Source: an uncultured Flavobacteriales bacterium (GTDB lineage: Bacteria > Bacteroidota > Bacteroidia > Palsa-965). From it: a DNA stretch of 38,268 bases. The translations under genes and the position numbers were made by a program. The notes under the pieces are model-generated. The model did no database searches. It was not told the origin of the DNA and was given only the letters and a program-made list of their open reading frames with translations. The first letter of the stretch is position 1; every line of letters starts with the position of its first letter. Location of the stretch: positions 1 to 38,268 of the forward strand of contig CAIQQJ010000112.1 in NCBI GenBank assembly GCA_903873905.1, written 5' to 3'. Of the stretch, positions 1-38,268 are shown piece by piece.

Positions 1-56
1 GAATTAATCAGCTCTAAATCGGGAAGGGATGCTTTGTAATTTGTCGTCTTACTCAT
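1..56 (-). CDS. 5' end of an unidentified gene, cut by the window edge
   Basis: An ATG at 54-56 on the minus strand overlaps the end of the DUF4783 gene in an ATGAGTAA arrangement. It opens a frame without stops to the window edge, reading MSKTTNYKASLPDLELIN. This is too short to identify. In Bacteroidota the DUF4783/rlmH pair is often next to nadC or a YihY-family membrane protein, so either is possible, but nothing in these 18 residues decides it. The overlap suggests co-transcription with the DUF4783 gene. Confidence 0.4.
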   Translation of the reverse strand, partial: MSKTTNYKASLPDLELIN

Positions 57-432
57 CGGAAGTTTCGATACGGAATTGTGTCACCGTTGTCGAACCTGCT
101 GCCGTTTTCATGAGGAAGTGAACACGATAATTACCATTTGTTGTTTTCAGCGTTCCGATTGCGAATTGCGATTCATTTTTCGGTTGACTCTTGTGTACAA
201 CTGTGAATTCTTGAACTGGATGTTTGGCGAAAAAATCTTTTAAGATCAATTCAGCCTGCGCTTTACTGTAAATATTTTCTTGTTCGAGAACTTTCAAATC
301 GACATTGTCGGCGAAGTATTTCGAAATCTCCTTTGCATTGCCAGTACGAATTGCATTGGCAACACCATCAACAATATCAACCGATGTGACGAAAGGGGAA
401 AAGAAAAGTAAAAGAGCCAGCACAATTTTCAT
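49..432 (-). CDS. DUF4783 family protein (NTF2-like fold), exported
   Basis: This 127-residue protein starts with a short hydrophobic signal-like segment (about residues 1-17) followed by a single small domain. The pattern 'DGVANAIRTGNAKEISKYFADNVDL', then a segment around 'LKDFFAKHPV', and ending in FRIETSDE matches my recollection of the DUF4783 family, which has an NTF2/SnoaL-like cone fold and is confined to Bacteroidota. No biochemical function is established for the family. It lies divergently from rlmH, a conserved arrangement in the phylum, and probably shares a transcript with the truncated gene to its left. A TAGATTTG box at 511-518 may be its promoter. Family assignment is by eye, from pattern and context. 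Confidence 0.75.
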   Translation of the reverse strand: MKIVLALLLFFSPFVTSVDIVDGVANAIRTGNAKEISKYFADNVDLKVLEQENIYSKAQAELILKDFFAKHPVQEFTVVHKSQPKNESQFAIGTLKTTNGNYRVHFLMKTAAGSTTVTQFRIETSDE

Positions 433-510
433 GATAATTCGGTCATTTCCTTGTAAAACTGCAACTATCGAGCCAAAATATCGGGTATTTTCGCCCTACG
501 ATGCACCTCA

Positions 511-518
511 CAAATCTA
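511..518 (-). promoter_or_regulatory. Possible -7 box for the DUF4783 gene
   Basis: On the minus strand this reads TAGATTTG, matching the Bacteroidota -7 consensus TAnnTTTG. It lies about 80 bases before the start at 432. No TTG sits at the expected -33 distance, so the call rests on the -7 box alone. Confidence 0.3.
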
Positions 519-556
519 CTATTTTTTCCCAATGAGTTCATTTGATTGACAGAACG

Positions 557-1030
557 ATGAAAATAACACTTTTACTTACAGGCAAAACGGAAGAAGGTTG
601 GACAAAATCTGGTTTCGAGCAATATCTGAAACGCTTAGAGCATTATTGTACATTGGACGTTATTGAGATTCCCGCTTTGAAACAAGCAGGAAAAATTACA
701 CCGGCAGAACAAAATAAAGCGGAAGGAGAATTACAGCTGGCTAAAATTGCTACTTCTGACCGCTTGATACTGCTTGATGATAGAGGAAAGGGGTTTTCAT
801 CGCCGGGTTTAGCTGCATGGATAGAAAAACAGCAGGTGGCGGGACATAAAAGAGTGGTATTTTTGATTGGAGGACCTTTTGGATTTTCTGAAAAAATTTA
901 TGAGCGTGCAAATGAAAAAATTTCACTTTCACAATTGACTTTTTCACATCAAATGGTTCGGATTATTCTGGCAGAACAATTGTATCGTGCATTTTCAATT
1001 ATTCGTGGCGAAAAATATCACCATGCCTAA
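557..1030 (+). CDS. rlmH: RlmH, 23S rRNA (pseudouridine1915-N3)-methyltransferase
   Basis: RlmH is a SPOUT-class enzyme that methylates pseudouridine 1915 in helix 69 of 23S rRNA using S-adenosylmethionine, acting on assembled 70S ribosomes as a homodimer. The protein is 157 residues, close to the 155 of the E. coli enzyme. Visible signatures are LLDDRGKGFSS (72-82), the SAM-binding loop IGGPFGF (104-110), and the C-terminal knot region HQMVRIILAEQLYRAFSI followed by RGEKYHH. I chose the ATG at 557 because it gives the standard MKITLLLTGK start; a TTG five codons upstream adds residues not typical of the family. The next gene begins three bases after the stop, so the two are probably co-transcribed. 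Confidence 0.95.
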   Translation: MKITLLLTGKTEEGWTKSGFEQYLKRLEHYCTLDVIEIPALKQAGKITPAEQNKAEGELQLAKIATSDRLILLDDRGKGFSSPGLAAWIEKQQVAGHKRVVFLIGGPFGFSEKIYERANEKISLSQLTFSHQMVRIILAEQLYRAFSIIRGEKYHHA

Positions 1031-1033
1031 CTT

Positions 1034-2413
1034 ATGTTTGAACTAGAGAATCTTGCTTACATCAAACAGATTTATCCATTCGAGTGGGTGATGTTGGGGA
1101 TATATATGCTGGTGATAATGGGTGTTTCTTTTTACATTCAAATCACACATATCAAAAGGGATCGAATTTATCGCTATTACACAAGTGCGGTTTTTGCGAA
1201 AGTTATCAGTGCGGTGGCATTTTGCCTGATTTACATTTATTATTACAAAGGTGGAGATACGGTTTCCTATTTTGAAACTTCACGCGCTTTATTGAATTTG
1301 GGAATGAAAAACCCAGGAAATTTTCTGAAAGAAATTGTTCAAACACCTTCTGTTCCAAATTATTTTCTTTTCGATCGAGTTACAGGTTATCCTTGGTCTT
1401 ATATGTTTTATGATCACCAAACTTGGTTTGTTGCAAAATTATTGACTCCAATTTTAGTTATCTCTTTCAAAAGTTATCTGGTTTCAACTGTAATGCTTTC
1501 TTGGCTTTCATTTATCGGAACATGGAAACTTTTTAAATTGCTAGTGCGCTATTATCCAAACCTGGAAGGTAGAATGGCTTTTTGTATGCTTTTTGTTCCT
1601 TCCGTTCTTTTCTGGGGATCTGGAATTTTAAAAGACACAATTACATTTGCTGCTGTTTGTTGGATTATTATTGGAATTGATGGCGTATTCATTTCCAAAA
1701 TAAAACGATTGAGAAATTTATTTATTCTTATCCTGTCCACTTGGGTTTTACTGTCAATCAAACCATATATCCTCATTTCACTTTTACCAGGAGCATTTGT
1801 TTGGATTCTTTATAATAGAATTTCAAAGGCCCGTTCGAAATTTCTGAAATATTCCGCAATTCCATTAATTTATCTTTCATCATTTTTGATTGTTTATATA
1901 ATGCTTTCTGCTTTTGGTGATCGCCTTGGGAAATTTTCCGTACCAAAAATGCTAGTGACAGCATCCATAACTCAAAAGGATTTGAAGCAAGATTATTACC
2001 ACGGAAGTTCTTTTGATATCGGTGATTATGATCCGACCATTACAGGTATGCTTAGTAAGGTTCCTTCTGCGATAACAGTAGGTTTGTTTCGCCCTTTTTT
2101 GTGGGAAGCAAGGAACCCTGTTATGATTGCTTCAGGATTAGAAAATTTTTCTTTTTTGTTACTTGCAATTGGAGTTGTTGTAGGATTCTTTTTTAAGATG
2201 AAGAAGTTTTTTAAAATAATTCTTGAAAACCCATTTCTGATTTTTCTATTATCTTACACTATATTCTTTTCCTTATTGGTGGGTTTGTCAACGTCCAATT
2301 TTGGAGCGTTGGTTCGCTTCAAGATTCCATTCTTGCCCTTTTTCGTATGCGCTCTTGTACTGATGAACTACTTTTTGTGGTCCAGGAAATACAATGGCAA
2401 AAGCAGTACTTAG
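1034..2413 (+). CDS. Multi-pass membrane protein of unknown function, glycan-cluster type
   Basis: The 459-residue protein has around ten hydrophobic segments spread over its length and no signal peptide. Recognisable elements are GGDTVSYFETS near residue 75, FDRVTGYPWSYMFYDHQTWF in the first large loop, WGSGILKDTITF near 195 and a long soluble loop at about 310-345. Large membrane proteins of this shape occur beside Bacteroidota polysaccharide loci and are candidates for lipid-linked-sugar glycosyltransferases (GT-C like) or polymerases, but I cannot assign a family. It follows rlmH by three bases. It converges on the glycan operon with a 4-base overlap of the two stop ends, so it is transcribed separately from that operon despite a plausible shared role. 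Confidence 0.8.
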   Translation: MFELENLAYIKQIYPFEWVMLGIYMLVIMGVSFYIQITHIKRDRIYRYYTSAVFAKVISAVAFCLIYIYYYKGGDTVSYFETSRALLNLGMKNPGNFLKEIVQTPSVPNYFLFDRVTGYPWSYMFYDHQTWFVAKLLTPILVISFKSYLVSTVMLSWLSFIGTWKLFKLLVRYYPNLEGRMAFCMLFVPSVLFWGSGILKDTITFAAVCWIIIGIDGVFISKIKRLRNLFILILSTWVLLSIKPYILISLLPGAFVWILYNRISKARSKFLKYSAIPLIYLSSFLIVYIMLSAFGDRLGKFSVPKMLVTASITQKDLKQDYYHGSSFDIGDYDPTITGMLSKVPSAITVGLFRPFLWEARNPVMIASGLENFSFLLLAIGVVVGFFFKMKKFFKIILENPFLIFLLSYTIFFSLLVGLSTSNFGALVRFKIPFLPFFVCALVLMNYFLWSRKYNGKSST

Positions 2414-3267
2414 GATTTTATAAAGAATCCTTTGAGTGTATCTCCTAAACGGAAAGTATTCAGAATTCCATTGATGATTTGTTTTGCAAATTGAAGTAGT
2501 TTTTTTTCTTCAATTGCAATTCTCAAGGTTTCATCCGTATTTCCAATATGCTCAGCATTGCCTCCCGATAACTTGAATCGTTGCATGTTGAAACCAGTGG
2601 TTTTGAAAGAAATTTTTGAAAATCCTGCATCGTTTAGGATTTTTGAAATTGTAGGCTTTGTGTAATAGAGCAAATGTTCCGGATATTCGATCACATTCCA
2701 TTTCCCACCAAGAACCCTCCTGCTCATTGAGTTGAAATTAGGAGTTGTAAAATAAAACAACCCTTTATTTCGTAGGAGTTCATTTATTTTTGACAAATGT
2801 TCTCTTCCGTCATTAATGTGTTCTAGCACTTCAAAAGAAGTTATGACATCAAACTGGTCTGCTACATAATTCTGAATCGATCCTTGATGAATTTGAATTC
2901 CTTTTTCCCTGCAAACGTTTACCGCTTCATTCGTGTATTCTGTTCCAAAAACTTCCCAGCCCTTTCGTTTTGCTACAGCGAGGAAATGACCATCTCCACA
3001 ACCAATATCCAGAATGCGGTTTAGTTTTCTGTAGGGTTCAAACTGATCAAGCAATTCTTCATATCGCTTAATGGTGATTGGCGAAATGGAATTATCCCGT
3101 GTGTATTTTGCATAATGTAGTTGCAGTTCTGCCTCAGTGGGGATTCTTTTTCCAAATACCAAACCACAAGAAGAACATTTTACAAGATAAGCATGATCAT
3201 ATTCTTTTCCGAGAGAGTGGAATTCAGATGAACCGCACAGAAGACAAGCCTTGTGAAAATTTTCCAT
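2410..3267 (-). CDS. Zinc-ribbon class I SAM-dependent methyltransferase
   Basis: The protein is 285 residues. An N-terminal zinc ribbon is formed by C8-x2-C11 and C31-x2-C34. A Rossmann methyltransferase domain follows, with motif I RILDIGCGDGHFL at about 84-96, an acidic residue at the end of strand 2 (VFGTEYT), and FDVITSFEVLEHI near 140. The ribbon-plus-methyltransferase layout is common among sugar methyltransferases in LPS and O-antigen clusters (Methyltransf_23 type). The acceptor is unknown. It is the last gene of the operon, five bases after galE, and its stop overlaps that of the convergent membrane-protein gene by four bases. Confidence 0.88.
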   Translation of the reverse strand: MENFHKACLLCGSSEFHSLGKEYDHAYLVKCSSCGLVFGKRIPTEAELQLHYAKYTRDNSISPITIKRYEELLDQFEPYRKLNRILDIGCGDGHFLAVAKRKGWEVFGTEYTNEAVNVCREKGIQIHQGSIQNYVADQFDVITSFEVLEHINDGREHLSKINELLRNKGLFYFTTPNFNSMSRRVLGGKWNVIEYPEHLLYYTKPTISKILNDAGFSKISFKTTGFNMQRFKLSGGNAEHIGNTDETLRIAIEEKKLLQFAKQIINGILNTFRLGDTLKGFFIKS

Positions 3268-3272
3268 TTCAA

Positions 3273-4304
3273 TTATTTGCTAGCTAAATGCAATTCCCAT
3301 TTCCACGCCGAAGCCATCATTTCATCGAGCGTACGTTTTGCCTTCCATCCCAATACGCTTTCGGCTTTTGAACTGTTGGAATAAATTGATTCCACATCAC
3401 CAGCCCGCCTTTCAATGATTTCGTAATTCAATTTTTGTCCGCTGATTTTTTCAAAAGCCTTGATTGCTTCCAAAACGGTTACACCTTTATCGCTGCCCAA
3501 ATTAAAAATACTGAATGTTTCATTGCTGGAATTCGAAATCAAAAGATTCAAAGCCTTTACGTGTGCCTCAGCGATATCGCAAACATGAATGTAATCACGA
3601 ACGCACGTTCCGTCACGTGTGGGGTAATCGCCGCCGAAAACTTGCATCTTTTGAATTTTCCCAATTGCAGTTTGTGTTATGACTGGAACAAGATTACTTG
3701 GCCTTTGATTCGGAAGTTCTCCCAGTCTTCCTGATTCATGTGCGCCAACTGGATTAAAATATCTCAGTGCGATACCATTTATTCCGATCAAGCTTCTAAG
3801 GGCATCTTCAAGGATTTTTTCACCAATAACTTTCGTAAAAGCATAGGGTGATTCCACTTTTCCAATTGGAGTTTCTTCTGTAACAGGAAGTGAATCAATA
3901 TTTCCATAAACCGAACAGGAAGAAGAGAAAATAATATTTCGTACGCCGTTTTCCGAACCAACATCGAGCAAGTTAATGAGTGAATTGATGTTGTTCTGAT
4001 AATACATCAATGGTTTTGCAACAGATTCAGGAACGGATTTGAAAGCTGCAAAATGTATTATACCAGTTATGCCGGGGTTTTTCAGAAATAAATCTTCCAC
4101 CTGTTTTTTGTCCGACAAGTCCACTTCAAAATGTTCAATATCCTTTCCTGTAATGCTTTTGATTCGCTCATACGTTTTCGGTGACGAGTTGGAATAATTA
4201 TCAGCTGACAAGATTTCATAGCCAGTCATTTCCGATAGAGAAATGATTGTATGTGAGCCAATGTAACCGGCACCACCTGTTACCAGAATTTTCTGTTTAT
4301 TCAT
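3273..4304 (-). CDS. galE: UDP-glucose 4-epimerase GalE
   Basis: This is an extended short-chain dehydrogenase that interconverts UDP-glucose and UDP-galactose, or the N-acetyl forms, using tightly bound NAD+. Its 343 residues match the family length. The NAD-binding motif VTGGAGYIGSH is at 8-18. The catalytic Ser lies in FSSSCSVYG (125-133), and the catalytic pair Y153/K157 is in SPYAFTK. The substrate region LRYFNPVGAHESGRLGE and the C-terminal GTCVRDYIHVCDIAEAH are also typical. The start overlaps the stop of the preceding glycosyltransferase gene in an ATGA (4301-4304). Within this operon it probably supplies UDP-galactose or UDP-GalNAc for glycan assembly. Specificity for acetylated sugars cannot be decided by eye. 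Confidence 0.95.
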   Translation of the reverse strand: MNKQKILVTGGAGYIGSHTIISLSEMTGYEILSADNYSNSSPKTYERIKSITGKDIEHFEVDLSDKKQVEDLFLKNPGITGIIHFAAFKSVPESVAKPLMYYQNNINSLINLLDVGSENGVRNIIFSSSCSVYGNIDSLPVTEETPIGKVESPYAFTKVIGEKILEDALRSLIGINGIALRYFNPVGAHESGRLGELPNQRPSNLVPVITQTAIGKIQKMQVFGGDYPTRDGTCVRDYIHVCDIAEAHVKALNLLISNSSNETFSIFNLGSDKGVTVLEAIKAFEKISGQKLNYEIIERRAGDVESIYSNSSKAESVLGWKAKRTLDEMMASAWKWELHLASK

Positions 4305-5503
4305 TCTCCGTATATTTTTCCATAAACGTTTTCCGCAATAGTAAAATTCCTGTGTTGTACCGCTAATTGATAAATCTCCTCTGACAATTTCCCGTTTTTA
4401 TTTTTATCAAGCAAATTATCCATTTCCTTTACCGCTTTTTCCATTTCAGGAATGGAAAGATTATCAAGAACAACGCCCGTATGTGAATATGCAATAATTT
4501 CGCTGTCTTCCGAAATGTTTTTTGTGATGACAACAGGAAGACCTAGGGCCCAGTATTCTCCATTTTTTATTGGCGTACAATACCTTCTGCTTAAAACGGG
4601 TTTGAATGCTGAGAATGCAAAGTCTCCCAAACCTAGATAATCTTGAATTTCTGCATGTGAAACAAATTCAATTCTGACATTCTCTTTCGGCAATCCTGCA
4701 CCTTCACACAAAGCATAAATTTCCTCATGAGGTGTACTTGTCAGTAATAAAACAGTAAAGCATTCTCCCCAATGATCAAATGCTTTTTTGAAAAATTGAA
4801 AGGCTTCTTTTTTCAAATATAATCCACCAAATTTCCCTGCATAAACACAAACAATTTTACCATCCAGATTTAGTTTTTTCAATAACAAAGTATTCTTTCG
4901 ATGGGATAAATTGAATTGCTTCAAATCAATGCAAGCTGGCTTGGTAAAGAAATTATCTCCTGAATAATTGTATTTGGATTGTGCATATACGTTCATTCCA
5001 GAAACTACACCAATTAAATATTTTGCATGATGTGTTTGTTTTTTTTCAAGTTGGAACAAAGTTCGAAAAGCAATTCCTCCTTTTTTCCAAGTGCCCGATT
5101 CAACCATCGGCTCAGCATGTGGTTCGTAACTATCTAGTATGAGAGGAACACCGGTTTTTTTGGAAAGTAAGTACCCAATTGCACCTGCTGGCGTGCACCA
5201 AGTATGTATGGTGTCGATATTTTTTTCTTGAATGAATTTTTTGAGGAATGAAATATTGTTTCTCCAAGAAAAAATGGCTCTTAACCCAAATGGAATATAG
5301 GCGAATGATATTTTGAAAATTCCTTTTTCGATTTCAATTTCAGAATTTGAAAATGTTTTATTTTCAAGTGTCACAAGATATAGTTTGCTTCCTTCAGGCA
5401 AAATATCACGAATGATGCGCAGGTAGGGGAGTGTGTAAGTTTGCACCAACGCATCCGAGAAACTCCAATAGGTAATGACAAGGATTTTTCTTTCCATTTT
5501 CAA
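4301..5503 (-). CDS. GT4-like (GT-B fold) glycosyltransferase
   Basis: The protein is 400 residues with two Rossmann-like halves. The N-terminal half has TIHTWCTPAGAIGYLLSKKTG followed by VPLILDSYEPHAEPMVE. The C-terminal half begins with KIVCVYAGKFGGLYLKKEAF, a typical start of the nucleotide-sugar-binding domain. It contains KNGEYWALGLPVVITK, which corresponds to the donor-binding 'E-x-x-A-x-G-x-P-V' segment of GT4 enzymes. The family is more divergent than the other GT4 gene at 7379. It overlaps both neighbours by four bases. An alternative ATG two codons downstream is possible. The donor and acceptor sugars are unknown. Confidence 0.85.
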   Translation of the reverse strand: MKMERKILVITYWSFSDALVQTYTLPYLRIIRDILPEGSKLYLVTLENKTFSNSEIEIEKGIFKISFAYIPFGLRAIFSWRNNISFLKKFIQEKNIDTIHTWCTPAGAIGYLLSKKTGVPLILDSYEPHAEPMVESGTWKKGGIAFRTLFQLEKKQTHHAKYLIGVVSGMNVYAQSKYNYSGDNFFTKPACIDLKQFNLSHRKNTLLLKKLNLDGKIVCVYAGKFGGLYLKKEAFQFFKKAFDHWGECFTVLLLTSTPHEEIYALCEGAGLPKENVRIEFVSHAEIQDYLGLGDFAFSAFKPVLSRRYCTPIKNGEYWALGLPVVITKNISEDSEIIAYSHTGVVLDNLSIPEMEKAVKEMDNLLDKNKNGKLSEEIYQLAVQHRNFTIAENVYGKIYGE

Positions 5504-6369
5504 AACACTTTTTTAAGTAATTTGAAAATATTCCGTGGCCGATTGATGATGCTTTTCCACATAAAAAAAAGCGCCCGTTTTTTGTTTTTCCCATTTACCC
5601 ACCAGCTTCCTGCAAGAATTAAATATAAATTGGAAAAGCATTGTCTTTTGAATGTGAATGAACGGAACAAATTGTTTTTTTCTGCTTTTTCAAAAACAGC
5701 AATGTGATCTTTTTCCATCAGCGCAATATTTCTGCTCATGCTATTGGGTAAGATTCGGTAACATACGGTCGCTGCAGCAATGTGTTTCCCTTTGAAATGG
5801 GCAGCAAGTTGTATTGCAAAATCTTGATCCGCAGCAGTGGAAAGTGCGGTGTCAAATCGCAAGCCCGATTCAAAACATTTTTTTTTAGCAATTATATTTC
5901 CTGCAGGAAGAGGAATTGCTGCACCTTCCCACAGAAGAATTTTTTCTAGAATATTTTCATTTACTCCTTTGATGATCGTACCCGAATGTTCCAACTTATC
6001 ATTGCACTCCAATACATCGCTGAAAACAAAATCGAATTCTTTAGAATTGATAAGTTGCTCTAACTTAATTGTTAGGTTGTTCTCTATCATTGTGTCATCT
6101 GCATCAAGGAAGCCAATAAAATCACCTTTCGCTGAATCGATGCCTGTATTTCGAGCAGCACTTACACCTTCATTTTTTTGAGTGATGCATTTGATTCTTG
6201 TATCAGCTGAAAACGCATTGACAGCGGCAATTGTATCATCTGCAGATCCATCATTTACGATAATAAGTTCCCAGTTTTGAAAAATTTGAGTTTGCACAGA
6301 ACGAATCGTATCACCGATGTATTGTGCGGCATTGTATGCAGGAACAATAATGGAAATGAGCGTTTGCAT
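5500..6369 (-). CDS. GT2 family glycosyltransferase (GT-A fold)
   Basis: The protein is 289 residues. The GT2 nucleotide-sugar-binding start is clear: ISIIVPAYNAAQYIGDTI, then WELIIVNDGSADDT. The metal-binding DxD region is GFLDADDTM near residue 92. A later TAADQDFAIQLA segment matches the ED/QD region that carries the catalytic base. The C-terminal part after about 225 is basic and may contact the membrane surface. Its start shares one base with the FkbM stop upstream (TAATG), and its stop overlaps the next gene by four bases. It transfers a sugar to the growing glycan; which sugar is unknown. Confidence 0.92.
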   Translation of the reverse strand: MQTLISIIVPAYNAAQYIGDTIRSVQTQIFQNWELIIVNDGSADDTIAAVNAFSADTRIKCITQKNEGVSAARNTGIDSAKGDFIGFLDADDTMIENNLTIKLEQLINSKEFDFVFSDVLECNDKLEHSGTIIKGVNENILEKILLWEGAAIPLPAGNIIAKKKCFESGLRFDTALSTAADQDFAIQLAAHFKGKHIAAATVCYRILPNSMSRNIALMEKDHIAVFEKAEKNNLFRSFTFKRQCFSNLYLILAGSWWVNGKNKKRALFFMWKSIINRPRNIFKLLKKVF

Positions 6370-7319
6370 TAAAGAATGTTCCGAAGAAGTTCGTTCATGT
6401 TGGAATAGGGAAGATAAATATTTTCTGAACGTTTTGTTGAGAACAGGTAATTCCGATCATCGGGATTATATTCAAGTTGTTCGACACGAATAAGAGCTGT
6501 AGCATTTATGAGATAAAAATAATAACCATGCGCCCGCAATGACGATGCGATTTTCAAGTGAATATCATTTTCAAAATGACCTTTCACTCCTTCAGATTCA
6601 GAAAAAAGCACTTCAGAAATAATGATTGGTTTATCATTTTCAAGAACGTTCTTCATTCCCTCTAGTACTTCACTTTCATGGAATTCGACGTCCATTTTAA
6701 CAAGGTCAACTTTTTTCAGGCTGTTTTCTTTTACATATTTATCGATGGTGATTGATTCAACATTAACCCGAATTGCTTTTTCACCCCAACCTTCTTTTGT
6801 TGAACTGGCATGTACCATACCATTTCCTTCAGGAATGAAAAAAGAAATAATTTCATCCACATTTCCCACCGCACATTGATTCGCTTTGATGTTGATGAAT
6901 CCATTAATACTGATATTTCGTAATAATCGCTTATGGATTTTTACCACCGGTTCGAAACTATGCACGTGCGCTTGCTTGTTGGCAGCTGCACCAATGAGCG
7001 AGAAATACCCAACGTTAGACCCTACATCAATTATTGTGGAGGTGCATTTCGCGATATTATAGAAGAGTTGAATGGTGGGCCCCTCATAACCCATATACCC
7101 TTTCCAATAGGCTTGGGTGGAAACGAAATCGTCTCCTTTGGAATAAATTTTCACTCGTTCTCCTGCAGGTAAATGGAAACTAATGGTCCCATAAACAGGC
7201 CAATGCAAGGAAAAAAAACGGTTAACACGATTGGAAAATGAAACGAAGGATCTTATAAATGATCTAATCGGTATATTGAAAAGTAAAAATGATCTTAATT
7301 TTTTAAGCAATCTTTTCAT
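6369..7319 (-). CDS. FkbM family SAM-dependent methyltransferase (copy 1, 316 aa)
   Basis: FkbM enzymes O-methylate hydroxyl groups of sugars and polyketides. Motif I is TIIDVGSNVGYFSLIGA (95-111), followed by HSFEPV with the acidic SAM-ribose contact. The family hallmark near the C-terminal third is LVKMDVEFHESEVLEGM, then KPIIISEV. This copy has an N-terminal basic and aromatic extension of about 90 residues, longer than the other FkbM proteins in this window. It is separated from the upstream GT4 gene by 59 bases and joins the downstream GT2 gene by a one-base overlap. The target glycan position is not predictable from sequence. Confidence 0.9.
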   Translation of the reverse strand: MKRLLKKLRSFLLFNIPIRSFIRSFVSFSNRVNRFFSLHWPVYGTISFHLPAGERVKIYSKGDDFVSTQAYWKGYMGYEGPTIQLFYNIAKCTSTIIDVGSNVGYFSLIGAAANKQAHVHSFEPVVKIHKRLLRNISINGFINIKANQCAVGNVDEIISFFIPEGNGMVHASSTKEGWGEKAIRVNVESITIDKYVKENSLKKVDLVKMDVEFHESEVLEGMKNVLENDKPIIISEVLFSESEGVKGHFENDIHLKIASSLRAHGYYFYLINATALIRVEQLEYNPDDRNYLFSTKRSENIYLPYSNMNELLRNIL

Positions 7320-7378
7320 GAGCGGAACCCCTGTCTCTATTTCTTTTCGAAATTAAGGAATCTGCCATAATAACTGAT

Positions 7379-8500
7379 TTATTTTTTCAAGTATAATGCC
7401 TCTAATTTTTGCACATGTTGATGGATGGAAAATTCATTACTAACAGTTTCGCGGGCTTTTATGACAAGTTTGTTTCTGAGTTCTTGGTTGGCTATCAGTT
7501 CCTTCATTGCCTGTAGGATGGCTTCACTGTTTTTATAGGGAACGACCAAAGCATGCTCATGATCTTTAATGAAATTGTGTGCAATACCAGAAAGGGTTAC
7601 AATGCTTGGAATTCCTGCGGCCATTGCTTCCACATAGATTTGTCCAAATGCTTCCGCTTTCTCATCGATAGGCACATGGACAAAAACATCGAGGAGTTGG
7701 TAGAGTGAAAAGATATCGCTTTCAAAAGGGATTTCTGTGAAAGAGTTTTTGGGCAAAAAATCAAGATGCTTATGGATTTCAGATTCGTAAGGTCCAGAGG
7801 CATTTGCAAGAAGGAGATGAGCGGAGGGGAAAGTCTTTCTTAATTCCAGGAATGCATCAATTGTATATTCAATTCCTTTCCAATGCATGTATCTTGAAAT
7901 AACTCCAATGACAGGAAATGGTTTACCAGCAGAAAAATATTTTTCCTGAAGATTTTTTTGAGCGGTTGGATTGGGGGCAACAAATTGTTCAAGACGGAAA
8001 CCATGGTGTATGACGCTGATTTTTTTCTCTGGAACATTTTCCATGTTCATGAGAATACCTTTTACCGATTCTGTAATTGCAATAACATCTGTAGCAAGAC
8101 GTGAAGTGAGTTTATCCCATTTGACTGCTTGTGGATAATAATCAAGATTCACCGTTGCATCATGGCGTGTATGTATTCGTTTGGGAATTCGTTTGAGCCA
8201 AGCAGCCATCATTCCCGCAATTCCTGCATCGAATAAATGCGTGTGCACAATGTTGATTTTTTCTTTCTGGAGTATTCGAAAGATTGAAAATATGGTTTTG
8301 ACCATATCGCGTTTACCAGAATAGTGAATTCGGTAAACTGTAAAACCTTTTTTCCTTAAGCTTATTTCAAATTCCGTTTCCTTTGAATGCATGAGAACGT
8401 AAACCTGTTTGAATTTGTCAGGGTTTAGTTCTTCTGCTGTCCATTCGAAAATATTTGCTTTGTGGACGAGAGAAATTATATATGCAATGTTGATTTTCAT
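7379..8500 (-). CDS. GT4 family glycosyltransferase
   Basis: The 373-residue protein has the GT-B layout. The N-terminal acceptor domain carries NIVHTHLFDAGIAGMMAAW and RIHTRHDATVN. The donor domain begins at PVIGVISRYMHWKGIEYTID and ends with the canonical E-x7-E segment EAFGQIYVEAMAAGIPSIVT, which binds the nucleotide sugar in retaining GT4 enzymes. The start at 8500 overlaps the stop of the GT2 gene upstream by four bases (ATGA), so translation is likely coupled. A retaining mechanism is expected from the family; the sugar is unknown. Confidence 0.92.
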   Translation of the reverse strand: MKINIAYIISLVHKANIFEWTAEELNPDKFKQVYVLMHSKETEFEISLRKKGFTVYRIHYSGKRDMVKTIFSIFRILQKEKINIVHTHLFDAGIAGMMAAWLKRIPKRIHTRHDATVNLDYYPQAVKWDKLTSRLATDVIAITESVKGILMNMENVPEKKISVIHHGFRLEQFVAPNPTAQKNLQEKYFSAGKPFPVIGVISRYMHWKGIEYTIDAFLELRKTFPSAHLLLANASGPYESEIHKHLDFLPKNSFTEIPFESDIFSLYQLLDVFVHVPIDEKAEAFGQIYVEAMAAGIPSIVTLSGIAHNFIKDHEHALVVPYKNSEAILQAMKELIANQELRNKLVIKARETVSNEFSIHQHVQKLEALYLKK

Positions 8501-9414
8501 AAAACCTCCCTGCTCAATGCAGCAATAGTCGATCCGTAAATTCTATAACGAATGAATCTTGGTATGATTCGGATTAGAGGTGAATTTTCAATAAAATTGC
8601 AAATGCTTTTTCTTGAAAGAAAGTCATAAAGTTTATCTTTTTTTGTGCTATAATTTTCCATTGCCCTCCTGTTCATTATTGAGGAATATTCTGGATAGGA
8701 ATCAAGTGCTTTTTTCTTGAAGCGTGCGTAAGATTGCTGACGATTTGCATAATATTTCAAGGTGATGGAATCATTGTGATGAACCATCAAATTAAGATCA
8801 TAATAAATAGGGATTCCATTTTTAAACGCTCTTAAACCGAACTCGAAATCCTGACAATCTTTCAAGTCCTCACGGAATCCACCAATTATATCCACGAGTT
8901 TTTTTTCAAATGACATATTTGCCGCTGTTAGCGTGAAATTCTCTAATGTAAGTCTATTGAGAGGCTTCTTTTCAGGAAATAAAATACGGATCCATTCCTC
9001 ATCCATGAAATTCTTATATCGCTGCACGTCTGTTTTTGCATACGAAAGGTCAAATAAGGCTTTGCCTGTTAAAATGGAATCTGGAATAGTTGCATGATGC
9101 TTGCGATGTTGTTCAATGAATGTTGGTGATGGGATAATGTCATCATCGGTGAGTATAATCAAACCATTTGGTGCAGCATTAATGCCAGTATTTGTTGCTC
9201 CGGCAATTCCCTTATTTTCTTGTGAAATTAATTTGCATGATAAGGTTGTGTTTGAAACAAGCTGCAAATACTTTTCCAGGTTTTCAGGTAATGACCCATC
9301 ATTAACAATTAGCACAGAAAAATCATGATCTGTCTGCCTTTCGAGAGCAGTCAGACCCATTTTTAGTTTTTCAGGGCGGTTGAATGTTGGAATGATTACT
9401 GTTATCCTTTTCAT
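8497..9414 (-). CDS. GT2 family glycosyltransferase
   Basis: The protein is 305 residues. ITVIIPTFNRPEKLKMGLTA, FSVLIVNDGSLPENL and the DxD region IILTDDDIIPSPTFIEQH identify a GT-A fold GT2 enzyme. The later GGFREDLKDCQDFEFGLRA segment contains the acidic residues expected of the catalytic-base region. The C-terminal 60 residues are basic and aromatic. There is a 61-base gap before it and a four-base overlap with the downstream GT4 gene. It probably adds one sugar of the repeat unit. Confidence 0.92.
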   Translation of the reverse strand: MKRITVIIPTFNRPEKLKMGLTALERQTDHDFSVLIVNDGSLPENLEKYLQLVSNTTLSCKLISQENKGIAGATNTGINAAPNGLIILTDDDIIPSPTFIEQHRKHHATIPDSILTGKALFDLSYAKTDVQRYKNFMDEEWIRILFPEKKPLNRLTLENFTLTAANMSFEKKLVDIIGGFREDLKDCQDFEFGLRAFKNGIPIYYDLNLMVHHNDSITLKYYANRQQSYARFKKKALDSYPEYSSIMNRRAMENYSTKKDKLYDFLSRKSICNFIENSPLIRIIPRFIRYRIYGSTIAALSREVL

Positions 9415-9475
9415 TTTATATCTTCTTCAAGATGCAGAATTTTCTTACACAAATAAGAAATATTTTCTTCCCTTA

Positions 9476-10288
9476 TCATATGAATAATCTATTTGAAAAA
9501 AAATCAATGTATTTCCTCGACCAGAAAGGCAATGCATGATACATTCGTCTCTTCCTATATTGCCATTTGGTTTCAATTGTTCTATTGCCTTTATTTAATT
9601 TGATGTTTTCTTTTTTCGCCAATTCAAAAGCATCACGCATCCAAACTCCTTTAGAGAGAGCTGTGCAGAGGTAGGTAATGGGACCATGAACGTAATTGAG
9701 TTTTTTATCTTCAACTAGTCCAAGGCAAACTTTTCCCGAAGCTGCCCACCGTTTCGTACCAGCCAATTCGAATTGCCATGGATTTTCATCATCCTTCAAT
9801 AGTGAAATAAATTCCTCTCTATTCCAAATTCCAGCCTGAAGATTGATGGCATACTTTGCATCTATGCGCGTTCGCCCACACCATTCATTGCCCTTTATTT
9901 TGTCATAAGCATAATCAGAAAAATGATCCGAAGGAAAACACCCAATGCGGAAAAATACAGCATGTTCTTTTTCCATCATTTCAACGCAGCGATCAAGTGT
10001 TCCTTGGTCAACATTCGTGTACAGAAAATAATCCTCTAAAAGAACAATCACATATTTCTCTTTGATTTGTTCGAGTATTGCGCGTGTGTCTGCTGTCCAG
10101 TTGATGGGTTCGCCACTTTTTATCGTTTGAATTTTATTGTCTGAAAATCCCAATGTATTTGAACCAAGATAAATTTTGTAAGGACACTCGGGCCAGAATT
10201 TATTGAAGAACGCGAAGAAGGGTGCCCATATATCAGCGTATTTATCGCAGGATAGCACCACTACAGCCGTATTGTTACTTTTTTCCAT
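9476..10288 (-). CDS. Glycosyltransferase-like protein, family not recognised
   Basis: This 270-residue soluble protein does not match a family I can name with certainty. It opens with NTAVVVLSCDKYADIWAPFF, resembling the first strand and loop of GT-A enzymes. It has YVIVLLEDYFLY at 79-90, where an acidic E-D pair sits at the end of a hydrophobic strand, like a degenerate metal-binding DxD motif. Further on are a tryptophan-rich stretch (KGNEWCGRTR, NPWQFELAGTKRW) and a basic C-terminal segment KWQYRKRRMYHALPFW. Similar proteins occur in capsule and LPS clusters. The position between an acyltransferase (7-base gap) and a GT2 gene supports a role in glycan assembly. The activity is inferred. 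Confidence 0.7.
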   Translation of the reverse strand: MEKSNNTAVVVLSCDKYADIWAPFFAFFNKFWPECPYKIYLGSNTLGFSDNKIQTIKSGEPINWTADTRAILEQIKEKYVIVLLEDYFLYTNVDQGTLDRCVEMMEKEHAVFFRIGCFPSDHFSDYAYDKIKGNEWCGRTRIDAKYAINLQAGIWNREEFISLLKDDENPWQFELAGTKRWAASGKVCLGLVEDKKLNYVHGPITYLCTALSKGVWMRDAFELAKKENIKLNKGNRTIETKWQYRKRRMYHALPFWSRKYIDFFSNRLFI

Positions 10289-10295
10289 TTTGTTT

Positions 10296-11414
10296 TTACT
10301 GTTCGAATTTCATTTTTTTTCTTAGAAAAAAGCCTTCGAAATATCGGTAGCTGACTAGCGAAATAAATGTGGTAATTATGAATGCGATGATTAGTTCAAC
10401 ATAAAATGTAAGCGAAGAATGAGGAATGGCAAAACTCAAGTTAGCTTTCTGTATGGCCATAATGACAAACATATGGAGGCAATAAAAACCATAAGTGATA
10501 GTTCCGAATTTCCCCAAAAAATTAATTTTGGAAAGGCTCCAACCATTGGCTGTCGTGTTGACTTGCCATGCAATAAATATTCCAAATGCGAGCGACATCA
10601 GGAGTCTACCATATGCTGCGGTATTGCCTGAACTGAGCAAGAAATTGTGAAAATATATTGCGAGAAATACTGGAATGATTATGGAAATTGAGAAAAGGAT
10701 TTTTGGTTGCTGAAAAATATTCCGAAAGACAGAACTGAAAATTGTCAAGTAAGCAACAATAGCCCCTGTAGCAAGATCTCCCATAACGCTGAATGTGTGG
10801 TAAAGCAGAATTTCAGAATTGTTGCGAAAAGAAAATCTGAATAGAGCGGAAGATGAAATAATCAATAGTAATAACGGAAATATCAGTTTTTTGGGAAGCA
10901 ATAATAGTAGAAGTGGCCAAATGATATAAAATTGTTCTTCAACAGCAACTGACCATAACACGCCGAGGCTATCATTTCCAAATCCTGTGAAGCCACTTTT
11001 TATCCTATCGAAATTATTGATGAAAAGTACATAAGAAGGAAGATGCCCCTTTATTCCTAAATAGGATATTCCTCCTGAAAAAAAAGGAAGAACAAAAAAA
11101 CAAGCAATGACAACAAGAAAGAACATTGGCAATATTCGAAGTACTCTTCTAGCATAAAAAGTTTTCAGATTGATAGATTTTGTTTCTTTTTTTTCTGACA
11201 ACAATAAATAGCTAATGAGAAATCCACTTAGGACAAAGAAAAGCGAAACGCCCATTGGGCCAGCGCCAGAAAGAAACTGATTGTATGCAAATGCCTTGAT
11301 AGGATTTTTAATCTCCCTGAAGTTAAGATAGGCAAATGCGTGCGCAAGAAAAACGAAAAGGCAGCCGATTGCTCTTATACCATTTAGATTTGGAAAATAA
11401 ATCCTGTTTTTCAT
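10296..11414 (-). CDS. Acyltransferase 3 family membrane protein (OafA/YrhL type)
   Basis: The protein is 372 residues with about ten membrane segments. Family signatures are LNGIRAIGCLFVFLAHAFAY, with the conserved R14 and H25 that form the membrane-embedded catalytic site, GVSLFFVLSGFLISYLLL, ARRVLRILPMFFLV and GVLWSVAVEEQFYIIWPLL. Members use an acyl-CoA, usually acetyl-CoA, to O-acylate sugars at the inner membrane. Here it would acylate the glycan or a precursor. It lacks the C-terminal SGNH domain found in some members. There is a 25-base gap after the GT2 gene upstream and a 7-base gap before the next gene. Confidence 0.93.
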   Translation of the reverse strand: MKNRIYFPNLNGIRAIGCLFVFLAHAFAYLNFREIKNPIKAFAYNQFLSGAGPMGVSLFFVLSGFLISYLLLSEKKETKSINLKTFYARRVLRILPMFFLVVIACFFVLPFFSGGISYLGIKGHLPSYVLFINNFDRIKSGFTGFGNDSLGVLWSVAVEEQFYIIWPLLLLLLPKKLIFPLLLLIISSSALFRFSFRNNSEILLYHTFSVMGDLATGAIVAYLTIFSSVFRNIFQQPKILFSISIIIPVFLAIYFHNFLLSSGNTAAYGRLLMSLAFGIFIAWQVNTTANGWSLSKINFLGKFGTITYGFYCLHMFVIMAIQKANLSFAIPHSSLTFYVELIIAFIITTFISLVSYRYFEGFFLRKKMKFEQ

Positions 11415-11439
11415 TTAGGGGACGCTGTAATTATAACTA

Positions 11440-12369
11440 CTATCCAATTAATAATCTCTTGTAAATTGCAAGAAACCTTCGTTTCTCTGATTTTGATGTT
11501 GTGAAAAAATGTGATTTTGAAAAATGTTTTTTGGCTTCTTCCATTTTCTTGTTCATGCTGAATTCATCGGCCATCCATAGATGATAGGAGGACGATATTT
11601 TTTTTAATTGACGCTCTGAACAAGCTGGATATTTTTTCAAATTCAGTGAAATTGAAAATTCATCTGCACTGCTTTTTTCATCAAGCAATTCCTCGTAGAT
11701 CGCATTCTTCTCAGGATAAAATCCGCCAATAGAAGAAATGGTTTTCGAATTTTCATGAAAACGGAATGCAGCCCATGTTGTATCTGACTGGAATACAGCA
11801 TGGATCCCATACGTTAGTAGAAAGCGAAGCCAGATGTCAAGATCCATGCACATGTGGAGATTTTCATTCAGTGGAGTAAACTGTTTGAAAATTTCAGTTC
11901 GGTAAAACATGGCTGGCTGATTGATTTGGCCAAAACCAATTGTTGTTTCAACTTCATTGAAAATAATTTTTCCGGAAACTCCTTTTAATCCAAGTTCCGA
12001 AAAAAACTGTGTTTTCCCAGTAAAAACTTTTTTCTCTGGATGGGTAGAGAAGCAGTTTGAGATGGATGCTAATGCTCCCGGTTCAAGCTTATCATCACTG
12101 TTCAACCAATTGAATAAATCTCCAGTTACATGTTCGAATCCCTTGTTGATGGCATGCGACTGACCCTTATCTTTTTCACTTACCCAATACTTAAGATGTT
12201 TCTCATATTTGCTAATTACCTCAACTGTGTTATCCGTACTTCCTCCATCAATAACAATCAATTCAAGGTTTGAATAATTCTGATTTAATAAAGAATCCAG
12301 CGTTTCTCCAATGTACTTTCCTTGGTTAAACGATGGAATAACAATAGATATTTTTGGAAGGTCCTTCAT
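11440..12369 (-). CDS. GT2 family glycosyltransferase
   Basis: The 309-residue protein starts ISIVIPSFNQGKYIGETLDS, then LELIVIDGGSTDNTVEV, with the DxD-like region FNWLNSDDKLEPGAL. This 'IDGGSTD…WLNSDD' type is a distinct GT2 subgroup common in O-antigen and capsule clusters. Another acidic site is NLHMCMDLDIWLRFLL. The last 60 residues are helical and basic and lack membrane spans. The start overlaps the preceding FkbM stop by four bases (12366-12369). Confidence 0.92.
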   Translation of the reverse strand: MKDLPKISIVIPSFNQGKYIGETLDSLLNQNYSNLELIVIDGGSTDNTVEVISKYEKHLKYWVSEKDKGQSHAINKGFEHVTGDLFNWLNSDDKLEPGALASISNCFSTHPEKKVFTGKTQFFSELGLKGVSGKIIFNEVETTIGFGQINQPAMFYRTEIFKQFTPLNENLHMCMDLDIWLRFLLTYGIHAVFQSDTTWAAFRFHENSKTISSIGGFYPEKNAIYEELLDEKSSADEFSISLNLKKYPACSERQLKKISSSYHLWMADEFSMNKKMEEAKKHFSKSHFFTTSKSEKRRFLAIYKRLLIG

Positions 12370-13205
12370 CGGGGAATGGCCACAAGATTTTTATGTTCGA
12401 ATGAAAAGTCTGTAACCGCATCGAGTCTTTTGTATCGGGCGTTATAGGAATATAATTCATAGCCATGTGAACGTACTGCTTCAGCAAGTTTTGCGCAGGA
12501 AGTTCCAGCTGCATGAAGATTTTCACTGGTAAATTCAATAAGGAGTTTTGGCTTGCAGGTTCGTAAGGTTTCCTCAGCGCCTTTCAAAACATGCATCTCC
12601 CAACCTTCAACATCTATTTTCATTACGGTAGGGCAGGGAAGATGTTCTCTTTTTCGTAGAATATCAATTGGTATTGTTTTTATTTTTTCTTTCGATGCGT
12701 TTACAATCGAATCAAAATTGCCTGCCAATGAATTCCAAGCATCTTTTCCATTTAGGGAAATGAAGATTTCACGATCTTCTTCTACATCACTTGCTGCAAG
12801 TGGAAAAGTTTGAATGTTTTTTATTTGTGGATTGTCTGCAATGTTTTTTTCTAATCGTCCAAAAGTTTTTGAAACGGGTTCAAGTGAAATCACTTTGCCA
12901 TTTATGCCACACCATTCCGAAGTAAGCAATGAAAAATAGCCAATGTTCGTTCCGATATCATAAAAAACATCTCCAGGTTTTAGAATGCCTTTAAGCCATT
13001 CTCGTTCTTCCCATTCAAATGCGCCAGAATAAATATGTTGTGAAAGTTCATCACTTTTGTCTAGCAAAATTTCTATTGAAGAGGTTAGTGCGCATTTCAC
13101 TGTTTGCTGGGTCGCAGTTTTTATTGGCCACTCTTTTCTGCGTTTGCGCACACTACTCCAGAACATTCGCTGCTTCAATGAAAAAAGAAATCGGCTATAT
13201 ATCAT
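12366..13205 (-). CDS. FkbM family SAM-dependent methyltransferase (copy 2, 279 aa)
   Basis: Motif I is VFYDIGTNIGYFSLLTS (80-96), with SLEPV as the acidic strand-2 end. The FkbM hallmark VMKIDVEGWEMHVLKGAEET lies near residue 195, and KPKLLIEF follows. It is flanked by ATGA overlaps on both sides, with the shorter FkbM gene upstream and the GT2 gene downstream. It is an adjacent partner of the FkbM gene at 13202, but the two are only distantly similar outside the motifs, so they look like separate specificities rather than a recent duplication. Confidence 0.92.
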   Translation of the reverse strand: MIYSRFLFSLKQRMFWSSVRKRRKEWPIKTATQQTVKCALTSSIEILLDKSDELSQHIYSGAFEWEEREWLKGILKPGDVFYDIGTNIGYFSLLTSEWCGINGKVISLEPVSKTFGRLEKNIADNPQIKNIQTFPLAASDVEEDREIFISLNGKDAWNSLAGNFDSIVNASKEKIKTIPIDILRKREHLPCPTVMKIDVEGWEMHVLKGAEETLRTCKPKLLIEFTSENLHAAGTSCAKLAEAVRSHGYELYSYNARYKRLDAVTDFSFEHKNLVAIPR

Positions 13206-13909
13206 GTGTGTTTTTTTTCAAATAAACAATCGGCCTGCAGCAGTTCATGCTCATTACTTCGATATCCTTCAAGAATAGTCTTCAGAATAAAACCGTTGTC
13301 GTTTAAGAAAGAATAGATATCGTTGAAAACAGCGCTTCCAGTATAAATCGGACGAAAGGAAACTTCAATCCAGATTTGATTGGTCCGCTTCAATGTTTCC
13401 GCTGCACCTTTCAATATGCTCAACTCAGCACCTTGAACATCAATTTTCAAAAGATCAATGCGATCGAATTTCCCTGCAACTAGTTGGTCAAGCGTACATG
13501 ATTTCATTTGAATTTTCTCGCTGCCTTGCATCTGGAGTTCTTGCTCAACTGATTTACTTATAGGAAGAATGGATGAAGTGGCTTTCTTTTCATAGATAAA
13601 AAAATCCATCTCTTCTTCTTTGTCACTCAATAAGCGATTGTTTAGTTCAATACTCGTGTCATTACCATACTTCTGTTTCAGTTCTTCAAATAAATCTTTT
13701 TGCGGCTCAACAAGTACTACAGATGCAAGATCTTTTTCTTTTCTTAAAACTTCAAAAAAATCTCCTTTGAATGCGCCTACATCAATGTAATTCATGGGAG
13801 TATTGGGCAAATAAGAAAATAAGTTTTTACGCAATCCCACCTCTCCAAATTTCCCTGAATAGAGCACATGGTTGAGAACCTTGTAAATAAATTTTCGCAT
13901 TCCATTCAT
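13202..13909 (-). CDS. FkbM family SAM-dependent methyltransferase (copy 3, 235 aa)
   Basis: This short FkbM protein has motif I as MNYIDVGAFKGDFFEVL (39-55), VLVEPQKDLFEEL for strand 2, and the hallmark LLKIDVQGAELSILKGAAET near residue 165. It lies directly after the Wzt-type ATPase gene with a four-base overlap. That position is notable because Wzt proteins with a C-terminal domain recognise terminal modifications of their glycan, and a methyl group is one known terminal cap. A capping role is an inference from position only. Confidence 0.9.
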   Translation of the reverse strand: MNGMRKFIYKVLNHVLYSGKFGEVGLRKNLFSYLPNTPMNYIDVGAFKGDFFEVLRKEKDLASVVLVEPQKDLFEELKQKYGNDTSIELNNRLLSDKEEEMDFFIYEKKATSSILPISKSVEQELQMQGSEKIQMKSCTLDQLVAGKFDRIDLLKIDVQGAELSILKGAAETLKRTNQIWIEVSFRPIYTGSAVFNDIYSFLNDNGFILKTILEGYRSNEHELLQADCLFEKKHT

Positions 13910-15105
13910 AGTCGTGAAATTGAAACAGGTAAACGATAATAACCAAGATTCCAGTCTTGGAGAAGCACTGAATCTTTTAAACTATTAGTATAACAGTATT
14001 CAAATAGAAGTGCCTGTTCAACTCTATCATAGAATTCTTTGAAAGGTTGCGTCAAATCAGCACTTAATGAATAGAGGCCATTCGCCATTCCAGAAAGCTC
14101 TACTTCAAGATGGAAATTGTTCATGCCCTTTTGCAGGGTGAGCATCTCCGATTCATTAAAAGTTCCATATGAACCGAATGCTGCAGGATTACCACTGTAT
14201 GATTGTAATCGAATATCTAAAGCAACTTTTTTCTCTATACTCGATACAATTTCAATATTCAAGTGGATAGAAGTTTGATCGCCTTTTGGTATTTTACTGA
14301 TCTCAATTTTGCTGAAACTACAGACCTTATTTTCTTTGCTATTTTTTTCAAATGTAGTTTCACCAAGGCTATTCTTGAGATACGTACCAATAACTTCATC
14401 GGTTTTTCCCTGCATTACCATCGATCCTTTTTCAAGATAGACTCCTTTTGAACAAAGATTTTGAATGGCCGCCATGTTGTGACTCACAAAAAGTATTGTG
14501 CGCCCACTGTTGCTCACGTCTTCCATTTTACTCATGCATTTCTTTTGGAATTCAGCATCACCCACAGCGAGAACTTCGTCAATAATCAAAATCTCCGGTT
14601 CCAAAAAGGCAGCTACAGCGAATGCAAGGCGCAACTGCATTCCACTTGAAAAATGTTTTAGCGGAGTGTCAAGGAATTGTTCTGTGCCTGAAAAATCAAC
14701 AATCTCATCAAACTTCTCGGCAATTTCCTTTTGTTTCATCCCAAGTATTGAGCCGTTTAGAAAAATATTTTCCCTTCCACTTAATTCGGAATGAAAACCG
14801 GTACCAACTTCAAGCAAACTTGCAATTCTACCCCGCACAATTATTTTCCCAGTGGAAGGAGGTGTGATTTTTGAAAGTATTTTTAAAAGAGTAGATTTTC
14901 CTGCGCCATTCTTGCCAATAATACCAATCGATTCTCCAGGCAAAACATCAAATGAAACATCACGTAAAGCAAAAAAATCTTCATTGGAGGAAGAGTCCTT
15001 TTTAAAAATCCCCATCATGGATTCACGCAAGCTTAAATAGGATTTCTGCTCATGCCGGAGCCTGAATTTTTTTGATACGGATTGGATTTCCAAAATTGGT
15101 TTCAT
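13906..15105 (-). CDS. wzt: ABC transporter ATP-binding protein for glycan export (Wzt type)
   Basis: This is the ATPase that powers export of an undecaprenyl-linked glycan through the Wzm channel at the inner membrane. Its 399 residues comprise a nucleotide-binding domain and a C-terminal Wzt_C-like beta-sandwich. Walker A is GKNGAGKS (64-71), the signature is HFSSGMQLRLA (151-161), Walker B is ILIIDE (172-177), and the switch His is in LFVSHN. Residues from about 265 onward form a strand-rich domain (HLNIEIVSSIEKKVALDIRL…) like the substrate-recognition domain of O8/O9-type Wzt. It follows the permease gene by two bases and overlaps the downstream FkbM gene by four. The C-terminal domain implies recognition of a chain-end modification. 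Confidence 0.92.
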   Translation of the reverse strand: MKPILEIQSVSKKFRLRHEQKSYLSLRESMMGIFKKDSSSNEDFFALRDVSFDVLPGESIGIIGKNGAGKSTLLKILSKITPPSTGKIIVRGRIASLLEVGTGFHSELSGRENIFLNGSILGMKQKEIAEKFDEIVDFSGTEQFLDTPLKHFSSGMQLRLAFAVAAFLEPEILIIDEVLAVGDAEFQKKCMSKMEDVSNSGRTILFVSHNMAAIQNLCSKGVYLEKGSMVMQGKTDEVIGTYLKNSLGETTFEKNSKENKVCSFSKIEISKIPKGDQTSIHLNIEIVSSIEKKVALDIRLQSYSGNPAAFGSYGTFNESEMLTLQKGMNNFHLEVELSGMANGLYSLSADLTQPFKEFYDRVEQALLFEYCYTNSLKDSVLLQDWNLGYYRLPVSISRL

Positions 15106-15107
15106 GT

Positions 15108-15941
15108 TCAGGCGAGGTCTGCGAAATAAGATTCAGTTTTTCGGAAAACATAAATTCCCAAAAGAAAAAATACAATAGCGGAAATGCAACTGATTCCACA
15201 TAAAACAAAATCAACTTCTTGCCCTAAGACAAATCCACGAAAAAGTGCAATTGAACCTGACATAGGGTTAAGCGCTAGAATTTCCTGAAATATCCTATCG
15301 TGAGCGAATTTATCAGGATTAATAAAAAGCGTGACAAACATGAGGAACTGCACAAGGAATGGTATGACATATCTAAAATCCCGATATTTTACATTGAGTG
15401 CGGCAAGCAGACAGCCAGGCCCTAATGTTGAAACGATAGCCATAAGAATGCCAATTGGTAGCATCCAAATGTTTCCAAAAGTTGGACTTACTTTATAATA
15501 AATTAAGAAGATAATCAGCAATGGTAAGGTCATTAAAAAATCAAAAATGGCAACCAATATGGAGGAGATTGGTATTATTAATCTTGGGAAATATATTTTC
15601 TTAATGATGTTTGCATTTGAAACCATGCTATTCCCCGCACCTGATATTCCACTTGCAAAAATATTCCAAAGAATAAATCCGGAACATACAAAAAGTGGAT
15701 AAGGAATATTTTGTTGTGCATGATAATTCGAAAAAGCGATCGAAAAAACGATTGTCATGAGCAGCGGCTGCAGAATCGCCCAAGTAAATCCCAAAAAGGT
15801 TTGCTTGTATTTCACCCGTATGTCACGCCATGTGAAAAAATAAAAAAGCTCACGGGCATCCCAGAGCTCTCTTAAACCCATATCAAACTTTATCTTGGGT
15901 TTGATTTCATATTCAATTTCTATGACACTATTTTTTTTCAT
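15108..15941 (-). CDS. wzm: ABC-2 type permease for glycan export (Wzm type)
   Basis: This 277-residue inner-membrane subunit pairs with the ATPase encoded two bases downstream. It has six or so hydrophobic spans and the family sequence LFYFFTWRDIRVKYKQTFLG before the first span, where amphipathic helix contacts the ATPase. LGFTWAILQPLLMTIVFSIAF and the later NVKYRDFRYVIPFLVQ and LNPMSGSIALFRGFVLG segments are characteristic of the O-antigen/teichoic acid exporters (ABC2_membrane). Its start lies inside the end of the sulfotransferase gene (14-base overlap). It defines the cluster as ABC-dependent rather than Wzx/Wzy-dependent. Confidence 0.93.
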   Translation of the reverse strand: MKKNSVIEIEYEIKPKIKFDMGLRELWDARELFYFFTWRDIRVKYKQTFLGFTWAILQPLLMTIVFSIAFSNYHAQQNIPYPLFVCSGFILWNIFASGISGAGNSMVSNANIIKKIYFPRLIIPISSILVAIFDFLMTLPLLIIFLIYYKVSPTFGNIWMLPIGILMAIVSTLGPGCLLAALNVKYRDFRYVIPFLVQFLMFVTLFINPDKFAHDRIFQEILALNPMSGSIALFRGFVLGQEVDFVLCGISCISAIVFFLLGIYVFRKTESYFADLA

Positions 15942-16833
15942 TCCAATCCGAAAAATCCATTCCGGTTAGCTTGCTAAGTTCATCATTGAAAGGTGCATAA
16001 AAATCAATCAGTAAATTTCTCATTTCAAGTGACATGGGGGCATAATTTTCACTCTTCAAGTTGATGTTTCTTAGATACTCACCAACCTTGTAATCCATTT
16101 TTCCAGGCAATATTTTCCTGAAAAAATCCTTAATGGGATTGTGATTTCCTAGAATACGTAGAATGAATTTTCCATATCTCGCCGATCGAGTGAGTTTTGT
16201 TTCATTAAAGCGTTTTGATGTATCAGGTGTGAAATCATCATTTATTCCCATCCACTTGAAAATATCTAGACATATTTTTGTGGAATTGGCCTTCAAATCT
16301 TCGTAACGAATGAGTTTGATTTGTTCAGGTGGAAAATAATTGTAAATATTTTTCAAGTGATACTCGTAAAGACTCATCCCAATTAGAAATTCATATCTCC
16401 AATCCGTCATATCCTTATTTTTCATGACCTCTTCAAGCGATTCAAACGGATTGTCAATCATACCATAATTCTTTTCCATAAGAAAGGCAGAATAGGTACG
16501 TTCAACTGGATTTCGAAGTGTAATTACGAGTTTGCAATTTGGATTATGTGCTTTAAGAAGTGCAATTCCCGCATCGTTTACGTACAAACCCGCATTTTTT
16601 GCAATGAGATAATCAGCATGAAGATTACCAGGAAAATATTTTTTCCGTGCATTTTCGAAGTTATTATCATACTGGTTGGGGTCTACGAAGTAGGCAAATT
16701 CCTTGTGATAATGCGTTTTCAAACTAGGATGTTGTCCAAGATAATTTTTCAATGAGGTTGTCCCTGCTTTCTGGGCACCAATGATCATTAAAGAAATATT
16801 TTGTTCTTCGGCGGACTTATCGTTCTGCTTCAT
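15928..16833 (-). CDS. PAPS-dependent sulfotransferase domain protein
   Basis: The 301-residue protein carries the 5'-phosphosulfate-binding loop LMIIGAQKAGTTSLKNYLG (15-33) and the 3'-phosphate motif KLVITLRNPVERTYSAFL near 100. The later IKLIRYEDLKAN segment is also typical of carbohydrate sulfotransferases (Sulfotransfer_1/3 type). It would move sulfate from PAPS to a hydroxyl of the exported glycan. I chose the ATG at 16833; a GTG five codons upstream is an alternative. It is the first gene of the operon, with only 60 bases to the divergent rdgB start, so the operon promoter must lie there or inside rdgB. A weak TATATTGT in that gap resembles TAnnTTTG. Confidence 0.9.
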   Translation of the reverse strand: MKQNDKSAEEQNISLMIIGAQKAGTTSLKNYLGQHPSLKTHYHKEFAYFVDPNQYDNNFENARKKYFPGNLHADYLIAKNAGLYVNDAGIALLKAHNPNCKLVITLRNPVERTYSAFLMEKNYGMIDNPFESLEEVMKNKDMTDWRYEFLIGMSLYEYHLKNIYNYFPPEQIKLIRYEDLKANSTKICLDIFKWMGINDDFTPDTSKRFNETKLTRSARYGKFILRILGNHNPIKDFFRKILPGKMDYKVGEYLRNINLKSENYAPMSLEMRNLLIDFYAPFNDELSKLTGMDFSDWNEKK

Positions 16834-16893
16834 AATTTTGAGGCTCACAATATAAGAAATCCATGGGTTTTGATGACCCGAAAGTTTTGTATT

Positions 16894-17472
16894 ATGGAAC
16901 TAGTTTTTGCTTCTCAGAATCAAAATAAGCTTAGGGAAATTGCTTCTCTAATGCCGAAAGGCATTTTTCTGAAAGGGCTGGATGAATTTATTTTCAAGGA
17001 CGAATTACCAGAAACGGGAGATACTCTTGAAAAAAATGCCCTTCAAAAAGCTCGTTTTGTATTTGAGAAAACGAATAAAATTTGTTTTGCTGATGATACA
17101 GGTCTGGAAATTGAAGCCTTAAATGGAAAACCAGGTGTGTATTCAGCACGCTATGCTGGCGAACAGAAAAATGCGAATGATAATATGGAGAAAGTGCTTA
17201 GTGAATTGAAGTCAAATACCCTCAGAAAGGCGCGATTTCGTACGGTTATTGCGTTTTGTGACGGAAAAAAGGAGTACCTGTTTGAAGGAATTGTTGAAGG
17301 AGAAATACTCGAAGAAACAAGAGGTGAAAAAGGTTTTGGGTATGATCCGATATTTATGCCTGATGGATTTTCAAAATCGTTTGCTCAAATGAGTTTGGAG
17401 GAGAAGAATACGGTGAGTCATAGGGCTAGGGCTTTGAGAAAATTTGTGGAATTTATTGAAAATAATTTCTGA
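16894..17472 (+). CDS. rdgB: RdgB/HAM1 non-canonical purine NTP pyrophosphatase
   Basis: The enzyme hydrolyses dITP, ITP and XTP to monophosphates and keeps deaminated purines out of DNA and RNA. From the ATG at 16894 it is 192 residues, the family norm. Signatures are the N-terminal FASQNQNKLREI substrate loop, the FADDTGLEIEALNGKPGVYSA segment with the catalytic Asp, RTVIAFCDG, and EKGFGYDPIFMPDG near residue 150. The end SHRARALRKF is also conserved. An in-frame upstream extension from 16801 would overlap the sulfotransferase gene and lacks family similarity, so I rejected it. It is a housekeeping gene lying between glycan-related genes. Confidence 0.95.
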   Translation: MELVFASQNQNKLREIASLMPKGIFLKGLDEFIFKDELPETGDTLEKNALQKARFVFEKTNKICFADDTGLEIEALNGKPGVYSARYAGEQKNANDNMEKVLSELKSNTLRKARFRTVIAFCDGKKEYLFEGIVEGEILEETRGEKGFGYDPIFMPDGFSKSFAQMSLEEKNTVSHRARALRKFVEFIENNF

Positions 17473-17587
17473 TCATTAAGCATAATGTAAGATTTGCCAG
17501 AAGAATATCTCCAAATGAATCTTCAATTTACCAGTGAAGTCTTGAGTTTTGGATAATTCAATAATCAAATTTCTTTTCTTAGGAATT

Positions 17588-18352
17588 TTAATTTGAAACT
17601 TTGAAATTGGAGTTCACATAAATCATGTCGAATTCTAATGCAATAATTCCAGCCCTTCGATAGGCAACAATCCAATCAACCGCCTCAAAGCCTAGTTTTC
17701 TCAATGCTTCATCTGTTTCAAAATAATGACAGGATCCTTCGTAGGATGCAGAACCAGCCATTTCTGTAACAACCATATAGGTTTTTTTTAATGTTTCTTG
17801 GGCTCCATTAATTAAATTTAATTCATTCCCTTGTGTGTCCATTTTAAGCAACAAAACTTCTTCGAAATTATAGTCATCCAGTCTTTTTGTTGGAACCTTA
17901 ATTTCTTGAGTCACTTTTAATTGAGTGCTCATTGTTTCATTTTCTTTTTTAGCATAAAACTCCGCATCAACCTGTAACAATGAAGACGATACCTGGTTTT
18001 GAGTGATGTGAAAAGTGCTTTCACCAGTTACGTTTGAAAGTGCAACTGGAAATAATTCAATATTGGGTTTTTTCGTAATATTTTTATTTATCAATTCAAG
18101 TATTTCCGGATTAGGTTCAAATGCCTTAATCGATGCATTAGGAAATTGGCTCGAAAAAAACAGACAGGACAATCCATCATAAGATCCGGCATCAATAATA
18201 ATTGATTTCGTATTTTTCGAAATGCCTGACCTTTTTGCAAATTTTGCTGCACGGTATAGATGTTCGAATGGTGGTGTAAAATAAACGTCCTTCAAATAAA
18301 GAATTATTTTCATCCAAGGATCACGATTTCTAATTCCTAGTAAATTTTTCAT
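17588..18352 (-). CDS. FkbM family SAM-dependent methyltransferase (copy 4, 254 aa)
   Basis: Motif I is SIIIDAGSYDGLSCLFFSS (50-68), with AFEPNPEILELI as strand 2 and its acidic contact. The hallmark is LLKMDTQGNELNLINGAQET, with T-Q-G in place of the more usual V-E/Q-G, followed by VVTEMAG. It stands alone on the minus strand, converging on rdgB, with the ligase operon divergent on its other side. It is therefore outside the main glycan operon although it encodes the same kind of activity. It may act on the same glycan or another surface molecule. Confidence 0.88.
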   Translation of the reverse strand: MKNLLGIRNRDPWMKIILYLKDVYFTPPFEHLYRAAKFAKRSGISKNTKSIIIDAGSYDGLSCLFFSSQFPNASIKAFEPNPEILELINKNITKKPNIELFPVALSNVTGESTFHITQNQVSSSLLQVDAEFYAKKENETMSTQLKVTQEIKVPTKRLDDYNFEEVLLLKMDTQGNELNLINGAQETLKKTYMVVTEMAGSASYEGSCHYFETDEALRKLGFEAVDWIVAYRRAGIIALEFDMIYVNSNFKVSN

Positions 18353-18626
18353 ATGGAAAATGGGTAGAGCTATTGGATTTTTCTATTGTAAAGCAAAATT
18401 TGCTTCGGTTTCGGTTGGTTAAGAATGGAGCGGGTTGGCGAATTTAATAAATCATGAATGGACTGCATAAGAAATAGGAAATGATTGTCATTACATGATT
18501 CCCGCGAGGGACTTTTTGGTAAGTGTTTGTGCATTTCGAACCGATCATTTTAACCTGTTTCTAGATTTACCAATATACAATCTTTTAATCCAGAATTGCC
18601 CTTTTTGAAAGTTGCTTACACTTAAA

Positions 18627-18655
18627 AGGTTTTCAACAACACTTATTGAAAACCT
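18627..18655. repeat. Perfect 10-bp inverted repeat upstream of the ligase operon
   Basis: AGGTTTTCAA (18627-18636) and TTGAAAACCT (18646-18655) are exact reverse complements separated by nine bases. There is no T-run after it on the plus strand. On the minus strand a short TTTT follows, but no gene ends toward it in that direction. It sits 36 bases before the -7 box of the ligase operon, so it could be an operator for a dimeric regulator. That role is inferred. Confidence 0.6.
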
Positions 18656-18690
18656 ACCTATTTCTCTTCTTAACACGCGGCGCAAACACT

Positions 18691-18698
18691 TATATTTG
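18691..18698 (+). promoter_or_regulatory. -7 promoter box of the ligase operon
   Basis: TATATTTG matches the Bacteroidota TAnnTTTG consensus. The ATG of the ligase begins only eight bases after it, so if used, the transcript would have almost no 5' leader. No clear TTG is visible at the -33 position, which lowers confidence. Confidence 0.4.
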
Positions 18699-18706
18699 TT
18701 TCGCCT

Positions 18707-21412
18707 ATGAAAATACGTGTTGGAATCATCTTTGGTGGCGTTTCGAAGGAACGTGAAATTTCCTTTGCTGGCGGTAGAACCGTTTACGATAATCTCGATA
18801 AATCCTTGTTTGAACCTGTGCCAATTTTTGTGGACAGTTTCGGAAAATTTATTCTGCTCAATTGGGAATTCGTTTACAAAGGCAGTATTCGCGATTTTTA
18901 TCCGCCTTTGGAAATGGTTCCGGAATCAAAAGGTGAATTTCAAGTATATGCCGAATCACTTCATCCCGATCCAAAACAGCAAGATGAAATGGCAAGGGCA
19001 TTAGGAAAAAGAATTCCTACTGATGAATTAAAAGAACTTTTCGATTTTGCTTTTCTCTGCTTACACGGACCTTTCGGTGAGGATGGCCGTATTCAGGGAA
19101 TGTTTGAGTATTTGGGAATACCCTATTCCGGAAGTGGTGTGCTGCCTTCTGCAATTGGAATTGATAAGGCCATTCAAAAGCAATTGATGGTCAATGCAGG
19201 TTTTGCTTCTCCTGAATTTTTCGCGATAAAGAGGAACGAATGGTTTGCCGGAAATCAAAAAACGCTTTTTGAAAAAGTGAAAAGAGAAATCGGATTTCCA
19301 TTTGTTGTTAAAGCTGCTACCCAAGGTTCTTCTATTGGAATTTCCATTTTGCATAATGAAGAATTCAATGAATTTATTGCAGCAGTGAATAAGAGTTTTT
19401 TCACAAGAGAAATTACCGCTGAACAATGGTCATTGCTTGATGAAGAATCAAAAAATGAAACAATTCGTTTGCTGACGGATATCCGTGAAGGAATTGGAAT
19501 GCCTATGATTGTGCATGTGAATGGAAAGCAAGAAGTGAGTTTTCATCCTGATGTTTTGTTGGACACAGTTGAAAATCATTTTGCCAATAATAAGACGGCA
19601 TTATTTTTCGAATCGCTTGATGCAGAATCTGAAATTCTCGTTGAAGGTTTTATTGAAGGAAAAGAGTTTTCATGCATTGTTGTTGCGGATGAAAATGAAA
19701 AAGCAGTTGCTCTTCCTCCAACCGAAATTCGTAAAGGCAAGGAACTCTTTGATTATCGTTCAAAATATTTACCTGGGCTTTCACGGAAAATTACACCAAT
19801 AGAATTACCAGAAGAACAGATTGAAAAAATCAGAAAGGAATGTGAAAGATTATTTCCCGCTCTTGGTTTTGATGTTTACGCACGCATTGATGGATTTATT
19901 TCAAAAGACAACACCATTTTTCTAAATGATCCGAATACCACTTCGGGCATGATGCCTTCTTCTTTCTTTTTCCATCAGGCGGCTGAAATTGGTTTGAACC
20001 CATCTCAGTTTTTGACTTTCATTATTCGAACTTCTTTACGTGCAAGAATTCGCGGTGATAAAAATGCAAAACGTTTCGAGCATTTGTTGTTGAAGTTGGA
20101 GGATGCAATGCATGCGTCCCGTGCAAAAGGTGAAACGAAAATTAGAGTGGCTGTTATTCTTGGTGGCTATTCTTCTGAGCGACATATTTCTGTTGAAAGC
20201 GGAAGGAATATTTACGAGAAACTTTCTTCCTCTACAAAATATGCTCCTTTTCCCGTTTTTCTAACCGGCAGCAATGAGGAACATAACCTGTATGTTATTC
20301 CCGTAAATGTTTTGTTGAAGGATAACGCTGACGACATTAAAGAAAAAATAGATCATTGGAAAGTGCATCCTGTGGTGAAACGAATTATAGATTCTTGTTC
20401 TTCCATAACAAAAACATATTCTTCAACAGATGCACTCGCAGCTCCACGAAAGATCACCTATGAGGAACTTGCGAAAATGACCGATGCTGTATTTCTTGGT
20501 CTTCACGGTCGACCAGGCGAAGATGGAGCTGTTCAGGAAAAACTGGACAAGTTGGGAATTCCCTATAATGGTTCTGGAAAAGCAACTTCTGAAATAACAA
20601 TTGATAAGTTCCGGACGAATGAAATTCTCATGCAGAATGGATTGCTAGCTGCAGCACATTTGCTCGTCACCGAAGAGGAATGGAATTCAAATCGTGAAAA
20701 TGTTTTGAAAACCATTGATGAGAAAATCAAATGGCCATTTATCGCAAAACCAGTTGATGATGGTTGCAGCTCCGCTGTTCGAAGGGTAAAAACAAAACTT
20801 GAATTAGAAACCTTCGCCGATCTAATATTCCGAAAAACGGAAGAATTTGATTCGAATAAGGCTGATATTCTGAAGATAAAGGCGAAAGAAGAATTTCCAC
20901 GAAAGAAAGTTTTTCTAGTTGAGGAATTAATCAGTAAAAAAGATTCAAAACATTTCTTGGAAATAACAGGAGGAATGTTGACGCGTTATAATTCCAAAGG
21001 AGAAATTGAATATGAAGTTTTTGAGGCATCAGAAGCGTTATCTGAAGGTGAAGTGCTTTCTTTAGAAGAAAAATTTCTTGCAGGGCAAGGACAGAATATT
21101 ACACCGGCCCGATATTCTTTCAATGCAAAGGAACGCCAGCAGATTTCTGATCAGGTAAAGGCAACCTTAGGAGCAGCGGCACGTCTGTTAAATATTCAGG
21201 GATATGCCCGGATTGATGCTTTCGTTCGCATTTATGATGCTGCTAGGATTGAAGTCGTTTTTGTGGAAGTGAATTCGTTGCCAGGAATGACTCCTGCAAC
21301 TTGCATTTTCCATCAAGGCGCTATTAATCATTACAAACCATACGAATTTATTGACCGCATCCTTGATTTTGCTTTCGAACGCAAGCGCAGACAGGTGCAA
21401 CAACACGCTTGA
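18707..21412 (+). CDS. ddl: Tandem double-module D-alanine--D-alanine ligase
   Basis: At 901 residues this is over twice the usual Ddl length (about 300-370). Two ATP-grasp ligase modules lie end to end, about 1-460 and 477-901. Module 1 has GGVSKEREISF (E15), LHGPFGEDGRIQ, KAATQGSSIG (S208), RSKYLPG (K353/Y354), YARID (R393, D395) and NDPNTTSGM (D408, N410). Module 2 has GGYSSERHIS (E491), LHGRPGEDGAVQ, KPVDDGCSSA (C687), EEKFLAG (K789/F790), YARID (R835, D837) and VEVNSLPGM (E854, N856). Compared with E. coli DdlB, module 1 keeps the E15-S150-Y216 triad but has Asp for metal ligand E270. Module 2 keeps E270/N272 but has Cys for S150 and Phe for Y216. Ddl joins two D-Ala for peptidoglycan. 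The next gene's ATG is 6 bases beyond the stop. Confidence 0.93.
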   Translation: MKIRVGIIFGGVSKEREISFAGGRTVYDNLDKSLFEPVPIFVDSFGKFILLNWEFVYKGSIRDFYPPLEMVPESKGEFQVYAESLHPDPKQQDEMARALGKRIPTDELKELFDFAFLCLHGPFGEDGRIQGMFEYLGIPYSGSGVLPSAIGIDKAIQKQLMVNAGFASPEFFAIKRNEWFAGNQKTLFEKVKREIGFPFVVKAATQGSSIGISILHNEEFNEFIAAVNKSFFTREITAEQWSLLDEESKNETIRLLTDIREGIGMPMIVHVNGKQEVSFHPDVLLDTVENHFANNKTALFFESLDAESEILVEGFIEGKEFSCIVVADENEKAVALPPTEIRKGKELFDYRSKYLPGLSRKITPIELPEEQIEKIRKECERLFPALGFDVYARIDGFISKDNTIFLNDPNTTSGMMPSSFFFHQAAEIGLNPSQFLTFIIRTSLRARIRGDKNAKRFEHLLLKLEDAMHASRAKGETKIRVAVILGGYSSERHISVESGRNIYEKLSSSTKYAPFPVFLTGSNEEHNLYVIPVNVLLKDNADDIKEKIDHWKVHPVVKRIIDSCSSITKTYSSTDALAAPRKITYEELAKMTDAVFLGLHGRPGEDGAVQEKLDKLGIPYNGSGKATSEITIDKFRTNEILMQNGLLAAAHLLVTEEEWNSNRENVLKTIDEKIKWPFIAKPVDDGCSSAVRRVKTKLELETFADLIFRKTEEFDSNKADILKIKAKEEFPRKKVFLVEELISKKDSKHFLEITGGMLTRYNSKGEIEYEVFEASEALSEGEVLSLEEKFLAGQGQNITPARYSFNAKERQQISDQVKATLGAAARLLNIQGYARIDAFVRIYDAARIEVVFVEVNSLPGMTPATCIFHQGAINHYKPYEFIDRILDFAFERKRRQVQQHA

Positions 21413-21417
21413 GCATT

Positions 21418-22215
21418 ATGATAAAAAAGATTTTTGCTTTTCTTAAAAGCCGTATTTTCCTAATCAACATGGGTGTTGCTGTTGTTGCTTTGCCTTTTTT
21501 GTTTTGGATGATTTTCGCATTGTTGAAATCCTACACGCATCACAATGACTTTGTTTTGGTTCCTGACTTCAAGGATTTGAAATTACAACAACTTGAAACA
21601 TTCATCTCGGATAAAAAAATCAATTATGAAATCATTGATTCCATTTGGGATCCAAAATTGCAAAAGGGGATTGTTGTAAAACAAGATCCTGATCCTGGTG
21701 AAAAGGTGAAAGAAGGGAGAAAAGTTTATTTGTACGTCACTTCAGTTCGTCCTCCTATGATTAATATGCCCAAGCTGGAAGATCTTTCACTTCGACAGGC
21801 GATGGCTGTTTGTGAGAGTTACGGATTGATTTGTGTAGCTCAAGGTGTAGATGATCCTTGTGATGGTTGTATTGTTAAGCAACTATACAGGGAAAAAAGA
21901 ATTGAGCCAGGAACACTTATTGAAAAAGGACAAACCATTAAATTGATGTATGGCAAAGGAGAAAATAACAGCGGACAAGGATTTGATGTTCCGAATTTGG
22001 TTGGATTGACTTTCCGAGCTGCTCGTGGTAAAATGGTGGACAAAGGTTTAGAATGGCTGCTGGTTGCCGATCCTGGAGTGAAAGACACTTTAAACGCATT
22101 TGTCTATAGCCAGGAACCAAAACCAGGAAGAGATCGTAAATTAATTACTGGTGCAATGATTGATTTGCGTGTGACCAATGACAAATCAAAACTTAGTGGT
22201 GATTCGATTAAATGA
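21418..22215 (+). CDS. Membrane-anchored protein with three PASTA domains
   Basis: From the ATG at 21418 the protein is 265 residues; a TTG three codons upstream overlaps the ligase stop. A single transmembrane segment (about 13-36) places the rest in the periplasm. Three PASTA domains follow: FVLVPDFKDLKLQQLETFI to about 108, then MINMPKLEDLSLRQAMAVC to about 180, then FDVPNLVGLTFRAARGKM to about 255. Each ends in the typical 'Q.P..G..V..G' pattern (KQDPDPGEKVKEG, SQEPKPGRDRKLITG). The second domain has a Cys pair (DDPCDGCIV). PASTA domains bind peptidoglycan or mediate contacts between wall-synthesis proteins. No kinase or transpeptidase domain is attached. A neighbouring ddl is usual in Bacteroidota and suggests a wall-related role. 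Confidence 0.92.
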   Translation: MIKKIFAFLKSRIFLINMGVAVVALPFLFWMIFALLKSYTHHNDFVLVPDFKDLKLQQLETFISDKKINYEIIDSIWDPKLQKGIVVKQDPDPGEKVKEGRKVYLYVTSVRPPMINMPKLEDLSLRQAMAVCESYGLICVAQGVDDPCDGCIVKQLYREKRIEPGTLIEKGQTIKLMYGKGENNSGQGFDVPNLVGLTFRAARGKMVDKGLEWLLVADPGVKDTLNAFVYSQEPKPGRDRKLITGAMIDLRVTNDKSKLSGDSIK

Positions 22216-22233
22216 GTGTAATTTATATTGAGA

Positions 22234-24210
22234 ATGAGAAAGACGTTTAAAATAATTTTGATTGCAGCACTTGCTTTTTTCACTGTAGGAAATGGTTTTG
22301 CGCAACCCGAAGAACACCTAATTCCGCTGAGATCAAATCCAATTCAGTTTGCCGACGCTCATCGTTTTGAATTGCAGCGTTCCTCGATGGCTTTTCTGGC
22401 AGATACAATTGTTTTCCCTTCCACAGGACTCCATGATGATTTTTCATATAATTCAAATCGTCCAGATACATCCTTATGGGATTTAAGTTTTTCAAATCCT
22501 CCTCTTGAAATTGAACCTAGTGGTGTTTTTATTAATCGAACATGGGCTATTGCTCCAATCAATTTGGGCGTTTGCACATTCGATGGAATTAAATGGAATG
22601 GACAGCCTTATAATGATCTTGCAAATGTGAATTCAACTGGCCGATGTGATGACCTTGTTTCAAAGCCAATTAATTTGAGTGCTCGTTCGGTTGCTGATTC
22701 TGTTTATCTGAGTTTCTGGTATGAACCTCAGGGTAGAGGATATGCACCGAATGCACAGGATTCTTTTTTGCTTGATTTTAATATACCTGCATGGAATCCG
22801 GACCAGTTTACAACAGTTTGGAAAAACGTTTGGTTTACGGAAGGTTATACGCCTTCCTTAAATGACACAAATTTCCATTTGGTTTTGATCAAATTAGACA
22901 GTGCATCCTATTTCACCAATGGTTTCCGTTTCCGTTTTCATAATTATGCATCCCAATGTGGAAGTAATGACCATTGGCATTTGGATGAAGTTGTGTTGAA
23001 AAACAACCGTAGCATTAATGATACTTTGTCAGGAGATGTGGGTTTTGTTTATCCACCAACTTCTGGATTGAAAGATTTCCAAGCAGTGCCACATACCCAT
23101 TACAAGCCATCAATGATGGCCTCAAACTTTAATGTGCAAATTCGCAATAATGATTTGGCTTCACGAAATATTACCTATTGGTATTATGTATATGACGAAA
23201 CCAATACTGCACTTACAACATACCCTAATACTACTGGCGCGGTTGATATTTGTCCGACCTATTTTTCGTCGGGTTATATGAACAGTGCAGCAATTACAAA
23301 TCCTACCATTTCATATTCCTATCCTCAGTCGCCCGTAAATTCCGACAGTACCACTTTTGTAATTAAGCATGTGTTGAAAGAAAATGCCTCAACATTTGAT
23401 ACTTGCACCACGCTTCAAAAGTTTTATAATTATTATGCATATGATGATGGTAGTGCAGAAGTTGGTTACGGGTTATATGGACAATTTTCTCAGTTGGCCT
23501 ATAAATTCACCATGTCGAATGTCTTGACACAGGATACGCTTAAAGCAATTCAAATGTATTTTTTACCTGTGCAGGATATCAGCAACCTTCAAGAGCGGAC
23601 ATTTACATTGAAAGTTTGGGCGGATGGGGGCAATCAACCTGGTAGCGTAATTTATTCTCAACGCACGCAAAGCCCTACCTATAATTTCGAAACGCCCAAT
23701 CGTTTTGTTTCTTATGGAATTGATAGCGGGACTGTTGTTCTAACAGCAGGGCAAACCTATTATATCGGTTGGGAACAACAAGCAATTGACCGTTTGTATA
23801 TAGGATTTGATTTTAACGATGATCATCACGATAAGATTTATTATAACACAAGTGGAAATTGGAATACGTCAATTTTTAATGGCTCGCTGATGATGCGTCC
23901 TGTGTTTGGGAATGTTTATCCTGTTGGCCAAGATGAAACAGGAATTCAAGTTCAACAATCTTCTTCAGCACCATTTTCAATTTTTCCGAATCCCGCGAAT
24001 GCTCAAATTACAATTTCTAGTTTGAATAATTCACAAGGAAAATTAAGATCGACAATATTGGATATTTCGGGAAGGAATGTTAGTGCATCACAAATGCTTG
24101 CTGATGGAACGATTGATATTTCATCCTTGAGTGTCGGTGTGTATTTTATTCAATTGAGAAATGAGATGGGAGAGTTGTTGGGAACGCAGAAATTCGTGAA
24201 ATCGTATTGA
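22234..24210 (+). CDS. Large secreted protein with T9SS type A sorting domain
   Basis: The ATG at 22234 gives 658 residues with a signal peptide (MRKTFKIILIAALAFFTVGNGFAQ). A beta-rich ectodomain follows, with segments such as LHDDFSYNSNRPDTSLWDLS and HWHLDEVVLKN. These resemble concanavalin/MAM-like modules often found in Bacteroidota cargo proteins, but I cannot name the domain. Residues from about 575 form the type IX sorting domain: FSIFPNPANAQITISSLNN, then LDISGRNV and LSVGVYFIQLRNEMG ending in KFVKSY. The C-terminal domain directs outer-membrane crossing through the PorU/Sov machinery and surface attachment. It starts 18 bases after the PASTA gene and is probably the last gene of that operon, ending at a hairpin terminator. 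Confidence 0.9.
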   Translation: MRKTFKIILIAALAFFTVGNGFAQPEEHLIPLRSNPIQFADAHRFELQRSSMAFLADTIVFPSTGLHDDFSYNSNRPDTSLWDLSFSNPPLEIEPSGVFINRTWAIAPINLGVCTFDGIKWNGQPYNDLANVNSTGRCDDLVSKPINLSARSVADSVYLSFWYEPQGRGYAPNAQDSFLLDFNIPAWNPDQFTTVWKNVWFTEGYTPSLNDTNFHLVLIKLDSASYFTNGFRFRFHNYASQCGSNDHWHLDEVVLKNNRSINDTLSGDVGFVYPPTSGLKDFQAVPHTHYKPSMMASNFNVQIRNNDLASRNITYWYYVYDETNTALTTYPNTTGAVDICPTYFSSGYMNSAAITNPTISYSYPQSPVNSDSTTFVIKHVLKENASTFDTCTTLQKFYNYYAYDDGSAEVGYGLYGQFSQLAYKFTMSNVLTQDTLKAIQMYFLPVQDISNLQERTFTLKVWADGGNQPGSVIYSQRTQSPTYNFETPNRFVSYGIDSGTVVLTAGQTYYIGWEQQAIDRLYIGFDFNDDHHDKIYYNTSGNWNTSIFNGSLMMRPVFGNVYPVGQDETGIQVQQSSSAPFSIFPNPANAQITISSLNNSQGKLRSTILDISGRNVSASQMLADGTIDISSLSVGVYFIQLRNEMGELLGTQKFVKSY

Positions 24211-24230
24211 GAAAATGTCTTGATGAATTG

Positions 24231-24262
24231 AGAGAGTCTTTCCAAGTGAAAGGCTCTTTTTG
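24231..24262 (+). terminator. Rho-independent terminator of the ligase/PASTA/T9SS operon
   Basis: AGAGTCTTT (24233-24241) pairs with AAAGGCTCT (24249-24257) with one G-U pair and a 7-base loop, followed by TTTTTG. It lies 20 bases after the stop of the T9SS cargo gene. Confidence 0.8.
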
Positions 24263-24308
24263 TTAGTAAATGTTCCGATTTGTAGCATCATCCTTCAGCA
24301 AAAAGATC

Positions 24309-24338
24309 AAAAAAAAAGCAGGGATTTTACTCCCTGCT
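24309..24338 (-). terminator. Rho-independent terminator of the leucine-rich-repeat gene
   Basis: On the minus strand AGCAGGGA and TCCCTGCT form a perfect 8-bp stem (24317-24338) with a 6-base loop, followed by a run of nine T. It lies about 55 bases beyond the stop at 24393 and faces the operon terminator at 24231. Confidence 0.85.
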
Positions 24339-24392
24339 CAATTCGTGAATTTCATTTTAGAAATTGCTGTTAAACAATTTTATTTGAAAATT

Positions 24393-25319
24393 CTATCCAT
24401 ACTGCTCCACCTTACAAGTTGGACACGCTTCCTTGAATTTTGCAATTTGATCAGTCCAGAAACTCATCACGCACAATTCCTCAAGATTGCTCAATCCAAA
24501 TAAGGGGCTTAGGTCAGTAACGTTGGTATAGGCAATATCAAGATTTTCAAGTTTGGTGAAATTGGAAGCGACTCCAATGCTCTTCACCATTGCACAATGG
24601 AATAGACTTAATTCTTTCAAATTTGTGAGATTAGCAATGGGGGTCAAATCGGCAACTTGGGTTCTGTGCAATTGCAAGCTTTCCAATTTTGTGCAATTTT
24701 CCAATCCTTCCAGGCTGTTCACTTTGGTATCGGTAGCACTCAACCTTTTTAAGGATGTACATTTTGATAATGCTTTTAAGGAAGTAACCAACGTTTCGGT
24801 CATGGATAATTCTTCCAAATTAATCAAGTTCGCCAATACATCGATATTGTCAATCAGTTGAAAATCTCTTCCACCAAATCTGAGATTTTTCAAGGAAGTG
24901 ATTTCTGCAAGTGGACTAAGGTCTTTGATTGGGTTTTTTGAAAAATTAAGTTTTTCAAGCGACTTCAATTTTTTCAATGGACTCAGGTCCGTCACTCTAC
25001 ATTCACTCACATCAATTGATTTCAAAAAACATAATTCTCCAATAGGAGTGATGTCTTTTATTTTTGCATTGTCGGAAATATCCAATGAACTTGCTTTTCG
25101 GAAATTGGAATCCAATTCTTTTGCATCATCATCTGCTCTCAAATAACAATTATCACTCAAGATTTCTTGCCATTCAGGAGATAGTGAAAGGAGCCAATCC
25201 TTAATGGAGAGCTGCTTGTCTGTTACACGAATTGCACTCACTTCCTGTTTGGGTGCTGAAGTGGTTTCAGATTCGCTTTCACCTGTAACCATTGATTTTA
25301 GTTTGTCGAATAGTCCCAT
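24393..25319 (-). CDS. Leucine-rich-repeat protein, probably cytoplasmic
   Basis: The protein is 308 residues. After an N-terminal region of about 70 residues (MGLFDKLKSMVTGESESETT…) come roughly nine short leucine-rich repeats of internalin-like spacing. Examples are LSPLKKLKSLEKLNFSKNPI, LSPLAEITSLKNLRF, LANLINLEELSMTETLV and LTPIANLTNLKELSLF. It ends with FKEACPTCKVEQYG. No signal peptide, lipobox or sorting domain is seen, so it most likely stays in the cytoplasm. LRRs bind proteins; the partner is unknown. It is monocistronic, with its own terminator. A small palindrome (CTAATTT/AAATTAG, 25342-25358) lies just upstream of the start. Confidence 0.85.
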   Translation of the reverse strand: MGLFDKLKSMVTGESESETTSAPKQEVSAIRVTDKQLSIKDWLLSLSPEWQEILSDNCYLRADDDAKELDSNFRKASSLDISDNAKIKDITPIGELCFLKSIDVSECRVTDLSPLKKLKSLEKLNFSKNPIKDLSPLAEITSLKNLRFGGRDFQLIDNIDVLANLINLEELSMTETLVTSLKALSKCTSLKRLSATDTKVNSLEGLENCTKLESLQLHRTQVADLTPIANLTNLKELSLFHCAMVKSIGVASNFTKLENLDIAYTNVTDLSPLFGLSNLEELCVMSFWTDQIAKFKEACPTCKVEQYG

Positions 25320-25457
25320 ATTTTTTGGAATTAGTTTGTAGCTAATTTATTAAATTAGTCTTGCCAACAATATGATGGACGCTATATTATAGGCCAAAAA
25401 CAAGAAAATGTTGAAAATTAGTTTTGAATTGCCTATGATTTGTACCCTAATCAAGAA

Positions 25458-25510
25458 GGAAATGATTCATTTCTCAATAGGAAATGATTCATTTCTCAAT
25501 AGGAAATGAT
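25458..25510. repeat. 22-bp tandem duplication at the 3' end of a membrane-protein gene
   Basis: The unit starting GGAAATGATTCATTTCTCAA occurs at 25458-25479 and again, identically, at 25480-25501. A third partial copy of nine bases (GGAAATGAT) is at 25502-25510. It spans the stop codon of the gene at 25467-26558. Because 22 is not a multiple of three, the duplication shifts the reading frame and sets the last residues. Confidence 0.85.
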
Positions 25511-26558
25511 CGAAGAGGAATAGTACGCCAATAAAATAACCCAGTGATGCTGCACGATCAGGTACCACATCGGAAAGCAGATAAGATGGAATGAAAAATG
25601 AGATGATAATGAATAACAAGATCATCAAGCCCTTTTTCCAGAATGTAATTTTTGAAACTGCTTTTCTGGAAAAACCATTTGTGTAAAGCAGAAAAAGCCC
25701 AATCAGTACAATAACGAATGGAAGATGTTTGTACCGCAGAATTGGAAAAGCCAAAGAATGAATAGTGTTGATGATTGCCTGTTGAATTCTGAAGGATGGA
25801 AGCCATCCCAATCTGTTTTGAATTCCTGGTGAAAGTACATTGATCAGAAGCGCTCCAACTATCCCTAGGATTCCTAGACCTATTGAAATTATATTCTTTT
25901 TTATAATTGAATTCTTTTTCAAGGCAAAAATGAAAAGCGAAAGAAGTATTAATAAATACATTAATGCAAATGATTCTGAAAATCCCCCGACAAGAAAAAA
26001 TAGCATTAATGAAAAAATAATCGTCTTGGCATTTTGATTTTTATTCAAAGCAAACGCAAAAGCATTCAAGGAAATGATAAATGAAATCAAATACACCCCT
26101 GTTGCTGAAACCCAGAACCAAAGCTCAACACGGCCAGCGAAGAAAAAGAAAAACAGGAATGATGTGATGAATGCCGACCAATAAATTGCTTTTTTATTAG
26201 TCAATAGATTATTTCTAAAAGTTTCAAGATATTTTTTCAGAAAATGCGCGAGTGAAATCACAAATCCACTCAGCATTATAAAATGGTAAATAAAAAACAG
26301 ATTCTCCTTGTTCTGAAAAATCCTGAATACCGAACAAAGAAAAATGTGAGAAGCCATTCTCCCATTGAATCCGTCATAAAAAAAGACAGCTGCATTCAAA
26401 ATCGATTTTTCCTTCATCACAATTTGAAACTGAAAATCGTCAACAATCAATTTGTAGTTCCAGGAAAAATAGGAGAATAATACTAACATCAAAATGATGA
26501 GGGCAGGAGGAAAGTAGCGGAGGATATTTTGAAGGTTTTCCCTATTTCGGTTATTCAT
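25467..26558 (-). CDS. Multi-pass membrane protein, possibly DUF6056 family
   Basis: The ATG at 26558 gives 363 residues and about ten hydrophobic spans. An upstream TTG at 26600 is next to the dnaK terminator and adds residues of no typical character. Conserved-looking loop motifs are KLIVDDFQFQ after the first span, FYDGFNGRMAS, GRVELWFWVSATGVYL, GGFSESFAL, NVLSPGIQNRLG and VVPDRAAS. The pattern of 'DD', 'NGR', 'SES' and 'PG..R' in periplasmic loops resembles DUF6056/GT-C-like integral membrane glycosyltransferases. I give that as a tentative assignment. The 3' end lies inside a 22-bp tandem duplication and reads NESFPIEK; with one repeat copy it would read NESFPS. Confidence 0.72.
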   Translation of the reverse strand: MNNRNRENLQNILRYFPPALIILMLVLFSYFSWNYKLIVDDFQFQIVMKEKSILNAAVFFYDGFNGRMASHIFLCSVFRIFQNKENLFFIYHFIMLSGFVISLAHFLKKYLETFRNNLLTNKKAIYWSAFITSFLFFFFFAGRVELWFWVSATGVYLISFIISLNAFAFALNKNQNAKTIIFSLMLFFLVGGFSESFALMYLLILLSLFIFALKKNSIIKKNIISIGLGILGIVGALLINVLSPGIQNRLGWLPSFRIQQAIINTIHSLAFPILRYKHLPFVIVLIGLFLLYTNGFSRKAVSKITFWKKGLMILLFIIISFFIPSYLLSDVVPDRAASLGYFIGVLFLFDHFLLRNESFPIEK

Positions 26559-26605
26559 CGAAAGGAAAGATAAGCAACAAACACAATTGAAAATTCTCAA
26601 TAGGA

Positions 26606-26638
26606 CAAAAAAAATGCCGCCCTTTCAGACAGCATTTT
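26606..26638 (-). terminator. Rho-independent terminator of dnaK
   Basis: On the minus strand AAAATGCTGTC and GGCGGCATTTT pair over 11 bp with two G-U pairs and a 6-base loop, followed by a T-run of eight counted from within the stem. It lies about 55 bases after the dnaK stop. Confidence 0.8.
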
Positions 26639-26690
26639 CTTTCTTGAATTATTCTATTTCATTTGCAATTTGAAATCTGCAAATCTGAAA

Positions 26691-28598
26691 TTACTTTTTC
26701 TCTTCCTCTTTCACTTCTTCAAATGGAACATCTGTGACATTTTCACTTCCGTTTCCTCCTGTATTTGCATCGGCGTTTGCATCAGCGCCTTGTGCACCTT
26801 CTGCACCTTTCATTGCTTCATACATTCCTTGAACAACTGTCTGCAATTTTGCAAGACCAGCATCGATGGCAGGAATGTTTTTGTCGGCATGTGCTGTTTT
26901 CAATTCAGCAAGCGCTTCCTCAATTGGTGCTTTTTTGTCTGCAGGAAGTTTGTCGCCATATTCCTTCAATTGTTTTTCAGTTTGGAAAATCAATCCGTCG
27001 GCTTGGTTTATTTTTTCTGCTTCTTCTCTTAATTTTTTATCTGATTCAGCATTTATTTCCGCTTCGCGCTTCATTTTCTCAATGTCTTCCTTGGAAAGAC
27101 CGCTTGAAGCTTCAATTCTGATGTTCTGCGATTTTCCGGTGTTCTTGTCTTTTGCACTGACATTCAAAATACCATTCGCATCAATATCAAAAGTTACTTC
27201 CACTTGTGGAACGCCACGCGGTGCTGAAGGAATTCCATCAAGTACAAAGCGTCCTAGTGTACGATTGTCTTTTGCCATTGGACGTTCACCTTGCAGAATA
27301 TGAATCTCTACAGAAGGTTGATTGTCAGAAGCAGTTGAAAATGTTTCAGATTTTTTTGTTGGAATGGTTGTATTTGCTTCGATGAGTTTTGTACAAACAC
27401 CACCATAAGTTTCAATTCCCATTGACAATGGAGTAACATCAAGCAGCAATACATCTTTCACTTCTCCTGTAAGAACACCGCCTTGAATCGCCGCACCAAT
27501 AGCAACCACTTCATCCGGATTCACACCTTTAGAAGGCGCTTTACCGAAGAATTTTTGAACTGCGTCAACGATGGCAGGAATTCGTGTTGATCCACCAACA
27601 AGAATTACTTCGTTGATATCATTCACGGAATAGCCAGAATTGGCAAGAGCAGATTTGCAGGGTTCAATTGTACGCTTGATCAAATCGTCAACGAGTTGTT
27701 CAAACTTCGCACGTGTAAGTGTGCGCACTAAGTGTTTTGGAATTCCATCCACCGGCATGATGTAGGGAAGGTTGATTTCGGTTGTAGCAGAACTCGACAA
27801 TTCGATTTTCGCTTTTTCCGCACCTTCTTTCAAACGTTGAAGTGCCATTGGATCTCTAGAAAGATCAAGACCATTTTCCGATTTGAATTCTGTAACAAGC
27901 CATTCAATAATCTTTTGATCGAAATCATCACCACCTAAGTGTGTGTCGCCATCAGTAGATTTTACTTCGAAAACGCCATCTCCCAATTCAAGAATGGAAA
28001 CGTCGTGTGTACCACCACCGCAGTCAAACACCACAATTTTCATTTCTTGATTTTTCTTGTCAAGGCCGTATGCTAATGCAGCAGCAGTAGGTTCATTGAT
28101 GATACGACGAACTTTTAATCCTGCGATTTCACCAGCTTCTTTTGTTGCCTGACGTTGTGCATCGTTAAAATAAGCGGGAACAGTAATAACAGCTTCTGTC
28201 ACTTCAGTTCCAAGATAATCTTCTGCTGTTTTCTTCATTTTCTGAAGAACCATTGCAGAAATTTCCTGTGGTGTATATTTCCGATCATCGATCAGAACGC
28301 GGGGAGAATTGTTTTCCCCTTTTACAACTTTGTAAGGAACGCGTCTGATCTCTTCAGTCACTTCCTCGAAAATATGTCCCATGAAACGTTTGATTGAATA
28401 GATCGTTTTCGTGGGATTAGTGATGGCTTGACGTTTTGCAGGATCACCCACTTTACGTTCGCCATTTTCTACAAATGCAACAATGGAAGGAGTTGTTCTA
28501 CGTCCTTCACTGTTTGGAATAACTACAGGTTCATTGCCTTCCATTACTGCAACGCAAGAGTTGGTAGTTCCTAAATCGATTCCGATAATTTTGCCCAT
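26691..28598 (-). CDS. dnaK: Molecular chaperone DnaK (Hsp70)
   Basis: DnaK binds exposed hydrophobic peptide segments and releases them through ATP cycles driven by DnaJ and GrpE. The ATG at 28598 gives the canonical start [20 protein letters not shown] and 635 residues, the normal length. The nucleotide-binding domain shows [39 protein letters not shown] and [14 protein letters not shown]. The substrate domain begins after [20 protein letters not shown] helical lid and an acidic tail ending [13 protein letters not shown] complete it. The 20 in-frame codons upstream of 28598 are not conserved. No dnaJ or grpE is adjacent. It has its own promoter and terminator. No CIRCE element (TTAGCACTC-N9-GAGTGCTAA) is visible. 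Confidence 0.98.
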
Positions 28599-28617
28599 AA
28601 TTGAAAAAAGTTTAATT

Positions 28618-28646
28618 ATAATAATTGGTCTCAAGCCATTAGTCAA
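28618..28646 (-). promoter_or_regulatory. Sigma-70-like promoter for dnaK
   Basis: On the minus strand TTGACT and TATTAT are separated by exactly 17 bases, 20 bases before the dnaK ATG. This resembles the classical -35/-10 layout rather than the TAnnTTTG box seen before other genes here. The assignment is by pattern only. Confidence 0.4.
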
Positions 28647-28714
28647 TTCCTGTGCCATTGGGTTTATTGGCAGAAAAGGAGGTCAACATATCATTTATAG
28701 GACTTATTTTAATG

Positions 28715-28746
28715 ACAAAACGGCACTCTTTACAGAAATGCCGTTT
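28715..28746 (-). terminator. Hairpin terminator of the 28767 lipoprotein gene
   Basis: AAACGGCA and TGCCGTTT (28718-28725 and 28739-28746) form a perfect 8-bp stem with a 13-base loop. On the minus strand a short TTTT run closes it, 20 bases after the stop at 28767. The weak T-run lowers confidence. Confidence 0.6.
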
Positions 28747-28766
28747 ATCAATATCTGGAATTATTT

Positions 28767-29837
28767 TTATTGGCAGCCAGGGGGAAGATCAAGATTATTG
28801 GTGATATGTTCATTGCGATCCAAAAATTTGAGATGACAGGAATACTGTCCCATTGCAAGCGTGTCTTTTGTAGGCAAGGTGAGTGCCATCTCGTTGCTAA
28901 ACTTCTGGTAACGAGAAGAAAAAAGACCTAAACCATTATTGATATTTGTGTAAAGGGGTTTTTCTTGAACCAAAGAAGTGGAAGGTCCATTGACTGTCAT
29001 ATAGGTTTGAAGCTCTTCACCTCCTGCAAAAATTACAAATTCCATATAGTCTGATTCACGCGCGCTAACGTTTGGATCAGCAGTAATGATGCTCGATAAG
29101 TATCTATAAAAAGAATTTGGATCGAAACGAATTCCTTGTGGTTCTGTTGCCAAGTTGGAATCAACAGATAAGGAGCTAAGCATCCAATCTGGCGTTACTT
29201 TCAATGTAATGTTATTACTCAAATCTCTTTCTTTATAGTGAAATCTAGCAGCTACTTGGTACACACGTGCCTTTAAGGTTCCAGTCCATTGAACATCAAC
29301 CATGGAGTTAGACATGATTTTTCTAATGTCAATCTGATTTCCTGTAGGTCGGGTAATATTGAAACTGTCAATCATCGAAGTTGTTGCCGACGCGCTATTA
29401 CCACTTAGGCTATTATTAATAACAAGATGGTATTTATGTGAAGTATTTACCAAAACAGTGTTATGATGATGGATATCCAAAGGCGTACTCAAAGAATAAA
29501 TAACATATTCCGGTGCGTAAAAATCACCTAGGTCCTTATTCGTGATTGTGTCTGGGCTTAAATGGTAAATATTTATTGGAACTCCATTTGAACCTAATTC
29601 CTGTAACCACACATCCATTGAATTGGTGTAATTAATGGAATCATAATTCTGAGCCATTGTAAGCGCATTGTCGGGGCCAAGAAAAGCTTTTTCAATGCGA
29701 ACATATTGTTTTGCTTGTGATTGATCGAGTAAACAATAAACAACTGATGTTTCCTTCCAATTATCCAGAATGTCAAGTTTGGTGCTACAGGTTGTAAAAA
29801 CCAAAGCAAGGGAACAAAAAATAAAAAGTTTTTTCAT
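28767..29837 (-). CDS. Putative lipoprotein, paralogue of the 32607-33605 gene
   Basis: This 356-residue protein has a signal sequence ending FTTC-STKLDI, with C17 as the likely lipidated cysteine. The lipobox is relaxed, as is common in Bacteroidota. I do not recognise a named family. It is clearly paralogous to the protein encoded at 32607-33605: KQYVRIEKAFLGPDNALTMA here matches HYVRVSKVFLGEGSALVMAQ there. KPLYTNINNGLGLFSSR here matches LPIFTNIHGGYGLFSSR near the C-terminus. It is divergent from the T9SS propeller gene and has a TATGTTTG box upstream. A surface or periplasmic role with the propeller protein is an inference from context. Confidence 0.8.
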   Translation of the reverse strand: MKKLFIFCSLALVFTTCSTKLDILDNWKETSVVYCLLDQSQAKQYVRIEKAFLGPDNALTMAQNYDSINYTNSMDVWLQELGSNGVPINIYHLSPDTITNKDLGDFYAPEYVIYSLSTPLDIHHHNTVLVNTSHKYHLVINNSLSGNSASATTSMIDSFNITRPTGNQIDIRKIMSNSMVDVQWTGTLKARVYQVAARFHYKERDLSNNITLKVTPDWMLSSLSVDSNLATEPQGIRFDPNSFYRYLSSIITADPNVSARESDYMEFVIFAGGEELQTYMTVNGPSTSLVQEKPLYTNINNGLGLFSSRYQKFSNEMALTLPTKDTLAMGQYSCHLKFLDRNEHITNNLDLPPGCQ

Positions 29838-29874
29838 GCTGATTTGATTGGGCGGAGGTCAATTAAATGTGGTG

Positions 29875-29882
29875 CAAACATA
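29875..29882 (-). promoter_or_regulatory. -7 promoter box of the 28767 lipoprotein gene
   Basis: On the minus strand this reads TATGTTTG, matching TAnnTTTG. It lies 37 bases before the ATG at 29837, a normal leader length. Confidence 0.5.
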
Positions 29883-29910
29883 CCAATTTTTTTCGCGGCC
29901 ATTGAACACC

Positions 29911-29918
29911 TATATTTG
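29911..29918 (+). promoter_or_regulatory. -7 promoter box of the T9SS propeller gene
   Basis: TATATTTG matches TAnnTTTG. Transcription would start just after 29921, which argues against the first ATG at 29921 and for the ATG at 29951 that opens the signal peptide. It is back to back with the box at 29875-29882. Confidence 0.5.
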
Positions 29919-29950
29919 AAATGGCATTCCTGCCCTTACCAACGGTCAAA

Positions 29951-32395
29951 ATGAAGAGATTACTGGTTATTGCCCTGTTCCTTTTTGCAGGTAAAATTGC
30001 TCTAGCACAAATTGCCGATACCACTTTGTGGATGCCAAATGGTACCGTAAATGCCTTGCTTTTACGTGACAGTTTACTGTATGTCGGTGGCGATTTTGAT
30101 CAGGTAAGTCCTGTAGTTGGTCATTTTGTGGCGGTTGATTCTTCCAGTGCAATTGTCTTAACTCCTTTTCCATTTGTAAAAGGAAAGATCAATTGCATGG
30201 TAAGAGATTCCAAGGGATATGTTTATGTTGGAGGAAATTTTTCGAAGGTTGGAAATTATAATTGCGAAAATCTTTTCCGTTTAACTCCTCAGGGAAATTT
30301 CGATCCAAACTTCATTTATATTCCCAACGGCGAAGTATTTGTTTTATCAATTTATGATGACACGCTTTATTTGGGAGGCAATTTCAGTTCCATAGGAGGA
30401 TTTGGTCGTGGGCGAGGAGCTGCGATTTCGCTCACGATGAATTATATGACAATGGTCTATTCGGATTCTTTACTTCCATTTGATCCAAATTCCGATGGAC
30501 CTATTTATGCAATTTGTCCTGATACATTAAGCCATCAATTAATTGTTGGAGGAGACTTTCTTCACATCGGCGGTGGCCTAATTGCAAATCTCTGTAAACT
30601 GTTTTTGAGCACAGGGCAATATGTTCCTTCTGGAAATTCTGTTTGGACGGCAGTTCCTCAAGTATTCGGACCGGTTCGTTCAATTGCTGTGCATCGAAAT
30701 AAAATTTATGTAGCAGGAGATTTTGATTCTTTTGCATCAACGATTCGAAAAGGAATTGGAGTGCTTAGTCCAAACGGGCATTTACTTACTCTTGATGTTC
30801 CTTCCGGAAATACTTATGATGCAGGTTTGAACGGTCATGTTCGCGACATAAAATTTGTTGGAAATAAATTGTTTATCGGTGGAAATTTTTCAGTCGCTGA
30901 CGGACATATTCGAAATAATCTGGCTTGTCTCGATACTTTTTTAAATGTTCTTCCATGGAATCCATCAGCAGATGGACAAGTTTATAATCTTGCACCTTGG
31001 GATACAACTTCAATTTGTGTTGGCGGAGCATTTCACATGGTAGGAGCAGACACTTGTTATTATGCAGCGCTTGTTGAGTTAGATTCATTGGGAACTGTTC
31101 ATCATTGGAATCCGAAATTCGATGGAGCCGTTTACGCAACATTGCCTGCTTCAACTGGAGGAAAAGTTTGGGCTGGTGGTGATTTTATTGGAGCAGGAGG
31201 AATTTTATGCAATAATCTTGTCGCGATAAATACCAATACAAAAGCTCCAAATAATTGGCGTCCAAAAATAAATTATCCTGTTTCTACTTTATTTGCGGAT
31301 AGTTTCAATCTTTTTTTAGCTGGAGATTTTACGCAAATAAATAGTTTGCCTAGAATTGGAATTGCATCTTTTAATTTGTCAAACGGGAATTTAAATTCTT
31401 TCAATCCAGGTGTGAATGGAGCAATTCGTACAATGGCATCTTCGAATTCACAATTGTTGATTGGAGGGAATTTTACCAACGTTGGAGGACAATTGCGTGA
31501 CAATATTGCTTGTGTTGATATTAATTCAGGAACAACTACTGCTTGGAATCCAGGTTGTGCAGGAACGGTAAATAAAATTATCATCGATGGCGATCATGTT
31601 TATGTTGGTGGATTTTTTTCGCAAACAGGAGGGCAGTTCAGAGATAATCTTGCACGATTGAGTTTGGCAACAGGAATCGCAGATTGGACTTGGGCTTGTA
31701 ATACCGACAATGGAATTTACGATATGGATTTGTATAACGGAGCATTACTGATTGGAGGATGGTTTCAAAATGTATCAGGACAAGCAAGAACATATGCCGC
31801 ATCGGTGGACACAATTTCGGGAAGTCTCTTGCCATTCAATCCTTTTTTCAGCAATTATATCCGAGAATTTGAAAGATATAATCAAGACCTTTTTATTTCT
31901 GGCGTTTTTTCAACTGTTAGTGGAAATATTTTGCGACCGAATCTTTGTGATTATGATTTTACCAATGCGGCATTTGATTCGTGGACACCAGTTCCAAATT
32001 CATTTCCATATACAATGCAGGCTTCACAAAATTGGTTGTACATCGGAGGCTCCTTTCAAAGCGTGGGATATCAATATCATCCGAATCTTGATCGGATTAG
32101 TATTAATTGGGTGACGGGGATTTCTGAAAATAATTTGCCGCAAATATCTGGAATAAAAATATTCCCAAATCCAACAAATGAAATTGTTTATGTGTCGCTT
32201 GAAAATGGTTGGAGAAAATCAAAAACAATTCAAGTGATGGATATCAACGGACAAATTGTAATGGAGGAAAATGTATCTTCCTTTCAAAATATTTTCTATT
32301 CTCTCAATTTATCGGAATTGTCTTCTGGAATTTATGTTGTGCGTGTTTTGGACAATGATGGAAATGAAAGTTCAGCGCGAGTGGTGAAGAATTGA
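29951..32395 (+). CDS. Secreted beta-propeller repeat protein with T9SS sorting domain
   Basis: The ATG at 29951 gives 814 residues starting with signal peptide MKRLLVIALFLFAGKIALAQ. About fourteen repeats follow, each carrying a 'YVGGxF' core: LYVGGDFDQVS, VYVGGNFSKVG, LYLGGNFSSIGG, LIVGGDFLHIGG, LFIGGNFSVADG, VWAGGDFIGAGG, LLIGGNFTNVGG, VYVGGFFSQTGG, LLIGGWFQNVSG and others. This is the delta-60/DUF5122 type of propeller repeat. The C-terminal T9SS sorting domain begins IKIFPNPTNEIVYVSLENG and ends in GIYVVRVLDNDGNESSARVV. The protein should be exported across the outer membrane and anchored or released. It lies between two minus-strand paralogous lipoprotein genes. The repeats are near-regular in DNA too, so recombination between them is possible. 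Confidence 0.9.
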   Translation: MKRLLVIALFLFAGKIALAQIADTTLWMPNGTVNALLLRDSLLYVGGDFDQVSPVVGHFVAVDSSSAIVLTPFPFVKGKINCMVRDSKGYVYVGGNFSKVGNYNCENLFRLTPQGNFDPNFIYIPNGEVFVLSIYDDTLYLGGNFSSIGGFGRGRGAAISLTMNYMTMVYSDSLLPFDPNSDGPIYAICPDTLSHQLIVGGDFLHIGGGLIANLCKLFLSTGQYVPSGNSVWTAVPQVFGPVRSIAVHRNKIYVAGDFDSFASTIRKGIGVLSPNGHLLTLDVPSGNTYDAGLNGHVRDIKFVGNKLFIGGNFSVADGHIRNNLACLDTFLNVLPWNPSADGQVYNLAPWDTTSICVGGAFHMVGADTCYYAALVELDSLGTVHHWNPKFDGAVYATLPASTGGKVWAGGDFIGAGGILCNNLVAINTNTKAPNNWRPKINYPVSTLFADSFNLFLAGDFTQINSLPRIGIASFNLSNGNLNSFNPGVNGAIRTMASSNSQLLIGGNFTNVGGQLRDNIACVDINSGTTTAWNPGCAGTVNKIIIDGDHVYVGGFFSQTGGQFRDNLARLSLATGIADWTWACNTDNGIYDMDLYNGALLIGGWFQNVSGQARTYAASVDTISGSLLPFNPFFSNYIREFERYNQDLFISGVFSTVSGNILRPNLCDYDFTNAAFDSWTPVPNSFPYTMQASQNWLYIGGSFQSVGYQYHPNLDRISINWVTGISENNLPQISGIKIFPNPTNEIVYVSLENGWRKSKTIQVMDINGQIVMEENVSSFQNIFYSLNLSELSSGIYVVRVLDNDGNESSARVVKN

Positions 32396-32606
32396 AAATG
32401 ATTTCCAATTTGTTGATTTCCAATTTTCAATTGTTTTTGCGTGAGGGATTGAGGTATTGTTGGAGCTCTTTTTTTGATTTTTCTTCAAAAAAAAGCGACT
32501 GCCGAAAGCCCGACCTGACGAAGGAAGGGCACGCCCAAAATAAAAAAAGGTGGCAGTCAAAAAAGCGGCAGGAGGTAGTGGAATTATTTATTCGAGGAAT
32601 TTCTCT
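32396..32606. other. Convergent intergenic region with GC-rich repeat
   Basis: No gene is convincing here. The region begins with AT-rich sequence, including a CTTTTTTTGA/TCAAAAAAAAG near-palindrome around 32468-32495. It then holds the GC-rich structured element at 32495-32558. A small 79-codon plus-strand frame across it is judged spurious. Confidence 0.6.
32495..32558. repeat. GC-rich REP-like palindromic element (copy 1)
   Basis: GACTGCC (32497-32503) and GGCAGTC (32552-32558) are exact inverted repeats bracketing a GC-rich core. On the minus strand the core reads GGGCGTGCCC, then about 10 bases, then GGTCGGGCTTTCGGC. This stands out in AT-rich DNA. Core blocks 'TGCCC' and 'GGGCTTT' recur at 37030-37060. 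I recall similar GGGCGTGCCC…GGTCGGGCT elements dispersed in Bacteroidota genomes, but cannot verify copy number here. Confidence 0.6.
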
Positions 32607-33605
32607 TCAACGAATAAAATTCAATCCGTAGGTAATTGGATTTACACGCAATTGATAACGTGTGTCGGAATCAAGACTGTAATCGCGCAGGGTGGTGGTG
32701 GTGCGGGAAGAAAATAATCCATAACCTCCATGAATATTTGTGAAAATAGGAAGTGCTGCTGTAGAATTGTTATTGGAATTCGTCACATCAATATAGGTTG
32801 CAAAATCTTGTGCGGCTGCATTGAAAATGAAATCTATTTTTCCGGAAATTCTCCTGACGTAAAGATTGCTCGGAATTCTTTGGGCAAGTACCTTGAGAAA
32901 ATAATCTCTTCGCATGGTCATCGACATACTTTGATTTCCTGCGTCTTCCAAAGCATCGATATTACCAACTTCCCAATCAATATAATGTTCTGAAATCTGC
33001 GTTGTGTCGAACGTGAACTCTTCACTATAATGAAAACGGATTTTAAAATTGTAACGTAAACCATAAGTGCCCGATTTCCATTTGAAGCGGATGGATGTTG
33101 TATCCCAAAAATTCAATGGCATAAAATTGTTGGATGGATTTGTCATTTGAACATCCTGAACAATTGGTGTTTCTGCATAAATCGAAGTTCCTTTTACAAG
33201 ATCAAGAACTTTTAATTTATAAGTGCTTCCATCTTTCAAAACAGGAAATATTCCACGATACAATACCTGATAGGGATTATGAAAAACGCCAGAGTCACGT
33301 GGAATTAATGTGTCAGCAGAAAGAACATAATTCTGCATTTGTAATCCATTTTTCCATTCTTCAATGGTTACATGGACCGTTCCAATTGGAAAACTGATTG
33401 TATCCTGATTCTGTGCCATTACCAATGCGCTACCTTCACCAAGAAAAACTTTCGAGACGCGAACGTAATGCACACTGTCGGCAGGATTCAGAAGTCCGTA
33501 ACAAACAAGTGCTGCATGGTAATTATCGAGTAGTTCAATATCGTTTTTGCATCCTCCGAAAAGAAGAATAAAGCTGACCAATATGCTAATGCAAAAAGTG
33601 CGCAT
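32607..33605 (-). CDS. Putative lipoprotein, paralogue of the 28767-29837 gene
   Basis: The protein is 332 residues with a signal sequence ending LLFGGC-KNDIELL; the Cys at 19 is the probable lipid attachment site. It shares with the other lipoprotein the order DxxxLDNY/W, 'YGLLNPADSVHYVRVSKVFL', 'ALVMAQNQDTISF', 'RFKWKSGTYGLRYNFKIRFHY' and 'PIFTNIHGGYGLFSSR'. Identity is moderate, so the duplication is not recent. I do not recognise a named family. It converges on the T9SS propeller gene and the GC-rich element lies between them. The pair may be surface-exposed partners of the propeller protein, but only the arrangement supports this. Confidence 0.8.
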   Translation of the reverse strand: MRTFCISILVSFILLFGGCKNDIELLDNYHAALVCYGLLNPADSVHYVRVSKVFLGEGSALVMAQNQDTISFPIGTVHVTIEEWKNGLQMQNYVLSADTLIPRDSGVFHNPYQVLYRGIFPVLKDGSTYKLKVLDLVKGTSIYAETPIVQDVQMTNPSNNFMPLNFWDTTSIRFKWKSGTYGLRYNFKIRFHYSEEFTFDTTQISEHYIDWEVGNIDALEDAGNQSMSMTMRRDYFLKVLAQRIPSNLYVRRISGKIDFIFNAAAQDFATYIDVTNSNNNSTAALPIFTNIHGGYGLFSSRTTTTLRDYSLDSDTRYQLRVNPITYGLNFIR

Positions 33606-33651
33606 GATATTTCAGAAAGAAGTGAATTGAACTTTTCGATCTAAAGATCGT

Positions 33652-33700
33652 AAAAAACAGGGATTGTATTCGATTTCATTTAGTAAGAAAATTCCCCTGT
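33652..33700 (-). terminator. Possible terminator of the KUP transporter gene
   Basis: On the minus strand ACAGGGGA pairs with TCCCTGT with one bulged G, a long loop of about 29 bases, then TTTTTT. It lies about 50 bases after the KUP stop at 33749. The long loop makes this moderate. Confidence 0.45.
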
Positions 33701-33748
33701 GAAATAGCAATACTAGGATTTCATTTGATGGGAATTTGTGCGGATATA

Positions 33749-35701
33749 TTAGTTCAGCCTTTTCAAATTTATTTCTCTTCCTGGAGAAATCAAAATCGGA
33801 ACTTTTTCAACGGTAACGGAACTGGTATCCAAACCAAAAGCACTTTCTTCTGAAAGCGTTATTGGCTTCATCAAATAATAAATGTCGAGTACGATTTTTT
33901 CATAAATAGGAAGTTCGTTGTCGCTAGAAAGGTATTTTTCCAGAACAACAAAACGGAAATCGCCGATCACATTATTCTTATTCAATGATTCATAGCGACT
34001 CGTGATATCCACTTCGTGATTTTGTACCATTTCCTGCACGACTTTTCTGAACATCAAATTGATTCTTGTTGGAACGCGGAATCCCAAGTAAAAATCAATT
34101 CGATACACTTCTGATTTTGTCAATTCAGAAACCTTGTATTCCATGGTATAAGGTTGGTCGGTTCCGTGTACATGAACAAACCAATAAACGTCAGCGCGTT
34201 TTGGGTTTTTCTGCAAAGCTGAATAAATGATTTTCGATTCAATTTCCTCTTTACGATCAGCACTTGTCAAATAAACAAGGTGCGTGGCAAATTTGGGAAT
34301 GCTATTATCTTTTCTCAATTCAGTAAGCAAAGGCAAATAATCATTCAGGTGCACAAATTCCACATAGCGGTTTCTGATTTTTCTTGCATCGTACCAAATC
34401 CACATGATGGTAATTAAAACCGTTGCAATCAATAAGGTGATGTAACCACCATGAACGAATTTTCCAAGATTAGCAATGAGGAAAAGTGTTTCAATAGAAA
34501 GATAAACGACAAGCAATAAAATGACAGACCACAATGGTGCACGCTTGAGCAACAAATAATAGCTCAACAATAGGGTCGTCATCAACATGGTAATGACAAT
34601 CGCCAATCCATATGCGGCTTCCATGTTGCTTGATTCCCTAAAGAACAATGTGACGCCAATGCAACCCATCAACAACAACCAATTAACGGATGGAATATAA
34701 AGTTGTCCTTTCAAATTAGAAGGATATTTTATTTTCACTTTCGGCCAGAAGTTCAATCGAATGGCTTCATTTATCAATGTAAATGATCCGCTGATCAATG
34801 CCTGACTCGCAATAATAGCAGCTGCAGTTGCAATGACGATTCCCGTTCCATAAAACCAAGATGGCATCATGGAGAAAAATGGATTAGCTCCTTTAAAAGA
34901 TGTGAGCAATTCTCCTTGATGATTTAAAAGCCAAGCACCTTGTCCGAAATAATTCAGTACAAGTGCTGTTTTTACGAATATCCAACTGCGTTGAACATTT
35001 TTTCTTCCGCAATGGCCGAGGTCAGAATACAATGCTTCCGCTCCAGTTGTACAGAGGAAGACTGCGCCCAATAACGTAAGGGAACCAGGATGATGAACAA
35101 GCAGATTGAATGCATAATGAGGACTTAAAGCCCAAAGAATTCCAGGATTATAGGAAATCATCCACACGCCTAAAACCATCAACATTCCGAACCAAAGAAA
35201 CATTATTGGTCCAAAAAAACTTCCGATTAAACGAGTTCCGAATTGCTGAATGATAAACAGGCCGGCAAGAATTCCAATTACAATGGGGATTGTATTAATT
35301 CCTGGCGTATAAACGCGTAAACCTTCAATGGCGGAAGAAACAGTAATTGGTGGTGTAATAATTCCATCGGCAAGCAACATGGAGCCTCCCACAATTGCAG
35401 GAATCAACAACCATTTGCGTTTTGTCCTGCGCACGAGTGTATACAAGGCAAAAATCCCACCCTCTCCATTATTGTCCGCCTTTAAAGTAAGGACGACATA
35501 TTTGATGGTTGTTTGTAAAGTGAGCGTCCAGAAAATACAGGATAATCCACCGAGAACTACTTCGCTGTTGATCGGTGTTGCCCCTACGATCGATTTGAGA
35601 ACGTAGAGTGGTGATGTACCGATATCGCCATAGATGATTCCGAGTGTTACAAGGAGACCGGCGAACGTCACCTTGTTATGTAATTGGTCGTCTTTTGACA
35701 T
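33749..35701 (-). CDS. kup: KUP family potassium uptake transporter
   Basis: KUP/HAK/KT proteins carry potassium with protons across the inner membrane. The 650 residues match the family. The N-terminal signature is LGIIYGDIGTSPLYVLKSIV, followed by NGEGGIFALYTLVRR and LLADGIITPPITVSSAIEG, both highly conserved in the family. VFLCTTGAEALYSDLGHCG is another family hallmark. About twelve membrane segments fill residues 15-445, and a soluble C-terminal domain of about 200 residues completes it. A TAACTTTG box lies just upstream of the start. It is apparently monocistronic. Confidence 0.96.
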   Translation of the reverse strand: MSKDDQLHNKVTFAGLLVTLGIIYGDIGTSPLYVLKSIVGATPINSEVVLGGLSCIFWTLTLQTTIKYVVLTLKADNNGEGGIFALYTLVRRTKRKWLLIPAIVGGSMLLADGIITPPITVSSAIEGLRVYTPGINTIPIVIGILAGLFIIQQFGTRLIGSFFGPIMFLWFGMLMVLGVWMISYNPGILWALSPHYAFNLLVHHPGSLTLLGAVFLCTTGAEALYSDLGHCGRKNVQRSWIFVKTALVLNYFGQGAWLLNHQGELLTSFKGANPFFSMMPSWFYGTGIVIATAAAIIASQALISGSFTLINEAIRLNFWPKVKIKYPSNLKGQLYIPSVNWLLLMGCIGVTLFFRESSNMEAAYGLAIVITMLMTTLLLSYYLLLKRAPLWSVILLLVVYLSIETLFLIANLGKFVHGGYITLLIATVLITIMWIWYDARKIRNRYVEFVHLNDYLPLLTELRKDNSIPKFATHLVYLTSADRKEEIESKIIYSALQKNPKRADVYWFVHVHGTDQPYTMEYKVSELTKSEVYRIDFYLGFRVPTRINLMFRKVVQEMVQNHEVDITSRYESLNKNNVIGDFRFVVLEKYLSSDNELPIYEKIVLDIYYLMKPITLSEESAFGLDTSSVTVEKVPILISPGREINLKRLN

Positions 35702-35721
35702 GACCTGATTTAAAAGGTGGC

Positions 35722-35729
35722 CAAAGTTA
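35722..35729 (-). promoter_or_regulatory. -7 promoter box of kup
   Basis: On the minus strand it reads TAACTTTG, matching TAnnTTTG. It lies 20 bases before the ATG at 35701. A convincing -33 box was not seen. Confidence 0.45.
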
Positions 35730-35842
35730 TGACGTTTAGAGAGACGTAATTCACGCGCATGAAAATAATTAAGGACTTCGATACGATTCGATTTGCTATT
35801 TCAATTGCTCAAATGGGCTTATTTATTCCCAAATCGAAACTC

Positions 35843-35876
35843 CTCAGTCTGACAAGGCTATTTTTGTCAGACTGAG
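35843..35876. repeat. Perfect 13-bp hairpin between DUF58 and kup
   Basis: CTCAGTCTGACAA (35843-35855) and TTGTCAGACTGAG (35864-35876) are exact reverse complements around an 8-base loop. CGAAA and TTTCG extend the stem after a small internal mismatch. No T-run follows on either strand, so it is not a classical terminator. It is about 58 bases after the DUF58 stop and may stabilise that mRNA end or be a dispersed palindrome. Confidence 0.7.
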
Positions 35877-35934
35877 TAGATTTCGCAATAGAATTAGTGA
35901 CTGAAAAAAATGGACTGCGAAATCGTATCGATGT

Positions 35935-36864
35935 CTACAGCATCCTCGTTCGCTTCATGAGATAGGGAAGGAGCACCTGCTTAAACCCTTCATTGATATC
36001 CGCCTCTACAAAATCGATTCTGTATTGTCCGCAACGCAATTTTAATTCTTGCTTGAAATCATTGATGGAATTAAGATAAGTTGCCTTGATTTCATTCGGT
36101 TGCACTTTCACTTCTTCGCCAGTTTCCATGTCCACAAACGTGTAGGGACGGTTTTCATAATCGAAATCCATTTCATGGCGTTTATCGGTTACATGAAAAA
36201 GAATCACTTCATGTCGGTTGTGACGCAGATGTTGCAAAGCGGAAAAAAGCTCATCAGCATCGCTGCTCGATTCAAACATGTCGCTGAAAATAATGACGAG
36301 CGAACGTTTGTGGATGCTTTCCGCAATTTGATGTAAGGCATCAATGACGTTTGTTTTTGTCTTGTGGTCTTTTTCTTGGGGCAACAACAACTTCTCCATT
36401 TCACTGAAGAGCAATTTGTGATGCATATTACTGCTGCGTGCAGGCGTATGCACTTCAACTTGTTCACCGAAAACGCTTAAGCCAACAGCATCACGCTGCA
36501 TTCTCAAAAGTTCAGCTAAAGCGGCTGCACATTGCACCGAAAAAGTGATTTTGTTCAACACTTCCTTCTGACCTTTTTCAGGCAACGGAAAAAACATGGA
36601 AGACGAATGGTCAATCACCAATTGACAACGTAAATTGGTTTCCTCTTCATAACGCTTCACAAACATTTTGTCGGTGCGCCCATAAAGTTTCCAATCAATA
36701 TGTTTCGTTGGCTCACCATTATTATACAAACGATGTTCTGCAAATTCAACAGAGAAACCATGAAATGGACTTTTATGCAAACCGGTAATAAATCCTTCCA
36801 CCACTTGTCGCGCGAGCAACTCGAGATGAGAAAATTGTTGCAGTTCTTGGTGATTGAGTGCCAT
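35935..36864 (-). CDS. DUF58 domain protein (von Willebrand A-like fold)
   Basis: The 309-residue protein has the DUF58 core: LLARQVVEGFITGLHKSPFH, followed by EPTKHIDWKLYGRTDKMFVKRYEEETN. A vWA-like segment follows with a MIDAS-type LVIDHSSSMFF (D-x-S-x-S) and VIIFSDMFESSSDADELF. DUF58 proteins are usually encoded with MoxR-family AAA+ ATPases and vWA membrane proteins in Bacteroidota aerotolerance-type (Bat) operons. No moxR or vWA partner lies next to it here: kup is downstream and a low-complexity region upstream. No membrane span is present. The molecular function is unknown. Confidence 0.9.
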   Translation of the reverse strand: MALNHQELQQFSHLELLARQVVEGFITGLHKSPFHGFSVEFAEHRLYNNGEPTKHIDWKLYGRTDKMFVKRYEEETNLRCQLVIDHSSSMFFPLPEKGQKEVLNKITFSVQCAAALAELLRMQRDAVGLSVFGEQVEVHTPARSSNMHHKLLFSEMEKLLLPQEKDHKTKTNVIDALHQIAESIHKRSLVIIFSDMFESSSDADELFSALQHLRHNRHEVILFHVTDKRHEMDFDYENRPYTFVDMETGEEVKVQPNEIKATYLNSINDFKQELKLRCGQYRIDFVEADINEGFKQVLLPYLMKRTRML

Positions 36865-36867
36865 TGT

Positions 36868-37018
36868 TCGTTTGTCGTTTATTGTTTGTTTTTTATCGTT
36901 TGTTGTTTGTCGTATGTTGTTTTTTGTGATTTAATTTTTGATTTTTTTGATTTTTGATTTTTGTGATTTGATTATTGTTTTTTGATTTTTTTCGATATTC
37001 GATTTTCTACATTTGAAA
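36868..37018. repeat. T-rich low-complexity tract
   Basis: The plus strand is built from irregular repeats of TGTTTGT/TCGTTTGT and then GATTTTT/TGATTTTTT units, with almost no C. It lies immediately upstream of the DUF58 start and so may serve as its leader. Such tracts expand and shrink by slippage. Confidence 0.7.
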
Positions 37019-37029
37019 TTCATTTTTTT

Positions 37030-37100
37030 TTGCCTGCCCCTGTGGGTTGGGCTTTACGCTCCCAATAGTATTGTTGGGATTGCTGCAATCCTTCACGCGA
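37030..37100. repeat. GC-rich REP-like structured element (copy 2)
   Basis: The plus strand reads TGCCTGCCCC, then TGTGGGTTGGGCTTTACGCT. Next comes CCCAATAGTATTGTTGGG, an imperfect palindrome, and then GGATTGCTGCAATCC, an exact 7-bp inverted repeat with a one-base centre. Blocks TGCCC and GGGCTTT match the minus-strand core of the element at 32495-32558. This element is longer and has extra stems. Confidence 0.55.
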
Positions 37101-37153
37101 AATATTTTTTATTGATCACCATTCAAAGTTAAGCTGAAAAGAGCAATTTCTCT

Positions 37154-37186
37154 AAACAAAAACAGCCCCACAAATGCAGAGCTGTC
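37154..37186 (-). terminator. Rho-independent terminator of trxA
   Basis: On the minus strand ACAGCTCTG pairs with TGGGGCTGT over nine bases with G-U pairs and a 6-base loop, followed by TTTTTGTTT. It begins about 25 bases after the trxA stop. Confidence 0.75.
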
Positions 37187-37209
37187 TTTCTGAAAATTTG
37201 ATAGGTCAG

Positions 37210-37527
37210 TTACATGTGCGCCAACAATTTTTCTACTAAAACATTTTTAGCAACAGCTCCAACTTGTTTGTCAACCACTTTTCCATCTTTGAAAAAAAGT
37301 ATTGTTGGAATATTGCGAATTCCGAATTGTGTGGAGATGTTTGGATTGCTATCCACATCAACTTTTCCAACAACAGCTTTCTCAGCGTATTCTTTGGAGA
37401 TTTCTTCAACAATAGGCCCAACCATTCTACATGGTCCGCACCATTCTGCCCAGAAGTCAACAATTACAGGTTTATCAGATTTGAGAACAACTTCTTCAAA
37501 GTTGGCGTCATTGATTTCAATTGCCAT
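37210..37527 (-). CDS. trxA: Thioredoxin
   Basis: This 105-residue cytoplasmic protein reduces disulfides in target enzymes and is recycled by thioredoxin reductase. The active site WAEWCGPCRMVGPIVEEI contains the CGPC dithiol. The buried Asp corresponds to D24 in VIVDFWAEW, and the cis-proline motif IRNIPTILFFKDG is present, with QVGA near the C-terminus. Length and motif order match classical TrxA. It ends in a hairpin terminator. It begins 12 bases after the 118-codon gene, but a TACTTTTG box inside that gene suggests its own promoter. Confidence 0.97.
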   Translation of the reverse strand: MAIEINDANFEEVVLKSDKPVIVDFWAEWCGPCRMVGPIVEEISKEYAEKAVVGKVDVDSNPNISTQFGIRNIPTILFFKDGKVVDKQVGAVAKNVLVEKLLAHM

Positions 37528-37539
37528 AGGATTTATTTT

Positions 37540-37896
37540 TTATTTATGTGAATGAGATTGAATTATCTGAGTACAAAAGTAAGGAGATTTAGTTTGTTGC
37601 TTAACTGCGTTTCGGAGTTTTTCTTTTTGTGCTTCTGTAAGTTCAACGTGTCTTCCGCCAACAGTAAGTTTCGGCAAATCAATGTCGGGCACTTCATAAG
37701 ACCTCTCTACTGACAATTTAATATCTACTGCGTCTGAAATACTGAATTTGCCTTTCTTTTTTTGGATACCCTCAATAGTTCGCCAAATAACCTCTGCCGT
37801 CATATTGTTTACTCCAATATCGCACAATCCTAGACCTATTCTAGTGTAGTCTGTTTTTTCTTTGTTTGTCATATTATTTTTATTTATTAATCCCAT
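37540..37896 (-). CDS. Small protein of unknown function
   Basis: The frame of 118 codons has two possible starts. The ATG at 37896 overlaps the upstream gene by 10 bases; the ATG at 37872 (MTNKEKTDYTRIG) leaves 14 bases of space and gives 110 residues. The central part is mixed alpha/beta (GKFSISDAVDIKLSVERSYE, then VPDIDLPKLTVGGRHVELTE) and the C-terminus is basic and His-rich (QIIQSHSHK). No signal peptide, membrane span or known motif is visible, and I do not recognise a family. Its neighbours are the 87-residue gene upstream and trxA downstream. It may be translated together with the upstream small gene. Confidence 0.6.
   Translation of the reverse strand: MGLINKNNMTNKEKTDYTRIGLGLCDIGVNNMTAEVIWRTIEGIQKKKGKFSISDAVDIKLSVERSYEVPDIDLPKLTVGGRHVELTEAQKEKLRNAVKQQTKSPYFCTQIIQSHSHK
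37574..37581 (-). promoter_or_regulatory. -7 promoter box of trxA
   Basis: On the minus strand this reads TACTTTTG, matching TAnnTTTG. It lies 46 bases before the trxA ATG, within the end of the upstream small gene. No -33 TTG is obvious. Confidence 0.4.
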
Positions 37897-38150
37897 TCTA
37901 AAGCGTTCATATCTCTATGCTCTACGCAACAAATCAAAGCCTTTTCTACGTCACAATGGTATGTTATTATTTCGCCGTCAATCATTATAACGGTATTTGT
38001 ACCAAGTGCCGTATTTAATTTCTTCTCTTCTATTTTAAACATTTCACAAAGTTGCTTTATTTCGTTATCTGTAAAGCCTTCTTTGTTTTTTGTAGGAAAC
38101 TTGCTAACCGCTTCGGAAACCTCGTCTGCTTTTGTTTTTTTACGCTTCAT
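37887..38150 (-). CDS. Small protein of unknown function
   Basis: The 87-residue product starts with a basic, helix-prone stretch (MKRKKTKADEVSEAVSKF) and continues with a helical region (TDNEIKQLCEMFKIEEKKLN). It then has a short beta-like part (VIMIDGEIITYHCDVEKALI) with three cysteines in the C-terminal third. It carries no known motif. The T-D-N-E-I-K-Q-L-C helix and following turn look like a small helical DNA- or protein-binding unit, but I have no family for it. Its end overlaps or abuts the 118-codon gene, so the two likely form a small operon. The spacing to the gene at the right edge is about 70 bases. Confidence 0.6.
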   Translation of the reverse strand: MKRKKTKADEVSEAVSKFPTKNKEGFTDNEIKQLCEMFKIEEKKLNTALGTNTVIMIDGEIITYHCDVEKALICCVEHRDMNALEWD

Positions 38151-38222
38151 TTTGTTTTTGAACGAAATTTAAAGTGAAATGTGAATTACGATTTATTTGA
38201 AGATGAGTGAATTGTGTTTATT

Positions 38223-38268
38223 TTATAAACCGTACTTGTCGATCAAATAAATCATTGCCGCCATGGAC
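38223..38268 (-). CDS. 3' end of an unidentified gene, cut by the window edge
   Basis: On the minus strand the edge reads in frame as …SMAAMIYLIDKYGL followed by TAA at 38223-38225. The residue mix is protein-like, and no other frame is open in a similar way. Fourteen residues are too few to identify it. It lies about 70 bases upstream of the 87-residue gene in the same direction. Confidence 0.35.
   Translation of the reverse strand, partial: SMAAMIYLIDKYGL

Follow-up and report, generated by a model that had tools for sequence, protein, structure and literature searches.

D-Ala-D-Ala ligase (Ddl) is essential and universal in peptidoglycan synthesis, and it is a drug target (D-cycloserine). 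One gene in the window (the whole stretch of DNA analyzed here, 38,268 nucleotides) encodes two Ddl modules in a single chain, with different active-site changes in each of them. The question is whether both halves are ligases and, if so, of what. The relevant features are as follows.

18707..21412, + strand: tandem Ddl gene, 901 aa (open reading frame and translation; Pfam Dala_Dala_lig_N twice, plus Dala_Dala_lig_C stretches)
18707..20062, + strand: module 1, aa 1-452, Ddl fold (superposition on 2dln, residue table)
19928..19930, + strand: Asp408 codon, E270 position of DdlB (alignment)
20063..20137, + strand: helical linker between the modules, aa 453-477 (AlphaFold2 helix 454-477, high confidence)
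20138..21409, + strand: module 2, aa 478-901, Ddl fold (own AlphaFold2 model, superposition on 2dln, residue table)
20318..20335, + strand: KDNADD motif, aa 538-543, in the module 2 N-lobe, near-invariant among tandems
20765..20767, + strand: Cys687 codon, S150 position (alignment)
21074..21076, + strand: Phe790 codon, Y216 position (alignment; DdlB Y216F/wild-type pair)
21409..22215, + strand: PASTA-domain protein gene (PF03793, E 1.3e-22), overlapping the stop of the tandem gene

Domain architecture and predicted structure

Pfam identifies two PF01820 N-domains and four PF07478 C-domain stretches in the 901-aa protein. The AlphaFold2 model of the full protein has pLDDT 90.8 and pTM 0.91, and its module 1 superposes on E. 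coli DdlB (2dln) with 1.7 Å over 305 of 306 residues (VIA-align, Z 36.9). Module 2, modelled alone (AlphaFold2, pLDDT 91.0, pTM 0.88), superposes on 2dln with 2.1 Å over 303 residues (VIA-align, Z 34.8). Pfam and the superpositions thus agree on two full Ddl modules, as the original prediction had claimed. For module 2, Foldseek ranks the D-Ala:D-Lac ligase LmDdl2 (1ehi) first, with the fold rankings close together and 1ehi tied with D-Ala-D-Ala ligases in VIA-align. The two modules of one protein are only about 25% identical, and in the GG-H63 and S150-E180 intervals the tandem has longer inserts than single-module Ddls. A pTM as high as 0.91 for both modules together implies a fixed predicted arrangement.

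It is extremely improbable that two adjacent ddl genes have been read as one through an assembly or annotation error. This explanation is already refuted by recurrence, as well over 100 independent genomes, among them that of the isolate Pontibacter ramchanderi, encode the tandem in one open frame; moreover, the linker is confidently predicted to be a continuous helix.

Upstream of the tandem, on the - strand (window 13906-18352), there are genes encoding an ABC transporter ATPase, an ABC-2 membrane protein, a sulfotransferase and an FkbM methyltransferase, which suggests a polysaccharide export or modification cluster. Searched against anti-phage defence families, the tandem Ddl matches none in PADLOC-DB up to E 0.01.

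Active-site residues and their conservation

In E. coli DdlB, the reference enzyme, the catalytic triad is E15-S150-Y216, and E270 is a metal ligand. The corresponding residues are E15, S208, Y354, D408, N410 and SGMM in module 1, and E491, C687, F790, E854, N856 and PGMT in module 2. The assignments were checked with HMMER alignments to solved Ddls and with a joint alignment of 338 sequences, all of which agree; the AlphaFold2 superpositions, used as a check on the overall fold of each module, agree with the alignments. In particular, "eekfLaG" in the module 2 profile lines up with "yEAKFLS" in the Y216F mutant of DdlB (1iow) and with "yEAKYLS" in the wild type (1iov). The positions read earlier by eye (E15, S208, Y354, D408 and SGMM; C687, F790, E854, N856 and PGM) therefore hold in HMMER and in the joint alignment.

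Conservation was analyzed in 135 distinct proteins of the family, 133 of them with a full module 2, against 70 single-module Bacteroidota Ddls. All module 1 sequences have Asp in the E270 position (135/135), while single-module Ddls have Glu (70/70). In module 2, Cys occupies the S150 position (133/133, against Ser in 70/70 single-module Ddls), and Phe occupies the Y216 position (133/133, against Tyr in 69/70). Free variation of D408, C687 and F790, the three residues singled out by the original prediction, is thus excluded. The E/S/Y triad is intact in 135/135 module 1 sequences; in module 2 the Glu is kept and both S150 and Y216 are replaced (133/133). Position P275 is Ser in 133/135 module 1 sequences, while it is Pro in 70/70 single-module Ddls. 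Further changes in module 2 are His in position E17 (133/133), Thr in position S281 (132/132) and Cys in position L282 (123/132).

Both modules retain K97, K144, E180, E187, K215, R255, D257, N272 and G276, no position showing more than one exception, and module 2 likewise retains E270 in at least 132 of 133 sequences. The two modules are similarly conserved, with 23.0 invariant sites per 100 in module 1 and 22.8 in module 2, and median identities to the window protein of 65% and 67%, respectively. Asp in place of E270 in module 1 is a conservative change.

It is unlikely that both modules make D-Ala-D-Ala and that the fusion merely doubles the active sites or tunes kinetics. The ATP site of module 2 is complete, and the Y216F mutant of DdlB has been crystallized with bound phosphoryl phosphinate (1iow), so that Phe allows binding of a mimic of the intermediate. 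However, the acceptor-pocket changes are fixed and module-specific (133/133), while redundant copies would be expected to drift.

In one genome (L168, protein starting near 4823), module 1 carries about 30 extra residues (MSNEELKIENSSAAAETPGTEHQALSTKHQAPS) between the D257 and E270 positions. This stretch is in frame, lies inside the catalytic lobe and looks like an inserted repeat element.

Distribution, origin and partial loss of the tandem

To describe the distribution of the tandem, 246 genomes of the window's class were searched twice, with the tandem protein as a query and with TIGR01205. A full-length single Ddl (called at ≥233 bits with TIGR01205, 9 of the 136 lying just below the curated cut-off) was found in 136/246 genomes, and the tandem or its stub derivative (see below) in 110/246. 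None of the 246 genomes has both a single Ddl and a tandem or stub, and none lacks both. The two groups are well separated, single-Ddl genomes matching the tandem weakly (E 3e-23 or worse), while tandem and stub genomes match it at E < 1e-100. Hence, the tandem replaces the ordinary Ddl in many Bacteroidota, and within the class some 45% of the genomes sampled rely on a two-module Ddl with different active sites.

The window genome, which is 100% complete, has no Ddl besides the tandem, its other TIGR01205 matches scoring at most 50.6 bits; the other PF07478 matches, within the same limit, are read as other ATP-grasp enzymes. MurF, which consumes D-Ala-D-Ala, is present (375 bits), and D-Ala-D-Ala is therefore needed. 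We infer the D-Ala-D-Ala ligase function of the tandem from its being the sole Ddl beside MurF. The same genome contains a second MurF-like domain (G000:C33:8520-9791; 287.8 bits, just below the cut-off) in a frame of 856 aa, which may be a further fusion of a cell-wall enzyme or racemase.

A PASTA gene lies directly downstream at 62/116 tandem loci. It is adjacent to 16/34 single-module ddl loci of the class and to 0/27 outside the class. The PASTA neighbour, which was the only synteny considered, suggests that at some loci the tandem and the single-module ddl share a slot. Single-module and tandem Ddls both occur, in different genomes, in three families (f6, f83 and f90), which probably reflects repeated replacement or transfer at shallow depth. 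Genomes of the phylum with intermediate TIGR01205 scores (f14, f26, f30, f32, f36, f40 and f45) were considered as further tandems and rejected, as they match the tandem only as single-module Ddls do; G189, a genome of the window's class with an intermediate score, has the tandem.

In the phylogenetic tree, module 1 and module 2 each form one clade (support 99 and 100; 100/100 for module 2 in a second tree), and the two-module state therefore arose once, before the present diversity. While the monophyly of each module is settled, their placement as sisters (support 96; 96/87 in the second tree) is accompanied by long stems and a long-branch warning. With such stems, it is compatible both with duplication and with fusion of two different Ddls. 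That the modules separated and specialized long ago belongs to the explanation favored below and shares the roughly even chance given to that explanation as a whole.

One family differs in having module 1 followed by a tail of about 110-170 aa, in 81/81 sampled genomes (28 genera) with one match per genome. The tails match the module 2 HMM (24/33 at E < 1e-3, best 2.7e-22) better than module 1 (best 1.7e-8). Residues D408, S208 and Y354 are unchanged in 32/32 of these stub proteins, and position P275 is Pro in 32/32. Lys538 of the KDNADD segment is retained in 32/32 tails, and GG of the first loop is still visible in 11/32. The stub proteins form one clade (support 99/100). No other Ddl was detected in the 81 genomes, and in the two family members belonging to the class sample a single-module Ddl is absent by TIGR01205 as well. 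Fragments of draft genomes that lie at contig edges or are split (G005, G008, G321, G337, G352, G443 and G480) were left out of this argument.

The same stub form, 623 aa long, is found in Bernardetia sp. Wsw4-3y2. Its gene (L282, NZ_CP147018.1 82783-84654) lies on a 602-kb replicon labelled as a plasmid; this replicon, the only one considered, would be a chromid if the stub-form Ddl is the sole Ddl there. In a relative from the window's genus the tandem is interrupted (two matches, L018 and L022, in G005:C80, one with an in-frame TAA), which is likely a sequencing error, since the genome is 72% complete.

As no other Ddl was detected in the stub family, module 1 with Asp for Glu270 apparently suffices there as the sole Ddl, and it is probably this copy that is essential. 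The lineage lacking most of module 2 is a natural deletion experiment, and it makes the role of each half directly testable. Retention of the N-lobe piece suggests that it makes a structural contact with module 1.

These observations bear on obligate complementation, in which each module is deficient and the pair alone is active. Each module does deviate from the canonical active site at positions of its own, but in the stub family and in Bernardetia the E270D module 1 persists although the active site of module 2 is gone, so that this explanation is very unlikely, being largely refuted by distribution. The original prediction had offered three options, and the strong form of one of them, an obligate internal dimer, is weakened by this evidence, while the complementary changes themselves stand. 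The other two, one active plus one regulatory half and two active halves with different products, are both still candidates.

Proposed function and comparison with known systems

We give about an even chance to the following explanation: the tandem is the sole Ddl, with module 1 as the essential D-Ala-D-Ala ligase and module 2 as a second site with an altered acceptor. Module 1, which keeps the D-Ala-D-Ala triad and uses Asp as one metal ligand, would perform the essential ligation, as indicated by the absence of another Ddl and by the stub family. Module 2 would be a second ATP-grasp site, retaining the residues for ATP, metal and acyl phosphate, with an acceptor pocket probably reshaped by Ser to Cys, Tyr to Phe, Ser281 to Thr and Leu282 to Cys. 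It would probably join D-Ala to an acceptor other than, or besides, D-Ala; its N-lobe would also brace module 1, and its activity would be dispensable in some lineages.

The main rival, possible and clearly less probable, is that module 1 is the ligase, and module 2 is a productless regulatory or structural partner that binds ATP and D-Ala and replaces the second subunit of the homodimer. Ser and Tyr of the triad are lost from module 2 in every member, the two-module model implies a fixed arrangement, only a structural N-lobe piece is kept in the stub family, and the homodimer is a recurrent feature of Ddls (PMC6899670). Still, all phosphate, metal and oxyanion residues of module 2 have stayed at or close to invariance over deep divergence, as would be unusual in a partner that has lost its activity. 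With nearly all of its ATP, metal and oxyanion residues in place, the second half is more readily seen as active than as an inert regulator, though ATP-dependent allostery, instead of catalysis, could account for the conservation.

Within the preferred explanation of an active module 2, a different or broader acceptor is favored because in lactic acid bacteria the Y216 position tells the two kinds of ligase apart, with Phe in depsipeptide (D-Ala-D-Lac) and Tyr in dipeptide ligases; there, the F261Y substitution switches the activity of the Leuconostoc Ddl (PMC5996685). Against the explanation as a whole, S150C and E17H in module 2 make the analogy with lactate partial, as we know of no precedent for these two changes among D-Ala-D-Lac ligases. 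The stub family lives without module 2, so any product of it is dispensable.

In the open-licence literature we found no publication on a bacterial tandem Ddl. The genes themselves are already annotated (a stub-form relative is labelled D-alanine--D-alanine ligase in the database), while the two-module architecture and the double active site appear undescribed in bacteria.

Compared with single-module Ddls (E. coli DdlA and DdlB; TIGR01205; PF01820 and PF07478), the tandem has the same fold and largely keeps the ATP, metal and substrate residues. It scores 359.7 bits with TIGR01205 when summed over the modules (222.8 for module 1 and 143.3 for module 2). It shares the PASTA neighbour with the single-module Ddls of the class, with which it is mutually exclusive in genomes. 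Unlike them, it has two modules per chain, with E270D and P275S in module 1 and S150C, Y216F, E17H and S281T in module 2.

The D-Ala-D-Lac ligases of lactic acid bacteria (LmDdl2, 1ehi) have Phe in the Y216 position, in common with module 2 (133/133) only. They differ in being single-module, and from module 2 in its S150C and E17H; with the NCBIfam D-Ala-D-Lac model NF000206 module 2 scores 79.7 bits, below the 550-bit cut-off.

The large subunit of carbamoyl-phosphate synthase contains an internal ATP-grasp duplication with two differentiated sites, both halves being needed for one product. The Ddl tandem resembles it in the duplicated ATP-grasp module; however, it belongs to a different family, and its second half has been discarded in one clade.

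Two Ddl modules in one protein are also characteristic of the chloroplast DDL of plants (Physcomitrium, Arabidopsis), where they are fused throughout the plant lineage (PMC9954125). The plant protein, compared here by its published description, is unlike the bacterial tandem in being eukaryotic and plastid-associated. Most plastid peptidoglycan enzymes are reported to be non-cyanobacterial (PMC6946739), and the moss Ddl is reported to be closest to homologues from Fibrobacteres-Chlorobi-Bacteroidetes (PMC9434261). A bolder and rather unlikely proposal is that module 2 is a built-in D-Ala-X ligase and that the plant two-module Ddl derives from the bacterial fusion; if so, a large part of Gram-negative Bacteroidota would have two peptidoglycan-terminus activities in one polypeptide. 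With the origin of the plant fused DDL reported as non-cyanobacterial, the Bacteroidota tandem is an obvious bacterial candidate for comparison.
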